A stretch of 64,000 nt of DNA, from contig NZ_JQCL01000080.1 in NCBI RefSeq assembly GCF_001438845.1, positions 286,073-350,072 of the forward strand, written 5' to 3'. This document shows positions 1 to 64,000 of the stretch, one piece after another (the first letter of the stretch is position 1; the number at the start of each line of letters is the position of its first letter). A program made the translations under genes and the position numbers. Origin of the DNA: Lactiplantibacillus xiangfangensis (GTDB lineage: Bacteria; Bacillota; Bacilli; Lactobacillales; Lactobacillaceae). The notes under the pieces were generated by a model. That model searched no databases and was not told where the DNA came from. It saw nothing but the letters and a program-made list of their open reading frames with translations.

Positions 1-651
1 GTTATCGCCAAACGCCGCCGTCTCACTAGGCGTCACTTGCCAGTGTGCTTGTAAATAGGCCAATCCGGCCGCTTTATGCACGTGCGGCGGAATGACATCT
101 AACCCGTTGCCACCACTGACCGTTGCGCGCAATCGTTTATCAAAGTGCCGATTGATCGCCGCGGCGTGCACGTTAGCATCCGCATCCGGCCAACTAAAAT
201 TCACTTTATAAACGTGGTCGTTAACCGTTGTTAAGTCATCAACAACGTGTAAATTACTTAAAAAATACCGCATCAACGGATTGTCATCTTGCGGCCGAAC
301 GTAAGCACCCTGCTTACCTGAAACTGAGATCTGTACCCCAGCCATAGCCGGTGTCGTCGCGACGAAGGTCAACAATTCCCGAAATAAATCTAAGTCAATC
401 AGACTTTCATGCAACGTCTGACCATGGTTATCCATCACGAGTCCGCCGTTTTCTGCCACGTAGGTCAACTCGCCGTCAATTCCGGCAAAGACGTCGATAC
501 AATGTTGGAGCTGATTACCACTCGCAACGACAAAGTGCTGCCCCTGACGATTCATTTGGTCCAATTGAAGTTGGAACCGATCGCGGTCAAACTGATGGTC
601 ATCCCGCAAAAACGTGCCGTCAAGATCAGTTGCAATAATTTTAACTTTCAA
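1..651 (-). CDS. Cof-type HAD-family phosphatase (3' part cut off by window edge)
   Basis: Reading the minus strand from a TTG at 649-651 gives an uninterrupted 217-codon frame that runs off the window. The TTG is preceded by AGGGGG about 8 bases upstream. The protein opens with KVKIIATDLDGTFL, the DxDGT nucleophile motif of HAD phosphatases, followed by VASGNQ and AENGG, as in the Cof/YidA subfamily, and the visible part ends at the FGDN of motif IV (GDxxND). Family knowledge suggests a cytoplasmic sugar-phosphate or cofactor phosphatase; the substrate cannot be read from the sequence. Only about 20% of the protein, after the last Asp motif, should be missing. The two plus-strand ORFs over this region are shadows. 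Confidence 0.88.
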   Translation of the reverse strand, partial: MKVKIIATDLDGTFLRDDHQFDRDRFQLQLDQMNRQGQHFVVASGNQLQHCIDVFAGIDGELTYVAENGGLVMDNHGQTLHESLIDLDLFRELLTFVATTPAMAGVQISVSGKQGAYVRPQDDNPLMRYFLSNLHVVDDLTTVNDHVYKVNFSWPDADANVHAAAINRHFDKRLRATVSGGNGLDVIPPHVHKAAGLAYLQAHWQVTPSETAAFGDN

Positions 652-709
652 GAATTTGACCCCCTAAGAATGTATAAGCCTATTTTACCAAACTAGAAAG
701 GGGTTTCAA

Positions 710-1978
710 CTAGTAGCCCTGGTCCTCGTAATCTTCAAGCATGGCCACCATTTCACCATCATCTGGTTCAATGGCCAAGTAGTTCCGCAAAGCGGCGACC
801 GTTTCCGTGAGCATGCCAGCTTCCCTAAAGAAGTAAATCGCTGGCTTTAAGAAGTCGACGTTGTGTTCAAAGAACGGGTACGCAGCTAAGTAATTATCCC
901 GGGCTTCCTTGAAGTGGTCCAAGTGGTCGTCTGAGACCGCCAAGTTCCAATAAAATTGCGGGTCAAACTCATTACTCTGCAAGTATTGGTCCAACAAGTT
1001 GACGTTATCTTGATAGCGCTCTTGTTGAACTAACAAATTGGAAAGTTCCAAGACCGTGGTCAAATTATCCGGGTCAATGCTTAACCCTTCGCGCAAATAC
1101 TTCTCAGCGAGGTCCTGAGCGTCCAATTTAAGGGCTAACCGTGCCGTCCGCAAGTAAAGCTGCTCATTATACTGGTCGACAGCCAAACCTTCCTGTAGCG
1201 TCAACAACGCGTGATCTAGTTGATGCAGCTTTTCTTGTGCTTCAGCTAAGTACGGGTAAACGGACGCATACTGCGAATCCTGTTCCTGCAATTTTTTGAA
1301 AACGTCAATGGCCTTGCGCGGTTCGTCGAGTTGTAAGTACGTAAAGCCCAGTTCAAATTGGCTATCTGGTGTCAACTTCGCCGGTTTGATCTGTTCCAAG
1401 TACCCGACGGCTTGTTCAAAGCGCCCAGCTTCAGCGTAGGACACCCCAATTCGTTCAACTAAGTTAACTTTAGAAATTTCAAGTTGTCCCTTTTTAATCA
1501 GGTCCAAATAGAAATTAATCGCCTTATTATAGTTACGAATTAAGAAGTAAAATTCAGCTAGCGCAAATTCAACGATTGGTTCGTCCGAATCAATGCGGTA
1601 AGCCTCCAACAGTTTTTGTTCACTCACTTCAAACAGTTCCTGCGTTTGATACAGGTCCGCTTCAACGAGCAGTGCTTGAACGTAAGCCGGTGAGTCGGGT
1701 TTAACTTGGTGTAAATAATCCAAGGCTAGGTCCGTATCACCTTCATCGATGGCAATATCGGCTAATCCCGTTTTCAAATCATCTTCATTGGGATACTTTT
1801 TTAATAGTTTTTGATAAGTACGAGCGGATTGCTTTAAAAATCCGAGTCCGTAAAGTTCTTCGGCCAAACTAAACAACGTGTCGTCATCATCTTTGCGTAA
1901 TGCCCAGGCAAAGTGTTTCTTGGCCGTTTCAAGTTGCCCATTTGACAAGGCGGCAAGCATTTTTTCTGAGTAAGACAT
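710..1978 (-). CDS. tetratricopeptide repeat protein
   Basis: A 422-residue cytoplasmic protein built almost wholly of TPR-like helix pairs, for example EELYGLGFLKQSARTYQKLL and LEQIKPAKLTPDSQFELGF. It has no signal peptide or membrane segment and is acidic at the C-terminus (DDGEMVAMLEDYEDQGY). The start is well placed behind AGGGGTGTACC. A homologue usually lies beside HU, der and rpsA in lactobacilli, as here. TPR proteins are scaffolds, and the partner is unknown. The 5' leader contains a GC-rich hairpin at 2003-2025 of unknown role. Confidence 0.85.
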   Translation of the reverse strand: MSYSEKMLAALSNGQLETAKKHFAWALRKDDDDTLFSLAEELYGLGFLKQSARTYQKLLKKYPNEDDLKTGLADIAIDEGDTDLALDYLHQVKPDSPAYVQALLVEADLYQTQELFEVSEQKLLEAYRIDSDEPIVEFALAEFYFLIRNYNKAINFYLDLIKKGQLEISKVNLVERIGVSYAEAGRFEQAVGYLEQIKPAKLTPDSQFELGFTYLQLDEPRKAIDVFKKLQEQDSQYASVYPYLAEAQEKLHQLDHALLTLQEGLAVDQYNEQLYLRTARLALKLDAQDLAEKYLREGLSIDPDNLTTVLELSNLLVQQERYQDNVNLLDQYLQSNEFDPQFYWNLAVSDDHLDHFKEARDNYLAAYPFFEHNVDFLKPAIYFFREAGMLTETVAALRNYLAIEPDDGEMVAMLEDYEDQGY

Positions 1979-2102
1979 GGTACACCCCTTAAGAATGACT
2001 CAGGCCACCACGTATTCGTGGGCCCAAGTTTAAGTTAGTATGACTGCACACCGATTTATGTCGCCGTGCGATTCGACTAATAAGCATAACGCAAAACAGT
2101 AC

Positions 2103-2137
2103 AAAAAAGCCAGTATAACGATTGCTATACTGACTTA
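2103..2137 (-). terminator. rho-independent terminator of the HU gene
   Basis: On the minus strand an AGTCAGTATA / TATACTGGCT stem (one G-T pair) with an 8-base loop is followed by six T. It lies 23 bases past the HU stop codon. Confidence 0.85.
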
Positions 2138-2159
2138 AAAAGTTTGCACTTTATGAAAA

Positions 2160-2435
2160 TTATTTAACTGCATCCTTCAAAGCTTTCCCTGGTTTAAATG
2201 CAGGTACTTTGCTTGCTGGAATTTGGATTTCGTCACCAGTTTGTGGGTTACGGCCCTTACGAGCAGCACGTTCACGTACTTCGAAGTTACCAAATCCGAT
2301 CAGTTGAACTTTTTCACCCTTTGCAAGAGTGTCTTGGATTGATGCAAAAACTGCATCTACTGCAGCAGTTGCGTCTTTCTTAGTTAAGTTAGTTGCAGCA
2401 GCAACGTTGTTAACTAATTCAGCCTTGTTTGCCAT
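2160..2435 (-). CDS. hup: DNA-binding protein HU
   Basis: A 91-residue histone-like protein starting [15 protein letters not shown], with the HU signature [21 protein letters not shown] that forms the DNA-clasping beta arm and the C-terminal [14 protein letters not shown]. It binds DNA non-specifically as a homodimer and compacts the nucleoid. I chose the ATG at 2435 because GGAGGTG sits 9 bases upstream; the longer frame that starts at a GTG 12 bases earlier begins inside that ribosome site. The gene is monocistronic: it has its own promoter about 130 bases upstream and its own terminator. Confidence 0.97.
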
Positions 2436-2563
2436 GTTTGAATTCACCTCCCCTTTACAGAGTGAAGATGTAGAAGTCTTTTTTTAAATGACGTACATCC
2501 AGATGATCATTTTTGAGTGGTCCAAAAATGAGAGAAACGATGACAAGCATCATTTCTTCATCA

Positions 2564-2592
2564 AAGATAGCATAGGAATGCTGTAATAGCAA
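2564..2592 (-). promoter_or_regulatory. sigma-A promoter of the HU gene
   Basis: Minus strand TTGCTA, 17-base spacer, TATCTT. It implies an untranslated leader of roughly 120 bases before the HU start, long for such a small gene. Confidence 0.65.
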
Positions 2593-2689
2593 GCTTTTTT
2601 AGACCTTTTGCATAAAATATCGGAATCGAGTAATAATTATTTACAACCCCAATTGATTGTGCTAGAATGCTGGTTTTACAGGCTTCCGG

Positions 2690-4000
2690 CTACTTTCGAC
2701 GCCGTTCGATCATGTGGATCGGTGTTCCGGTAAAATCGAACGCGTTCCGAATCTGATTTTCTAAAAAGCGTTCGTACGAAAAGTGCATCATATCAGGGTC
2801 ATTGACGAACACCACGAAGGTTGGTGGCTGAATGGCCACTTGAGTCGCATAGTAAACCCGTAAGCGTTTCCCGTTATCACTTGGTGTCGGATTCATTGCA
2901 ATCGCGTCCATGATGACATCATTTAAGACGGAAGACTGGATGCGACGCATGTGGTTTGTATTAACTTGCTTGATCAATTCAGGCAACTGTTCCAAACGTT
3001 GCGTCGTCTTCGCAGACACGAAGATAATCGGTGCGTAGGCCAAATAAACGAATTGATCCCGAATGTAGGCTTCAAATTCCTTCATCGTGTGGTTATCTTT
3101 TTTGACCAAGTCCCACTTATTGACCACGATGATAATCGCCTTACCCGCTTCGTGAGCGTAACCAGCGACCCGTTTATCTTGCTCGCGAATGCCTTCTTCA
3201 CCGTTAATCACGAACAGGGCGACGTCACTGTTGTCAATGGCCTTTAAAGCCCGCATAACACTGTAACGCTCGGTGTTTTCGTAGACCTTACCCTTTTTAC
3301 GAATTCCGGCCGTATCGACCATGACAAAGCGGTCACCAGCTTCATCGGTAAACTTCGTATCAATGGCATCACGGGTCGTCCCCGCCACGTCTGAGACGAT
3401 GACCCGGTCTTCACCTAACAGCGCGTTGACAATTGAAGATTTTCCAACGTTAGGCCGACCAATCAAACTAAAACGAATCGTTCCAGGCTCATCTTCGCCA
3501 CTTTTTTCAGGGAAGTTTTTGACGACGGCATCTAGCAAGTCACCCAGACCTAAACCGTGTGACCCAGACAACGGGTATGGATCACCGAATCCGAGTGAAT
3601 AGAAATCATAAATTTCTGAGCGTAATTCAGGATTATCGACCTTATTGACCCCTAAAACGACCGGCTTATCTGACCGGTATAGGATTTGGGCAACGTGCTC
3701 ATCCGCATCGGTCACCCCACCTTTGACACTGACCAAATAAATGATCACGTCAGCTTCATCAATCGCAATTTCGGCTTGTTCCGTAATTTGCTTAATGAAC
3801 GGGGCGTCTTCAATGTCGATCCCCCCGGTGTCAATTAAGCTGAACGACTGTCCAAGCCACTCGCTATTCGCATAGATGCGGTCACGAGTAACCCCCGGCG
3901 TATCTTCAACGATTGAAATCCGGTCACCGGCAATCCGGTTAAAAATAGTCGATTTCCCAACGTTCGGGCGCCCGACAATGGCGACAACTGGTTTTGCCAT
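2690..4000 (-). CDS. der: ribosome biogenesis GTPase Der (EngA)
   Basis: 436 residues with two tandem GTPase domains, the hallmark of Der. Domain 1 has GRPNVGKST near residue 10, DTPG and NKVD; domain 2 has GRPNVGKSS near residue 182, DTAG and NKWD. A C-terminal KH-like domain follows (about 350-436, ending [11 protein letters not shown]). It acts in maturation of the 50S subunit. The ATG follows AAGGAGGAATTTAG. It lies directly downstream of rpsA, separated by a strong terminator, so it probably has its own or read-through transcription. Confidence 0.97.
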
Positions 4001-4036
4001 CTAAATTCCTCCTTTGCCTAAATAATTCATAATCAT

Positions 4037-4074
4037 AAAAAAATATCCTTCAAGGCAAGCTTGAAGGGTATTTT
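4037..4074 (-). terminator. terminator after rpsA
   Basis: Minus strand: ATACCCTTCAAG / CTTGAAGGATAT stem with a short loop, flanked by A and T runs, between the rpsA stop and the der start. Confidence 0.85.
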
Positions 4075-4089
4075 TTACTCAATCAATGA

Positions 4090-5385
4090 TTAGTTTTCAT
4101 CATTGTTGTTTCCAGCATTCTTCAATTCGTTACCGATCAAATCGCCTAAAGTGAAACCACTTTGTTCTTCTGGGGCGTTCGCCGTTGAACGTTCGCTAGC
4201 AGTCCGGTTGTCGCGACTATTGTTGTTACGACGACGGTTGTTGTTACGACGTTCTGGTTGAGCGGCTTCTTCTTCGCCTTCAGCAGCTTGTGGCTTTTCT
4301 TCCAAAGCTTTGATGGATAAAGCTAAGCGCTTTTCGTCAGGACGAACATCTAAGACCTTAACCTTGATTTCTTGACCAACCTTTAAAACGTCGTTTGGCG
4401 TTGCAATGTGTTGGTGTGAAATTTGAGAAATGTGAACTAAACCTTCAACGCCAGGGAAGACTTCAACGAAGGCCCCAAAGCTAGTCAAACGTTTAACTTT
4501 CCCATCAAGAACGGCACCTTGTGGCGCTTTTTCTTCAATCCCGTCCCAAGGTTCTGGTAAGGTTGCTTTGATGGATAATGAAACCCGTTCGCGGTCTGCG
4601 TCAACGGATAAAATCTTAACCGTAACTTCTTGACCAACCTTCAATACGTCAGCAGGCTTTTCAACCCGTTCGTATGAAATTTCAGAAACGTGAACCAACC
4701 CGTCGATACCGCCAAGGTCAACAAAGGCCCCGAAGTTAGTCAAACGAGCAACTTTACCTTCAACCGTTTCGCCAGCTTGTAAAGTCTTCAAAGCTTCTTC
4801 ACGTTGTGCTTCGCGTTGCTTTTCGACAACGGCACGGTGTGATAAGATCAAACGGTTTTCGCTAGGTTCAATTTCAATAATCTTAAGTTCAAGTTCTTGG
4901 CCTTTGTAGGCGTTTAAATCTTCAACGTAATGATCATCAATCATTGAGGCAGGGATGAAGCCACGAACGCCAGCGTCAACGACTAACCCACCCTTAACAA
5001 CTTGTGTTACCGGAGCTTTAATCGTATGACCTGCTTCGTATTCTTTTTCAACATCGTCCCAAACTTTGCGAGCTTCTAACCGACGATGTGACAGTAAATA
5101 ACTGCCGTTTTCTTTGTCGCTGCCAATCCGAGAAATGACAACCAAGTCTAAGACGTCACCAACTTTAGCGACTTCGTTGACATCTTCGACCCGTTGTGTT
5201 GAGAGTTCCTTCAAAGGAACGACCCCTTCAACACCGGTACCTTGGATCCCAACAATAACTTGCTTGTCGTCATCAATTGCTAAGACTTCACCCTTAACAA
5301 CGTCACCGACGTTAACTTCTTCAACGCTATTTAAAGCGTCTAAAAGTTCATTTTTCTCATTTTGACTGTTTTCGTTTTCACTCAT
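4090..5385 (-). CDS. rpsA: 30S ribosomal protein S1 homologue
   Basis: 431 residues with four S1 RNA-binding domains (approximately 20-95, 105-170, 190-265 and 275-350). The last two carry the clear repeats LTNFGAFVDLGGIDGLVHVSE and LTSFGAFVEVFPGVEGLVHIS. The tail from about 365 is low-complexity, rich in Glu, Asn and Arg (RRNNNRRRNNN), and ends in a hydrophilic segment. Gram-positive S1 proteins have four domains instead of the six of E. coli, so the length is normal. It helps mRNA binding or RNA metabolism at the ribosome. Start after AGGAGGAAATTTGC. Confidence 0.96.
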   Translation of the reverse strand: MSENENSQNEKNELLDALNSVEEVNVGDVVKGEVLAIDDDKQVIVGIQGTGVEGVVPLKELSTQRVEDVNEVAKVGDVLDLVVISRIGSDKENGSYLLSHRRLEARKVWDDVEKEYEAGHTIKAPVTQVVKGGLVVDAGVRGFIPASMIDDHYVEDLNAYKGQELELKIIEIEPSENRLILSHRAVVEKQREAQREEALKTLQAGETVEGKVARLTNFGAFVDLGGIDGLVHVSEISYERVEKPADVLKVGQEVTVKILSVDADRERVSLSIKATLPEPWDGIEEKAPQGAVLDGKVKRLTSFGAFVEVFPGVEGLVHISQISHQHIATPNDVLKVGQEIKVKVLDVRPDEKRLALSIKALEEKPQAAEGEEEAAQPERRNNNRRRNNNSRDNRTASERSTANAPEEQSGFTLGDLIGNELKNAGNNNDEN

Positions 5386-5474
5386 GCAAATTTCCTCCTG
5401 TCAACAATAACTCTAACCTATATCATAGCCGAAAAAGCAATGAAAAGCCAGCTAAAAGCATTAACTTAATGCAA

Positions 5475-6158
5475 TTAGATTGTTGAACTTTGTTTTTTTA
5501 TAATTTCAGCGATCGTTGTGACCACTTCTTCGATGGACATTGGTGTCGTATCGACCAGTACGGCATCCGCCGCCTGCGTCAATGGTGAAACCTTACGGGT
5601 CGAGTCTTTATGGTCCCGCAATTCAATTTCAGCCTGTAATTGGGCTAAGGGGGTTTCAATTCCTTTTTTGATGTTTTCTGCGTATCGGCGTTTTGCACGC
5701 TCCGCTGCAGAAGCCACCAAGAAGATCTTGACTTCAGCATGTGGCAGTACCGTCGTGCCAATGTCACGACCGTCCATAACGATCCCGCCAGCATCAGCCA
5801 TTTCCCGTTGCTGATCCGTCAAAATAGTTCGTACCTTTGGCAAAGCGGCAATCGTCGACACGTTATTCGTCACGTCCGGTTGTCGAATCGCTTGGGTGAT
5901 ATCCTGCGTGTTAGCAAAAACTAACTGATCAGGTTCGCCCGGCTTAAAGCTAATCTTTAACGACTGCATCGACGCAATGACCGCCGCTTCGTCCGTCAGG
6001 CTGACATCGTGTTGCATCGCCCACAACGTCACGGCTCGGTACATTGCACCGGTGTCGACATAAATATAGCCAAACCGTTTGGCAACCAGCTTGGCCACGG
6101 TACTTTTACCAGCCGAAGCTGGCCCATCGATGGCTACTTGAAGTGCTTGTTCAGCCAT
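5475..6158 (-). CDS. cmk: cytidylate kinase
   Basis: 227 residues. It phosphorylates CMP and dCMP with ATP. The P-loop GPASAGKST is at about residues 12-20, followed by YVDTGAMYRAVT in the nucleotide-binding fold and the conserved MDGRDIGTTVLPHAEVK near residue 130. RRYAENIKKG and the KDSTRKVSPL lid also fit the family. The gene precedes rpsA, the classic cmk-rpsA pair, with a 90-base gap. GAGGG lies before the start. Confidence 0.96.
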   Translation of the reverse strand: MAEQALQVAIDGPASAGKSTVAKLVAKRFGYIYVDTGAMYRAVTLWAMQHDVSLTDEAAVIASMQSLKISFKPGEPDQLVFANTQDITQAIRQPDVTNNVSTIAALPKVRTILTDQQREMADAGGIVMDGRDIGTTVLPHAEVKIFLVASAAERAKRRYAENIKKGIETPLAQLQAEIELRDHKDSTRKVSPLTQAADAVLVDTTPMSIEEVVTTIAEIIKKQSSTI

Positions 6159-6191
6159 TAACTATACCCTCACTATCCAAAATTCGTGCTT

Positions 6192-6806
6192 TTAACGGAC
6201 ACGTAACCGTTGGCCCGCCGAAATGGTGGCTCCTGAGGATAAGCCATTTAATTCAAGTAACTTATCCACGGAAATCCCCGCATTCGTCGCGACCCGGTAG
6301 ACACCTTGACCAGCTTCTACCGTGACGTACTTACCGCCCGCTGAAGAACTACTGCTGCTTGCACTGGAACTACTCTTAGTACTCGCAGAATCTTCAGAGT
6401 CGGATTTAGCAGCGGCCTTACTAGCGGCTTTGGAACTCGCTAGGGCGATGCTACTACTCTTGGCAGCAGCCTTTTTCTTGGCTGCCGTTTCGGAGGCACT
6501 CTTTTTACTAGTAGCGCTCGATTTATCAGCGACTTTTGTCGAAGATTTCTTCGAACTAGAACTAGCAACTTGTTCGGTCTGTTGCGGATTATTGAGCGAA
6601 TTTTTCTTCACCAAAAAATAACCAATTGGTGCTAAGGCGAGCAACAAAATTAAAACCACTAAAATGGTGGTTAACGTTGAATTACTACTATCTTGCTTGC
6701 GTTTTTGAGTTCGCGATAAATTGCCCGAGTCATCCCGATCGTCTTCAAAAGTTTTATCCCAGGGCTTATCTGCCTGAGGCTTATCATTATCATTTTTTTG
6801 ACTCAT
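6192..6806 (-). CDS. LysM-domain single-pass membrane protein
   Basis: 204 residues. A charged N-terminal cytoplasmic part (1-42, many Asp, Lys, Arg) leads to one membrane helix (about 44-67, TTILVVLILLLALAPIGYFL). Then comes a long Ser/Ala/Lys-rich linker (75-155) and a C-terminal LysM motif (YVTVEAGQGVYRVATNAGI... ISAGQRLRV). Topology suggests a type II membrane protein with the LysM outside, binding peptidoglycan. It stands between recQ and cmk, as in other lactobacilli. Its start follows GAGGAGGAACACCCT. The leucine-rich ORF on the opposite strand is only the complement of the serine/alanine linker. Confidence 0.85.
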   Translation of the reverse strand: MSQKNDNDKPQADKPWDKTFEDDRDDSGNLSRTQKRKQDSSNSTLTTILVVLILLLALAPIGYFLVKKNSLNNPQQTEQVASSSSKKSSTKVADKSSATSKKSASETAAKKKAAAKSSSIALASSKAASKAAAKSDSEDSASTKSSSSASSSSSSAGGKYVTVEAGQGVYRVATNAGISVDKLLELNGLSSGATISAGQRLRVR

Positions 6807-6867
6807 AGGGTGTTCCTCCTCAAAAAACTTTCAACCAATATTGTAACATAACCCTTAATCGATTTCT

Positions 6868-8307
6868 TTAAGAATTTGGTAAAAACAGCCGGGCTAAGGC
6901 TTTTTCCCAGTCCGATGCTTGTGAAGTTACAGCGGCCACCGTTCGAATCAGCCCCAGGGTTTCAAGCGGGAACGGTTCCCCGTCTAACTGGCAACAAGCA
7001 GCATCGTGTGCCGGTGCGACTTCATCAAAGTAACTTAACATCACCGCACGTCGACAAGTCGTGCTCGTGACGTACCTCAACAGCTCTCGCAGTTCCCGTT
7101 CCTTAGCCTCAGTCCGGGTGGCAAATAACACCGTCACTTCAGCAACCGTCGCGTGGTGTTGCCAGTAATATTGTAACACCTGACTCACCTCATCGGTCGG
7201 TTCCTGTCGGCGGATAAAGCGCTGGTAATCTTGTTCAATTTCATTGGGCGTTGCCGCGGTTAGTTCATTTAAATTACGGACAAGGGCTTCATCCCCAGGA
7301 ACGTATAAAATCACCGCCAATGATGGTTGACCATCCCGACCGGCACGACCGATTTCTTGAACGTAATCCGCTAGCGTGGTGGGTAGATGGTAATGGATCA
7401 CCATGCGAATGTCCGCTTTATTGATGCCCATACCAAAGGCCGACGTCGCACAAATCACGTCTAGGTCACCAGCCATAAACTGCTGCTGAATCTTGAAACG
7501 GTCCTCCGTCGATAGCCCGGCATGGTACGCCGCGACCCGCAAACCAGTTTGATCGCGTAGCCACTCCGCAATTAGGTCCGTTTGCCGTTTGGAACTGAAA
7601 TAGACGATGACCGGCCCCGCAACCGTCGTCACTAATTGCTGTAACCGCACGCGTTTAGCCGCCTCATCACTGAGACTAGCAACCGCTAAATAAATGTTTG
7701 GCCGGTTGACTGAATGTAAGATTTGGTGCGCGTCTGGCACCCGTAATTGCCGGAGAATGTCTTGACGAACGCGCTTGGTCGCCGTCGCGGTGAGCATCAA
7801 CGTTCGGGGTTGACCTAAATCGGCACGCAACGCCCCTAACGACCGGTAATCCGGGCGAAAATCAGGACCCCACGTTGAAATACAGTGCACTTCATCCACG
7901 ACAAATAGGGCGAGTGGAACTAGCTTTAACGCGGTCATCACGGCATCCTGACTCAGCATTTCGGGTGAGATAAATAAGTATTTAATGGATTGAAGGTGAT
8001 TCAATAAATGTTGTCGCGCCCCAAAGTCTAGTTGGGACGTCAATGCGGCGACCCGCTTTTCACCCTGATAATTCAACCGCGCAACTTGGTCTTGCATTAA
8101 TGAAATCAAAGGTGAAACAACAACGACCAATCCGGGCACCACGCTCCCAACTAGTTGGTAAATCAACGACTTCCCGGTCCCAGTCGGTAAAACGGCAAGC
8201 ACGTCTTGCCCAGCTAATAATTGCTGAATAACTTCTAGTTGGCCCGCGCGAAAGTGATCAAACCCGTACTTTTGCTTTAGTAAGTCGTGTAATTCATCCT
8301 CGTTCAT
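6868..8307 (-). CDS. recQ: ATP-dependent DNA helicase RecQ (short form)
   Basis: 479 residues of the SF2 RecQ family: motif I PTGTGKSLIYQL, motif II DEVHCISTWGPDFRPDY (DEVH in place of the usual DEAH), motif III LTATAT, motif V TSAFGMGINK and motif VI QEIGRAGRDGQ. The protein has the RecQ-C region but ends without an HRDC domain. The zinc site appears incomplete: it shows CRR...YFDE and a CC pair but not the usual CxxC spacing. The start codon overlaps the upstream gene by 14 bases, so the two are translationally linked. It unwinds DNA in repair and recombination. Confidence 0.93.
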   Translation of the reverse strand: MNEDELHDLLKQKYGFDHFRAGQLEVIQQLLAGQDVLAVLPTGTGKSLIYQLVGSVVPGLVVVVSPLISLMQDQVARLNYQGEKRVAALTSQLDFGARQHLLNHLQSIKYLFISPEMLSQDAVMTALKLVPLALFVVDEVHCISTWGPDFRPDYRSLGALRADLGQPRTLMLTATATKRVRQDILRQLRVPDAHQILHSVNRPNIYLAVASLSDEAAKRVRLQQLVTTVAGPVIVYFSSKRQTDLIAEWLRDQTGLRVAAYHAGLSTEDRFKIQQQFMAGDLDVICATSAFGMGINKADIRMVIHYHLPTTLADYVQEIGRAGRDGQPSLAVILYVPGDEALVRNLNELTAATPNEIEQDYQRFIRRQEPTDEVSQVLQYYWQHHATVAEVTVLFATRTEAKERELRELLRYVTSTTCRRAVMLSYFDEVAPAHDAACCQLDGEPFPLETLGLIRTVAAVTSQASDWEKALARLFLPNS

Positions 8308-9334
8308 GTTGACACCTCATAATCTGAAAGAGCCGGAAATAAAAGAAATCCAATTGCGGCATCACTGCTTGGACCTGCGCAAATTGCCAACTTGTTAATA
8401 CTGGCTGGTGAGTAAAAATCGTCGTTAATTGTTGACTGACCGTTTTCGTCAGCAACCGATCAAAGGGAAAATCCGGCGTTAAAATTGCGACTTCTAGTAA
8501 ATGTTCGCGTACTGTACTGAGTTTCAGATGGCGCCGGTTAGAAATCATTTCCAAGTCACCAGCTTGCAAGAAGTCTTGAAAGGTCCGTTGTGCACTACTA
8601 CTAACTGGTGAAGCTTTGACTAAGGGGGCTAAGAGCGCCCACAGGGGGTCCGTTTGGTGCTGTCCCAGCCAGATGATCCAGCGACACGTTAAGTCCCTGC
8701 GGATGACCAACATTTCGACTGGTGACCGCTTAAAAGTAGTTGCGAGTTGCGCATCCGTTTGCCCCGGAAACTGATAGCCGGTCAGACTCTGGACAAAGAT
8801 CTGTGCCAATTCATCGGGTAAGCTTGCTAAAAAGGCTTGTAACCCTTCGTAAATGGTCTGACCCAACGTGGGACCGTGAAAGCGCCGAAACCATGCCTTG
8901 ACGATGGCTTGAACACCAGGGTCAGTCGTTACCGGATAGTACCGGTTCTCACGGTGAGCCGCCTCAGATACGACCTGCAGTGCCAACTGACTTAAGGCCG
9001 CAAAGCGACGGACGTCAGTTGTTTGAAAGACGTGCATGGCAACGGGCTGGTAGCGTAAAGCCCGCTGCGTCTGTTGCCGTGTCGCTCCCTGTGCGGTTAA
9101 CTGGTAATACCCGGGTGACGGACTAACGAGGTCCCCAGCACGCTCTAGTTGCGCCGCCGTCGCAATAAATTTTTCCAGCGGAACCCCGTGCCAGCTATCT
9201 AACTGGTCTAAGCAACCATATGTCAGTCCAGCAAATAGTGTCGACACGGTTCGGCGTCCCCGTAACACGTTAAAAATCCCTTTGGCCCGCCGTGGTTGGG
9301 TCGCAAATAAAAATAAGACATAGTCTGAAAACAA
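8294..9334 (-). CDS. YpbB-like helicase-associated helix-turn-helix protein
   Basis: 346 residues, starting at TTG after GAGGAGGGCG. Weakly conserved: the N-terminal half resembles YpbB, the protein encoded directly before recQ in Bacilli, and the SNRRHLKLSTVREHLLEVAIL segment near residue 285 is a helix-turn-helix of the kind found at RecQ C-termini (HTH_40-like). It overlaps recQ by 14 bases, suggesting the pair works as a unit, perhaps supplying the DNA-binding domain that the short RecQ lacks; that role is inference. Confidence 0.72.
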   Translation of the reverse strand: MFSDYVLFLFATQPRRAKGIFNVLRGRRTVSTLFAGLTYGCLDQLDSWHGVPLEKFIATAAQLERAGDLVSPSPGYYQLTAQGATRQQTQRALRYQPVAMHVFQTTDVRRFAALSQLALQVVSEAAHRENRYYPVTTDPGVQAIVKAWFRRFHGPTLGQTIYEGLQAFLASLPDELAQIFVQSLTGYQFPGQTDAQLATTFKRSPVEMLVIRRDLTCRWIIWLGQHQTDPLWALLAPLVKASPVSSSAQRTFQDFLQAGDLEMISNRRHLKLSTVREHLLEVAILTPDFPFDRLLTKTVSQQLTTIFTHQPVLTSWQFAQVQAVMPQLDFFYFRLFQIMRCQHERG

Positions 9335-9397
9335 ACCGACGCCCTCCTCTCGATTCTATTAGCATAGCACGCCCCGCCATAATGGACCAACTAACAC

Positions 9398-9442
9398 AAA
9401 AAGCACCCACTCCTCAACGATAACTCCGTGAAAAGTGGGCAC
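9398..9442 (-). terminator. terminator after ribU
   Basis: Minus strand GTGCCCACT / AGTGGGTGC stem (9 pairs with wobbles) followed by TTTTT, 19 bases past the ribU stop. Confidence 0.8.
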
Positions 9443-9460
9443 CCGCATTAACTTTTTTGA

Positions 9461-10045
9461 TTAAACCCGACTTGTTAATTGATTATGATTACCGAGCCAC
9501 TTGGCCAACCGTTGGTAAACTAGTCCGAAGACCGTTCCAACCAGAACACCTTTGATCAAGTTGAACGGTACCACCACAAACAAAACAAACTTGCTTAATG
9601 ATAATTGGAGATTGAAGCCCATGACCTGTAAATAAAACGGCAATACAAACGTTAAGTTAGCCGTCGACTCGACCACGGTCAAGACAATCGTTGCTATTCC
9701 TACTGCCAATGGTAACCGGTACTTAGGGTTACCTTTGTAGTAGCGCAAGACAACTGCAAAGACAATGATCAAGCTAGCAGAACCTAAGAAGCTTGCTAAT
9801 GAACCGATTAGATCATAAATGGCAAACCCCATCGTCGCAGAATGAATCACTAACTTTAGCACCGTGATGGTGAACGCACCACCGACCCCGTAAAGTAATA
9901 ACCCAATCAAAATCGGAATATCCGAGAAATCAATCTTCATCCACGATGCCGCGGGAAGAATCGGAAACTCCAGTAACATCAATACATATGCACACGCGCC
10001 GAGTAAGGCAATGCCCACTAGTCGGCGTAACGTCGTTTGTTCCAT
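9461..10045 (-). CDS. ribU: riboflavin ECF transporter substrate-binding protein RibU
   Basis: 194 residues, with about six hydrophobic helices. It fits the RibU family of energy-coupling-factor S-components: LEFPILPAASWMKIDFSDIPILIG is the conserved riboflavin-binding segment, and the small-residue helices would dock with the shared EcfT. It takes up riboflavin together with the EcfAA'T module encoded elsewhere. An FMN riboswitch plus terminator in its leader supports the substrate. ATG after AGGAGGGTGCGTT. Length is usual for the family. Confidence 0.95.
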   Translation of the reverse strand: MEQTTLRRLVGIALLGACAYVLMLLEFPILPAASWMKIDFSDIPILIGLLLYGVGGAFTITVLKLVIHSATMGFAIYDLIGSLASFLGSASLIIVFAVVLRYYKGNPKYRLPLAVGIATIVLTVVESTANLTFVLPFYLQVMGFNLQLSLSKFVLFVVVPFNLIKGVLVGTVFGLVYQRLAKWLGNHNQLTSRV

Positions 10046-10098
10046 AACGCACCCTCCTATGGGTCATCTTCAATTGAACCCCATTGTCATATCTAAGT

Positions 10099-10142
10099 AA
10101 AAAGACCGCACGAATAACATTTACTGTCATCCGGGCGGTCTT
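10099..10142 (-). terminator. riboswitch-controlled terminator before ribU
   Basis: Minus strand AAGACCGCCCG / CGTGCGGTCTT hairpin followed by TTTTT, placed between the FMN aptamer and the ribU ribosome site. This is the expected expression platform: FMN binding would favour termination. Confidence 0.85.
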
Positions 10143-10170
10143 ACTTGCAAGTTTATGGCAAATAAGCTCG

Positions 10171-10285
10171 ATCTTCTTTATACCAGACTTTAACTGTCGA
10201 CTTTGGAATTACACCAAATCACTATGCCACTGCATAGGTCGCGGGTTTTTACCGCCGGTCGGGAATTACACCCTGCCCTGAAGAT
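10171..10285 (-). ncRNA. FMN riboswitch (RFN element)
   Basis: The minus strand contains the RFN core: AGGGTGTAATTCCCGACCGG, then CGGTAAAAACCCGCGACC, then GGTGTAATTCCAAAGTCGAC and GTTAAAGTCTGG. The closing P1 helix is visible as ATCTTC (10280-10285) pairing with GAAGAT (10171-10176). It controls ribU alone. Confidence 0.95.
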
Positions 10286-10344
10286 GAACCAAATATTTAT
10301 TTTTACATTTATATTTTAAGCGCAAAGTTATTAAAATGCAAGCG

Positions 10345-11061
10345 CTATCTTTCACCTTTTAGCTTACTAATTTCAATTGGCTTCAATTTCCGGTACTCAC
10401 CTGGTTGCAAGCTCTGCAAATCTAGAACGCCGTACCGCTCGCGCTTTAGCTTCGTTACGGGATGCCCGATCGCCGCCAGCATATTCTTCACTTGGTGGTT
10501 ATGGCCTTCATGAATCGTCAATTGGACCAAAGCATTATTTTTTTTATGATCGCTATCTAACAAGTTAGACTTCGCTGGTGCGGTCATCCGACCTTCAATT
10601 TCAACACCTAACCGGAGTTGTTTTAAGTCGGCGTTCGTCGGCACCCCTTCGACCTTTGCTAAGTATGTCTTTTTAACTTCATACTTAGGGTGGGTCAAGC
10701 GGTTAGCTAAGTCACCATCATTAGTCATGATCAATAAACCCGACGTGTCGTAATCTAAACGGCCCACTGGATAGATTCGTTCAGGGACGTCCTTAAAGAA
10801 GTCCATCACCGTTTTACGGCCCTTTTCATCGTGGACAGTCGTAACGACTCCCCGTGGCTTGTAAAACAAATAATAGACTAGGCTTTCCGCGTTCAACGGA
10901 AGCCCCTTCACTTCAACGTGGTCACTTGGTTCCACTTTAACCCCAAGCGTGGTCACAGTCTTTCCATTAACTTTGACGTATCCGGAAGTGATCAACACTT
11001 CGGATTTACGTCGGGAAGCAACACCCGCTTCCGCCATTACTTTTTGTAAACGTTCTGCCAT
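10345..11061 (-). CDS. rluB: 23S rRNA pseudouridine synthase RluB
   Basis: 238 residues of the RsuA/RluB family. An N-terminal S4 domain (1-60, [21 protein letters not shown]) is followed by the catalytic domain with GRLDYDTSGLLIMTNDGDLANRLTHP, whose Asp in RLDYDTSG is the nucleophile. It modifies 23S rRNA near the peptidyl transferase centre. The start ATG overlaps the scpB stop (TAATG), so it is the last gene of the xerD-ribT-scpA-scpB-rluB chain. Confidence 0.94.
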   Translation of the reverse strand: MAERLQKVMAEAGVASRRKSEVLITSGYVKVNGKTVTTLGVKVEPSDHVEVKGLPLNAESLVYYLFYKPRGVVTTVHDEKGRKTVMDFFKDVPERIYPVGRLDYDTSGLLIMTNDGDLANRLTHPKYEVKKTYLAKVEGVPTNADLKQLRLGVEIEGRMTAPAKSNLLDSDHKKNNALVQLTIHEGHNHQVKNMLAAIGHPVTKLKRERYGVLDLQSLQPGEYRKLKPIEISKLKGER

Positions 11062-11669
11062 TAGTTTTCCTCTCGATCTTGGTCATCACCCTGCAATTTA
11101 TCTTGAAACGCATTGAGAAACAGGTCCGTTTCCGGTGCTGGATTTTCAGCATCGCTCAGGGCGTCCAAATCAATTGTAGGTAAGTCGTCTAGTGTCTTTA
11201 AGCCAAAGTAATCTAAAAATAATTCAGTCGTTCCGTACAAAATCGGTCGTCCGGGTTCGCTTAAGCGTCCCGTTTCGGTGACTAACTGTCGTAAAACGAG
11301 CTTCTGAATCGTTGAACCACTTTGAACCCCCCGAATCTCATCAATTTCAATCCGGGTCAGTGGTTGCCGGTACGCAATAATTGCGAGTACTTCCAGTGAG
11401 GCCTGTGACAGGCTCGTCGACAACGGTGCTTCAAAGTACCGTTTCAACACTGGTGCAACCGCGGCCTTCGTTGCCAAGCGGTAAGTATTCTCAGTCGACA
11501 GCACCATCAGTGCACAGTCGGGGTCCTGGTCATACTTGGTCGCTAGGTTGGTCAACATCGTGGTAATAGCCGGCTTAGCAAAGCTCGTGGCGTGTTCAAT
11601 CTCCGCCACGGTGATTCCTTCATCACCAGCTACAAACAGTAGCCCTTCAATTTGTTCAATGTTCGTCAT
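11061..11669 (-). CDS. scpB: segregation and condensation protein B
   Basis: 202 residues with paired winged-helix domains: [20 protein letters not shown] at the N-terminus and [22 protein letters not shown], the ScpB signature, near residue 98. It binds ScpA and SMC to form the bacterial condensin. It overlaps scpA by 14 bases and abuts rluB. The acidic tail ([12 protein letters not shown]...) is variable in the family. Confidence 0.96.
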
Positions 11670-12423
11670 GCTGTTGTTCTTCCCGCCTTAAAGTTAAATG
11701 AATCGGTCCCAATTGATCACGCTGCGTCAACTTGATCTGCGCTTGTTTCGTTAATTCGAGAACGGCCATAAAAGTTGTCACCAACATTTCATCGCTGGCC
11801 GTCACCGTAAACAAATCTGCAAACACCATCCCTGTCCGGTGCCGCTGCAACTGAGTTTTGATCTGAGTCATCCGAACGTCGATATTCACACTCTCAGCCA
11901 CGACCGTTTTAGTCAGTGGTCGTGCCCGGCGTCTTTTCTCGACTAACTGCCGAAATGCAGCCTGCAGATCATCGACCGTAATTCCGGCCGTGAGCTTAGG
12001 CGTACTCAAATCACTAGGCACTAGCATCGCTTCGCGTGTGAAATGTTGATGGCGCGCTTGTTCCTTGACCCGTAATTCGCCAGCAGCTTCCTGATAGACT
12101 TTATAAGCCAACAGTTCTGCCACTAAGGAATCACGAGGGTCATCTTCAGCTGCATCCTCGTCATCATCCGGCTCTGGTTGTGGCAACAAGTAACGACTCT
12201 TAATCGTCATCAAAGTTGCTGCCATGACCAGATAATCACCCGCAATGTCTAATTTTAACGCCTGCATTGAGTGCAAGTAATCTAGGTACTGCTGGGTAAT
12301 GTCAGCGATGGGGATATCATAAATATCCATTTTGTTCTGCCGAATCAAATGTAACAGTAGATCAAGGGGACCTTCAAATTCAGAAATTTTAATGGTGATT
12401 GGTTGTTGTTGATTGTTTGTCAC
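11656..12423 (-). CDS. scpA: segregation and condensation protein A
   Basis: The kleisin subunit of the SMC condensin. Hallmark N-terminus [29 protein letters not shown]; the C-terminal winged helix ([26 protein letters not shown]) binds the SMC head, and the middle is acidic. I chose the GTG at 12423 (255 residues) since GGGAG lies 7 bases upstream; the in-frame ATG at 12444 lacks a ribosome site. The start lies inside the end of ribT, implying coupling. Confidence 0.95.
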
Positions 12424-12772
12424 GATTTCGCTCCCATTCGCCAATAATTGACGCCATGTCTAAGGTTCCCATGACCCGCTTTTGCGGGTACAGCGCTGCT
12501 AGTTCATCCAACATCTGTTGTTGATTGTCGGCCGTCCGTTCTTCTGGTGACAGCGAGTCGTGGTGAACTAAAACAAAATCAGGACCAACTTCGATACCAA
12601 CGATCCCGCTAAAGTCACCGTCGGCTTGCCGCCACAACAAGAGCTGATGATTATCAGTGGCAAGGTACCACTGCATCTCGGTCTGCAAGTGCGCTAGGTC
12701 TTTGAAATCAGGAATAAACGATAACAATCCCATCGCTACTTTCTCATAATCTTTTCGATATTTAACTAGCAA
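12389..12772 (-). CDS. ribT: RibT-like GNAT-family protein
   Basis: 127 residues starting at TTG behind AAGGAGGGCCACG. MLVKYRKDYEKVAMGLLSFIPDFKDLAHLQ and LLLWRQADGDFSGIVGIEVG resemble RibT, the small GNAT acetyltransferase encoded between the rib operon and scpA in Bacillus. Here no other rib biosynthesis gene is present and the gene sits between xerD and scpA. The expected acetyl-CoA loop (R/QxxGxG/A) is not visible: the matching place reads SPEERTADNQQQML. It may therefore have lost acetyltransferase activity. Family call from fold and neighbourhood. Confidence 0.75.
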   Translation of the reverse strand: MLVKYRKDYEKVAMGLLSFIPDFKDLAHLQTEMQWYLATDNHQLLLWRQADGDFSGIVGIEVGPDFVLVHHDSLSPEERTADNQQQMLDELAALYPQKRVMGTLDMASIIGEWERNRDKQSTTTNHH

Positions 12773-12786
12773 CGTGGCCCTCCTTA

Positions 12787-13704
12787 CTAAGCACGCGGAT
12801 GGTATTTATTATAGACTTCCGCAAGTCGTTTTTTCGTAATGTGCGTATAAATCTGGGTCGTGGAAATATCCGCGTGTCCTAAAAGTTCCTGGACGACCCG
12901 TAGATCCGCACCATTTTCCAAAATGTGAGTTGCAAACGAGTGGCGCAACGTATGGGGCGTGACGTTTTTTTCAATTCCAGCGGCTTTAACTTCCGCTTTT
13001 AAATTTTTCCAAACGCCCTGCCGCGTGAGTTGCCCACCGTGATTATTTAAAAACAAGTACGTATTGCGACGCTTAGGTGAGGCAAGTTTCGGACGGGCAG
13101 TCTTTAAGTAACGCTCCACAAAATCAATGGCAACGTCACCAATCGGGATAATCCGTTCCTTGTCGCCCTTCCCAATCGTTTGAATCAGTCCTAAGTCTAA
13201 ATGCAAATCGTCAAGTTTCAAGTTAATGGTCTCGCTGACCCGCAATCCAGTCGCGTACATCACTTCTAAGATCGTCCGATCGCGTAATCCCAACGGCTTG
13301 TCCAGCTTAGGAACGGCCAGCAGTCGCTCCACTTCATGGGGTGATAGCACCTGTGGCAAATGTTGAGCGCGCTTAGGGGTATCGATCTTAATCATGGGAT
13401 CACTGTCAACTTGGTGTAGCTGCGCCAAATACTGAAAAAACTTACGCAGACTAGAGACACTGTGGATAATCGTATTCCGTGATTTACCCCCATCGTCTAG
13501 AAATTGCAAGTAATTCAGTAAAACGTAGCGGTCGACATCGTTATAATCAGTAATCTTTTGGGTCATCAAATATTGGCTAAATTCCGTTAAATCTTGAGAA
13601 TAGCTCTTAATACTATTCGTTACAAGGCCGCGCTCAACACGCAAAAAATGCAGGTAATCAGCAAGCTGGTCCTGCATTCGTTGCTCAATCTTCGGCTTGC
13701 TCAT
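12787..13704 (-). CDS. xerD: site-specific tyrosine recombinase XerD
   Basis: 305 residues. N-terminal SAM-like core-binding domain (10-95) and catalytic domain with ATGLRVSE (first Arg), IGKGDKERIIPIG (Lys), HTLRHSFATHILENG (HxxR), LGHADISTTQIYTH (His and the nucleophile Tyr). With XerC or alone it resolves chromosome dimers at dif. In B. subtilis-type genomes this family lies in similar housekeeping clusters. It overlaps the upstream cvfB-like gene by 20 bases. Confidence 0.93.
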   Translation of the reverse strand: MSKPKIEQRMQDQLADYLHFLRVERGLVTNSIKSYSQDLTEFSQYLMTQKITDYNDVDRYVLLNYLQFLDDGGKSRNTIIHSVSSLRKFFQYLAQLHQVDSDPMIKIDTPKRAQHLPQVLSPHEVERLLAVPKLDKPLGLRDRTILEVMYATGLRVSETINLKLDDLHLDLGLIQTIGKGDKERIIPIGDVAIDFVERYLKTARPKLASPKRRNTYLFLNNHGGQLTRQGVWKNLKAEVKAAGIEKNVTPHTLRHSFATHILENGADLRVVQELLGHADISTTQIYTHITKKRLAEVYNKYHPRA

Positions 13705-14572
13705 CGGTTGGTTCCACCAACTTGATTTCGCCAGGTTCCTGACTGATCAAGCGTTGTTTTAATAAATTACCGACGGCCCGCTTGAATTGGGACTTGCTGA
13801 TACCAAAGTACGTCCGGATATCTTCCGGATCACTCTTATCCCAAAATGGTAACTTATGGTCCGCTTGATGTTGGAGTGCGGCCAACAACATCTGTGCATC
13901 ATCACCAATTTCTTCGTATCCCCGTGGTTTAAGCGACAAGTTCAGTTCGCCATCACGTAAATAGCCGATGACGCGGGCCTTCATATGTTGGCCCAAGCGT
14001 GGTTCTTGATCCCGTTCTGACGGGTGGACGAAGCCTAAGTGGTTATCATCAGTAATAACCGTTGTCCCAACAATTTTCAACCGTAAAACGGTCACTTCAG
14101 TATCCGAATTTTTGACTTGTTCTTTATTATACGGCGTCGCCAATGCTTGGAAGTCCGTCATTTCAGCTAAGGTTCCCCAAAGCCGGTCTTTATTATCACG
14201 TGTTAATTTAATGTAAAGCCGGTCATCCTTTTTTGGCCATAAACGACTGATCGTTGGGAGTTCATCCAACGAAACCACTAAGTCTTTGTTAGGTAACCCA
14301 ACATCAACGAATACGCCCAAATCATGGCGTGTCCGGACAACGGTCCCCCAGACAAAATGGTCAAACGAGATTTCTGGCACGTGGCGCGTCATTTGATGCC
14401 GGTGATCTTCATTCTCATAAACAAAGCCTTCGTAAGAACCACCAATGTGTAATGGCTTTTCCGGTTCATCCTTATCGACCCACAACGTTTGACCATTGGC
14501 CTGTACAAAGTACGCGTCATCATTTTCATCGGTCACCTTTGCAGTAACCACCATTCCCATAATACTGTCCAT
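13685..14572 (-). CDS. CvfB/YitL-type S1-like RNA-binding protein
   Basis: 295 residues with several S1-like modules: GMVVTAKVTDENDDAYFVQ at the N-terminus, FDHFVWGTVVRTRHDLGVFVDVG (about 90-112) and a GFVHPSERDQEPRLGQHMKARVIG segment, then a C-terminal winged helix (YFGISKSQFKRAVGNLLKQRLI). This layout matches CvfB (YitL), an RNA-binding regulator of virulence factors in staphylococci. The ATG has AAAGGAG 8 bases upstream. It heads the overlapping run into xerD. Confidence 0.85.
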   Translation of the reverse strand: MDSIMGMVVTAKVTDENDDAYFVQANGQTLWVDKDEPEKPLHIGGSYEGFVYENEDHRHQMTRHVPEISFDHFVWGTVVRTRHDLGVFVDVGLPNKDLVVSLDELPTISRLWPKKDDRLYIKLTRDNKDRLWGTLAEMTDFQALATPYNKEQVKNSDTEVTVLRLKIVGTTVITDDNHLGFVHPSERDQEPRLGQHMKARVIGYLRDGELNLSLKPRGYEEIGDDAQMLLAALQHQADHKLPFWDKSDPEDIRTYFGISKSQFKRAVGNLLKQRLISQEPGEIKLVEPTDEQAED

Positions 14573-14590
14573 TAATTTTGCTCCTTTAAC

Positions 14591-15049
14591 CTACTGTAAA
14601 CTAAGATGTAGGACTTGAATAATGCAATAAGTAATTCCGGCCGCAATAATTGGGCCGGCGGCGATGCCCTTTAATAAGACAACCCCCATAATCGTTCCAA
14701 ACACGAGGGCCACCGTAATCTCCGGCGTCGCTGACAAGAGACCGACCCCGTGAAAAGACAGGACCGATACCAGGACACCACACGCGACCGCGATCCAACC
14801 GACCGGCGATTTAAACGCGTGCAACAAATCCCGAAACCCAATCTGACCGGTCGCAATTGGAATCAAGATGGCAACGGTAATAACCGTTACACCCCAATTA
14901 ATCCCTTTTTGACCGATCGTGGTTAAAAGTTTATTCGTATTCGGAATTAACTTGATCAGCAAAACCACTCCGGTCGCAATTTGTAACGACTGATTTTTTC
15001 CTAACCAGGCGACGACCAAAATTGCTAATAAAAATAACCAACTTTCCAT
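14591..15049 (-). CDS. UPF0756 (DUF441) membrane protein
   Basis: 152 residues of mostly hydrophobic sequence with about four membrane helices ([46 protein letters not shown] and the [15 protein letters not shown] / [19 protein letters not shown] pair). It fits the DUF441 family, whose function is unknown. The ATG at 15049 follows GAGGTGTCGT; the longer frame starting at a GTG begins inside that ribosome site. Confidence 0.85.
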
Positions 15050-15167
15050 ACGACACCTCACGTGATATTTATTGTAACTGAAAACGCCCCGAATTACGAG
15101 GATTCACGGCAATTAACCGTTAAAAGTCCCAACCCAAAGCTAAGAGCTTGGCTACAGCTATGTAAAT

Positions 15168-15195
15168 AAAAAGCCGTCGCAAAGCGACGACTTTT
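15168..15195 (-). terminator. terminator after pyk
   Basis: Minus strand GTCGTCGC TTT GCGACGGC followed by TTTTT, 23 bases past the pyk stop. Confidence 0.9.
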
Positions 15196-15217
15196 CGAAA
15201 TCAAATTAAATTTGATC

Positions 15218-16978
15218 TTAAAGGGCGTTTGAAGCACCGCGGTAAACAATCCCACGACGTGAATCAACGGTGATCAATTGACCATCGGCAATCACAGTAG
15301 TGGCATCCTTAACACCAACGATAACAGGAATACCCATTGAGATACCAACAACGGCAGCGTGTGAAGTTAAACCACCATTTTCAACAACTAAAGCGCTAGA
15401 CTTTTCGATTGCTGGTAAGTAGTCTTTGTCGGTAGTCTTAGTAACTAAGACGCCGCCTTCAACAGCCTTGTCGATAGCTTCTTGTGCTGACGTTGCGATT
15501 ACGGCTTTACCGATAACCGTTTCATCACCAACACCTTGACCATCAGCTAACTTAGAACCAATTAATTGGATCTTCATGATGTTAGTCGTACCGCGTTCGC
15601 CAACTGGCACACCGGCAGTAATCAAGATTAAGTCGCCTTCCTTGGCAAAGCCAAGTTCAACGGCTTTAGAAGCAGCTAAATCAAACATGTCATCAGTGGT
15701 TTCTGGTTTGTCAGCCACGATTGGTTGAACACCCCAGTTAACCATTAAGCCACGTTGAGTCCGTTCGTCAAAAGTGATTGCCAAGATATCAGCATTAGGA
15801 CGGTACTTCGAAATCATCTTAGCAGTGTAGCCAGATTCAGTCGCAGCAACAATCGTCTTGATGTTTAAGTTCTTAGCAGCACGGGCAATCGCAATACCGA
15901 TTGTTTCCGTAACACTCGTCTTGTCGAAACGGTTTAATTGTAACGTTCCGTTTTCAGCCAAAGTGTTTTCAGCCTTTTCGTCGATCTTAGCCATCATGGC
16001 AACAGATTCAACAGGGTAAAGACCGTTAGCACTTTCACCAGAAAGCATCGTTGCGTCAGTACCGTCAAAGACAGCGTTGGCAACGTCAGATGCTTCGGCA
16101 CGAGTAGGACGTGGGTTTTCTTGCATTGAGTCTAACATTTGGGTAGCAGTAATAACTGGCATACCTAAAGCGTTACACTTCTTGATCAAGCTCTTTTGTA
16201 CCAAAGGCACATTTTCAGCTGGAATTTCAACACCCATGTCACCACGAGCAACCATCAAACCATCACAAACCTTAAGAATTTCATCGACATTGTCGATACC
16301 TTCTTGAGATTCGATCTTAGGGAAGATTTGAACGTGTTCCATGTGCTTTTCTTCAAGTAATTCACGGATGTCTAAGACATCTTGTGGCTTACGAACGAAT
16401 GAAGCAGCAATGTAGTTGATTTCATGATCCAAACCAAAACGAATATCGTCTGAGTCTTTTTCAGTAATCCCAGGTAAGTTGATAGAAACGCCAGGAGCGT
16501 TAGTACCCTTACGTGAGCCCAAGACGCCGGCATTTTGAACAGTCGTAACTAATTCGCGATGTGCATCGTCTTTTTCGTCAATCTTCATGTCTAATAAACC
16601 ATCATCGAAGAGGACATGACCGCCAACATGAACATCGTCATAAAGGCCATCATAGGTAACGGCAATTTTTTCCTTGGTTGATTCAAGTGAATCGTCCATG
16701 GAAATACGTACCTTATCACCGATCTTGTATTCAGACTTACCGTCTTTTTGAACGGTCGTCCGAATTTCAGCACCCTTGGTATCAAGCATGATACCAACAG
16801 TCTTACCTGTAATTTTTTCTGCTTCGTGGACCTTGTTTAAACGATCCAAATGTTCTGCATGATCTCCATGTGAGAAGTTAAAGCGGAAAATATTTGCGCC
16901 GGCTTCGATCAATTTAACAATAGTGTCAGTATCGGTGCTGGCAGGACCAAGTGTTGAAACAATCTTGGTTTTCTTCAT
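15218..16978 (-). CDS. pyk: pyruvate kinase
   Basis: 586 residues. Converts PEP and ADP to pyruvate and ATP, the last step of glycolysis. MKKTKIVSTLGPAS, FNFSHGDHAEH, MLDTKGAEIRT and the catalytic IFPKIESQEGI / MVARGDMGVEIP segments are all present. Residues from about 480 form the extra C-terminal PEP-utiliser-like domain (GGLTSHAAVVGISMGIPVIVG) typical of Bacillus and Lactobacillus enzymes; the THR-His-type catalytic loop here reads TSHA. It follows pfkA by 88 bases without a visible terminator, so pfkA-pyk is probably one operon. Confidence 0.98.
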   Translation of the reverse strand: MKKTKIVSTLGPASTDTDTIVKLIEAGANIFRFNFSHGDHAEHLDRLNKVHEAEKITGKTVGIMLDTKGAEIRTTVQKDGKSEYKIGDKVRISMDDSLESTKEKIAVTYDGLYDDVHVGGHVLFDDGLLDMKIDEKDDAHRELVTTVQNAGVLGSRKGTNAPGVSINLPGITEKDSDDIRFGLDHEINYIAASFVRKPQDVLDIRELLEEKHMEHVQIFPKIESQEGIDNVDEILKVCDGLMVARGDMGVEIPAENVPLVQKSLIKKCNALGMPVITATQMLDSMQENPRPTRAEASDVANAVFDGTDATMLSGESANGLYPVESVAMMAKIDEKAENTLAENGTLQLNRFDKTSVTETIGIAIARAAKNLNIKTIVAATESGYTAKMISKYRPNADILAITFDERTQRGLMVNWGVQPIVADKPETTDDMFDLAASKAVELGFAKEGDLILITAGVPVGERGTTNIMKIQLIGSKLADGQGVGDETVIGKAVIATSAQEAIDKAVEGGVLVTKTTDKDYLPAIEKSSALVVENGGLTSHAAVVGISMGIPVIVGVKDATTVIADGQLITVDSRRGIVYRGASNAL

Positions 16979-17066
16979 AAGAAAAATCTCTCCCTTGAAA
17001 GTTTTTTATAAAAAGACATTAACGTCATTTTTATCAAAGTTTAGTAATAAAGCGGTTAGCACTGAT

Positions 17067-18029
17067 TTAGTGGAATGAAAGTTCTTCGTTCAACTTGCTA
17101 AGTGATAATTCCGCTTTATGTTTAGAATCGAATAGGTCTAGGATGTCATGGCTAACTAATTGGTTATCTTGAATCCCAACTGCTAAACCACCCTTACCGC
17201 TAAGTAAGAGTTCAACAGCGTAAGCACCCATCTTGCTTGCCAAGACACGGTCCTTAGCCGTTGGACGACCACCACGTTGCATATGACCAATGGTGTTGGC
17301 ACGAGCATCAAAGTCACCATATTGTGATAACTTTTCGACGAATTCGTCGGCGCTCATAACCCCTTCAGCCAAGACAACGATGTTGCAACGATGACCATTT
17401 GCACGGTTGTGCTTAATCTTGTTTGCGATAGTTTCCATATCCCAATCAAGTTCTGGGATCACGATTGCATCGGCACCGGCAGAAACACCAGCCCACATTG
17501 CAACGTCACCAGCGCCACGACCCATAACTTCCACAACGAAAGTCCGGTCATGACTGTGAGCCGTATCATAAATGCGATCAAGTGCTTCAACGTCGGTATT
17601 AACGGCCGTATCAAAACCAATCGTGAAATCAGTAAATGGAATATCGTTGTCGATTGTTCCGGGAAGACCAATCGTGTTGTAGCCGTGTTCAGTTAAGCGT
17701 AAGGCACCATGGTAAGAGCCATCGCCACCAATAACGACTAAGGCATCGATACCGAATCGCTTCAGTTGTTCGATTCCTTTTAATTGACCTTCTACATGAG
17801 CAAACTCAGGATAACGTGCGGAATATAACAAGGTCCCACCTTGGTTGACCACACCGTCAACATCTGCTGCTTCAATTTTATGAATGTCACCAGCAACCAA
17901 CCCAGCAAAGCCGTAGTTGATGCCGTATGCTTCTAACCCTTCGGCCATTGCTTTACGAGCAACGGAGCGAACGGCCGCATTCATACCAGGAGCGTCGCCG
18001 CCACTGGTTAAAATACCAATGCGTTTCAT
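17067..18029 (-). CDS. pfkA: ATP-dependent 6-phosphofructokinase
   Basis: 320 residues, the usual bacterial PfkA length. [21 protein letters not shown] binds [14 protein letters not shown] carries the GGDGS loop, [23 protein letters not shown] carries the catalytic Asp in TIDND, and [11 protein letters not shown] binds fructose 6-phosphate. It commits sugar to glycolysis. Start after GAGGTGAAAAA. Probably first gene of pfkA-pyk. Confidence 0.98.
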
Positions 18030-18142
18030 TTTTTCACCTCAGGCAATAAATTGAGTTCGTAACTCCATAAGTGATTCTAACACTTTTAAAACTGATTGTC
18101 TGTTATTTTCGCAAATTAAATCATGGTGAAAACGCCGTCAAA

Positions 18143-21100
18143 TCAAGGGGTTACGTTCTTCATCACCACATTATCGCGACCTAATAACGTTGTAAGCGCT
18201 CCAAATAATTCTGCATTTTCACTGACCCAATACTGTGAATTTAGTTCAACCGTTCGGTGAGCACTGACCGAGTAGATTAAAACGGGGTTCGGTCCCGGTG
18301 ACCGCCGTAACAGCCTCAAAATTTGCTTTTGAACGGTCGCGTCATCCTGGTTAGGCTGTAAGCGTAAGAAGAGTTGGCCCGTTGGTTTTGGAAACTGATC
18401 CGCCAATTGCCAATTATCCACGATGACTTGTAACCCACGCTGCTGCTCGACCTTCCCACTGATCAACACGATGCTTTCCGTCTGCAATTGATCCTGCAGC
18501 CGTTGGTACGTATTCGGAAAGATCGTCAAATCAATCTCACCGGACAAGTCACTGCCCGTGGCAAACGCCATCGGCTGCCCCCGCTTCGTCCGAATCGTTC
18601 GAATCTTCGTAATATAGACCAAAAGTTTGACCCGTTGCTCATTAGTGAGCGTACTTATCAAACTCGTTCGCTGCTGTTGCGCCAGCCACTGATAAGTTTC
18701 TACCGGATGACCAGACACATAAGCGCCCAGGTATTCAGCTTCCTTAGCTAACCGTTCGCCTAACGGCAATTCCGGTTGCTTTTTGATCTTTGGCGCCAAC
18801 GACGCAAACAAGCTCATACTGTTACCAGCCAATTCTGCACTCGACATCAACTCCGGTACACCGGTTAATAACTCTGCCCGGTTGAGCCCAAAGTGGTCAA
18901 ATGCGCCGGCATAAATCAACGCCGTCATCAAGTCGTCCTTCAACCACTTAGATTCAATTCGTTGCATGAATTGCTGCAAGTTTTTAAACGGTCCGTTCGC
19001 TTTCCGTTCGCCAATGACACTTTGAATAAAGTCACGCCGCAAGCCCTTGATCGAGCTCAAGCCGAAAATAATCTGTTTGCCGTTCCAATCAAAATACTGC
19101 CCACTCCGATTAATATCGGGTGGTACGATGGCGACGTGGTGTTGCTTGGCTTCGGCCAAATACTGTTTGAGTTTCGTGCCGTTACCCATCACCGAGTTCA
19201 TTAACGACGTAAAGAACGCCCCCGGAAAATGAACTTTCAGGTAAGCCAACTCAAACGCCATCTTACTATAAGCTACCGCATGTGAGCGATTAAATCCATA
19301 ATTTGCGAATTGCTCAATATATTGGTAGACCTGCGTTGCCACGTCTGGACCAAACCCGTTAGCCTGGGCGCCAGCAATAAACTTCTGCCGCATTTCATCG
19401 ATCACAGCCCGTTTTTTCTTACTCATCGCCCGCCGCAACAAGTCGGCTTCACCTAACGTAAAGCCCCCCATAACAGCGGCAACTTGCATGACTTGTTCTT
19501 GATAAACCAAGATACCGTAAGTTGGGCCTAAGATTGGCGCTAACTCCTCGGCCGGATAACTGACGGCTTCACGCCCCTGCTTGCGGGCAATAAAGTGGTC
19601 AATATTTTCCATTGGGCCCGGCCGGTAAAGTGCATTTACGGCCGCCACCAGTTCGAAATTATCGGGATGCAATTTACGTAAGACGTTGCGAATCCCGCCC
19701 GATTCAAATTGGAAAACACCCGTCGTGTCGCCAGCCTGAAAGAGTTTTAACGTTTCTGGATCGTTTAAGTCAATTTTAGTAATCGCTAACGGTTGCCCCG
19801 TCTGACGCTGAACGTAATGTAGCGCACTGGCCATTAGCGATAAGTTCCGCAGTCCCAGAAAGTCCATCTTCAATAGGCCGACTGCTTCCACGGTATCCTT
19901 AGTATATTGCGTCATCATCATCGTCTCACTACCAGCTTGTAGTGGAACGATCGTGATTAACGGTTGCTGACTAAGGACCACCCCGGCAGCATGGGTTGAG
20001 TAATGCCGGGGCAAGCCTTCTATTCGTTGCGCCGTCTCAAACAACAGCCGATTCTTGGAAGAATCAGCCACCATATTTTGCAATCGCTGTGAGCCTTGAT
20101 AGGCTTGTTGCAACGTGATGTGTAATTGATTGGGGATGGCGGCGCTCCAATCGCTCATTTCAAAAGTCGATAACCCAAAGACCCGCCCAACGTCACGCAG
20201 AGCTTGCTTGGCAGCCAAGGTTCCAAAAGTGATAATTTGGGCGACCCGATCATGCCCGTACTTATCATGGACATACGCTAATACTTGTTCACGCCGGTTA
20301 TCTGGAATATCCAAATCGATATCGGGCATGTTGGCTCGTTTAGCGTTTAAAAACCGTTCAAATAATAGGTTGTATTGTAATGGATCGACATCCGTAATTT
20401 TTAAAACGTAAGCCACTAGTGACCCCGCCGCTGACCCCCGCCCCGGGCCCGTCGTAATGTCTGACTGGTGGGCGAAGTTCATCACGTCCCAAACAATCAA
20501 AAAGTAGTCATCAAACCCCATCTGGTCGATCACTTTTAACTCCCGTTCAAGACGATCATGGTACGGTTGTGGATCAATCGTTGCCGCCATCGCTGCCAGT
20601 CGTTCTTGCAATCCGGCCGCACACAGTTGCCGCAAGTATTGGTTAGCAGGCTGCTGATTAGGCGTCGGGTACGTCGGCAGTTGTGGTTGTTGAAAAACTA
20701 ACTCAACGTGACACGCCGCCGCAATTTCGCCAGTCGCATTAACGGCCGCCGTTAGCGACAATTCATCGTAATCCCTGACCACCGTTTCAGCTGGCCGTAA
20801 ATAGTGGGCCCCGGCAATGCCTTGTAACTGTTCGGGTTGTTCAATCTGCTGGCCCCGGTCAATCGCGCGCAGTACCGAAACCGCAAAGTAGTCGGTCGCC
20901 TGAACGTAATCCACTGGATCTAAAGCAACGATTGGTAGCTCGTTTTGGTCAGCGAACGCCACCACCGTCGTCCGCATTGCGGGTGCTTGGTCTAACGACA
21001 CCCCTAAGTAGAAGCTCTGGGGATCAACTGCCGTTCGCAACTGTTTTACCCAGTCTGCAACTTGCTCACGGGCATCCTGCATCAGTAGCGCCGTTAATTC

Positions 21101-21493
21101 GCTATCCTTAGCCGGCGTCATCACGATCAAATGGTGCAAATAAGGTAATACTGCCGTTAAACTTAGCGGCTGGTCACTAGGGGCCGTTTGTTTCATCGTT
21201 GAAAGCTGCATCAACGTTTGATACCCCGCTAAGTCTTTCGCCAAGACAACTAAGCTAAACGTTTGGTCGGTCAACTGACTACCCGTTAAGTTCAGCGTAA
21301 TTCCTAAAATCGGGGTAATCTCAGCTTTGCGACACGCATTATAGAAATCAACGATGCCATACATGACATCGATGTCCGTTAGTGCTAGTGCGGGGTAGCC
21401 TTGCTGCTTAGCGGTCTGAACTAATTCATCAATCGTACTCGTACTTTGCAATAAGCTAAACGTACTCATTACTTGTAAAGGAACATACTGCAT
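18143..21493 (-). CDS. dnaE: DNA polymerase III alpha subunit DnaE
   Basis: 1116 residues: N-terminal PHP domain (1-210), polymerase palm with GPGRGSAAGSLVAYVL and NMPDIDLDIPDNRR (catalytic Asp pair), fingers (VYQEQVMQVAAVMGGF, FNRSHAVAYSKMAFELAYLK), tandem HhH, and a C-terminal OB fold (VKLLVYITKIRTIRTKRGQPMAFATGSD). In low-GC Gram-positives DnaE extends primers before PolC takes over. The PHP metal site is degraded: canonical HxH at the start reads PLQVMSTF and the later TDH reads TDID. ATG after AAGGAGTCGGCAACG. Confidence 0.96.
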   Translation of the reverse strand: MQYVPLQVMSTFSLLQSTSTIDELVQTAKQQGYPALALTDIDVMYGIVDFYNACRKAEITPILGITLNLTGSQLTDQTFSLVVLAKDLAGYQTLMQLSTMKQTAPSDQPLSLTAVLPYLHHLIVMTPAKDSELTALLMQDAREQVADWVKQLRTAVDPQSFYLGVSLDQAPAMRTTVVAFADQNELPIVALDPVDYVQATDYFAVSVLRAIDRGQQIEQPEQLQGIAGAHYLRPAETVVRDYDELSLTAAVNATGEIAAACHVELVFQQPQLPTYPTPNQQPANQYLRQLCAAGLQERLAAMAATIDPQPYHDRLERELKVIDQMGFDDYFLIVWDVMNFAHQSDITTGPGRGSAAGSLVAYVLKITDVDPLQYNLLFERFLNAKRANMPDIDLDIPDNRREQVLAYVHDKYGHDRVAQIITFGTLAAKQALRDVGRVFGLSTFEMSDWSAAIPNQLHITLQQAYQGSQRLQNMVADSSKNRLLFETAQRIEGLPRHYSTHAAGVVLSQQPLITIVPLQAGSETMMMTQYTKDTVEAVGLLKMDFLGLRNLSLMASALHYVQRQTGQPLAITKIDLNDPETLKLFQAGDTTGVFQFESGGIRNVLRKLHPDNFELVAAVNALYRPGPMENIDHFIARKQGREAVSYPAEELAPILGPTYGILVYQEQVMQVAAVMGGFTLGEADLLRRAMSKKKRAVIDEMRQKFIAGAQANGFGPDVATQVYQYIEQFANYGFNRSHAVAYSKMAFELAYLKVHFPGAFFTSLMNSVMGNGTKLKQYLAEAKQHHVAIVPPDINRSGQYFDWNGKQIIFGLSSIKGLRRDFIQSVIGERKANGPFKNLQQFMQRIESKWLKDDLMTALIYAGAFDHFGLNRAELLTGVPELMSSAELAGNSMSLFASLAPKIKKQPELPLGERLAKEAEYLGAYVSGHPVETYQWLAQQQRTSLISTLTNEQRVKLLVYITKIRTIRTKRGQPMAFATGSDLSGEIDLTIFPNTYQRLQDQLQTESIVLISGKVEQQRGLQVIVDNWQLADQFPKPTGQLFLRLQPNQDDATVQKQILRLLRRSPGPNPVLIYSVSAHRTVELNSQYWVSENAELFGALTTLLGRDNVVMKNVTP

Positions 21494-21626
21494 CGTTGCC
21501 GACTCCTTTCCTGTTTTTCATACTTAGTTTCATTATAGCAAACAGTTGTTCTTTACGGCAGTTATAAGCTAATTGGTTTTTCAAAGTGGTTGTGCTAAAA
21601 TAGCTTTCATTGGGAGGTGTCGGAAG

Positions 21627-21827
21627 ATGATGAAACAACTTACAATTATCGTTTGGGCGGTCTTGTTTGGGGAAGTTATCGGTTATATCGGTGGTGCCCT
21701 CGAAACCTTGACTTGGAACCCTGGTCAAATCGGGGTCATTTCAGCCGTCTTTGCGCTGATCGTTGTCAACGGAATCACCATAATTACTAACAATTCCCTA
21801 CCCGTTAAAGGTTCTGAAAAAAAGTAA
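21627..21827 (+). CDS. small DUF2929-type membrane protein
   Basis: 66 residues, MMKQLTIIVWAVLFGEVIGY then a second hydrophobic stretch (IGVISAVFALIVVNGITII) and a polar Lys-rich tail. Two membrane helices, consistent with the small YjzD/DUF2929 family, function unknown. GGGAGGTG sits 7 bases before the ATG at 21627; the longer upstream extension lacks a ribosome site. It is divergent from dnaE, and a strong bidirectional terminator separates it from the convergent clpB. Confidence 0.85.
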   Translation: MMKQLTIIVWAVLFGEVIGYIGGALETLTWNPGQIGVISAVFALIVVNGITIITNNSLPVKGSEKK

Positions 21828-21836
21828 TCAAATCAT

Positions 21837-21882
21837 AAAAAAACTCGTGGTTATCAATTTTCGATAACCACGAGTTTTTTTG
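21837..21882. terminator. bidirectional terminator between the DUF2929 gene and clpB
   Basis: Perfect 13-bp stem ACTCGTGGTTATC / GATAACCACGAGT with a 7-base loop and seven A before, seven T after, so it works on both strands. Confidence 0.95.
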
Positions 21883-21934
21883 TTGCTACTAAAGACTCGA
21901 ACTCAGTCTCCCGTCAAGAGCGATTCGATTACGC

Positions 21935-24541
21935 TTACTTTGATTTCGTATTCGGCTGGTTTTCAAAGACTAAGTGGTCGTCCATCAAATTAATTTCAAC
22001 CGTCGTGTCAGGCGCGACCCGCCCCGCAATAATTTCTTTAGCGAGTGGCGTTTCAACATGATTCGTGATAAACCGCCGCAATGGCCGGGCACCGTATGCT
22101 GGTTTGTAGCCCTGTTGTGCGATCCACTTTTTAGCGGGCTCCGAAATTTTCAACGTAATGTCACGATCTTGCAGTCGCGCGGATAACCGTGCAATCAACT
22201 TAACCACGATTTGTTCAATCGCATCCAATTGTAGTGGCGTAAACATAATGATGTCGTCGATTCGGTTTAAAAATTCAGGCTTAAAGCGACTTTGCACGAG
22301 CTGCATCACTTGGTCATGCGCCGAGGCGGATAACTGTCCCTGATCGTCAACACCAGCTAATAGCTGCTGTGACCCTAAGTTAGACGTCATAATCAAAATC
22401 GTGTTCTTAAAATCAACCGTGCGACCTTGACCATCCGTTAAACGCCCGTCATCTAAGACTTGTAACAAAATATTAAAGACATCGGGATGCGCTTTTTCGA
22501 TTTCATCAAACAACACGATGGAATATGGATTACGGCGAACCGCTTCCGTCAACTGGCCACCTTCTTCGTAACCAATGTACCCGGGAGCAGCCCCGACTAG
22601 CCGAGAAACGGATTCTTTTTCCATATATTCACTCATATCGATACGGACCATGTGATCATCCGCGTCAAATAGGTTTTCCGCTAAGGCCTTTGCCAGTTCG
22701 GTCTTCCCAACCCCGGTCGGCCCGAGGAACATGAATGACCCTAACGGCCGGTTGGGATCTTGTAAGCCGGCCCGTGACCGCAACACGGCATCAGAAACGG
22801 CGTTCACCGCGGCATCTTGCCCAACAACCCGTTCGTGTAGGTGGTCCGCTAAGTGTAAGAGTTTTTCCCGTTCACCCGCAACCAACTTATTAACTGGAAT
22901 CCCGGTCATCCGCGAAACGACGTTAGCAACCTGATCAGGCGTAACAGATTCTTCAACTAACCAGTCTTCATGGTGGTCGTTAGCTTCCATTGCTTTTAGC
23001 TCGGAGACCAGCTTAGGAATCGTGCCGTGTTGTAACTTAGCGGCCGTTTCCAAGTCGTACTTATTTTCCGCTGTTTCCAGGTCGTGTTTCGCTTTGTCTA
23101 AGGCAGCCTTTTTATCGCTCAATGCTTGTAGGCTCTTCTTTTCACTGGCCCAACGTTCTGCCAACGTCCGCTGCTTCTCCTTAGCGCTAGCTAATTCCTT
23201 TTGCAAATCAGCTAACCGCTTCACGGAGGCATCGTCCGTTTCCTTCTTAAGCGCGGCTTCTTCCACTTCCAAACGCATCAACAGCCGGTTGACTTGATCC
23301 AATTCCGTTGGGTTGGAATTCATTTCGACCCGAATTTCAGCGGAAGCTTCATCAATTAAATCCAATGCTTTATCTGGTAAAAAGTGGTCCGTAATGTAAC
23401 GATCTGATAACTTAGCAGCCGCTACCAACGCATTATCGTGAATCCGGACGCCGTGATGAATTTCAAACCGTTCCTTTAATCCCCGTAAAATACTAATGGT
23501 ATCTTCGACGGAAGGTTCTGCAACGAGGACCTTTTGGAACCGCCGTTCAAGGGCCTTATCCTTCTCTAAATATTGCCGGTATTCATCCAAGGTCGTCGCA
23601 CCAATTAAATGGAGCTCACCTCTGGCCAGCATCGGCTTCAACAAGTTACCGGCATCCATGCTGCCTTCCGATTTACCAGCACCCACAATATTATGGATTT
23701 CATCAATGAACATGATGATCTGACCATCAGCCTTTTTAATTTCCTTTAAGACGGCCTTCAGACGCTCTTCAAACTCACCACGATACTTGGCACCGGCAAT
23801 TAATGATCCCATGTCGAGGGAAAACAGTGTCTTATCTTTCAAATTGTCCGGAACATCCCCGCGAACAATCCGCTGGGCAAGGCCTTCAACAATCGCCGTC
23901 TTCCCAACACCGGGTTCCCCAATCAAGACCGGGTTGTTTTTCGTCTTACGTGACAAAATTCGAATCACGTCTAAGATTTCTTCATCCCGACCGATCACTG
24001 GGTCCTGATTACCTTTACGTGCTTGTTTAACTAAATCCACCCCGTATTTTTCAAGGGCTTGATACTGGTCTTCCTGATTACGTGATGTGACCCGTTGTCC
24101 ACCACGAATTCGGTCAACTGCGTTTTTGACTTGTCCAGCTGTAATTCCGGACTGGTTTAAATACTTGGTTAGTTGGTCACCAGTCTGATCCATCAACGCC
24201 AGCGCAATCGTGTCAGTGGCTAAAAAGTCATCACCTAAAGACTTACGTTTGGCTTCAGCCGTTTGCATCAAAGTTGCCAAGCTACTACTAAAGCTTTGGC
24301 CGTACTGAACGTTACCCCCGCTGACAACACTAATATCATCCAGCTCCCGGTCCAGCTCGACTTGTAATTTGTCGAGATCGACACCCGCTTCACTGAATAT
24401 CTGGCGCACCAGTTCACCTGGCTGGGTCAAAAACTTAAATAGGTGCGGAATCCCAATCTCTTGGTGCCGCCGCGTCTGTGCAATTTGTTGGGCTTGGGTT
24501 AAAGCCTGTTGTAAACTTTCCGTTAATTGTTCTGGATTCAT
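21935..24541 (-). CDS. clpB: ATP-dependent chaperone ClpB
   Basis: 868 residues. Clp-N repeats (1-145), first AAA+ domain with [13 protein letters not shown], the coiled-coil middle domain (about 405-525, [18 protein letters not shown]), second AAA+ domain with [13 protein letters not shown] and [11 protein letters not shown], and the C-terminal D2-small domain. It pulls proteins out of aggregates together with DnaK. The lack of an IGL/F ClpP loop and the long middle domain separate it from ClpC. ATG after AGGAGGTATGATTT. CtsR boxes overlap its promoter. Confidence 0.97.
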
Positions 24542-24569
24542 AAATCATACCTCCTCAAATTAGGTTAGC

Positions 24570-24593
24570 AAAAAGGCAGCTATATCAGCTGCC
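24570..24593 (-). terminator. terminator-like hairpin in the clpB leader (also downstream of pepT)
   Basis: Minus strand perfect 7-bp stem GGCAGCT GATAT AGCTGCC followed by TTTTT. It lies after the pepT stop but also downstream of the clpB promoter, so clpB transcripts must read through it. Confidence 0.75.
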
Positions 24594-24602
24594 AATTTAG
24601 TC

Positions 24603-24653
24603 TGACCTTTATTGACGATTAGATTATATAGCTAATGGTCAAAGAAGGTCAAG
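24603..24653 (-). promoter_or_regulatory. clpB promoter with two CtsR-type boxes
   Basis: Promoter on the minus strand: TTGACC (24647-24652), 18-base spacer, TATAAT (24623-24628). Box 1, GGTCAAAGAAGGTCAAG at 24637-24653 on the plus strand, matches the CtsR heptad repeat GGTCAAA-NAN-GGTCAAA with one mismatch and covers the -35. Box 2 at 24603-24616 (TGACCTTTATTGAC) is weaker and sits at the expected transcription start. This predicts heat-shock derepression by CtsR. Confidence 0.85.
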
Positions 24654-24656
24654 GAT

Positions 24657-25895
24657 TTAGTTTTGATTGTAATTATCCGTAACGATTTGAAGCACAACGT
24701 CAACGGCTTGCGCCATCACTTGTTCTGAAACGTATTCAAACCGGCCGTGCATGTTCTCGCCACCGGCAAACAAGTTCGGTGTTGGTAACCCCATAAATGA
24801 AATCTTAGAACCATCAGTCCCACCACGAACAGGGAAAATCAATGGCTTGATGTTCAACTTCAACATGGCTTGCTTAGCCAATTCAACAACGGCCATGTCT
24901 TTTTCGATGATTTCGCGCATGTTGTAGTACTGGTCCTTAACGTTGACCTGAACGTACTCGCCACCGTGAGCCAAGTTAATTTGATCACCATCCGCTACGA
25001 TCAACCGTTTGCGGGCTTCGAATTTGGCCCGATCGTGGTCACGAATAATGTAGGTCAATTTGGCGCCGTCAACCGTTCCGTCTAACGCTAATAAGTGGAA
25101 GAAACCTTCCCGCCCATCCGTTTTTTCAGGAACATCGTGTGCTGGTAAGCCGTCTTGGAATTCAACGGCTAACTGTAACGCATTAACCATGACGTCCTTA
25201 GCGGAACCAGGATGCACGTTGACCCCTTTGATCGTAATTTCGGCCTGAGCAGCGTTGAACGTTTCGTATTCCAGCTGACCGAGTGGCCCACCATCAACCG
25301 TATAAGCGTAATCAGCTGCGAATGCTGGCACGTTAAAGTGGTCAGCCCCGGTTCCGATTTCTTCGTCAGGACCAAAGCCCATTCGAATCTTGCCGTGTTT
25401 GATTTCTGGATGAGCTAATAAATATTCAGCGGCGCTAATAATTTCAGCAACACCGGACTTATCATCTGAACCTAATAAGGTGTTCCCATCAGTGGTAATC
25501 AACGTGTGACCCTTATAATTTCTGAGATTTGGAAAGACTTTAGGATCCAAATGGTACTCGCTGTCACCCAATTGAATGACTGACTGGCCATCGTAATCTT
25601 CAACAATTTGTGGATTAATGTTCTCTGAATTAAAATCAGCCGTATCGATATGTGAAATAAAGCCTAAGGTCTTCACAGCTTTATCGCTGTTAGCTGGTAA
25701 AGTCGCAAAGACGTACGCACTTTGCGCATCCTGTTCAACGTCACTTAATCCGATGGCCTTTAACTTGTCCATCAGTTGGTTTAAAAAGGCCGTCTCCCGT
25801 GGTGATGAAGGTACCGTCGTCGAACTTTCGTCAGAACGACTATTGATTTTAACGAAACTCAAAAAATCTGAAATTAGATTAGGATATTTTGCCAT
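24657..25895 (-). CDS. pepT: peptidase T (tripeptide aminopeptidase)
   Basis: 412 residues of the M20B family. Zinc ligands and catalytic residues are visible in [23 protein letters not shown] and [43 protein letters not shown] gives the C-terminal His. It removes N-terminal residues from tripeptides in the cytoplasm, part of the amino acid supply of lactic acid bacteria. ATG after AAAGGAAGTTTGTACG. Length is normal. Confidence 0.97.
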
Positions 25896-25934
25896 CGTAC
25901 AAACTTCCTTTCAAAATTACAAAAATTGTCATTA

Positions 25935-26960
25935 TTAGATGAAAGTAAACGGATCAGTATTTAACTTTGAGGCAACAATTTCAACTTGCCAGTTTGATTC
26001 CGCCTGCCATTTTTTAAAGCATTCGGTCAAATGAGTCTTGCAAATACTTTCGATGTGGTGACCTGGGTCGACCACCGTTAACCCAGCGGCCAACATGTCA
26101 TGGGCTGTATGGTAATAAACATCCCCGGTCACGTAAGCTTGGGCTCCCGCTTTAATGGCATCTTGATAAAACTTTCCGCCATCACCACCGAGGACTGCCA
26201 CCCGTTTAATTTCTTGCTGGGGCTGCTGACAAACTAAGCGTAAACCGGATACGTTAAAGACCGTCTTGCAGTGTTTAGCAAAGGCTTCCGCCGTCATTGG
26301 GGTTGGTAAATCGCCAACCCGCCCCATACTATACTGGTGGCCACCCGTCAGTAGTGGTTCAATCTGATAATCCCAACTCGTTGCTGGAACAAAGTGGTTG
26401 ATACCAGCCACTGCGGGGGTAACCCGGTCAGCCATTAAATCAACGGTAAATTGTTCACCCGAGTTAAAGGCGTACCGGTTGAGTTTGGCTTGCCAAGTAT
26501 CCGTTAAATACTCTTGCACGGCTTCTACTTGGTCCGTTGGAACCGTCACGGTCATTTTGACCGCCTTTTCAACGTAGCCTGGTACCAGGCCACTGACGTT
26601 TTGTAAGCCTAACGCGTCAGCTAACCAATCGTTCATCCCACCATCGGCACTATCCAAATTTGTATGGGCCGCATAAACCAAGATGTGATGCGCCGCAATC
26701 TCGGCGTACATCGCTTTTTGGGGGTCCTGATAATCTAAGTTATTAGCCGGTCGAAACATTACCGGATGGTGGGCAAAAATCATATCTGCCCCAATCTCAA
26801 TGGCTTCTTTGACCACTTCTGGACGGACATCTAAGGTCACTAACACCTTATGAATGGCCTGTTTAGGATCACCAATCTGTAACCCACTAGGATCACGATC
26901 CCACTTCAACTTCAAAGGTGCAAACTGTTCAAAACGACTAATTAACTCATTTGCCAACAT
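25935..26960 (-). CDS. Nif3-like dinuclear metal-centre protein (YqfO type)
   Basis: 341 residues. MLANELISRFEQFAPLKLKWDRDPSGLQIG, MIFAHHPVMFRP (metal-binding HH), AAHTNLD and the C-terminal ITGDVYYHTAHDMLAAG ... VDPGHHIES carry the conserved His/Asp/Glu ligands of the NIF3 (DUF34) fold. An insert domain in the middle (about 135-225) is typical of the Gram-positive YqfO form. Often proposed as GTP cyclohydrolase I type 2-like, but the role is not settled. Overlaps trmK by 14 bases. Confidence 0.88.
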   Translation of the reverse strand: MLANELISRFEQFAPLKLKWDRDPSGLQIGDPKQAIHKVLVTLDVRPEVVKEAIEIGADMIFAHHPVMFRPANNLDYQDPQKAMYAEIAAHHILVYAAHTNLDSADGGMNDWLADALGLQNVSGLVPGYVEKAVKMTVTVPTDQVEAVQEYLTDTWQAKLNRYAFNSGEQFTVDLMADRVTPAVAGINHFVPATSWDYQIEPLLTGGHQYSMGRVGDLPTPMTAEAFAKHCKTVFNVSGLRLVCQQPQQEIKRVAVLGGDGGKFYQDAIKAGAQAYVTGDVYYHTAHDMLAAGLTVVDPGHHIESICKTHLTECFKKWQAESNWQVEIVASKLNTDPFTFI

Positions 26961-27660
26961 CCGCTAAGACTCCCTTAATTAAATTAATTTTGGCATGCGC
27001 CGCGGTCAAATGTGCCGCGGGCGCGACTTTAGCTTGTTGCATTTGTGTTACTGCTCGTTCGGTCCGCTGCAGTTCCCGTTGCCACTTTTTAACAAATACC
27101 GTGGAACGTTCCGCTAACAAATACGGCCCAAATAATAATTCTGCTTCAGAATAATGGAACGGGTCGTCCGTCTTATCCGCACAAATTACCTCATAAGTGT
27201 GATTGTCTTCAGATAAAATACGTTCGGCCGTAATTTTAAAGTGGTTGGTAACCAGCCACTCGCGAACCGTGGCTTCACCAACATTAGGCTCTAAAACTAA
27301 GCGTGTAACTCCAGCTAACCGCGCTGGATTAGCTTCTAAGATATGCCGGATTAGGGGACCACCCATACCGGCGATGGTCACCGTATCGATTCGATCCTGT
27401 GGTTCAATCGCTGCCAATCCATCCGCCAAGCGGGCCTCAAGGTGTTCCTCTAAACCTAACTTGCGAATCTCATGACGCGCATTCTCAAACGGTCCTTTAA
27501 CGACTTCGCCAGCCACGCCCCAGCTAATCCGCTGATTTAAAGCTAAGTTGGCTGGCAGGTACGCGTGATCGGAACCGATATCGGCCACCCGCGCGCCCGG
27601 TTTCACAAACGAACCGACCGTGGCTAATCGTTGTGACAATTGTTTAGCATCCACACACAT
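26947..27660 (-). CDS. trmK: tRNA (adenine-22-N1)-methyltransferase TrmK
   Basis: 237 residues of the COG2384 family. SAM site VADIGSDHAYLPANLAL, then AGEVVKGPFENARHEI and the conserved TVTIAGMGGPLIRHIL. It methylates A22 of tRNA. Together with the Nif3-like gene it reproduces the yqfN-yqfO pair of Bacillus. ATG at 27660 is only 3 bases from AAAGGGG; the GTG two codons later (27654) is better spaced and may be the true start. Confidence 0.92.
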   Translation of the reverse strand: MCVDAKQLSQRLATVGSFVKPGARVADIGSDHAYLPANLALNQRISWGVAGEVVKGPFENARHEIRKLGLEEHLEARLADGLAAIEPQDRIDTVTIAGMGGPLIRHILEANPARLAGVTRLVLEPNVGEATVREWLVTNHFKITAERILSEDNHTYEVICADKTDDPFHYSEAELLFGPYLLAERSTVFVKKWQRELQRTERAVTQMQQAKVAPAAHLTAAHAKINLIKGVLADVGK

Positions 27661-27864
27661 AACCCCTTTTTCAACAACATTTAAGTAAGTTTAACTAATC
27701 ACATTTTAACATGCTTCACTCAAGAAACGGCTTTCAACCTCAAAAAAATCAGGGAACTTTATCACCTAATAATGTCGATCCTCGAAACCAGTTTAAGCGT
27801 AAAAATATCGGTTAGTCATTTATTAAGCGCTTGGTTAAAAGTACCTGTAAAGAAATAACATTAT

Positions 27865-27907
27865 GACCCTTTTCGTAACTGAACTATGTAAGGGGTCGTT
27901 ACGGACC
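27865..27907 (+). promoter_or_regulatory. inverted repeats upstream of the HTH gene
   Basis: Within 43 bases stand GACC, CGTAAC, GGTC, GTTACG and GACC. CGTAAC (27874-27879) pairs with GTTACG (27898-27903), while the middle GGTC can pair with either GACC. It could be an operator for the adjacent HTH protein or a leader hairpin; no evidence separates these. Confidence 0.35.
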
Positions 27908-27943
27908 ACCGCCATTAAAGTGATTACAAAGGAGCGCTCAATT

Positions 27944-28804
27944 ATGATTCAGTCTCAACTAAAGACAATTCTGGATGCCCGGACCATCTCAAACGACGAA
28001 TTTGCGACAATGACTGGTATTGACACACACACAATCGTCAAGTTAATCTCTGGTCGGGCTAAGAGTATCAGCTTTAACCACTTGAACCGCATTACGCGTA
28101 CCCTGAATATCGACTTAAATGATCTCTTTTTGGTCACTCCCGACCTCGAATTAGAAGTGACGCTTCAAACAATTGACGAAGCCACTAAACTTTTTAGTGG
28201 GACCTTACGCTTCATTGACCACGATCAGCATTGTGTCACAGCGTTGCCACTCACCGGACAATATCAACAGTCCGGCCCCCTGTTCACTTTTACAATTAAC
28301 GACGCTTACGACGAGGCCCTTGAAGCTGATGGGATTGCGGAACGTTTAACCGACTTACAGCCCTTTCCCGTGATGACAGCGACCAAACAGCACCTCTTAG
28401 ATTTACTCTCACAATACCCCGAACAACAAGCGTGGTTTGAGCCCGAAGGTATGCCACTAAGTCCTAACCCTACGGATACGGAATTAGAGCGCTACTTACA
28501 GGTAGGTAATCTCATCGCACGGACCCAGTACGAAAAGTTGCACCGGTTATTGGAACCCCTGGTTATGAATTTTCTGGCCGCCCTGTACCACGACTTTCCC
28601 AAATTTCTGGGCAACCCGCAAGACATCACCGTCCCGTGGGGTGTGCCCGACACGTTCCACATCTTCAACTTTGTCTTGGCCGAGAGTCCCACATCACTGG
28701 CCAATAATGGCATTACCAAGCGTCAAGAACAGGTCCGCCAGCAGCACGCCTTTCCCGTTAGTTATACGAGTCTAGATGTCATCAGTTATTTCTCTAACGA
28801 CTAG
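27944..28804 (+). CDS. XRE-type helix-turn-helix regulator with unknown C-terminal domain
   Basis: 286 residues. An N-terminal HTH (about 5-60: LKTILDARTISNDEFATMTGIDTHTIVKLISGRAKSISFNHL...) is followed by a long acidic region with no motif I recognise (EATKLFSGTLRFIDHDQHC, then WFEPEGMPLSPNPTDTELERYLQVG). I chose the ATG at 27944 because AAAGGAG lies 9 bases upstream; the in-frame extension to 27863 has no ribosome site. It is the first gene of the accessory block and points away from trmK. Role beyond DNA binding unknown. Confidence 0.75.
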   Translation: MIQSQLKTILDARTISNDEFATMTGIDTHTIVKLISGRAKSISFNHLNRITRTLNIDLNDLFLVTPDLELEVTLQTIDEATKLFSGTLRFIDHDQHCVTALPLTGQYQQSGPLFTFTINDAYDEALEADGIAERLTDLQPFPVMTATKQHLLDLLSQYPEQQAWFEPEGMPLSPNPTDTELERYLQVGNLIARTQYEKLHRLLEPLVMNFLAALYHDFPKFLGNPQDITVPWGVPDTFHIFNFVLAESPTSLANNGITKRQEQVRQQHAFPVSYTSLDVISYFSND

Positions 28805-28899
28805 TTATTGTATTACACAATTATTAGTTTTTCATCGGCTCAGCCCTCATTAAAACCGCCACGCTACTCGAGCATTCTCACAGCTAATGATGCCTTTAC

Positions 28900-28946
28900 A
28901 ATAGCCGTTCAATTAAGTGACGAGTTCACTTAATTGAACGGCTATT
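28900..28946. repeat. perfect 21-bp inverted repeat
   Basis: Arms 28900-28920 and 28926-28946 are exact reverse complements around a 5-base loop (CGAGT). It ends in TTTT and begins after ACA, so it can act as a terminator for the HTH gene, though the stem is unusually long and AT-rich. Confidence 0.85.
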
Positions 28947-28981
28947 TTCATCCGGGCTTAGTTAGGAAACTAGCCTTAGCA

Positions 28982-29000
28982 AGAATGAATGGTTCATTCT
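28982..29000. promoter_or_regulatory. palindromic operator upstream of TetR gene 1
   Basis: AGAATGAA TGG TTCATTCT, perfect 8-bp arms. It lies next to a candidate -10 (TATACT at about 29017) 17 bases after TTCATT, so a bound repressor would block the promoter. The same half-site recurs at 29781-29797. Confidence 0.8.
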
Positions 29001-29047
29001 AAAACTGACTGATGCTATACTCGCTTCATTCCATGGAGGTGATCAGA

Positions 29048-29719
29048 TTGGATTTACACGAAAAGTTAACGCGCGTTATCACGAGCGCTAAAATTTTATT
29101 CATTGTTCCTGGTTATGCTGAAACTAAAATGACTGACATTGCCGCACATGCTAACCTGGCCGTTGGAACGCTTTATAGTTTATTTCGAAGTAAAGATGAC
29201 TTGTTGAAATTTGTATTTGCGAGTACCCTCGATTCGATGATTATCGATCATGTCCAGACCTTACCTGTGATCCCGCTTTCTGATGACGAGCTTGTCACGC
29301 ACACCGCTGAAATCTACCAGCAAGCAACACACCAATTACATAAGTTGACGACGAATTATTCAACTGATGCACGATTTTCCGCAATGTTGGACTACCTGTT
29401 TGCCAACTTTCACCAATATGGTGCCTATTTTCTAATCCTCGAGCGTAATCCACAAATGAGTCCAGCCTTATTAAAACTATATAAACATTATCGACAGCAG
29501 CTGTACACAGACGTTGCCCAATTGTTAGCCACCTTAGTTGCCTCTGATGAGGTCCGTTACCTCAGTCATCCAGAAAACGACGCGTTATTGATTATTGACC
29601 AAATCTTCTGGTGGTCTGCCCACAAACAATACGACTCTTTTGACCACCAGACCAACCATTTTGATCAACAACAGATGAAAAATTGCGTTATTCAGCAACT
29701 AACGGCTAGTTATACCTGA
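29048..29719 (+). CDS. TetR/AcrR-family repressor 1
   Basis: 223 residues starting at TTG behind GGAGGTGATC. N-terminal TetR HTH: ITSAKILFIVPGYAETKMTDIAAHANLAVGTLYSLFRSKDDLLKFVF; the C-terminal ligand domain is family-specific. It lies 97 bases before the YhgE-type gene in the same orientation, and copies of one palindrome precede both genes, so it most likely represses itself and that membrane protein. Confidence 0.92.
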   Translation: MDLHEKLTRVITSAKILFIVPGYAETKMTDIAAHANLAVGTLYSLFRSKDDLLKFVFASTLDSMIIDHVQTLPVIPLSDDELVTHTAEIYQQATHQLHKLTTNYSTDARFSAMLDYLFANFHQYGAYFLILERNPQMSPALLKLYKHYRQQLYTDVAQLLATLVASDEVRYLSHPENDALLIIDQIFWWSAHKQYDSFDHQTNHFDQQQMKNCVIQQLTASYT

Positions 29720-29780
29720 AATAGCTAGTTGAGTCTTTAAAAAAGCGGTCAACGGACCGTTTTTCTTTAATCAGTCTACT

Positions 29781-29797
29781 GAATGAATCATTCATTA
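29781..29797. promoter_or_regulatory. second copy of the TetR-1 operator, before the YhgE-type gene
   Basis: GAATGAA TCA TTCATTA repeats the half-sites of 28983-28999 (GAATGAA TGG TTCATTC). It stands 20 bases before the ATG of the membrane protein. Confidence 0.8.
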
Positions 29798-29816
29798 TAA
29801 AAGTATGGGGGCATTA

Positions 29817-31502
29817 ATGATGTTTTTAGATGAATGGAAATACGTTTTTCGTACCAAGGGGTTATTGCGAATTATTCTTGGGATTTTACTGATTCCAACC
29901 TTTTACGCCGTCATCTTTCTCGCTTCATTATGGAATCCTTATAGTAATGTGAAACACTTGCCCGTCGGTATCGTCAACAACGACGCAAGGGTTGTCAACC
30001 ACCAGACGAGCTACTCACTCGGAAAAGCCTTAACCAACCGCCTAACCCGAACCGACAGCGCAGATTTCAAAACCATCAATCAGACGCGTGCTAATCACGA
30101 TCTTAAAACCGGCAAGCTCTATATGGTCATTACAATTCCCAAAAGTTTTTCCAAACAGGCCACCCAATTAGGCCAGCATAAGTTCAAAAACATCGATTTA
30201 AACTATCACACTAATGCAGGCTTTAGTTTCATTGCGATGAAGATGTCGACGACAATCGCTGAAAGTGTCCAAAAATCTGTCAATCAACAGTTAACCACGG
30301 CCTACTTACAAGTAATGGCCCAGACACTCACCAATACTGGGAAGCAATTAACAACGGCTGACCAAGCCCTGACGCAAACAAATGCCGGACTCAAGCAAAC
30401 TACTAGCGACGAAAACCAGCTTGCAACTGCAGATCAAACGCTTAGTAACCATGAAGCTGAGATTCAAAACGGGCTCACACGATTAGCCACTGGAACGACA
30501 AAATTAACTACTGGGCTCAAACAGATTACGCAAAATAATCAGCAGCTCGCACAAATTTTGACAACATCAACTCAAAAAAACTCAATCACAGCCACCAAGC
30601 AGGCCGTACAAAAACTACTGACTACAAACACAGCCATTGCCCAACAGGCCATTGCTGGTAATAATCAGAATCTTGCTGCCATTCAATCTCTCAATCAAGG
30701 CGTTTCAAAACTAAGTACGGGTGCAGCAAGTCTCACTGGCGATACGACCAAATTAGCTCAGGGTACCAATTTGATCCATCAAGCCAACACAAAAATTGCC
30801 ACTGGTCTTAAAGCTGGCGGGCAACAACTGATTGCTGCTGGTCAAGACACCACGCACCAAGTAAAAAACATTGTCAGCCCCATAAAGCTCACTCATACGG
30901 ACACCACACACGTTAAAAACAATGGGACCGGTATGACGCCTTACTTAATGTCGGTCGCTTTATTTGTCGGTTGTATTACTTTTAATATTATTTACGACAT
31001 GTTTACACCCCATCGGCGGCCTAAAAATGCCTTTGATTGGTGGGGCGAAAAGATTCCCTTCTTCTTAACCTTTACACTGGCCGCCGCAACCATTATGTTC
31101 TTAATGTTACTGCTCATTAATCGGCTCACACCATTACAACCAATTAGGACGTGGCTATTTGCGATCCTGACCATGTGGGCCTTTGGGAGTATCGTGACAT
31201 TTTTCAATCTGATTATGGGAAAAACCGGGGCCTGGCTCATGCTGATCTTTATGATCATCCAATTAGGGGGTTCGGCTGGAACCTATCCCATCCAATTATC
31301 AAATTACTTTTTCCAAGTCATTCACCCCTACTTGCCAATGAGTATTTCAATTGATGCTTTTAGAAGTACCCTCTCAATCGGCAACAGCATCCTATCGGAG
31401 ACAATCATTTTCGGCACAGTGATTCTTATTTTCAACTTACTGATGCTGATTACCTTTTCGTTAAATATGAAAAAAGTCACGACTTTTCCGTATGACAACT
31501 GA
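29817..31502 (+). CDS. YhgE/Pip-type membrane protein 1 (ABC-2-like)
   Basis: About 561 residues. One N-terminal membrane helix (LRIILGILLIPTFYAVIFLASLWNP) is followed by the YhgE/Pip signature LPVGIVNNDARV, a large extracytoplasmic region (about 60-360) rich in Thr, Gln, Asn and Leu with coiled-coil repeats (LTTADQALTQTNAGLKQTT), and five or six helices in the last 200 residues. The family includes the phage infection protein of lactococci. GGGGG lies 5-8 bases before ATGATG at 29817/29820, so the exact start is open. Controlled by TetR 1 and its operators. Confidence 0.88.
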   Translation: MMFLDEWKYVFRTKGLLRIILGILLIPTFYAVIFLASLWNPYSNVKHLPVGIVNNDARVVNHQTSYSLGKALTNRLTRTDSADFKTINQTRANHDLKTGKLYMVITIPKSFSKQATQLGQHKFKNIDLNYHTNAGFSFIAMKMSTTIAESVQKSVNQQLTTAYLQVMAQTLTNTGKQLTTADQALTQTNAGLKQTTSDENQLATADQTLSNHEAEIQNGLTRLATGTTKLTTGLKQITQNNQQLAQILTTSTQKNSITATKQAVQKLLTTNTAIAQQAIAGNNQNLAAIQSLNQGVSKLSTGAASLTGDTTKLAQGTNLIHQANTKIATGLKAGGQQLIAAGQDTTHQVKNIVSPIKLTHTDTTHVKNNGTGMTPYLMSVALFVGCITFNIIYDMFTPHRRPKNAFDWWGEKIPFFLTFTLAAATIMFLMLLLINRLTPLQPIRTWLFAILTMWAFGSIVTFFNLIMGKTGAWLMLIFMIIQLGGSAGTYPIQLSNYFFQVIHPYLPMSISIDAFRSTLSIGNSILSETIIFGTVILIFNLLMLITFSLNMKKVTTFPYDN

Positions 31503-31532
31503 GAGATTACAGTCATAATTATGATTCAATTT

Positions 31533-31573
31533 AAAAACTGGTGTTAATGGCAAACCCATCAGCACCAGTTTTT
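31533..31573. terminator. terminator between the two convergent YhgE/TetR modules
   Basis: AAAACTGGTG / CACCAGTTTT stem, 10 bp, flanked by A and T tracts on both sides; can serve both strands. Confidence 0.85.
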
Positions 31574-31618
31574 ATATGCTAAAATATCAGAATCATGTCC
31601 ATGACACAGCAGTAACGA

Positions 31619-32269
31619 TTACTTATTCAAGCTTGGTTTCATTTTCATTGTGTCCGGCGTTACCTGCGCAGAACCGGTCAGAATTGTTGCCAAATCAAGT
31701 GGTGATAATAAGCGACTATGCAAAAAAGTAGCATACGCGGCTGTTGGCGAAACCATCGGCATCTGATTTAACCAATAGTTCAAAATTGTTACAACATTTT
31801 CGACAATTAAGGCCCTAGCCAACTGTGGTGGTACTTGCAAGCTTTCCGCCTGATTATTTGATATCGAAATTGGTGAACCAATTACCAGCTGTTCACCAAT
31901 TAAGTGGCGCATTTTAGTTAATAACGCAGTCTCTGGACAATTGACCAACGTTCGAATACTACGGCGGTGCTGATAAATGAACATCATCATCACATAGAAT
32001 GCATCAACATCTGACTTAGCAGATAATTCGGTGAGATCTGGCTTGGGATACTTTTCAAAAATAGCCGTCATCGCATTAATTAACTGGTCTTCATATTGGT
32101 CCAACAAATCATACTTATCCAGGTAGTACCGATAAAAAGTTCCGCGTGAAATCTTGGCTGCTCGTAAAATATCAGCCACCGTTACTGTTTTAAATGCTTT
32201 ATCTTGAATTAATTTCAGTAGGGCCGCGGCAATTCGCTGCTTAGTCTCCTGCTGATGTGCACTAATCAT
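31619..32269 (-). CDS. TetR/AcrR-family repressor 2
   Basis: 216 residues. N-terminal HTH KQRIAAALLKLIQDKAFKTVTVADILRAAKISRGTFYRYYLDKYDLLDQYE; C-terminal domain of the TetR_C type seen in DhaS-like regulators. The ATG overlaps the TAA stop of the YhgE-type gene 2 (TAATG), so the two are co-translated and the repressor probably controls that operon through the palindrome at 33811-33827. Confidence 0.92.
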   Translation of the reverse strand: MISAHQQETKQRIAAALLKLIQDKAFKTVTVADILRAAKISRGTFYRYYLDKYDLLDQYEDQLINAMTAIFEKYPKPDLTELSAKSDVDAFYVMMMFIYQHRRSIRTLVNCPETALLTKMRHLIGEQLVIGSPISISNNQAESLQVPPQLARALIVENVVTILNYWLNQMPMVSPTAAYATFLHSRLLSPLDLATILTGSAQVTPDTMKMKPSLNK

Positions 32270-33786
32270 TACTTCTTCACCGCCCTTACAAAATCCTCAC
32301 CATCTAAAAAGCCAAATTTATTTGTTTGAATATTGATGGCAAACTTCAAAGCAATTAGTCCACTTGCCACTACTAGAATTGCCATCATGATCAAACTATC
32401 CATTTGAATCGAACCCCCTAATGAAATTGCATGCCGCAACCCATCGATCAGATAAGTCATTGGCAAATACGGATTTAAACGACTTGCAAACGAGCTCGTG
32501 AGTTGAACCGGATATAAACCAGCAGAGGCCGATAACTGCAATACCAAGACAATCGTGATTAGCCAAGTACCAAATCCGCCCAACAAAATCCGCAGACCAA
32601 AGATAATTGCTAAAAAAGTCAATGAACCCAGTAATAACAGACTAAATAATTGTAAATTTGTTTTTGCTTGTAATCCAATTATCGTGTGTAAAACAATAAA
32701 GAGCCCGCTTGATTGTAATAGCCCCACTAAACCAACTATCGAAAATTTAGCGCCCCACCAAGTCCACCAATGACGTGGTCGTATGGTCGGTGTATATGCG
32801 TCAAACATTGTGCCCACTGCAATGCCACCAACAAACAATCCAATTGCAATCGCAAATGGCGCCATCCCCGTACCATTATTTGGTACCTTCGCCTCATCGG
32901 TCGTGATTGCTTGAACTGGACTGGCAAGAATCGCTGCATTATGAGAACTATCACGAATTGTGCTTAACTTTTCAGCACTCATCAACAATGTTTGCGCTTC
33001 AGCCTGGTTACCATTCTTTAGTTTTGTCAATCCTTGACCCATTGCTTGCGTTCCAGCCGTCAATGCTTGAGTCCCAGTACTAAGCTTTGTCAGACCAGTT
33101 TTTATCGGCAACGTTGCCGAACTAGTTGGCAACTGGTCTTGAAATTGATTCAATCCAGCAAATAATTTCTGTGTACTCTGTGATAACTCATTGACACCGG
33201 TTTGTAACTGAACATCACCTTTAGCTAAGGCTTGACTACCGGTCCCGGCAGTTCTGAGACCATCTTTAACATTGTGAACCGTTCCAAGCAAAATACTGGC
33301 ATACATTTTAGTCACTTGAGTCGCAACCTTTGCTTGAATGGCATTAGCAGCACCAGTCGTCATTTTTGAAACAATAAAGTTACGACCAGAACTGATTCGA
33401 TAATGTAATTGTAACTGGTGGGGCTGATTGCTTAGTAACGTGGTTGCATTTTTAGAAAAATCACTTGGAATCGTAACAATCATATAGTACTGACCCGTTG
33501 CCAACCCTGCCTCAGCATGTTTTTTTGAAACCTGATGATAAGCTAAAGAATCTGAACGTTTCAACGATTTGACCAAATTATGGCCAATTTGAATCGTCTT
33601 ACCGTGATATCGACGAGTCTTGTCTTGGTTCACTACCGCAACTGGAATATCCGCCATTTTCCCATAAGTATTCCACATAGACGATAAATACAACCAGCAA
33701 TAAATTGCCGGAATTAAAGCAATCATTACTAGTACTAAAATCATGCCATAATCATGACTGAGCTTTTTCCATTCTGCTTTAAACAT
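32269..33786 (-). CDS. YhgE/Pip-type membrane protein 2 (ABC-2-like)
   Basis: 505 residues from the ATG at 33786, preceded by GGGGAGTGATAAAA; a 71-codon upstream extension without a ribosome site is rejected. It has MILVLVMIALIPAIYCWLYLSSMWN as first helix, IPVAVVNQDKTR as YhgE signature, a coiled-coil-prone extracytoplasmic region (SKGDVQLQTGVNELSQSTQKL-like repeats) and C-terminal helices with GAKFSIVGLVGLLQSSGLF and SASAGLYPVQL. A paralogue of the gene at 29817, about 60 residues shorter in the extracytoplasmic part. Operon with TetR 2. Confidence 0.88.
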   Translation of the reverse strand: MFKAEWKKLSHDYGMILVLVMIALIPAIYCWLYLSSMWNTYGKMADIPVAVVNQDKTRRYHGKTIQIGHNLVKSLKRSDSLAYHQVSKKHAEAGLATGQYYMIVTIPSDFSKNATTLLSNQPHQLQLHYRISSGRNFIVSKMTTGAANAIQAKVATQVTKMYASILLGTVHNVKDGLRTAGTGSQALAKGDVQLQTGVNELSQSTQKLFAGLNQFQDQLPTSSATLPIKTGLTKLSTGTQALTAGTQAMGQGLTKLKNGNQAEAQTLLMSAEKLSTIRDSSHNAAILASPVQAITTDEAKVPNNGTGMAPFAIAIGLFVGGIAVGTMFDAYTPTIRPRHWWTWWGAKFSIVGLVGLLQSSGLFIVLHTIIGLQAKTNLQLFSLLLLGSLTFLAIIFGLRILLGGFGTWLITIVLVLQLSASAGLYPVQLTSSFASRLNPYLPMTYLIDGLRHAISLGGSIQMDSLIMMAILVVASGLIALKFAINIQTNKFGFLDGEDFVRAVKK

Positions 33787-34124
33787 TTTTATCACTCCCC
33801 AAAATGATCCTTGAACAACTTGTTCAAAAATCAGTTTAAAGAGCCTGAAACACATTAACAAGAAACAAAATAGTGATAGTTGTATATTTTTACCGCAATA
33901 TTTATTGCTAAAGACAGCCTTACCAATAATTACACCAATAAGCAGGTCATATTTAAGAACTATCACCCCAATAGTTTCATTATCACAATGAATGCCCATT
34001 TACCGCAATAACACACTTTTTGTTTAGTCAGTATCCGAATTCAGCTTAAATATTTGGTGTAAGCCTCTAATCCACGCTGTGATAGCGTTACAATCATTTT
34101 AATAAATGAAAGGATGTGCTAACT
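33787..34124. other. 338-bp divergent intergenic region
   Basis: Holds leaders and promoters for the YhgE-type gene 2 (candidate TTGTTA, 17 bases, TAAACT on the minus strand) and the isomerase gene. A 12-bp direct repeat TTTACCGCAATA occurs at 33889-33900 and 33999-34010. A cre-like word TGATAGCGTTACAA is at 34080-34093. I see no gene in it. Confidence 0.5.
33811..33827. promoter_or_regulatory. operator of YhgE/TetR module 2
   Basis: TTGAACAA C TTGTTCAA, perfect 8-1-8 palindrome 25 bases upstream of the ATG and just downstream of the candidate promoter; typical TetR-family site and unlike that of module 1. Confidence 0.8.
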
Positions 34125-34751
34125 TTGAAAATTGCCATAATTCAAGCAACCACACAAATTGATAAAAATAAATTATTGTTTCAAACCACCCAACAAGCCG
34201 CTGGAGATGAAAATCAAGTCATTAACTTTGGCGTTTTTGATAAGGATCCACAACTATCTTATGTCCAGGTCTCACTGCTAGTTGGGTTACTACTGAATAC
34301 TAAGGCAGTTGACTATGTCATTACTGGCTGTAGTTCCGGCAACGGTATGGCGATTGCTTGTAATAGTTTTCCCAACGTCATCTGCGGATATTTACCCACA
34401 CCCAGTGATGCCTACTTATTTGGCCGTATTAATCATGGTAACTGTGCCTCTCTGCCGCTAGGTCTAAACTTCGGCTGGGCTGGTGAGTTAAACCTTCAAT
34501 TCACATTGGAAAAGCTCTTTGATGGTCCAATGAATACTGGCTATCCACAGGCAGATTCTAAACGTAAGGAACACGATGCGATGATGTTGCAAAATATTAA
34601 GCAGTACGCTCAAACCAATATATTCGATATTATTAGACACATTGATTATGATTTTATGGCACCCATCTACCAAAAACATGATATTTTCGACTATATCTTT
34701 AAGCACGGTACTGCAAAACAACAACTCCAACAGCTAAAAAAATTGTACTAA
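34125..34751 (+). CDS. RpiB/LacA/LacB-family sugar-phosphate isomerase
   Basis: 208 residues from a TTG preceded by AAAGGATG. KIAIIQATTQIDKN at the N-terminus, AVDYVITGCSSGNGMAIACN in the position of the RpiB/LacAB catalytic CGTGxGM loop, and GRINHGNCASLPLGLNFGWAGELN. The family interconverts aldose and ketose phosphates such as ribose 5-phosphate or galactose 6-phosphate; this divergent member's substrate is unknown. No kinase or transporter for a sugar lies beside it. A candidate cre site sits just upstream. Convergent with the MFS gene, 13 bases apart. Confidence 0.8.
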   Translation: MKIAIIQATTQIDKNKLLFQTTQQAAGDENQVINFGVFDKDPQLSYVQVSLLVGLLLNTKAVDYVITGCSSGNGMAIACNSFPNVICGYLPTPSDAYLFGRINHGNCASLPLGLNFGWAGELNLQFTLEKLFDGPMNTGYPQADSKRKEHDAMMLQNIKQYAQTNIFDIIRHIDYDFMAPIYQKHDIFDYIFKHGTAKQQLQQLKKLY

Positions 34752-34764
34752 CTGTTAAACACCG

Positions 34765-35928
34765 CTAGTTATTAAGAAACTTACTTCTAAAAATAAATCC
34801 AATAACAATAATAACTTCAAACACTATCCCAACTATAGTAAACACGCCTGAGCCAAATATATTCGCCAACCACGCAGCTCCTAGAGTTCCAACGACCGTA
34901 CTGGCATCCGTAATGGCTAAAACTTTCGCCATTGTGGTGCTCATTTGACCAATGGCCACTTCGCGTTGAATTTTTGAAAAGAACTGGACATTAAACATGC
35001 CCCTGATCAATCCCAGCAAAAGCATCCCAACCATCATGCTGAGGATGTATGGATACAATAGTAGTAAACTAACTGGCAATAATAAGCTTAGTACGCTCAA
35101 TTTGGTTCCAGGTAACGCACTTAAAACGATTGGTGCAAGCAGGATACCTACAGCTTCAAACGTCAGTAACAAGCTTAAAAGCCAATTGTTTTTTAAGACA
35201 ACCAGTGAGAGCCATGGCACCAACACTGCAACTAGCGCATCGACAAAGCAACCAATGGCAGCAAGTATTAAGTTGTACTTAATACCCTTCTCAACATGGA
35301 TTGCATAGCCATCTTGTAGCTTACATATATCACTACTTGAGACTCTTTTTCTTTGTAATTTAAAATCAAAAATAACCGATAACAGAAAAAGTAGTCCAAT
35401 TATAAAAATAATGAACTTTGGATCAATAACGACCAATAATCCAGTGACTAAAATGGATGACGTGATGATTGATAGCTGACGGACTTGCGTTTGAATACTA
35501 TTTATCTTTCTGATTTCATTATTAACAAACAGTTCTGGAATTATAGTTTTATTACTGAGCTTATAAAAAACACCAATTGATTTATTTAACACGGAAACAA
35601 TAACTAAAAGTGTGACCATTTGTACCGATAGTGCCATTAACCCATAAGTGAAAATAAACAAGATTCCCGTCAAAAGATCCGTCACCGCCATCACGACTTT
35701 TGCGTTTAAAGCTTTAACGACCCTACCAGCTATTAAATTCAATGCAATGGCTGGTAACATCGTTATTGTTAAAACTTTACTGAGTAATTCAGGCGAGCCG
35801 GTCTCTTTTATCATCATCCAAGAAACTAAGTAGGAAAAACCGTAAAAGCAAAAGAAAGTAATTGTCATACTAGCAATGTACGGTCCCTGATTATTCAATT
35901 TTCTAGCCGGTGCTATATCTTTATCCAT
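34765..35928 (-). CDS. MFS transporter
   Basis: 387 residues from the ATG at 35928, with about ten to twelve membrane helices. SMTITFFCFYGFSYLVSWMMIKETGSP starts helix 1, LIAGRVVKALNAKVVMAVTDLLTG covers the loop 2-3 region, and the last helices end GVFTIVGIVFEVIIVIGFIFRSKFLNN. It looks like an MFS_3-type exporter. The start is uncertain: GGGTGA is 9 bases before the chosen ATG, and an in-frame extension to 36099 would add a basic leader without a visible ribosome site. Substrate unknown. Confidence 0.78.
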   Translation of the reverse strand: MDKDIAPARKLNNQGPYIASMTITFFCFYGFSYLVSWMMIKETGSPELLSKVLTITMLPAIALNLIAGRVVKALNAKVVMAVTDLLTGILFIFTYGLMALSVQMVTLLVIVSVLNKSIGVFYKLSNKTIIPELFVNNEIRKINSIQTQVRQLSIITSSILVTGLLVVIDPKFIIFIIGLLFLLSVIFDFKLQRKRVSSSDICKLQDGYAIHVEKGIKYNLILAAIGCFVDALVAVLVPWLSLVVLKNNWLLSLLLTFEAVGILLAPIVLSALPGTKLSVLSLLLPVSLLLLYPYILSMMVGMLLLGLIRGMFNVQFFSKIQREVAIGQMSTTMAKVLAITDASTVVGTLGAAWLANIFGSGVFTIVGIVFEVIIVIGFIFRSKFLNN

Positions 35929-36276
35929 CTTGTTATTCACCCAACGTTTCGTACCAATATTTTGAAATTTGCTTACCCATTCAACCAATACTATTAATAT
36001 AGCTATAGGACGTAAACGAACGCGTAACTTAAAGTAAATAGGATGTATAGATCTCGTAAATCCTATTTTCGTAAAAAATATCCAAGTCCGTAGCGACACT
36101 TATACAGGCCAAAATCAGTTTCTTTAGCCTTTCTATATACAATTCTTCAACTGACTAATGCTTGTTACATACAATTGACATATTTTACATCAGGGTATGA
36201 TACGATAATGGCACATCACTTTAAGACTTAAAATATTTCTCATGCAAACCGATCAACTCAAAAGGAGTAACTAATC
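35929..36276. other. intergenic region with a plus-strand promoter candidate
   Basis: Contains TTGACA at 36177-36182 followed 15 bases later by TATGAT (or 17 bases later by TGATAC), pointing to the micro-gene at 36277. No further gene seen. Confidence 0.45.
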
Positions 36277-36445
36277 ATGCCTGAAATTAATATTGGCGCC
36301 ACCGCTAAGCTTCCCGCACCCTAAACCGGTGTCCCTGGCATCGTCATTTTTTTATGCCACCAAGGACCAGTATCTAGTTCGAATTGGCGTCAGCCAGCAA
36401 TTCTATTTTCAAGCGACCGACTTGAGTGCTTGGAGTACCAAATAA
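36277..36445 (+). pseudogene. frame-disrupted micro-gene (about 55 codons)
   Basis: An ATG with AAAGGAG 9 bases upstream starts MPEINIGATAKLPAP and meets TAA after 15 codons. Skipping one base at the CCC-TAA junction (36319-36324) opens a frame that runs AAA CCG GTG ... to a stop at 36443-36445, giving a 55-residue product that ends in YATKDQYLVRIGVSQQFYF QATDLSAWSTK. A candidate promoter and a strong terminator flank it. So one extra base disrupts an otherwise complete gene; alternatives are a sequencing error or +1 frameshifting at CCC-UAA. Product unknown. Confidence 0.55.
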
Positions 36446-36463
36446 AAAGTGCACCGTTAAAAA

Positions 36464-36510
36464 AGCTAGCCCAGTCTCTGATTGTCTAACGACTCAGAAC
36501 TGGGCTAGCT
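36464..36510. terminator. bidirectional terminator
   Basis: 12-bp perfect stem AGCTAGCCCAGT / ACTGGGCTAGCT with A run before and CTTTT after. Serves the micro-gene on the plus strand and the membrane protein gene on the minus strand. Confidence 0.88.
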
Positions 36511-36541
36511 CTTTTATTAAAATAAAACCTTATTAAATCAA

Positions 36542-37048
36542 TTACTCGAAATCTTTGGCATCACCAATAACCATATCCTTTTCACGGCACTTCTTTAACA
36601 TCAGTGGCCCCGCAATTGGTGATAGCACACCGGCAATAATCACACCACCAATAAGCGTTGCGATTATGCGACCAATAACTGACCAAAAACCGCCAAAGTA
36701 CCACATCCCATTTAGTAACCGGCCAACAAAACTCTCGCGGTACCAATACAGTGAAAATGGATAAAAGTACGCGCTAATTCCCGTTAATAAAACTTGGATG
36801 ATGAAAATAACCGATACTGAAGCCGATTGTTCAAACCCATTATTACTCATAATTCCCCCGAATAAAATGGCTGAAATAATTAGGCCGTACAATAGCCATA
36901 CAACCGGGATCACAATTACCAGGTGAAATAATTTACGTTTGCGATAATCCGGATGTAAGTACGCTGATGCTTTTAACTTGCCCCCCGCAGTACTAGTCGT
37001 ATGACGTTTTTGCTTTGGTGGTTTAACATAGTGCCGTTGTTCTGACAT
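36542..37048 (-). CDS. four-helix membrane protein, partner of the AAA+ gene
   Basis: 168 residues, unrecognised. A basic hydrophilic N-terminus (MSEQRHYVKPPKQKRH..., about 40 residues) is followed by about four membrane helices: HLVIVIPVVWLLYGLIISAI, VSVIFIIQVLLTGISAYFY, GMWYFGGFWSVIGRIIATLIGG and VIIAGVLSPIAGPLML, then a short charged tail. AAGGAG precedes the ATG by 8 bases. It starts 30 bases after the AAA+ gene on the same strand and both share one terminator, so they form an operon. Function unknown; a membrane anchor or target for the ATPase is inference. Confidence 0.8.
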   Translation of the reverse strand: MSEQRHYVKPPKQKRHTTSTAGGKLKASAYLHPDYRKRKLFHLVIVIPVVWLLYGLIISAILFGGIMSNNGFEQSASVSVIFIIQVLLTGISAYFYPFSLYWYRESFVGRLLNGMWYFGGFWSVIGRIIATLIGGVIIAGVLSPIAGPLMLKKCREKDMVIGDAKDFE

Positions 37049-37078
37049 GTTTTTTACTCCTTTTTGAACAGTTACAAT

Positions 37079-39010
37079 TTATAACTTAGCTGCATTTAAA
37101 TCCTGTGCCGTAATCAACGATAAATCGGCTTGCTCGTTGCCCGCAATTCGAACGGCCATTTTTCTGACTAGCCGTTCGTTCAAATTTCGAATCCAACGCC
37201 CGTTGCTGTGGTCATCAGACTGCTCAAAATTATGGTGTACCAGTTCAGTATAAGCCGCTTCATCCACGCGATACTTCTTCTTTTTGAGATCCAATAACCC
37301 GATTTGGACCAGTTCATCCTGGGTGTAATCTTCAAAATTAAAGCTATTGGGAATCCGACTCTTAAGTCCTTCGTTCATTTGTAAGAATTTTTCCATACTA
37401 TCCGTATAGCCGGCAAAGATGATGACGATGTCACTTCGATGATCTTCCATAAACTTCAAGATTTCATCAATCGCTTCGGAACCAAAATCATTTTTGCCAC
37501 CACTTGCTAACGTGTACGCTTCATCGACGAATAGGACGCCTCCAAGTGCTGATTCTAGCACCTCACGCGTTTTAACCGCCGTTTGACCAACGTATTGGCC
37601 GACTAAATCAAATCTGGATACTTCGATGAATTTTTGATTGGCAATAATTTTCTTTTCGTATAACACTTTGCCAAGAATTCTAGCGACCGTCGTTTTCCCC
37701 GTCCCAGGATTACCTAGAAATAGTGAATGTAACGTCATCGCTGAATCACTTAGACCCTTGTCCTTACGCTTCTTATTCATCTCAGCAATGGCGATGAATT
37801 CATTGACTTCGTCTTTGACATTCTTAATACCAATCATGTTGTTTAATTGCTCATAAGCCGTCAAATCGCCAAAATAAGTGATTTTACCCTTCGTTGAAGC
37901 TGGCACATAGTTATTGTTTTCATCAACTAAAAAGGCCTGTTTCTCTTGGTCGTATTGGTTATGACCTACGACGCCCACTTTAAAACTAACGTTTCGTTCC
38001 AGCTTGATATTCGGGTTAGTGAGGATACCGAAGTTGATTCGGTCCGCTTTAATCGAAGAATTACTAGACATAAATAAATTAATTGTTCCATTCTTCTTAC
38101 CAACAATAAAGAAGCGCTTGGCCGATATCGTTGACTTTTTCTCAGCTATTAAGCTTTCTTGAATGAAAGTCTCATCGATGGTCACAGTTGAACTTGTGAC
38201 TTTCATTGAGTCAATAGACCCATTAATAAGTGTCACTTTTCCGTTGACAACTGAAAGTCCTTGACTAACCTTGGGCTGAACAATCAGACTGTTCTTAAAA
38301 GTTAGCTGAGAATCAAACATGTACACACGAGAAAAGTACTCTTTAGGTGTGCTTAAGCTACCACTAATTGTTGAAGATACGAGTGTAATCTGACTATTTT
38401 TTTCGCTATAAATAGCATGCGCAGTCTCGCAATTGATGGTCGAATGCTGACAAGTTACCTTCGCATTTATTGCCTTCACTCCTACATGAATAACAGAATT
38501 CACCAAGTCTAAACTTGCATCTGAAACATAAACTGGATTTCCATTATCTTGTGTTTCGACATCAATTTGAACCCGATTGAACTTTGCGTGCGACTTACCA
38601 TCAATGTAAACAATTGGATACATCTCTCCGCTCTCAACCGCAGAACGAATATAGACGTTGTCAGCGATTAAGGTACTGCCTTTTTTCACGCTAATATTGT
38701 TACTTTTATCGATATTCTTTTGGATACAAACATCCTTTAACGTGACCTGAGCACCATCAGTAACAAAGATTCCATCAAGAGTATTAGTAAAGTTCCGCCC
38801 CCCCTGATCATTCACAGTCACGTGTCCCTGAATCGTAATGTTTTTACTGATAGCAGTCGGCTTATTTTCTTGTCCATTGATGGGACAAAAGCCCTCTTCA
38901 ATTTCAATCACATCACCGTCTTCAGCCGCCTCCAGCGCGTCGTTGAAATCCCAAGTAGATTGCCGACTGAAAAGGGTTCGTTTCTTTTCCCCAACTAAGT
39001 AATAATTCAT
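37079..39010 (-). CDS. beta-helix / CbxX-type AAA+ ATPase fusion protein
   Basis: 643 residues from the ATG at 39010 (AAGGAG 11 bases upstream). Residues about 40-330 are repeats rich in Val, Ile, Ser, Asn and Thr (GAQVTLKDVCIQKNI, ASLDLVNSVIHVGVKAIN, SQITLVSSTISGS, GKVTLINGSIDS) typical of a right-handed parallel beta-helix. Residues about 385-643 are an AAA+ domain of the CbxX/CfxQ-SpoVK-EccA type: Walker A GNPGTGKTT (433-441), pore-like SRFDLVGQYVGQTA, Walker B VLFVDEA (492-498), sensor 1 IIFAGYTD, arginine finger LKSRIP, sensor 2 GRWIRNLNER. No signal peptide. Such ATPases remodel protein complexes, including Rubisco and type VII secretion systems; no ESX gene is in this window. Confidence 0.85.
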   Translation of the reverse strand: MNYYLVGEKKRTLFSRQSTWDFNDALEAAEDGDVIEIEEGFCPINGQENKPTAISKNITIQGHVTVNDQGGRNFTNTLDGIFVTDGAQVTLKDVCIQKNIDKSNNISVKKGSTLIADNVYIRSAVESGEMYPIVYIDGKSHAKFNRVQIDVETQDNGNPVYVSDASLDLVNSVIHVGVKAINAKVTCQHSTINCETAHAIYSEKNSQITLVSSTISGSLSTPKEYFSRVYMFDSQLTFKNSLIVQPKVSQGLSVVNGKVTLINGSIDSMKVTSSTVTIDETFIQESLIAEKKSTISAKRFFIVGKKNGTINLFMSSNSSIKADRINFGILTNPNIKLERNVSFKVGVVGHNQYDQEKQAFLVDENNNYVPASTKGKITYFGDLTAYEQLNNMIGIKNVKDEVNEFIAIAEMNKKRKDKGLSDSAMTLHSLFLGNPGTGKTTVARILGKVLYEKKIIANQKFIEVSRFDLVGQYVGQTAVKTREVLESALGGVLFVDEAYTLASGGKNDFGSEAIDEILKFMEDHRSDIVIIFAGYTDSMEKFLQMNEGLKSRIPNSFNFEDYTQDELVQIGLLDLKKKKYRVDEAAYTELVHHNFEQSDDHSNGRWIRNLNERLVRKMAVRIAGNEQADLSLITAQDLNAAKL

Positions 39011-39257
39011 TACCGCTACCACTCCTTTTAAGTGTCTTGACCTATGTTTTAAAGTCTAAAAAACCGCGCCATAAATCTATTGCATTTAATTCACAGCATC
39101 AGTGTGCAATTTTTGATTAGTCGCACCGATTTTAACTAAACCACTACCATTCATCATTTACATGACTAAATAATTAATGGCAGCATTAGTATCTTCATTA
39201 TACACAAAATTCCTTTTGCTAAACCGTTCCTAATAAAATATCTCATTATCAAGCATC
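39011..39257. other. leader and promoter region of the AAA+ operon
   Basis: A TATAAT lies on the minus strand at 39197-39202, with no good -35, implying a leader near 190 bases. The leader can form a hairpin around 39080-39110 (ATTGCA / TGCAAT enclosing CAC / GTG). AT-rich, no gene seen. Confidence 0.4.
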
Positions 39258-39293
39258 AAAAAAAGCGGACCCGAAATCAACTTTCAGATCCGT
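39258..39293 (-). terminator. terminator after the tyrosine recombinase
   Basis: Minus strand CGGATCTGAAA / TTTCGGGTCCG stem with GTTGA loop followed by a run of T. Confidence 0.85.
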
Positions 39294-39307
39294 TATTTGA
39301 CTAATCG

Positions 39308-39877
39308 TTACTCATTATCTGGATAAATTCCTAAGGCAAAGTTAGTAAGTTGGCGCTCGATATTGTCGCGTTCAATCCCAATGTAGCGTTTGGTCACTTG
39401 TTCGCTGGAATGATTAAAAATCATCATTAATCCCGCAATATCATGCGTCTGTTGATAATAATGATAGCCAAAGGTTTTTCGTAGTGTGTGGGTGCCAATA
39501 TCATTGCGATCTAAAAACTGACTGGCCGTTTGAAACGCACGGTAAACGCCATTGACGGTAATTGCTTCGCTCCCACGACCACTTGGAAACAGTGGCGCCA
39601 TGTCATCACGATAACGCGTATACTTAAAAAGTTCTCCCCGTAAATTTTTAAGAAACAGCCACCGCTTCTTGCCAGTCTTCTGTTCAATAATCATCGTTCG
39701 ATCCTTATTACGAACTTGACCCACTTTTAACTTTAAAATATCACTCATTCTTAGACCAGTGTTGATACCGAGTAACACAATCATTCGGTTACGTTGGCCG
39801 TGTTGTGTTCGGGCGACGGCCCACAGAAAATCATCAATTTCCTGTTTAGTGCGTAAAGGTTCTACATTATAGCGCAT
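39308..39877 (-). CDS. short tyrosine recombinase (catalytic domain only)
   Basis: 189 residues with the complete catalytic set: NTGLRMSD (Arg), KTGKKRWLFL (Lys), GTHTLRKTFGYHYY (HxxR), IFNHSSEQVTKRYIG (His and nucleophile Tyr). The N-terminal arm-binding and SAM-like core-binding domains of XerC/D and phage integrases are missing, the size being close to that of FimB/FimE-type DNA invertases. GAGGG precedes the ATG by 10 bases. An 8-bp inverted repeat lies 47 bases upstream. Whether it inverts or moves DNA here is unknown. Confidence 0.88.
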   Translation of the reverse strand: MRYNVEPLRTKQEIDDFLWAVARTQHGQRNRMIVLLGINTGLRMSDILKLKVGQVRNKDRTMIIEQKTGKKRWLFLKNLRGELFKYTRYRDDMAPLFPSGRGSEAITVNGVYRAFQTASQFLDRNDIGTHTLRKTFGYHYYQQTHDIAGLMMIFNHSSEQVTKRYIGIERDNIERQLTNFALGIYPDNE

Positions 39878-39923
39878 TCCATTTTTCCCTCAACAATCAA
39901 TTCAAGCATTTAAATAGTTCTAT

Positions 39924-39950
39924 ATTCAATTGTACTCGTTATAATTGAAT
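39924..39950. repeat. 8-bp inverted repeat upstream of the recombinase
   Basis: ATTCAATT (39924-39931) and AATTGAAT (39943-39950), exact, separated by 11 bases. Could be a recombinase binding site or an operator at its promoter. Confidence 0.6.
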
Positions 39951-40019
39951 ACAACCGTTATTTTATTCATTATAAAAATTAACCGCCACGGAATCACCCG
40001 TGCCGGTCGTCGTTATAAA

Positions 40020-40415
40020 TTATAAGTTCTTATTCAAATGACTTAAGTGCTCGGTAAAGGATTGCGTCGTCGGCGTATCTAACGTTGTAATCAACCCCTG
40101 CTTAATCTCTGCGACCCGCTGAATACCAGCGTCCGTCAGTGCCAAGTTTCGTAAACGCCGGTCGGGTAAACTAGGTTCACTTTGAATCCACCCATCATGT
40201 GTGAGTGCACCAATCGACTGCGCTAACGACCCTTTTGAAATATCCAGCGACTGCGCAACCTTTCCGATTGGCTGATTAGGATATACAGAAACATATAATA
40301 ATATCCGCAATTCATTCAAACTAAGTCCCGTTTGAGCAGACCAACTAGACGTTAAGCGTTTAAGCAACCGTTCTAAACGCATCACATCTAAAACATAATC
40401 AAAAACATCTTCCAC
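40020..40415 (-). CDS. MarR-family regulator
   Basis: 131 residues. Winged helix LNELRILLYVSVYPNQPIGKVAQSLDISKGSLAQSIGALTHDGWIQSEPSLPDRRLRNLALTDAG with the DRR wing of MarR proteins. The GTG at 40415 is chosen since AAGGAGG lies just upstream; in the longer frame those bases would encode KEE. No target operon is adjacent in the same direction. A palindrome 235 bases upstream may be its site. Confidence 0.88.
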   Translation of the reverse strand: MEDVFDYVLDVMRLERLLKRLTSSWSAQTGLSLNELRILLYVSVYPNQPIGKVAQSLDISKGSLAQSIGALTHDGWIQSEPSLPDRRLRNLALTDAGIQRVAEIKQGLITTLDTPTTQSFTEHLSHLNKNL

Positions 40416-40917
40416 AATTGATTCCTCCTTGATCAATTCAAAACCCAAGCCAAAACAAAACCAGTCATCCGGTTCGCACGATTTTTAAAAAATTCATGCG
40501 AAGTGATTGCCGTCATCATTGGATTTGTCCCGATAATTAATTAAAGCTCGTAGTCACATAAGTTAAATAAAATCAGTTGTACCAGTTAGTTATTCGCATA
40601 ACTTTTTTAAGAAGATTGCGAATTGATGACCTAAATCAATAGTTTATTGAACTAACCAACTTAGTTACAATTTTTATTATTACATAATTCCAATGTTTCT
40701 ACAAACGGTCGCTTAGCTCATAATTGGCCTTTGGTTCCGCCTTCATTGTTAAATTTAGGTCGCCGCTAATCACAGATAAGTTATCCTCAAATAAGCATTA
40801 CACCAGTCATAGCACGCGCGTGATTCCCTTGTGCTCAACTTTATTGGGCCAATTACAAAGCCTCCATTTTGAATCCATCTAGTCCCAATTTAATTAAAAT
40901 ATTTATTATTGATAATC
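40416..40917. other. 500-bp AT-rich non-coding region
   Basis: No credible gene. It contains palindromes at 40588-40603 (AGTTAT TCGC ATAACT) and 40650-40666, and presumably the promoter of the MarR gene. It forms the junction between the accessory block and rpoD. Confidence 0.5.
40650..40666. promoter_or_regulatory. candidate MarR operator
   Basis: AACTAA CCAAC TTAGTT, exact 6-bp arms, about 235 bases upstream of the MarR start codon. Confidence 0.4.
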
Positions 40918-40956
40918 AAAAAGGCCCCAATTCGTAAGTGAATTGAGACCCTTTTT
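40918..40956 (-). terminator. terminator after rpoD
   Basis: Minus strand GGGTCTCAATTC / GAATTGGGGCC stem with A run before and TTTTT after, 11 bases past the rpoD stop. Confidence 0.85.
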
Positions 40957-40966
40957 GAGCACTAAA

Positions 40967-42073
40967 CTATTCTAAGAAATCTTTTAATTGTTTACTACGT
41001 GATGGGTGCCGTAACTTCCGTAAAGCCTTGGCTTCGATTTGACGAATCCGTTCACGGGTGACACCGAAGACTTTTCCGACTTCTTCCAAGGTACGTGTCC
41101 GACCATCATCTAGTCCGAAACGTAACCGCAAAACGTTTTCCTCACGGTCAGTCAGCGTGTCAAGCACACCTTCCAACTGTTCCTTGAGCAATTCGTAAGC
41201 TGCCGCGTCAGCAGGTGAAGTGGCATCTTGATCTTCAATGAAATCACCCAAATGTGAATCGTCCTCTTCACCAATTGGCGTTTCCAAGGAAACGGGTTCT
41301 TGTGCAATCTTCAAGATTTCACGAACTTTTTCCGTTGGCATATCCATTTCGGCCCCAATTTCTTCAGGAGTAGGTTCGCGTCCTAAGTCTTGAAGTAACT
41401 GACGTTGAATCCGGATCAACTTGTTAATCGTTTCAACCATGTGAACCGGAATCCGAATCGTCCGTGCTTGGTCAGCAATCGCACGCGTAATCGCCTGACG
41501 AATCCACCAAGTGGCGTAAGTTGAGAACTTGAACCCCTTGCGATAATCAAACTTCTCAACGGCCTTCATTAGCCCCATGTTACCTTCTTGAATCAAGTCC
41601 AAGAATTGCATCCCACGGCCAACGTACCGCTTAGCGATAGAAACAACTAACCGTAAGTTAGCTTCTGCTAATTCCTGCTTAGCTGATTCATCACCTTGTT
41701 CGATCCGCAAAGCCAACGCAACTTCTTCGTCAGCTGTTAACAGGTCAACGCGACCAATTTCCTTCAAGTACATCCGAACAGGGTCGTTGATCTTAATCCC
41801 CGACGAAGAACCAGCAGAACTTAATTCCTTCTTGCTGACCTTTTTGACACTCTTAACGGCCCGCACATCTGGTTCGCCCTTTTCGTCAACAACACTGATC
41901 CCAGCGTCTTCAACCTTTTGCAGTAATTTATCAATCCCACTGGCATCTAATTTGTAAGGCGCCGCAATCTTATCTGATAGTTCGTCATACTTAATACTAC
42001 CAGTCTTCTTGTAATCCTTAATTAATGCTTTAACGGCTTTATCGTACGCTGCCGTTGCTTTTGATTTTGCCAT
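40967..42073 (-). CDS. rpoD: RNA polymerase primary sigma factor (sigma-A)
   Basis: 368 residues. Region 1.1-like N-terminus (1-85), region 1.2 [24 protein letters not shown], region 2 with [61 protein letters not shown], region 3, and region 4.2 [41 protein letters not shown]. It lacks the long insert of E. coli sigma-70, as expected for Bacilli. ATG after AGGAGGCTACTAC, 11 bases past dnaG, so dnaG-rpoD form an operon. Confidence 0.98.
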
Positions 42074-42084
42074 GTAGTAGCCTC

Positions 42085-43953
42085 CTAAAAATTGTCAGCT
42101 TGCTGTACTTGCTGTTGTTTCCGGTATAACTCAATCAATGCCAAGGTCAATTGTTGCACCAAATCGTGATTTCCAATCTGCTTGGCCGCCGTTAATTCGG
42201 CTTTTTTACCATTAATTTGTTCAACGAGCGGTTGTTGATTCATAATGACATTCACTAAATCAGCCACTTCTTCTTTTGACGACTCACTCGCAATATCCAT
42301 GAATTCCAAGCTAGTTAAGACTGGCTGTAGACTAGTATCCGCCATAAAGTCAGTAAAATTAGCAAGGTCAAACTGATTATGTGTCTTAAAGTACGCTTCC
42401 GCGTACACCAGAATCTGTTGGTACGGATCATGTACGAAGTGGAAACCAGCGACCGCCATGACGCGTAACCACACGTCGTGATCATGTAACAAGCGGTATA
42501 GCAAAAGCCGTTCAGCCTTTTCAACCCGACTTAGCGGGCCGCTGTTACTCGTCTCACCGGTCACCGCAATTGGCGGTGGCGTCATCGGTGCTGGCGCGGG
42601 GGGTGGTGATTGCCGTGATGATTGCTGGACCGACTGCTGGCCAATCAGCGACCGTAACTGCTGTTTTAAGTCGTCCTTATCTAAACCAAACTCTTGAACC
42701 AATTGGTTTAGATAGAGATCTTGTTCCACACTCGAAGACAGCTTCGTTAATTGTTGCAAGACAGCCCCAAGATACGTCAACTGATCCTGCGTATTTTGCA
42801 AGTTTAAGTCGTGACGTAAATACGTCATTTCAAAAGCCGTTGGCGTCTGCTTACCATCCGCAAACACCCGCACGAACTTTTCTTGCCCAGCGTTCCGCAG
42901 ATATTCGTCCGGGTCCATCCCGTCCGGCATCTGAATCACGCTCAGGTTTAAACGACTGTTGTCGCCCAATAACTTAAGGGCCCGATCTGTCGCCTTTTGT
43001 CCCGGCACATCACTGTCATAACAAATCGTAAGCTGGTCAGTCACCCGCTCCAACATGTAAATCTGCTCGTTAGTCAAGCTCGTCCCCATGGAAGCAACGC
43101 CGTTTTGAATTCCTGCTCGGTAAGCCGCAATCACGTCCATAAAACCTTCAAATAAAACGACGGCTTTACGCTGACGAATTGCGCCGCGCGCTAAATCAAA
43201 ATTAAAAAGCACGTCACGCTTGTTAAACAGCTTCGTTTCAGGACTATTCAAATACTTGGGCTCATTTGGTGACTTCGTTAGAATCCGGCCAGAAAATGCA
43301 ATGACCCGTCCACTGGCATCCTTGATAGGAAAGAGCACTCGATCGACAAAGCGATCCCGCAACTTTCCCTCCTGATTCTCAATGAACAAGCCCGATTGCC
43401 GTAAAAGCTGGTAATCGATATCGTGTTCCTTAAAGAAATCTAGTAATAATTGATTCTTAGGAGCATACCCAATACCGAAAGTTGCAATGGTTTGATCATC
43501 TAAACCACGTTGGTGAAGATAATCCAGTGCGGGTTCTCCCAACTCAGTGTTAACCAAAATATGCTGATACATCTTTGCACTATCGGCATACAGCTTCAGT
43601 AAATCTGCCTGTTGCTGATCTTTGGGCGCACTGACTTGTGCCTGCGCCGTATAACTGGCTGGCAACTCAATGTGTCCAAAATCTGCCACCTTTGCGACGG
43701 CCTCGGGAAAGGATAAATTCTCTAGGTCCATAATGAACGAAAAGACGTTACCTCCCCGGCCGCAACTAAAACAGTGAAAAATTTGTTTTTGTTCATTAAC
43801 CGAAAAAGAAGGGGTTCGTTCTTCATGAAATGGGCACAAACCAAAAAGGTTTTTACCGGCTTTCTTAAGTTGCACATACTGCCCGATAAAATCCGCAATG
43901 TTCACTGCGGAACGAACCTGATCAACCTTATCTTCAGGAATTCGATTGGCCAC
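42085..43953 (-). CDS. dnaG: DNA primase
   Basis: 622 residues from the GTG at 43953 (GGGGTGG upstream), giving [19 protein letters not shown], the usual DnaG N-terminus; the longer frame to 44112 crosses the promoter and is rejected. CHC2 zinc domain [14 protein letters not shown]...[10 protein letters not shown], catalytic core with Toprim [16 protein letters not shown] and DSDVPGQKA, and a C-terminal helicase-binding domain (about 470-622), separated by a Pro/Gln-rich linker ([19 protein letters not shown]). It lays RNA primers for replication. Confidence 0.97.
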
Positions 43954-44070
43954 TTTGCCACCCCATTTCTTACTAAAGTCCGACAAAACAACCAAACAAT
44001 TCGTAACAATCAAAAGCCGCACCACTTCAACCGGGATGCGACTATTAACGTGCGAACTTTTACAGAATAT

Positions 44071-44099
44071 ATAATACCACAAGCTTGACAGCAGTGCAA
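44071..44099 (-). promoter_or_regulatory. dnaG-rpoD operon promoter
   Basis: Minus strand TTGCAC (44094-44099), 17-base spacer, TATTAT (44071-44076). Two palindromes lie directly upstream. Confidence 0.7.
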
Positions 44100-44100
44100 C

Positions 44101-44143
44101 AATAAGTCTCACTTATTAGACATTCCTGTCAAGTCTGTCTAAT
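44101..44143. promoter_or_regulatory. tandem palindromes upstream of the dnaG promoter
   Basis: AATAAGT CTC ACTTATT (44101-44117) touches the -35. ATTAGACA (44115-44122) pairs with TGTCTAAT (44136-44143), and GACA TTCC TGTC lies inside it. Possible repressor or activator sites; factor unknown. Confidence 0.5.
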
Positions 44144-44148
44144 CACAC

Positions 44149-44190
44149 AAAAAAAGGAAGTCCCACGGATGACTTTCCCTGAGACTTCCT
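44149..44190 (-). terminator. terminator after glyS
   Basis: Minus strand AGGAAGTC / GACTTCCT stem, loop of 20 bases with weak internal pairing, then seven T. Confidence 0.85.
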
Positions 44191-44211
44191 ACTATTATAC
44201 AAGCTTAATCT

Positions 44212-46296
44212 TTATTTAACGACTAATTGGTTCAGGTCGCCCATCACGTTAACCATCTTTGCAATGATCAACAACTGCTTGATGTGGTTGTTACGAACCG
44301 CTTCATCTTTGCTCATGACCATCGTTTGTTCAAAGTAATCGACAATCAATGGCCGCAAACCTGCTAAAGCTTTAAAGCGATCTTCCATCGCCATATCCGC
44401 AGTGACTGTCTTTTGAACCTCAGCAACGGCATCGTAGAGGTGTTGTTCCGCATCATTTTCAAACAAGCTTGGGTCAACCGTCAAGTCTTCGACGCTTAAG
44501 TCTGCCTTAGCCGTAATCCGCAATAAGCGGGTGAAAGCTTCAATGGTATCCTTAAACTTCGGATCATTCTGGTGCGCATTTAAGACGTCGGCCGCCTTAA
44601 ACATCTCCCGAATATCTTGACGACTCCCCTTAACGACCGTATCCACAATATCATAACGAAGCTTCTGGTTACTGAACCATTGCTTGACCCGGTCCGTTAA
44701 GAATGCCGTAACCGGCGTCGTTTGTTTGGCAAAGTCTAAGCTGTAAGTGGCGTCGTGAGCTTCCAATTCTTTTTGAATGGCTGCTTCAAATTGACGAATT
44801 GGAAAGTCCCAACCTTGGTCACGCACGATCCGTACGATCCCAAAGGCCTGGCGACGTAAAGCAAACGGATCGTTGGAACCACTTGGTGTCAAACCAACCG
44901 CAAAGAAACTGCTGATTGAATCGATTTTATCCGCAACGGCTAAAACGGCCCCAACCTTTGATTGTGGTAACGCACCGTCCGCACTGATTGGCATGTAGTG
45001 TTCACGAATTGCCTGGCCAACTGCTGGGTTTTCACCCTTCAGTTCAGCGTACTTTTCGCCCATAACCCCTTGCAATTCTGGGAATTCACCAACCATCCCC
45101 GTAACAAGGTCAAACTTATAGATTTGTGCTGCGCGGTGCAACTGGTTCTTTTCGGCCTCTGATAGACCAAATTGATCAGCTAAGTAGCCACTGATATACA
45201 TGACCCGTTGCATCTTTTCGTACATCGTCCCAATCTTGTCATGGAAACTAACCTTTTTAAGCCGTTCAACGTATTCCTGAATAGAATGTTGTTGATCTTC
45301 GTGGAAGAAGAAGGCGGCGTCTTCCAAACGAGCCGTTAAGACTTTTTGATTCCCACGAGCAACGTTTTCTAAGTGATCACTATTTCCGTTACGAACCGAA
45401 ACAAAGTGTGGCAATAAGTTGTCTTGTTCATCCGTCACGTAGAAGAACCGTTGGTGGTCACGCATTGATGTGATCAATACTTCGTCTGGAATCGTCAGGT
45501 ACTTCGTATCGAAGTCACCGGCAAAGGCCGTTGGGTATTCAACTAAGTTATTAACTTCTTCTAGTAAGTCTTCGTTAACCTTAATTTGCCAGTCGTGTTC
45601 TTCGGCCAAAGCTGCAATTTGTTTGCGAATCGTCGCTTTACGCTTATCAGCGTCAGCAACAACAAAGACGCTTGCTAAATCGGCTTCGTAGTCCGTTGCG
45701 TTCTTAATTTCAACATCGTGGCCTAAGAAACGGTGACCGCGACTAGTCCGCCCCGCCTTGACATCTAAAATCTGGATTGGCACGATTTCATCATCAAGTA
45801 ATGAAACTAACCACCGAACTGGCCGAATGTACTTAAAGCTATACGTTGACCACTTCATCATGGTTGGGAAGTTCATCTTAGTGATGACGTCCTTAATGCC
45901 GGCAGCTAAGACTTCTTTGGCCGTCTTACCAGCTGTAAACGTTTGAACGAAGACGTATGGGGTCCCCTTAACGTCTTTAAAGACGATATCATCAGTTGAC
46001 GCGCCTTGGCCCTTTGAAAAACCAATGGCCGCCTTAGTCCAGTTGCCATCCGCATCCTGCGCAATTTTCTTGGCAGGACCACGAACTTCTTTTTTGACGT
46101 CTGCTTGTTTGTCATCTAAACCGCTAACTTCAACGGTCAACCGCCGGGGTGTCGAAAACAGTTTAATGGCGTCAAAACTTAAGCGTTCGTCCTTTAAGAA
46201 CTTCGCCATTCGCTCTTTAAGTTGTAACACACTCGGTGTAACGACGTGCGCCGGCATTTCTTCCAAACCGATTTCAAGTAAATAAGTTTTAGCCAT
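44212..46296 (-). CDS. glyS: glycyl-tRNA synthetase beta subunit
   Basis: 694 residues, the normal length. [23 protein letters not shown] is the family N-terminus; the HD-like central part and the C-terminal anticodon-binding domain (DVLNAHQNDPKFKDTIEAFTRLLRI) follow. The beta subunit binds tRNA-Gly in the alpha2beta2 enzyme. The start overlaps the glyQ stop by one base (TAATG), so the subunits are made together under the upstream T-box. Confidence 0.97.
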   Translation of the reverse strand: MAKTYLLEIGLEEMPAHVVTPSVLQLKERMAKFLKDERLSFDAIKLFSTPRRLTVEVSGLDDKQADVKKEVRGPAKKIAQDADGNWTKAAIGFSKGQGASTDDIVFKDVKGTPYVFVQTFTAGKTAKEVLAAGIKDVITKMNFPTMMKWSTYSFKYIRPVRWLVSLLDDEIVPIQILDVKAGRTSRGHRFLGHDVEIKNATDYEADLASVFVVADADKRKATIRKQIAALAEEHDWQIKVNEDLLEEVNNLVEYPTAFAGDFDTKYLTIPDEVLITSMRDHQRFFYVTDEQDNLLPHFVSVRNGNSDHLENVARGNQKVLTARLEDAAFFFHEDQQHSIQEYVERLKKVSFHDKIGTMYEKMQRVMYISGYLADQFGLSEAEKNQLHRAAQIYKFDLVTGMVGEFPELQGVMGEKYAELKGENPAVGQAIREHYMPISADGALPQSKVGAVLAVADKIDSISSFFAVGLTPSGSNDPFALRRQAFGIVRIVRDQGWDFPIRQFEAAIQKELEAHDATYSLDFAKQTTPVTAFLTDRVKQWFSNQKLRYDIVDTVVKGSRQDIREMFKAADVLNAHQNDPKFKDTIEAFTRLLRITAKADLSVEDLTVDPSLFENDAEQHLYDAVAEVQKTVTADMAMEDRFKALAGLRPLIVDYFEQTMVMSKDEAVRNNHIKQLLIIAKMVNVMGDLNQLVVK

Positions 46297-47195
46297 TATT
46301 TCGTCTCCTCCTGTGCATGTTTTAATAATGGGAAGCCCCGCTTTTCACGTTGCGCAACGAATTCCTTAGCAATCGACTTCGCCATGTTCCGAATCCGGTC
46401 TAAGTAACCGGCCCGTTCCGTAACGGAAACCATCCCACGTGCATCCATCAAGTTAAAGGTATGGCTACACTTCAAGCAATAGTCGTAAGCTGGGTGGACC
46501 AAACCGTTCTTGATTTGACGTTTAGCTTCCTTTTCATATTCATCAAACAGCATTAATAGTAGGTCTTCGTTGCTGTCTTCAAAGGCATACTTGGAGTTTT
46601 CAAATTCAGGTTCCAAGAAGATATCGCCGTACTTAACACCGTCGCCCCATTCGAGGTCAAAAACGGAGTTAACATCTTGAATGTATGAGGATAGGCGTTC
46701 CAAGCCGTACGTAATTTCGGAAGTGACTGGGTCAACTTCTAAACCACCGACTTGTTGGAAGTAAGTGAATTGGCTGATTTCCATTCCGTCTAACCAAACT
46801 TCCCAACCAACACCGGCACAACCCATGGATGGGTTTTCCCAGTTATCTTCTACGAATCGAATATCATGTTCTAAGGGGTTGATCCCTAATTTTTCCAAGC
46901 TTTGTAAGTACAAGTCTTGAATGTTTTCAGGCGATGGCTTCATCACAACTTGGAATTGATGATGTTGGTATAACCGGTTTGGATTTTCACCATAGCGTCC
47001 ATCGGCTGGTCGCCGTGATGGTTCAACGTAAGCTGCGTTCCAAGGTTCTGGTCCAATTGCCCGTAAGAAAGTGTACGGACTCATCGTCCCAGCACCCTTC
47101 TCAGTATCGTAAGACTGCATCAACATGCAACCTTGGTCTGACCAAAACTTTTGCAAAGTCAAAATGATCTCTTGCACTGATAATTTTTTGCTCAT
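46296..47195 (-). CDS. glyQ: glycyl-tRNA synthetase alpha subunit
   Basis: 299 residues from the ATG at 47195 (GGGAGGAAAACC upstream): [23 protein letters not shown]. Class II catalytic motifs include [55 protein letters not shown] and LERLSSYIQ. It activates glycine. The longer frame upstream runs through the T-box and is not coding. Confidence 0.97.
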
Positions 47196-47229
47196 GGTTT
47201 TCCTCCCAAAATTAGTGACTGAATGGTTA

Positions 47230-47455
47230 AAGCCACAAAAAAAGTCCCCTGCCGTTTCAAAAAACGACATAGGGACGATTGATTTCGCGGTTCCACCCTA
47301 CTTCTGAGTAACCTCAGCAGCTTGATTAATGTTTACAAAGCTCCGAGAGCGCCAATCAATTAGTCCAACTGGTCACTTTTCACCGGCGTGACCTCACTGT
47401 AAGTTCCAACTAATTCACTTTCTCTCATCAACACTTAACTATTCAGTTCTCCATA
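47230..47455 (-). ncRNA. T-box leader of glyQS (glycine)
   Basis: The minus strand shows the T-box sequence AGGGTGGAACCGCG at 47286-47299, a terminator (CGTCCC...GGGAC with seven T, 47233-47275) and a stem I closed by GAGAG / CTCTC. The specifier loop reads GATTGGCGC, with GGC, a glycine codon, at 47351-47353. Uncharged tRNA-Gly would stabilise the antiterminator and switch glyQS on. Confidence 0.93.
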
Positions 47456-47480
47456 ATCATAGCCGATGACGTAGGCTTTG

Positions 47481-48263
47481 TCAATCTTCATCACGCGGTT
47501 TGAGCGGCTGATACCAGCTACCCATTTGATCAATAAACCGCTTGGACTTTAGCCGCAATCCAACTGAATTATTATAAATTTCATCTAGAATTCGCCGCAA
47601 CTCAGCCGCAGTATTCGGCTTCACCTTGATCGAGTGAACTTTCGCCAAATCCAAGACTGAAAATTGTCGCAAATAGAAAATTGCTGCCTGGCTAGCACGT
47701 AACCGGTGCGGGTCTAAGTGCCAGTGCTGCTGGCAGAGCAACCCGCCGTAACTTTCCGAAAAATCAAACGGTAAGTCGGTCCGACCACAAACCGTACACC
47801 CGCGAAGTTCCGGTGCAACCCCAAACGCGCCAAGCATTTGGATTTCGACAACGTTAGCAACTAACGCGGGGGCGACGTTTTGGTCGATCAACTGTAACGC
47901 ACTAGTTAGTTGTTGATACCACCGACCCACCGGCTGATTATCCGGGTAAGCAACGTCTAATAAGTTCATGACGTAGGTTGCGTAGGCGTTTAACGCAATA
48001 TCTTGACTAATATTTTCAAAATACTGAACAGATTTAACGCTGTTAATGAACGACAGCCCGTCACGTAGGTCACCAACGTATTCACCCATGGTAAACGGCA
48101 GTAACTCCGCGGCCATTTTGAATCCCCGTCGCCGGGCACCCCGAATGAAAAACATCTTCTTACCGTATTCCGCGGTCAAAAACTTGATCAACATATCGCG
48201 TTCCCGGTAGTCACGCCGAAACAGTAGAATACCGTTAAAGTTGGTAATCATTTGTTGGGCCAT
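47481..48263 (-). CDS. recO: DNA repair protein RecO
   Basis: 260 residues. OB fold at the N-terminus (FNGILLFRRDYRERDMLIKFLTAEYGKKMFFIRGARR), helical middle, and a zinc-finger region with GCTVCGR ... GGLLCQQH. RecO loads RecA onto SSB-coated DNA with RecR. It lies 19 bases after era and ends before the T-box. Confidence 0.95.
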   Translation of the reverse strand: MAQQMITNFNGILLFRRDYRERDMLIKFLTAEYGKKMFFIRGARRRGFKMAAELLPFTMGEYVGDLRDGLSFINSVKSVQYFENISQDIALNAYATYVMNLLDVAYPDNQPVGRWYQQLTSALQLIDQNVAPALVANVVEIQMLGAFGVAPELRGCTVCGRTDLPFDFSESYGGLLCQQHWHLDPHRLRASQAAIFYLRQFSVLDLAKVHSIKVKPNTAAELRRILDEIYNNSVGLRLKSKRFIDQMGSWYQPLKPRDED

Positions 48264-48281
48264 TTACTCACCTGCTACTTA

Positions 48282-49190
48282 TTAATAATCGTCAGACCGG
48301 TAACCATAGCTGGCTAGTAAGTCTTGCCGATCCTTCCAGTTTTCCTGTACTTTGACCCACAGTTCTAGGTAGACCTTGTCACCAAGTAGGTGCTCAATAT
48401 CCTTACGAGCCATTGAACCGATTCGTTTCAGCATACTACCACCCTTACCGATGATAATCCCCTTCTGCGAAGACCGTTCAATAATGATCGTGGCTTGGAC
48501 GTGGATCTTTTCTTCATCTTGGCGCTTGATCGAGTCAATGACGACTGCTGTTGAATGCGGAACTTCCTGCCGCGTCAATTCCAAGACCTTTTCGCGAATC
48601 AATTCAGAAATAATAAACCGTTCTGGGTGATCCGTAATCTGATCTGATGGGTAGTATTGCGGTCCTTCCGGTAACCGTTCTTTTAGCGTTTCAACCAATT
48701 CATCGACGTTATTTCCTTCTAATGCGGAAATTGGATAAACGTCTTTCCAAGGTAACGCATCCTTATACTGATCCATGATCTCTAACAAGTGGTCAGGATG
48801 GACCTGATCAATCTTATTGATAACTAAGTAAATTGGTTTCTTAACGTTTTTCAACCGGTCGATGATGAAGTTATCACCCGCACCGCGGCGTTCATCCGCG
48901 TTGATCATAAACATCACCGCGTCAACTTCGCCAAGCGTTGACAAGGCTGACTTAACCATAAAGTCACCTAGCCGACTGTGTGGCTTGTGAATCCCAGGTG
49001 TATCAATAAAGACCATCTGAGTATCACTCGTCGTATAGATTCCTTGAATTCGGTTACGCGTCGTTTGCGCCTTGTCAGACATAATGGCCACTTTTTGACC
49101 AACGATTCGATTTAATAGTGTTGATTTACCGACATTGGGACGACCAATAATCGCCACGAAGCCGGAATGAAATGCAGTATTTTCTGCCAT
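48282..49190 (-). CDS. era: GTPase Era
   Basis: 302 residues. G1 [14 protein letters not shown]3 DTPGIHKP, G4 NKID, then a C-terminal KH domain with [15 protein letters not shown]. It binds the 3' end of 16S rRNA and helps 30S assembly. Part of the phoH-ybeY-dgkA-era-recO cluster. Confidence 0.97.
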
Positions 49191-49203
49191 AAAATTTTCC
49201 TTT

Positions 49204-49617
49204 CTACAACCATGCCATTACTAGTGGCCAGAGTTTGGGAACAAATAGAATTAGACCAACGATCACCGCAAAAGCCGCCGCAAAAACAACCGCACCAGCT
49301 GCGATGTCTTTCACCTTTTTAGCTAACGGCTGGTAGTGCGGTCCCGTGATTAAGTCACAAATATTTTCAGCGATAGTGTTATTGATCTCACATAACATCA
49401 CCATAAAAATTGCCAGGGATAACCAAAGCCACTGATTTGCGTCTAGGCCGACCCACCAACCGCAAAGCAACGCAATTGCGCCTAACACTAAGTGCGTTCG
49501 CATATTGCGTTCCTCAACAACAACCGTCTTAAGCCCGTTCCAGGCATGTAACCACGATTGCCAAAATGAATGGTTTTTACCGACTTGTAGCCGGTCAGGT
49601 CTATTTTTTGAGGCCAT
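49204..49617 (-). CDS. dgkA: diacylglycerol kinase-family protein (undecaprenol kinase type)
   Basis: 137 residues from ATG 49617, which overlaps the end of ybeY by 17 bases; ATG 49623 is also possible. Family motif EERNMRTHL, three membrane helices and [16 protein letters not shown] with the catalytic Glu. Gram-positive members phosphorylate undecaprenol more than diacylglycerol, recycling the lipid carrier for wall synthesis. Confidence 0.92.
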
Positions 49618-50080
49618 AAGCATCCAGAATTTGCCGTTGCAGACCGAACATTTCGGTTTCATCTGCCGGCTTTAAATGGTCATACCCATTCAAATGAAGA
49701 AAACCATGCACCACTAAATAACCGAGTTCCCGGGCTTGCGAATGGTCGAGAAAGGCCGCCTGTTCAGCAACCTTATCGACCGAGATCATAATGTCCCCCA
49801 AATTCAATGGGAGTTCCGCAGCTAATTCCGGATCCATGATGATTGGATCGTCATCTTCGTCGTCACTCATTGCAAAACTAATGACGTCGGTTGGACGGTC
49901 GACCCCCCGGTACTGTTCGTTAATTTTTTGAATGGCATCGTTATTCATCAACGTCACCGATACCTCGGTGTCATCTTTTAATTTCAACGTCTGACCCGCA
50001 AGATCAATCAAATCCCGAACGAGTTTTAATTGTTCAGGCGTCGCACCTTGCGTTGTTTGATCATATAATTCTAAATCCAT
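49601..50080 (-). CDS. ybeY: endoribonuclease YbeY
   Basis: 159 residues. Zinc-binding signature HGFLHLNGYDH (HxxxHxxxxxH) near residue 125, preceded by the family segment RGVDRPTDVISFAM. It takes part in 16S rRNA 3' maturation and ribosome quality control. 11-base gap from phoH; its end overlaps dgkA. Confidence 0.96.
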   Translation of the reverse strand: MDLELYDQTTQGATPEQLKLVRDLIDLAGQTLKLKDDTEVSVTLMNNDAIQKINEQYRGVDRPTDVISFAMSDDEDDDPIIMDPELAAELPLNLGDIMISVDKVAEQAAFLDHSQARELGYLVVHGFLHLNGYDHLKPADETEMFGLQRQILDAYGLKK

Positions 50081-50091
50081 AATTCCTCCGT

Positions 50092-51063
50092 TTACTTTTG
50101 TTCCACCTTATCGTAAGCCGTAATAATTTTGGCTACAACTGGATTTCTAACCACGTCATCCGCCGTAAACTTAACGAATGAAACGTTACTAATACCGCCT
50201 AAGATGCGTTCAGCTTGAATCAAACCGCTAGTCGTATTACGCGGCAAATCAATTTGTGAAATATCACCGTTAACAATCATCTTGGCGCCAAACCCTAACC
50301 GGGTCAAAAACATTTTCATTTGCGCATTCGTCGTATTTTGAGCTTCGTCCAAAATCACGAAGGCGTGATCCAACGTCCGACCACGCATGTAAGCCAATGG
50401 TGCAATTTCAATCACACCGCGGTCCATCAACCGTTGGGTGTGTTCGGCTCCGTAGATGTCATAAAGCGCATCGTAAATTGGCCGTAAGTACGGATCAACT
50501 TTTTCTTTTAAATCACCAGGTAAAAAGCCCAAGCTTTCACCAGCCTCAACTGCTGGACGGGTCAAGATCAACTTTTCCACGTCACCGCGTTTTAAGGCAG
50601 CAATCGCCATTACCACGGCTAAGTACGTCTTACCAGTCCCAGCAGGGCCAATCCCAAAGGTAATGTCACTCTTATCAACGGCTTGAACATACTGCCGCTG
50701 ACCAAAGTTCTTTACCCGAATCGGACGACCCCGGTTATCTTTAATCAAGGTCTCCGAATACAAGTCCTTAAAATAGTCCAAAGTACCCCGGTTAACCATC
50801 TTAATGGCGCTAATCACATCGGGTGCCCCAATTTGGATGCCTTGCTTAATCAAACTAGTTAAATTATCTAAGACTGCTTGCGTATTATGAACGGCCGCTT
50901 CATCATCACCGCTGATCGTCATTTGGTCACCGAACACGTGTAAATTAACGTGTAGGCCATCTTCTAGAAGGGCTAAGTGCGCATCTTCTGGGCCTAACAG
51001 TGCAACTGACTGTACTGGATCAGCAATTAGAAATTTTTGTTCATATTTTGAGTTTTCGGTCAA
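50092..51063 (-). CDS. phoH: PhoH-like ATPase
   Basis: 323 residues starting at TTG after AAAGGGG. Walker A GPAGTGKTYLAVVMA, Walker B FVILDEAQNTT, and NGDISQIDLPRNTTSGL; N-terminal RNA-binding KH-like part. Predicted RNA helicase-like ATPase, usually linked with ybeY as here. Confidence 0.95.
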   Translation of the reverse strand: MTENSKYEQKFLIADPVQSVALLGPEDAHLALLEDGLHVNLHVFGDQMTISGDDEAAVHNTQAVLDNLTSLIKQGIQIGAPDVISAIKMVNRGTLDYFKDLYSETLIKDNRGRPIRVKNFGQRQYVQAVDKSDITFGIGPAGTGKTYLAVVMAIAALKRGDVEKLILTRPAVEAGESLGFLPGDLKEKVDPYLRPIYDALYDIYGAEHTQRLMDRGVIEIAPLAYMRGRTLDHAFVILDEAQNTTNAQMKMFLTRLGFGAKMIVNGDISQIDLPRNTTSGLIQAERILGGISNVSFVKFTADDVVRNPVVAKIITAYDKVEQK

Positions 51064-51226
51064 AAACGTGAACCCCTTTATAAACAGATTTAGTTGCCAT
51101 TATCACTAATGGTACCCGTTAGCATAACCACGCCGTTTAAACGGGTATTTGTTAACTAATCATAGCATAAAAATGCACCACCTACCAGCACGACCGCCCG
51201 CCTGTCAATCCCAATTAACGGGACAC

Positions 51227-51256
51227 AAAAAGCCGAGGAATCACTTCCCCGGCTTA
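51227..51256 (-). terminator. terminator after yqeY
   Basis: Minus strand AGCCGGGGAA / TTCCTCGGCT hairpin with GTGA loop, then TTTTT; just after the stop. Confidence 0.88.
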
Positions 51257-51260
51257 ACCG

Positions 51261-51704
51261 TTAATTCAATAATGATTTAACTGTTTGGTTGATCAGTTTG
51301 CCATCAGCCTTGCCTTTCAGCTTAGGCATGACTGCGCCCATCACCTTACCGAAGTCCCCTTTACCGGTTGCTCCGATTTGTTGAATGGCATCAGCCACCA
51401 CTTGACGAACTTCTTCGTCCGACAATTGTTTAGGCATGTACTTCTCAACGATTGCAATTTCAGCTTTAACACCGTCAACTAAATCTTGACGATTAGCACT
51501 CTCGAATTCGCTTAATGATTCACGCCGTTGTTTCAGTTCGCGTGAAATCACGCTAACCTCTTCTTCGGCCGTTAAATCGCGACCCACGTTGATCTTTTCA
51601 TTCATCAACGCAGCCTTGAGCATCCGCAAAACACTTAGGCTTTGCTTGTCGCGTGCCTTCATCGCAGCTTTAAGATCACCATTGAGTTCATCTGTAAGAC
51701 TCAT
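51261..51704 (-). CDS. yqeY: GatB/YqeY domain protein
   Basis: 147 residues. MSLTDELNGDLKAAMKARDKQSLSVLRMLKAAL and the C-terminal GKGDFGKVMGAVMPKLKGKADGKLINQTVK match YqeY, a single-domain relative of the GatB tail that binds tRNA. Exact role unclear. It follows rpsU, the usual rpsU-yqeY pair. Confidence 0.94.
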   Translation of the reverse strand: MSLTDELNGDLKAAMKARDKQSLSVLRMLKAALMNEKINVGRDLTAEEEVSVISRELKQRRESLSEFESANRQDLVDGVKAEIAIVEKYMPKQLSDEEVRQVVADAIQQIGATGKGDFGKVMGAVMPKLKGKADGKLINQTVKSLLN

Positions 51705-51751
51705 TGGTTGCCCTCCTCATCGCAAGTTAAACTTAGTAGTCACCTACTAAA

Positions 51752-51940
51752 TTACTTGAAACGACGACGGTTCTTGCGCTTACGAGCTGCTTCAGACTTT
51801 AACTTCTTCTTCACACTTGGTTTTTCGTAGAATTCCCGTTTGCGGTATTCTTGTAAAGTACCACTTTTTGAAACGGTACGTTTAAAGCGACGAAGAGCAT
51901 CATCAAGAGATTCGTTTTTACGAACGACTGTTTTTGCCAT
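51752..51940 (-). CDS. rpsU: 30S ribosomal protein S21
   Basis: 62 residues, very basic: [42 protein letters not shown]... ending [10 protein letters not shown]. Strong ribosome site GGAGGGAGGG. Heads the rpsU-yqeY operon. Confidence 0.97.
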
Positions 51941-52016
51941 GTTAAATTCCCTCCCTCCGAGCTTAAAAAGTAACCGTCAAATTATGCATACTTACATAAC
52001 GCAACTGTTCTAGTAA

Positions 52017-52045
52017 ATTATACATAAATCAAAATAGGGCGTCAA
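52017..52045 (-). promoter_or_regulatory. rpsU promoter
   Basis: Minus strand TTGACG, 17-base spacer, TATAAT: a near-consensus sigma-A promoter. Confidence 0.85.
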
Positions 52046-52170
52046 CAAAAGTTTTAGAATTCTGACAAATAATCGTTAATAAGTCTATTAATTCGGACAG
52101 TAAATCGTTTTCATAAGCCCGGCGCTATGCTACACTGAAGACATTATCGAACCGAAATGAGGTTAATTTT

Positions 52171-52986
52171 ATGTCAGAAATTAAAATTTATATTATCTCC
52201 GATTCCGTCGGTGAAACGGCCCATGGTGTCGCTCAGGCTGCTGCCGCACAATTTTCCGAGTACGAAATCCGTTATCAACGCTTTCCGTTTGTTCGGACAA
52301 AATCCTTATTGCAGACCGTTTTGGTCCAAGCTGAAAAAAATCACGCGGCGATTTTTCATACCTTTGTTGACCGGAACCTTAGCCAAACCGTCAATCAATT
52401 CTGTGAATCCCATTCGTTACCATACTACGACGTGATGACCCCCGCATTGGATACTTTCTCAGGAATCACCCACGTCCAACCATCAAACCACCCTGGGACG
52501 GTGCACGCGTTAAACACGAATTACTTTGATCGAATCAACGCCATTGAATTCGCCGTCACCTATGATGATGGTAAGAATCCCACTGGCTTTTTAGAAGCCG
52601 ATGTCGTCTTATTAGGAGTCTCACGGACGTCCAAGACTCCATTATCATTGTACTTAGCAAACCGCAACTTAAAAGTGGCCAACTTGCCACTAGTTCCTAA
52701 GGCCCAGATTCCTGACGAGATTTGGAAAGTTGATCCTAAAAAGATCTTTGGTCTAACCAACGATCCTGAAAAGCTCAACACGATTCGGCGGCAACGGATG
52801 GTTCAATACGGCCTAGACCCCGACACCATGTATTCCAACACGGATAAGATCAAAGCCGAATTGGCTTATGCCGATAATATCTTCAAGAAAATTGGTTGCT
52901 TAGTCATTAACGTGGCCAACAAATCAATCGAAGAGACCGCGACCCTCATTACAGAAAGCCTCGGCAATTCGGACGCGGACCAATAA
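52171..52986 (+). CDS. ppsR: pyruvate, phosphate dikinase regulatory protein family (DUF299)
   Basis: 271 residues. MSEIKIYIISDSVGETAHGVAQAA and the P-loop-like GVSRTSKTPLSLYLANR mark the DUF299 family, bifunctional ADP-dependent kinase/Pi-dependent phosphorylase acting on PPDK or PEP synthase. No such target is in this window. In Bacillus the homologue (yqfL) sits beside dnaG and glyS; here it is plus-strand next to rpsU. GAGG precedes the ATG. Confidence 0.92.
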   Translation: MSEIKIYIISDSVGETAHGVAQAAAAQFSEYEIRYQRFPFVRTKSLLQTVLVQAEKNHAAIFHTFVDRNLSQTVNQFCESHSLPYYDVMTPALDTFSGITHVQPSNHPGTVHALNTNYFDRINAIEFAVTYDDGKNPTGFLEADVVLLGVSRTSKTPLSLYLANRNLKVANLPLVPKAQIPDEIWKVDPKKIFGLTNDPEKLNTIRRQRMVQYGLDPDTMYSNTDKIKAELAYADNIFKKIGCLVINVANKSIEETATLITESLGNSDADQ

Positions 52987-53004
52987 CAATTTAAACTATC
53001 ACTC

Positions 53005-53037
53005 AAAGTGGTCTGAAAAAATTCAGGCCGCTTTTTT
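53005..53037 (+). terminator. terminator after ppsR
   Basis: AAAGTGGTCTGAA / TTCAGGCCGCTTT stem with a short A loop and TTTTTT. Confidence 0.85.
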
Positions 53038-53089
53038 GCTAGCCAAATATTAAAAACGTTCGTCTAGCTTACCAACTAAGCCATACCGC

Positions 53090-53126
53090 AAAAAAGTGCG
53101 CTGATCCTGCTTACGTCAACGCACTT
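53090..53126 (-). terminator. terminator after the SDR gene
   Basis: Minus strand AAGTGCGTTGA / TCAGCGCACTT stem followed by six T. Confidence 0.85.
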
Positions 53127-53133
53127 ACATTCC

Positions 53134-53733
53134 TTATTCCGGCCGGTTAATCCCGACACTCGCTTTAAGATAGTCGTCGTCATCCGCGGCGTGCATCACT
53201 AAGTCAGCAATGGCTCGGCGTGAGACGTTATGCCCGCCAAACGGTTCACCCTTTTGCGTCACTTCATAATCGTCGCCGCCGTTGTCAAACCAGCCTGGCC
53301 GCACAATCGTATAGTCTAAGTCAGACGCCTCGATAACGTCCGCAGCCGCCCGGTAACCACGCAACATCGGGTTGCTAGCCACGTTACCATCCGCCCCTAA
53401 GTAAGCCGGAATTTCATTGTAAATTCCCATGGAAGTAATGAAGATCAGTCGCTTTACTTGGGATTGATGCATCGCTGCAATAATGCTTTCCGCCATCGCC
53501 TTTAAATTGCCACTCAATGCGGCAAAAACGACATCTTGCCCAGCCATCGCAGCTGCTAATTGGTCAACATTGGTGACATCACCTTGAATCACCGTTTCCC
53601 GATCCTGCTGAGCGTTAATGCGATTCGTGTGACGCGCAAATAAAGTTAATTGATCCGCACTATTTGCCAAAAAATAGTCGCGTGTCGTTGAACCAACGGA
53701 ACCAGTCGCTCCAATAATTAAAATATTTTTCAT
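53134..53733 (-). CDS. NAD(P)-binding oxidoreductase, atypical SDR
   Basis: 199 residues. NILIIGATGSVGS is the Rossmann motif (GxxGxxG), followed by FAALSGNLKAMAESIIAAM, FITSMGIY and VRPGWFDNGG as in NmrA/YwnB-like atypical SDRs. The classical YxxxK is not evident. AAGGAC precedes the ATG. It lies downstream of the SnoaL-like gene, maybe co-transcribed. Substrate unknown. Confidence 0.85.
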   Translation of the reverse strand: MKNILIIGATGSVGSTTRDYFLANSADQLTLFARHTNRINAQQDRETVIQGDVTNVDQLAAAMAGQDVVFAALSGNLKAMAESIIAAMHQSQVKRLIFITSMGIYNEIPAYLGADGNVASNPMLRGYRAAADVIEASDLDYTIVRPGWFDNGGDDYEVTQKGEPFGGHNVSRRAIADLVMHAADDDDYLKASVGINRPE

Positions 53734-53799
53734 TTTTTTGTCCTTCTTCTTTAAAGTTAGTTTTATTTCTAATCTTTCGTATCAAAATGAACCTGTCTT

Positions 53800-54162
53800 C
53801 TAATACGTTGTCACAACCGCGGCGGTAATCTGTAATTGACCCGCCAACCGTTGAATCGACATGACCGTTTTCAGCGGCCAAGCATGCCGGGTACTTCCAT
53901 GGATCGAAGCCGTCACCCGGTTTTCACCAGTAACTTGCCAACCATCACTCAGCTTATCAACGGTGACGTGCTCTTCTTGTGAGTCAAAGTAAGCCATCTG
54001 ACCTTGTTTGATTTCGCCAAGCCATTCCGCTCGTGGCTGAACGTAGCCAGTCATGTGCGTCAGTGTAAATTGTGGGGCTAACAGTTGGTCGAGTTGTTCA
54101 ACGTCGTCTGCCGCTAGTGCCATATTATAGTTTCGATATACCTTAATTAATTCATTTTCCAT
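53800..54162 (-). CDS. NTF2/SnoaL-like protein
   Basis: 120 residues from the ATG at 54162: MENELIKVYRNYNMALAADDVEQLDQLLAPQFTLTHMTGYVQPRAEWLGEI. This is the cone-shaped NTF2-like fold (DUF4440/SnoaL type), which covers small enzymes and binding proteins. Located between the MFS and the SDR genes, 69 bases downstream of the former. Function unknown. Confidence 0.78.
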   Translation of the reverse strand: MENELIKVYRNYNMALAADDVEQLDQLLAPQFTLTHMTGYVQPRAEWLGEIKQGQMAYFDSQEEHVTVDKLSDGWQVTGENRVTASIHGSTRHAWPLKTVMSIQRLAGQLQITAAVVTTY

Positions 54163-54230
54163 TATAATCACCCGCATTCATTATCAACATACGCTTACCC
54201 TACTACCTTGCAGTTACATTAAGGCAAGGA

Positions 54231-55568
54231 TTATTTTCTTTCCCCCGGAACAATTAAGAAAATTGCGGCCAACAAAGCCAAGAGCAATAATCCTGATCCG
54301 GTTAAAATGGCGTTTCTAAAACCAAGTACCGAATTATTAGTCATATTCTGAACCGCAACTAAAATCGACAAGCCCACTGAGCCACCAATTTGGTGCATCA
54401 CGTTGACCACGCCAGAAGCCGCCCCAGCATCGGCCCCCTGAGTATGCGCAACACCAGCTGCGGTGAACGGGCTAAGTGCTAAGCCTTGGCCAACCCCAAT
54501 AACGACCATCGGCAACGCAATTCCCACCCAGTAGCCAATGCTCGGCGCAAAGAAGCTCAGCCAGAACATCCCTAACAATGTCAGACCAATTCCAGTCACC
54601 AGTAAACCACCGTTCCCCCATTTAGCCGTCAAGCGCGCGACTTGCAACGCCACAATGAAGTTCACAATGGTTAACGGGAAGAAGGCAACGCCCGCCATCA
54701 AAGCGCTAAAACCTAATTGATTTTGCATCAATTGCGGCGTAATGAACCAAAAGCCCAACATCGCGCCCAAATACAGGAACCGGCCGAGATACGCTCCAAC
54801 CCGTTCACGGTCTGCAAACAATCGTAACGGCATAATTGGTTGCGCCGTTTTCCATTCCTGATAAATGAACCCCGTTAACATCACAACGGCTAAAACTAAG
54901 GCTGGCAGCTTCGCCCAAGTCCCAACAATACTATAAACTAGGGCGCTCATCCCAATAAGCGACGTAATCGTACCAACCCAGTCGAGTTTGCCATCAGCTT
55001 GACCATGGTCGGCCTTCAAATGACGAATCGCCAAGTAAAGCATCCAAATACTGATGGGCACGTTGATGAAAAAGCCGACCCGCCAAGTTAGTAAACTAGC
55101 AAAAATGCCACCAATTACTAAACTCACACTAGCACCAATCCCCGCCATTGCACCATAATAAGCAATCGCGCGAACCCGGGCCGGGCCCTCATAAGTATCC
55201 ATTAAAATAGCCAGCGTTGTGGGTGCTAAAATGGCTGAACCAATCCCCTGAAAAGCACGGGCGGCAATAATCATCGGGGCGTTGAACGCTAACCCCACGA
55301 TCAGGGAACCTAGCCCAAAGATAACCAAGCCAATTTCAAAAACTCGGCGGCGACCAAACAAGTCCCCAGCGCGACCGCCAAGCAGCAGGAACCCACCGAA
55401 GGTCAACGAATACGCACTGCTGACCCAGGACAGGGTCTGCTGGTTCAGTCGCAATTCCTGGGCGATTTTCACCGTCACCGTAAAGATAATCGAATTATCC
55501 AGCAAAATCATAAAGTAGCTAAATAGAATAATTAATAGAATCCAGTCAAAACGTTTGTTTTTTGTCAT
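54231..55568 (-). CDS. MFS drug-efflux transporter, EmrB/QacA (DHA2) type
   Basis: 445 residues from the ATG at 55568, 6 bases after AAGGAG; the 29-residue extension upstream is rejected. FDWILLIILFSYFMILLDNSIIFTVTVKIAQEL is the DHA2 helix 1 with D and N/D, followed by SAYSLTFGGFLLLGGRAGDLFGRRRVF (motif A). About 12-14 helices. Probably proton-driven export of toxic compounds. The SDR and SnoaL-like genes downstream may share its regulation; no regulator is adjacent. Confidence 0.88.
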   Translation of the reverse strand: MTKNKRFDWILLIILFSYFMILLDNSIIFTVTVKIAQELRLNQQTLSWVSSAYSLTFGGFLLLGGRAGDLFGRRRVFEIGLVIFGLGSLIVGLAFNAPMIIAARAFQGIGSAILAPTTLAILMDTYEGPARVRAIAYYGAMAGIGASVSLVIGGIFASLLTWRVGFFINVPISIWMLYLAIRHLKADHGQADGKLDWVGTITSLIGMSALVYSIVGTWAKLPALVLAVVMLTGFIYQEWKTAQPIMPLRLFADRERVGAYLGRFLYLGAMLGFWFITPQLMQNQLGFSALMAGVAFFPLTIVNFIVALQVARLTAKWGNGGLLVTGIGLTLLGMFWLSFFAPSIGYWVGIALPMVVIGVGQGLALSPFTAAGVAHTQGADAGAASGVVNVMHQIGGSVGLSILVAVQNMTNNSVLGFRNAILTGSGLLLLALLAAIFLIVPGERK

Positions 55569-55719
55569 GTCATGCTCCTTGTCTTTAAGTGAATAAGTGC
55601 AGTTTAGCCCCTTGAAGCTACTGCAAGGCAAGGAAAAATTTGAAGCTTTTTTCAAATTAATTTAATAATCATTTTTTAAGCTGTCACCGTCACTACGCGG
55701 GCTAACAGTGAGGCCATAC

Positions 55720-55896
55720 AAAAAACGCTCTGACCTCGTTTAGCCAGAACGTCTATTTAACTTGCTTTTAACATTATCATGCCTAAAAATTGAAAGGCCT
55801 TAAATTACCGTTTATCCGCTTCGTCGAGTAGGATTGGTACCTGTGAAGGAATGTTTCCGGCCACACTACGATTGAGAACATCGACTCCGCTCAAAT
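55720..55896 (-). ncRNA. candidate small RNA with own promoter and terminator
   Basis: The minus strand has TATAAT at 55903-55908 (weak -35), then about 175 bases without an ORF, then a terminator at 55720-55752 (ACGTTCTGGC / GGTCAGAGCGT, TTTTTT). The body folds as a long irregular hairpin: GTCGA...TCGAC, GTAG...CTAC, TGTG...CACA, GGAA...TTCC nested in that order (about 55815-55880). It may also be the 3' untranslated part of nfo. I cannot assign a known RNA family. Confidence 0.45.
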
Positions 55897-55924
55897 CCAC
55901 CCATTATATCACTGTGCAATCAAA

Positions 55925-56096
55925 GGTTGTCACTGATGGCATCGGTCGTGAAGGTGGCCTTTGACCGGTGAATTTTTCCGGTCTTAGACCACGGACGGTC
56001 CGGGACAATTGCGATTTTTGCAATCGTTCCGGGCGAGGGGCAAGACGCTTCTCAGGCTTGACCCGGTCCCACGACCGCATGTCATCAGTGACGACC
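55925..56096. repeat. GC-rich structured element with 26-bp imperfect inverted ends
   Basis: The left arm 55925-55950 and the right arm 56070-56096 are reverse complements apart from three or four differences. Between them lie several smaller hairpins, including GACCGG...CCGGTC and CCGG-ACAATTGC...GCAAT-GTTCCGG. GC content is well above the surroundings. It lies between the nfo stop and the candidate RNA. No coding frame is convincing. Confidence 0.65.
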
Positions 56097-56133
56097 GGAT
56101 CAGATGACAAATCAACTTGACTACTAGTATGTT

Positions 56134-57030
56134 TTACCGCTCATTTTCAACGTCATCAAGTAAGTTTTTATTGAATTGACCAGCCCGTAGCATGGCAATT
56201 TCATACTTATAAGGAGCGTGTTGGTGCTTCTTGTCCTCGCCAACGTACGGCGTTTCCAAAATTTTACTAATATTATCTAGTTGTGGGTGGTGACAAACGT
56301 AGTTCAAGGCGTCAAAGCCAATGGTCCCCATTCCAATATTCGTATGGCGGTCCTTATGGGCGCCCTGGGGATTCTTGGAATCGTTCAAATGAACAACCTT
56401 TAAGCGGTCCAGCCCAATCACGTGATCAAACTCATTTAAGACCCCGTCAAAATCATTTTTAATGTCATAGCCCGCATCACTCGTATGACACGTATCAAAC
56501 GTTACCGACAGTTTTTCATTGTACGTGACCCCGTCGATCATGGCTGCAATTTCTTCAAACGTCCGGCCAACTTCAGTCCCTTTGCCCGCCATCGTTTCAA
56601 TGGCAATTTGAATCTTTTGATCAGGGCGAATCACTTCATTTAAGCCCTTCACGATTTGGGCAATGGCAACGTCGGCACCCGCACCAACGTGAGCGCCGGG
56701 ATGCAAGGTTAATTGGGTCGCCCCAACCGCTTCAGCCCGCTCGATTTCATGATACAAGAAGTCCGTTGCAAACTCAAAATACCCGGGCTTGGTCGTATTA
56801 CCAAGGTTCACAATGTACGGCGCGTGAACCACAATCTGTTGCAAATCATTGGCCGCGATAACCGGTTGCGCCGCGGCAATGTTTAATTCATCGATTGGTT
56901 TCCGGCGCGTATTTTGCGGTGCGCCCGTATAAATCATAAAGGTGTTCGCTCCGTAACTGGCCGCTTCTTCCGCGGAACCCAGCAACATCTTTGGTGCTTT
57001 CATTGATACGTGTGATCCAAGTCGTAACAT
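56134..57030 (-). CDS. nfo: endonuclease IV
   Basis: 298 residues of the AP endonuclease 2 family. [102 protein letters not shown] contain the zinc ligands (His, Glu, Asp). It cuts abasic sites in base-excision repair. Confidence 0.97.
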
Positions 57031-57123
57031 AACATCCCATCCTTCACTTATGATTAAAATTGCACTGGTCTAATTGCCAAATCAACCCGGTACCCAACTA
57101 AATAGTACGCCTATTTCATTATA

Positions 57124-57164
57124 CAAAAAAATGGTTACTTCGGCATTACCCGACGCAACCATTA
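57124..57164 (-). terminator. terminator after tagG
   Basis: Minus strand AATGGTT / AACCATT stem with inner CGG / CCG pairs and seven T; only 12 bases past the stop. Confidence 0.8.
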
Positions 57165-57175
57165 TATTTTTAAAA

Positions 57176-57994
57176 TTAAATCATATCGACGAAACGGGAA
57201 CGGAACTTGTAGTGCAGGTGCGACCCAACTAACAAGAAGAAGAGCACGACGCCCCAGAAAATCAGGGTTAAAATCGGCTGACTCCACATGTAACTGTCTG
57301 ACCCTTGGTGGAACATCGAGTTCCGAAATCCGTTGATCACGTAGAAGAACGGGTTTAACTGTAAGATTCGGACAAATGGCGCTGGAAAACCAGTTGTTTG
57401 GAAGTTGAACAAAACACCTGACAAGTAGAACAGCATCCGCATTAAGGATTGCAATAAGATTTGCCAATCCCGGACTAACACGGAAACGGTTGAATTAAAG
57501 ATGCTAAGCGCAAACATCAGCGCCATCATACAAATGAAGTAGTAGATCCATTGCAACCACTGCACAGCTGGGTAAACGCCGTTAAAGAAGCCCAGTGCAA
57601 TTGAAAACACCAGCATCGTCCAGAAGGAGTTTAAATTACCAATAATCCGAATCGAAGGTAATACCGAAACCGGAAACTTCATTTTAGACACCATGTTGAC
57701 TCGCTGGTAGATACTCTTAGAACCGTCCAAGATTGCCCGGTTCATGAAGAACCAAGGGGTAATCCCAATAACCATCCACATTAAATAGGACACACCATCA
57801 AGATTACTACCTTTTTTAAAGCCACCACTAAAGACGATCCAGTAAATCCCGATTTGAATTAACGGGTATAAATATTCCCAGGCCAATCCCAAGTAATGGT
57901 TTTGATAGCTAGCTTGATCTTCATAGTTGGAGATCCGCCAAATGATGCCCCAATTCTGGAATTGTTCCTTAATAATTGATACGACCTCTTTCAA
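57176..57994 (-). CDS. tagG: teichoic acid ABC transporter permease, TagG type
   Basis: 272 residues, start TTG after AGGGAG. ABC-2 permease with six helices: YLGLAWEYLYPLIQIGIYWIVFSGGFKKG, then GITPWFFMNRAILDGSKSIYQRVNMVSKMKFPVSVLPS and LNPFFYVINGFRNSMFHQGS are the TagG signatures. It flips wall teichoic acid polymer across the membrane together with a TagH ATPase. No TagH is present in the window, the next gene downstream being nfo. Confidence 0.9.
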   Translation of the reverse strand: MKEVVSIIKEQFQNWGIIWRISNYEDQASYQNHYLGLAWEYLYPLIQIGIYWIVFSGGFKKGSNLDGVSYLMWMVIGITPWFFMNRAILDGSKSIYQRVNMVSKMKFPVSVLPSIRIIGNLNSFWTMLVFSIALGFFNGVYPAVQWLQWIYYFICMMALMFALSIFNSTVSVLVRDWQILLQSLMRMLFYLSGVLFNFQTTGFPAPFVRILQLNPFFYVINGFRNSMFHQGSDSYMWSQPILTLIFWGVVLFFLLVGSHLHYKFRSRFVDMI

Positions 57995-58034
57995 GGCACT
58001 GACACTCCCTATCTTTCATTGTGACATAACTAGT

Positions 58035-59171
58035 TTATTTTGGATAAAAGTAAGCTAAAGTCCGCTCAGTCGCGTGACCGTCATTATACGTGTTCCACAG
58101 CTGATTAAACGCTGCGACCCGCGGTGCTACGGCGGGTGCTGCTAACTCGTCATTCAGCGCAGCCATCGTTGTCACCATCGGTCCCGGCGCCCAGGCTTTG
58201 AAATCCGCCTGCAGCCCGACCGCTTGATTGAAACTTTGCCAGTCAAAAACATAGAATACCATTTTCTGGCAATTTGGCAAGAGCGCATAGTCAAAAATAA
58301 CGGACGAATAGTCACTAATTAACGTATTGGTGACCGTTAACAACTCATCGGTGCTAAATTCTGGCACCGCCGTTATCAGGTCCGGATATTGTGCCCGTAA
58401 CGCCGCTGCTTGCTCAGCTAAGTGCGGGTGTAACTTCACGACCAGCCGTTGATTAGGTGCCAAGTGAAGGTACTTAAAATCCGTTGGCAAGTCAAATCGG
58501 ACCCCCGCCCGATAAGTTGGGGCGTACAAGATCAACTCACAGCCCTTCAATTCAGGGTGCTGCTCATAAATTGCTGTTCGGGTGGCCGCAATCCACCCAG
58601 TTTGTCGGTAACGGTCTGAGCGTGGATAACCCAACGTTTGCATTCGGCTCACTGGTACGTGATAACTGTCCGCAAAAACTTGGCCCATTTTATCAGAACC
58701 AACGACAAAGTCCGTAATGTGATTATAAACGGCTTGAAAACGACGCTGATCACTGGCCGACCGTTCAGAAGTTTGCGGGTCACCCCAACCAAACGCCTTG
58801 ACGGCCCCGCCAGCGTGCCATAGTTGAATCACCCGCTGATGACGGTGCCGGTAGACTCCCGCCGTAAAAGCGTAGTAGTTATCGACGTACAAGTCCGCTG
58901 CGCGCGTCAACACTGGAATGCCAGTAAATATGAACCCCAGTGAATCATGAAAAGCCTTCGTTGCGATGCCATCCCTTACAAGCTTGACCGCGCCCGACTG
59001 CGCAGACGGCAAATAGTAAACCGTCAACCGATTGTCCACCCGTTTATTCAGTTGTCGAATAAAATCAAGGTTATCCGCGAAACTCATTAAATAAATGACG
59101 TGGTTCGATGTCTTAAAGTGCGCTAACCACGAAACAATTCTAATTAGCCAGACATAGATTTCTTTTTTCAA
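58035..59171 (-). CDS. CDP-glycerol:polyglycerophosphate transferase, TagB/TarB-like
   Basis: 378 residues from TTG 59171 (AAAGGG upstream; a GTG at 59180 would overlap it). IQLWHAGGAVKAFGWGDP, LGYPRSDRY, LILYAPTYRAG, LVVKLHPH and LISDYSSVIFDYALL are the conserved motifs of the CDP-glycerol glycerophosphotransferase family. The size, near 380 residues, fits the TagB primase, which adds the first glycerol phosphate, more than the long TagF polymerase. An N-terminal amphipathic or hydrophobic segment could bind the membrane. 40 bases before tagG, so one operon. Confidence 0.87.
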   Translation of the reverse strand: MKKEIYVWLIRIVSWLAHFKTSNHVIYLMSFADNLDFIRQLNKRVDNRLTVYYLPSAQSGAVKLVRDGIATKAFHDSLGFIFTGIPVLTRAADLYVDNYYAFTAGVYRHRHQRVIQLWHAGGAVKAFGWGDPQTSERSASDQRRFQAVYNHITDFVVGSDKMGQVFADSYHVPVSRMQTLGYPRSDRYRQTGWIAATRTAIYEQHPELKGCELILYAPTYRAGVRFDLPTDFKYLHLAPNQRLVVKLHPHLAEQAAALRAQYPDLITAVPEFSTDELLTVTNTLISDYSSVIFDYALLPNCQKMVFYVFDWQSFNQAVGLQADFKAWAPGPMVTTMAALNDELAAPAVAPRVAAFNQLWNTYNDGHATERTLAYFYPK

Positions 59172-59306
59172 ACCGGCCACCCTTTCACACTGTCAAATCC
59201 AACAATTGATTATATCATATTTTACTTTTGCAACCGTTCTAAACATGAATTACTTTATCGTTGTTTAATAATTAATTTACATTTGATAAATTTAATTGTT
59301 ATACCC

Positions 59307-59350
59307 AAAAATAACGGGACCGTAGCCTTCTGCTACTAGTCCCGTTATTA
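59307..59350 (-). terminator. terminator after the YitT gene
   Basis: Minus strand AATAACGGGAC TAGTAGC / GCTACGGTCCCGTTATT stem, then TTTTT. Confidence 0.9.
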
Positions 59351-59376
59351 ATAATATCTCAATTAATTGCAATGCT

Positions 59377-60252
59377 CTATGGTTTAGGCTCGTAAAAGTG
59401 ACCCAAAATCTTAACCGTATCCGAAATGCTGACAAAGGCGTGTGGATCTGACTCTGCCATTGCAGCCTTCAATTCCGGCATCTCATAACGCGTAATCACT
59501 GTAAAAAGAATCGTCTTATCGTCATGTTGGTAAGCACCCTCAGCATTATGCACAATGGTCACCCCACGGCGAATCCGGTTCTGCACGCTATCGATCACCG
59601 TCTTCGGTCGACTCGTAATGATCATCACCTGCATTTTCTGCTGGCGCGTATAAGTCATATCAATGACCCGACCGTTCACAAAGAGGCCCAAGGCGGAATA
59701 AAACGCGTATGGCCAGCCATAAACGAATCCGGCCGCCACGATAATGATTGAATTAAACGCCATATTAATGGTCCCAATACTGCGGCCCGTCTTCCGGCGC
59801 AAGACGATCCCGATAATATCCAGTCCACCGGTCGAAATGCCATTTTTAAGTGCGGTCCCGGTCCCAAAACCGTTCACGGCACCCCCGAAAATCGCACAGA
59901 TGATTGGGTCATGTGTCAAACCAACTGGCGCGATCACCTTAATCATAATACTAGACAAGGCAACGGCTAAAAACGTATACATCGTAAACCGATGACCGAT
60001 TGAACGCCACGCGATAATAAACATTGGCACGTTTAACAGGAACAACAGTGCCGCGGTTGACAGTTCAAATGGTAAGAATTTGGACATTAAACTATTAAAC
60101 AGTTGGGCTAAACCGGTAATCCCGGATGAATAAATGTGCCCTGGTGTCCAAAAGTAATTCATTGCGATAGACACTAGGATGGCGTAGATGAAGGCCGTTG
60201 ACGCCTTGACCACGTCACGATGATGCTTGGATAACTGCTGAAAATCATCCAT
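59377..60252 (-). CDS. YitT-family membrane protein
   Basis: 291 residues. About five or six helices in the first 200 residues (AFIYAILVSIAMNYFWTPGHIYSSGITGLAQL, NGISTGGLDIIGIVLRRKTGRSIGTINMAFN) and a C-terminal soluble DUF2179 domain (RRGVTIVHNAEGAYQHDDKTILFTVITRYEMPELK). Typical YitT architecture; substrate not known. ATG after AAAGGAGTACTCAATTC. Confidence 0.92.
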   Translation of the reverse strand: MDDFQQLSKHHRDVVKASTAFIYAILVSIAMNYFWTPGHIYSSGITGLAQLFNSLMSKFLPFELSTAALLFLLNVPMFIIAWRSIGHRFTMYTFLAVALSSIMIKVIAPVGLTHDPIICAIFGGAVNGFGTGTALKNGISTGGLDIIGIVLRRKTGRSIGTINMAFNSIIIVAAGFVYGWPYAFYSALGLFVNGRVIDMTYTRQQKMQVMIITSRPKTVIDSVQNRIRRGVTIVHNAEGAYQHDDKTILFTVITRYEMPELKAAMAESDPHAFVSISDTVKILGHFYEPKP

Positions 60253-60370
60253 GAATTGAGTACTCCTTTACGTTTTTGCTTTCGCTATTGTAACACGCTT
60301 AACCGCTAACTGACGCGGTTTTACAATTTTCTACCAGAAGTCTCACAGTTCTCAGCAAATCCACATCTTA

Positions 60371-60901
60371 TTAATCAACCTTCGGCGTTGCCGCCCACTT
60401 TTTAGCCACAAAGTCAGCCCGACCACCCGCTTCTTGTTCAGCAAAGACGACCGGATTATTTTTATAAAACTGTTGATGTTCCGCTTCGGCCGGATAAAAC
60501 GGTCCCGCGTCTTCAATGGTCGTCACGATTGGCTGTTCAAAGCGCTCACTCGCTTGCAACGCTGCTTTTGAGGCTTCAGCAACCTGACGTTGGGCCGGAC
60601 TGTTAACAAAGATGACCGGACGATAGTTATCACCCCGGTCTTGAAATTGACCCATCGCATCGGTTGGGTCAGTCTGATGCCAATAAATCTCGACCAATTG
60701 CGCGTAACTGATTACTTCAGGGTCAAACGTAATTTTAACCGCTTCAGTATGGCCCGTCGTGTGCGCCTTTACTTGCTGATAAGTGGGGTTCTCCGTGTGG
60801 CCGCCAGTATAACCCGAAACGACCCGCTCAATCCCAGCTAGCTGATCGAACGGCTTCACCATGCACCAGAAGCACCCGCCCGCAAAAATCGCTGTTTCCA
60901 T
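60371..60901 (-). CDS. msrA: peptide methionine sulfoxide reductase A
   Basis: 176 residues. [21 protein letters not shown] carries the catalytic Cys (GCFWC), and [25 protein letters not shown] and EAEHQQFY complete the MsrA fold. It reduces S-methionine sulfoxide in oxidised proteins. ATG after GGAGGAATCTTA. Confidence 0.96.
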
Positions 60902-60945
60902 TAAGATTCCTCCAATTAAGTTTTAATATAAATTTAACACTAACC

Positions 60946-60981
60946 AAAAAGAACGTCCAATCGCTGGATTGGACGTTCTTT
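60946..60981 (-). terminator. terminator after aspS
   Basis: Minus strand AAAGAACGTCCAATC / GATTGGACGTTCTTT perfect stem, 4-base loop, T run. Strong. Confidence 0.93.
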
Positions 60982-60993
60982 CGTTGAAATAAC

Positions 60994-62787
60994 TTAGTCT
61001 TGAGTCTCTTCGTCTGGTTGTTTCGTAATCAGAAGATCCAAGTCGGCCAATTGTTGGTCGGAAACCGTTGCCGGTGCGTTCGTCATCGGTTCGGAAGCCT
61101 TGGAGTTCTTAGGGAAGGCAATCACTTCACGAATGTTGTCATTACCAGATAACAACATTGCGAAACGGTCTAACCCGATTGCTAAACCGCCATGCGGTGG
61201 AAAGCCCATGTCTAAAGCATCTAGTAAGAAACCAAACTGTTCTTGTGCACGTTCCTTAGTGAAGTTAAGCGCCTTGAACATCTTCTCTTGCAATTCACGG
61301 GTATGGATCCGGATTGACCCACCACCTAATTCGTAACCGTTCAGGATGATGTCGTAAGACTGTGCGTGTGCTTTATGAGGATCTTCACCTTTGTTTAAGT
61401 AGTGAACATCTTCTTCATTTGGCATCGTGAATGGATGGTGCGCTGGTACCCAACGTTCGATCCCTTCATCGTATTCAAAGAGTGGCCAGTCAACGACCCA
61501 TAAGTAGGCGTATTGATTTTCGTCAATCAAGTCTAATTCCTTGGCAATGGCTTTCCGCAAGTAACCAAGGGTGTCCGCAACGACTTTGAACTTGTCCGCA
61601 GCGAATAGCAACAAGTCACCCGCTTTAGCTTCGGCCGCCGTCGTAATGGCTTCAAAGTCGCCATCATTCTTAAAGAATTTTGCGACCGGACCACTAAAGC
61701 CGTCTTCGGTAACTTTCATCCAGGCTAAGCCCTTTGCACCAAAGCGCTTTACGTATTCCGTGTAGGCATCGATCTGTTTACGGGAGTACTTGTCAGCACC
61801 ACCTGGTACAGCGATGGCTTTAACTTGGCCACCAGCCTCGAGGGCGCTGTCAAAGACCTTAAAGCCAGCGTTCTTAACGGCATCCGCCATGTCCTTTAAT
61901 TCCATCCCGAAACGAATGTCAGGTTTTTCAGAACCAAAGCGGTCCATGGATTCTTGCCACGTGATCCGTTTGAATGGTGCCTTAATGTCAATCCCCTTAA
62001 CGTCTTTCATGACTTTTTGGATTAACCCTTCCGTATACGACTGAATTTCTTCGGCCGTCAAGAAGGACGTTTCCATATCAATCTGCGTAAATTCAGGTTG
62101 ACGGTCTCCACGTAAGTCTTCATCACGAAAACAACGGGCAATCTGGTAGTAACGGTCGAAACCGGCACCCATTAATAACTGCTTAAAGAGTTGTGGTGAT
62201 TGTGGTAACGCGTAGAAGTGACCTTGGTAGATCCGTGATGGTACTAAGTAGTCCCGGGCCCCTTCTGGTGTTGATTTTGTCAAAAATGGCGTTTCAATAT
62301 CGTAAAATTCGTTATCGTCAAAGTAACGGTGCGCTGCCTTAGTGATTCCATTACGAATCTTCAAGCCGCGTTGCATTTCAGGCCGACGTAAGTCTAAGTA
62401 ACGGTACTTCAACCGTAATTCGTCTGAAACGTTGATGTTATCTTGAATGTAAAATGGTGGGGTTTTGGCCTTGTTTAAGATTTTAGCCGAGTGGATTTCA
62501 ACTTCCACCTTACCAGTCTTCATCCGATCATTGATTGCATCGGCGTTTCGGTCAACCACTTTTCCTTGAACTTCAATCACGTATTCGCTACGTAATTGAT
62601 CCGCAACGTCCAAGGCGTCCTGTGAAAATTCTTGACTAAAAACTAATTGGACGATGCCTTCACGGTCCCGTAAATCAATAAAGATCAGGCTCCCAAGGTC
62701 CCGGCGTTTTTGTACCCAGCCTTGTAAAGTGACTTCTTGACCTAAATAATCTTCATTAACTAGGCCCGCATAAGTCGTTCTTTTCAT
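60994..62787 (-). CDS. aspS: aspartyl-tRNA synthetase
   Basis: 597 residues, bacterial-type class IIb enzyme. N-terminal OB fold ([29 protein letters not shown]), motif 2 [18 protein letters not shown], the bacterial GAD insert (about 290-400), HHPFTMP and motif 3 [15 protein letters not shown]. Charges tRNA-Asp. It follows hisS by 13 bases; hisS-aspS is the usual operon in Bacilli. Confidence 0.98.
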
Positions 62788-62800
62788 TAAAAATTCCTCC

Positions 62801-64000
62801 TTATTTGCTAGTTAAAATTTGATCAACATGGTTAAAAATATCGGCCATGGCAACTTGGCGTTCTTCACCAGTTGCCATTTCCTTCATATTTACGACTTGA
62901 TCAGCCATTTCGGTTTCACCAACCGTCATCGTATAGCGCGCATTCAAACGGTCAGCACTCTTGAATTGTGCTTTCGGTTTACGATCCAAGTAATCCCGTT
63001 CAGCCGTAAAACCGGCTCCCCGGACAGCTTGAACCAACTTAAGGGTCGTGGCACTAGCGGTTTCACCAATCCCAACAACGTAAACGTCCAACGAATCATC
63101 CGTTGGGACGGTGACGTTTTCAGCGTCCATCAAGACCAATAGCCGTTCAACCCCAAGACCAAACCCGACACCGGATACTTCGGGGCCACCGAGTTCTTTA
63201 ACTAACCCATTGTAACGGCCACCGGCACAAATCGTCGTGTAGCCTTGACCAAGTGACTTCGAGTTCGTCATGATTTCAAAAATCGTGTGGTTATAATAAT
63301 CCAGCCCACGCACCATCGTCGCGTCAACTTCATAAGGAATATCCAAAGCTTCCAAGTAAGCCTTCGCTTGGTCAAAGTGGTCCTTAGCTTCTGGCGTTAA
63401 GTAATCCAGAATTGAAGGCGCATCCGCCACAAACTTCTGGTCTTCTGGCGCCTTACTATCTAAGACTCGCAATGGGTTCTTGTGTAACCGTTCCTTAGAA
63501 TCATCACTCAATTCTTCAAAGTGTGGTTCCAAGTAATCGATCAGTGCTTGCCGGTAATCATCCCGCGTTTGCTGATCACCCAACGTATTGATGGCCAGTT
63601 TTAAATCGTTCAGGCCAAACTTTTTAAGTAGGTTATAACCCATCGCAATGACTTCAACGTCTAACGCGGCACTTTCACTCCCAAAAGCTTCCACACCTAA
63701 TTGGTGAAATTCACGGAGCCGACCTGATTGGGGCCGTTCGTAACGGAACATTGGTCCCATGTAGTAAACCTTATAAGGTTTTAAAACTTGTGGACCGTAT
63801 AATTTATTTTCCACGAAAGCCCGGACAACGCCAGCCGTACCTTCTGGCCGGAGCGTCACGTGCCGGTCGCCCTTGTCGTGAAAATCGTACATTTCCTTAG
63901 TCACGATATCGGACGTGTCACCAGCCGAACGTGAGAAAACTTCAAAGTTTTCAAACATTGGCGTGCGAATTTCTTTAAATTGATAGGTCTTAAATAAGTC
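62801..64000 (-). CDS. hisS: histidyl-tRNA synthetase (N-terminus beyond window)
   Basis: The frame continues to the last base of the window ([22 protein letters not shown]...), so the true start is outside; about 400 of some 425 residues are visible. Class II motif 2 [24 protein letters not shown], HisRS-specific [13 protein letters not shown] and [13 protein letters not shown], motif 3 [12 protein letters not shown], and the C-terminal anticodon domain ([13 protein letters not shown]...[13 protein letters not shown]). Confidence 0.97.

Follow-up and report, generated by a model that had tools for sequence, protein, structure and literature searches.

The two genes described at this locus by an initial annotation of the window (the whole 64,000-nucleotide stretch analysed, part of contig C23 of genome G000, which measures 2.99 Mb in total) were confirmed: a gene encoding a beta-helix/AAA+ ATPase fusion is followed, after a gap of 30 bp and on the same minus strand, by a gene with its own AGGAG that encodes a membrane protein of 168 residues, here called TM168 (Table 1). 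The open reading frame list also holds an alternative GTG start for the ATPase at 39022, but we set the start at the downstream ATG because this GTG overlaps the AGGAG of the gene and because the orthologues begin at a methionine matching the ATG. The pair looks like a single transcription unit, since the short gap contains an AGGAG, a strong hairpin directly follows TM168 and a terminator-like hairpin precedes the ATPase gene. The latter was one of four sites found by a consensus terminator scan (mean of 2.3 in shuffled sequences), while the hairpin behind TM168 is absent from that scan because it falls outside the loop and stem limits used. The co-transcription proposed earlier thus draws on spacing and flanking hairpins but finds no counterpart in a consensus promoter, as the promoter scan gave no site 5' of the ATPase gene and its two sites (7.8 expected from shuffles) both lie within that gene. 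Upstream of the pair, 39308-39877 on the minus strand encode a short tyrosine recombinase of 189 residues that comprises the catalytic part only (Pfam Phage_integrase, PHROG 216) and is possibly a mobility gene. A small tyrosine recombinase also lies upstream of the pair in genome G012, and an L. mucosae plasmid with an AAA relative carries a small site-specific integrase a few kb off.

Table 1. Features of the ATPase-TM168 locus (window coordinates).
Feature	Position	Strand	Basis
Terminator-like hairpin, interval between integrase and ATPase genes	39266..39292	-	consensus scan
AGGAG ribosome-binding site, ATPase gene	39022..39026	-	from sequence
ATPase gene, beta-helix/AAA+ fusion	37079..39010	-	643 aa + stop, ATG start 39010
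All-beta repeat domain (predicted beta-helix), residues 1-372	37895..39010	-	AlphaFold model, strand count, PF13229 in relatives
Low-confidence linker, residues 373-384	37859..37894	-	pLDDT <50 at 372-382
AAA+ domain and lid, SpoVK/CbbX/EccA clade, residues 385-643	37082..37858	-	Pfam, curated models, structure matches, tree
P-loop (Walker A) GNPGTGKT, residues 433-440	37691..37714	-	invariant in 7 orthologues
Walker B LFVDE, residues 493-497	37520..37534	-	F494, D496 and E497 invariant in 36 sequences
AGGAG ribosome-binding site, TM168 gene	37057..37061	-	from sequence
TM168 gene, 168-aa membrane protein	36542..37048	-	three clear, possibly four transmembrane helices
Basic N-terminal tail of TM168 with YVxPPK, residues 1-42	36923..37048	-	kept in 6 family copies
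Intrinsic terminator, strong hairpin and T run directly 3' of TM168	36455..36520	-	-37.7 kcal/mol, z -9.36

The key motifs of the CbxX/EccA-type motor that had been annotated are indeed intact. Pfam recognizes AAA (64.1 bits) and AAA_lid_6 (31.2 bits) above their cut-offs, the closest solved sequences are those of CbbX (E 8e-52), and in an alignment of 36 sequences six of the eight P-loop positions are invariant and the remaining two nearly so; D496-E497, G534-Y535, R552 and R605 are invariant without exception. Two features that the preprint PMC10659427 ascribes to the clade are thus found here: the sensor-1 GY signature (G534-Y535) and the second arginine finger at sensor-2, for which R605 within SNGRW is our own assignment. 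N546 is likewise invariant and is followed four residues on by K550 in the window protein and by arginine in most orthologues, the invariant R552 standing six residues after N546. Three curated models match at 216-282 bits, the next one reaching 35 bits, and since the scores for TIGR02881 (SpoVK, 282 bits versus a cut-off of 423), TIGR03922 (EccA, 222 versus 467) and TIGR02880 (CbbX, 215.8 versus 459) all lie far below the cut-offs, the window ATPase is, judged by its sequence, a member of the SpoVK/CbbX/EccA clade that stands outside all three named families. With CbbX, the red-type Rubisco activase and its best solved match (39% identity in the structural alignment), it shares the AAA+ core, but CbbX has no beta-helix and its target is Rubisco. 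The core is also shared with SpoVK, the sporulation chaperone for MurG and the best curated model, which instead has a short unique N-terminal domain (residues 2-41) and from which the window ATPase groups apart in the tree. By analogy with CbbX and SpoVK, the window ATPase probably forms a hexameric ring that would use ATP to remodel its target.

An AlphaFold2 model of the ATPase based on 36 sequences (mean pLDDT 88.1, pTM 0.62) is all-beta over residues 1-372, with 190 strand and 7 helix residues in this part. No Pfam match was obtained in the front end of the window protein itself, PF13229-type sequence being positive in relatives only: an orthologue from genus g38 scores 25.1 bits with PF13229 (Beta_helix) against a cut-off of 25.9, and a Lactobacillus gigeriorum protein (L095), found with a profile of window-type front ends, exceeds the cut-off with 32.0 bits. 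A PDB sequence search with the front end returned nothing credible (two chance-level rows, E 1.3 and 1.8), and the matches named among the best 50 listed per Foldseek search were AAA proteins and therefore give no independent proof of the fold. The model and the relatives together nonetheless make the assignment of the front end as a beta-helix, the fold proposed in the initial annotation, well supported, and it is presumably right-handed like the family. The fusion itself is already known and not unique to this locus, as PMC10659427 mentions a beta-helix in EccA. Moreover, 38 Streptomyces records matched, and in 4/4 of the Streptomyces plasmid regions read the beta-helix/AAA gene lies near eccCa and an S8 peptidase gene. 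These EccA-like proteins of the type VII secretion system (T7SS) have in common with the window ATPase a beta-helix, presumably right-handed, ahead of AAA+ sequence of the same higher-order clade; they contain two AAA domains, whereas the window protein has one, is accompanied by a small membrane partner in a genome without a WXG100 match, and belongs to a separate clade of the tree.

TM168 deserves its earlier description as an unrecognised protein: Pfam yields nothing above cut-off, and NCBIfam, PADLOC and PHROGs yield nothing even with E values allowed up to 1. The accompanying description as a four-helix membrane protein stands as far as the membrane and three clear hydrophobic segments (43-61, 77-95 and 128-146) are concerned, a fourth helix being only possible; the structure model is poor (pLDDT 55.5, from an alignment of two sequences), and three or four transmembrane helices are predicted. 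The tail of 42 residues ahead of the first segment contains 11 K/R versus 2 D/E. According to the positive-inside rule basic flanks face the cytosol, and because the tail is very basic the N-terminus of TM168 is probably on the inner side, which would make the tail cytosolic. All six TM168 copies from Lactobacillaceae have YVxPPK near the N-terminus and five start with M(S/T)E, the sixth (G071) with MPSN. In G006 the gene directly 3' of TM168 (L017 4399-5535) codes for a membrane protein in which Pfam recognizes a zinc ribbon and a TcaA second domain. In G015, too, the ORF behind TM168 (L019 from 9931) is by eye a zinc-ribbon ORF of similar kind, which appears to be split.

Profiles of the ATPase and of TM168 were used to search 350 genomes of the family, with at most three candidates per genome scored for the ATPase, whose counts are lower bounds. 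The ATPase profile matched at least 49 genomes at E up to 1e-30, with at least 55 ATPase ORFs in 54 regions of these 49 genomes. TM168 was matched in seven genomes, six strongly and one weakly (G158, 4.5e-4), and each of the six strong copies immediately follows a window-type ATPase gene, with 23-77 bp between the two and both on one strand; at one of the six loci the ATPase gene is broken. Window-type genes were found in 11 genomes, and TM168 adjoins them in six; the other five comprise four of genus g38 and G080. The overlap has P about 2e-10 if genomes are independent, a value that is too small because the genomes are related and the co-occurrence counts are non-independent. Among 398 genomes of the class TM168 was strong only in the window's own genome, a weak test because the only window-type carriers in that set were G000, G057 and G089. 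Four weak hits in class genomes were discarded as further TM168 copies; at two of these loci the product looks by eye like an ABC permease and like a subunit of the NADH-dehydrogenase type, respectively. A single scan of named genomes uncovered a Staphylococcus simulans contig with a full-length ATPase orthologue (49% identity in the best segment), which the tree places inside the TM168-bearing clade (96/85). Beside this beta-helix gene, on the opposite strand, lies a TM168 homologue (22% identity) that retains only the tyrosine of YVxPPK and is separated from the ATPase orthologue by an ORF of 118 residues, by eye a lipoprotein. The pairing first noticed in the window is thus conserved in 6/11 carriers and in S. 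simulans, against the alternative that homologues are never paired, and TM168 is very probably the partner of the ATPase gene. Neither this pairing nor the KPxFG motif described below was found in print in a literature search that covered the fusion and its kin rather than the motif. In genus g38 (G089, G057, G267 and G206) a P-type ATPase, different from that of G005 and G015 (see below), adjoins the gene.

The window's own genome also encodes, at G000:C100:2383-5505 (L015), a membrane protein with a KPxFG motif and, behind it, a beta-helix protein of 833 residues that contains two AAA domains. Of the 55 ATPase ORFs found, 24 have two or three such domains; with the window-type beta-helix profile 17 of these 24 reach an E value of 0.01 or lower and seven do not. 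Upstream of 15 of these 24 genes, on the same strand and in seven genera, we found a KPxFG membrane protein, positioned directly upstream in 14 cases (11-28 bp) and next but one in G228; the nine genes without this partner have varied neighbours. The partners are 175-239 residues long, and their tail, in which disorder-promoting residues abound, has one to four FG motifs. K-P-x-F-G is at residue 4 to 6 in all except G260, where it is at residue 19 as annotated, and M..KP.FG is invariant amid an otherwise variable tail (10 sequences). Among 694 ORFs of at least 100 residues in 59 regions, KP.FG was present within the first 60 residues of 15, which are exactly the 15 partners, and a partner profile, built from 10 of its own 15 strong matches, detected 16/350 genomes, with strong scores in those same 15 and a weak one in G030 (8.5e-5). 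G041 contains a further partner copy with RPxFG. A common origin of the KPxFG partners and TM168 was considered and is unsupported (hhalign probability 3.7).

Other neighbours in this branch vary. In G228 the KPxFG partner and the three-AAA gene flank a stand-alone beta-helix gene (L075 9815-10618, 268 aa, PF13229 27.7 bits), which we read as the recognition part encoded as a separate gene. Upstream of a tandem-AAA gene lacking the KPxFG partner, L074 9405-10142 encodes a DUF805 membrane protein whose N-terminal tail is rich in glutamine and which may represent a third type of partner. In G005 and G015 a P-type ATPase (identified by eye) is encoded behind the tandem-AAA gene, and its N-terminal RYLPP is reminiscent of the tail of TM168. 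We rejected this P-type ATPase as a client, as it occurs in 18/21 genomes of the genus but beside the AAA gene in only two, and as YLPP-like starts are common regardless of neighbour.

Comparison of the window with G012 separated the two halves of the ATPase. In the AAA domain 1/260 residues differs (dN/dS 0.0043, dS 0.38), compared with 52/383 residues in the beta-helix part (dN/dS 0.149, dS 0.51), which is most divergent at residues 121-300; TM168 differs by about 5% (dN/dS 0.059) and the adjoining integrase by about 4% (dN/dS 0.042). The beta-helix is under purifying selection overall, far weaker than that on the motor, as expected of a recognition part. That its divergence is directed to the surface was not borne out, with 25/52 of the substitutions between window and G012 lying in strands versus 190/372 strand residues (Fisher P 0.66). 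In a survey of the genus 7/21 genomes had any ATPase match and 5/21 a window-type gene, one of them broken. The pair is accessory and occurs in differing surroundings, and the ATPase gene can be lost, as its broken copies in G015 and G206 demonstrate. A search of a phage collection gave no record covering 80% of the query, and in a plasmid collection four plasmids reached this coverage, all from Ligilactobacillus salivarius.

On balance, we think that the pair probably constitutes a dedicated AAA+ chaperone that remodels its target on the cytosolic side of the membrane, tethered there by the cytosolic tail of the partner. The ATPase would assemble as a hexamer whose six beta-helices serve as arms for recognition. 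The partner's basic N-terminal tail would lie in the cytosol and dock the ring via a short motif, YVxPPK in TM168 and, in the tandem-AAA branch, KPxFG, where each tail has between one and four FG motifs; the protein finally remodelled could be the partner or else a different protein of the envelope. Supporting this reading, TM168 was found only beside a window-type gene in the genomes searched (weak hits aside), the motor is far more constrained than the beta-helix, and a comparable arrangement with an unrelated membrane protein exists in the tandem-AAA branch, although one docking mechanism for both branches is an analogy because no homology between TM168 and the KPxFG partners was detected. 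According to PMC10659427, the characterised members of the clade are narrow, dedicated chaperones, SpoVK acting as one at a specific cellular place, and variable N-terminal domains may recruit substrate. The initial interpretation of the locus, which had the membrane protein or an unlinked partner as possible client of the ATPase, is as a whole partly supported.

More broadly, and tentatively, a little short of an even chance, there may be a class of membrane-tethered, T7SS-free remodelling ATPases in lactic-acid bacteria and at least one Staphylococcus, in which a near-invariant ring would be aimed by a fast-changing beta-helix and docked by short tail motifs, with unrelated partners adopted separately in each branch. 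Targets are known for few ATPases of this clade, and many of the ATPase genes described here, from genomes in which WXG100 gave no match, bring a very probable partner gene and a short candidate motif for docking, which makes the targets of beta-helix AAA+ chaperones directly testable. If true, this would add a way of placing AAA+ rings on membranes.

CbbX acts on Rubisco by pulling on a tail, and TM168 could similarly be the client itself, the ring pulling its N-terminal tail to activate, disassemble or extract it. The adjacency of TM168 to the ATPase gene agrees with this, as do the conserved motif, which in either partner family is at the very N-terminal end, and the dedication of clade members to one target reported in PMC10659427. 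We regard it as unlikely all the same: up to four motif copies per tail suit docking better than threading, TM168 belongs to no recognisable enzyme, channel or transporter family, and the partner is absent from part of the ATPase family. Because repeated motif copies suit multivalent docking, we lean towards the membrane partner as an anchor or adaptor rather than as the sole client.

Distinctly less likely is an anti-phage or abortive-infection unit with the beta-helix as sensor, the AAA+ domain as switch and the membrane protein as killing effector. The patchy spread (the 5/21 genus genomes, including the broken copy), the integrase gene adjoining the pair in the window and in G012, and a relative located four genes from brxL on an L. 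salivarius plasmid would all suit such a unit, but neither gene of the pair has a PADLOC model of a known system: the best match of the ATPase there, at 38 bits, is the anti-phage ATPase IetA/IteA, with which it has only the AAA+ fold in common (AAA core region only; 35 bits versus an NCBIfam cut-off of 510), and PADLOC gave no match for TM168 or for those membrane proteins of the KPxFG type and of S. simulans that were searched. In addition, the rpoD/dnaG flank of the window holds, by eye, housekeeping genes.

That the two genes are mere neighbours, accessory genes travelling together with no joint function, seems quite improbable to us. The possibly mobile context, with an integrase here and transposase-like ORFs (by eye) near the G016 copy, and the ATPase copies without partner fit such an explanation, yet across the 350 family and 398 class genomes, the latter set with few carriers, TM168 was not found without the ATPase gene (weak hits aside), S. 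simulans keeps the pairing despite another order and strand, and the other branch has its own unrelated partner. WXG100 searches of 16 genomes gave matches in five at E up to 0.001, only G158 exceeding the family cut-off, and none in the window's own genome, in line with the lack of a neighbouring Rubisco or ESX substrate noted at the outset, or in the five other TM168 carriers surveyed (G012, G006, G016, G015 and G071). An EccA-type ATPase of a T7SS, acting on secreted substrates, is therefore the least probable reading, despite the Streptomyces regions and the beta-helix reported for EccA in PMC10659427, as the EccA model also scores less than half its cut-off and the tree separates the lactic clade from both the Streptomyces T7SS proteins and the single long-branch EccA.

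Beyond the TM168 and KPxFG carriers, genus g42 of the same order encodes tandem beta-helix/AAA proteins of 920-980 residues with varying neighbours (L212-L215), in genomes without a TM168 match and in regions without a KP.FG start. Genus g27 has an AAA relative of 450-485 residues with a different N-terminal region (L079, L093 and L222-L227), the G251 representative of which forms a long branch beside the lactic beta-helix clade in the tree.
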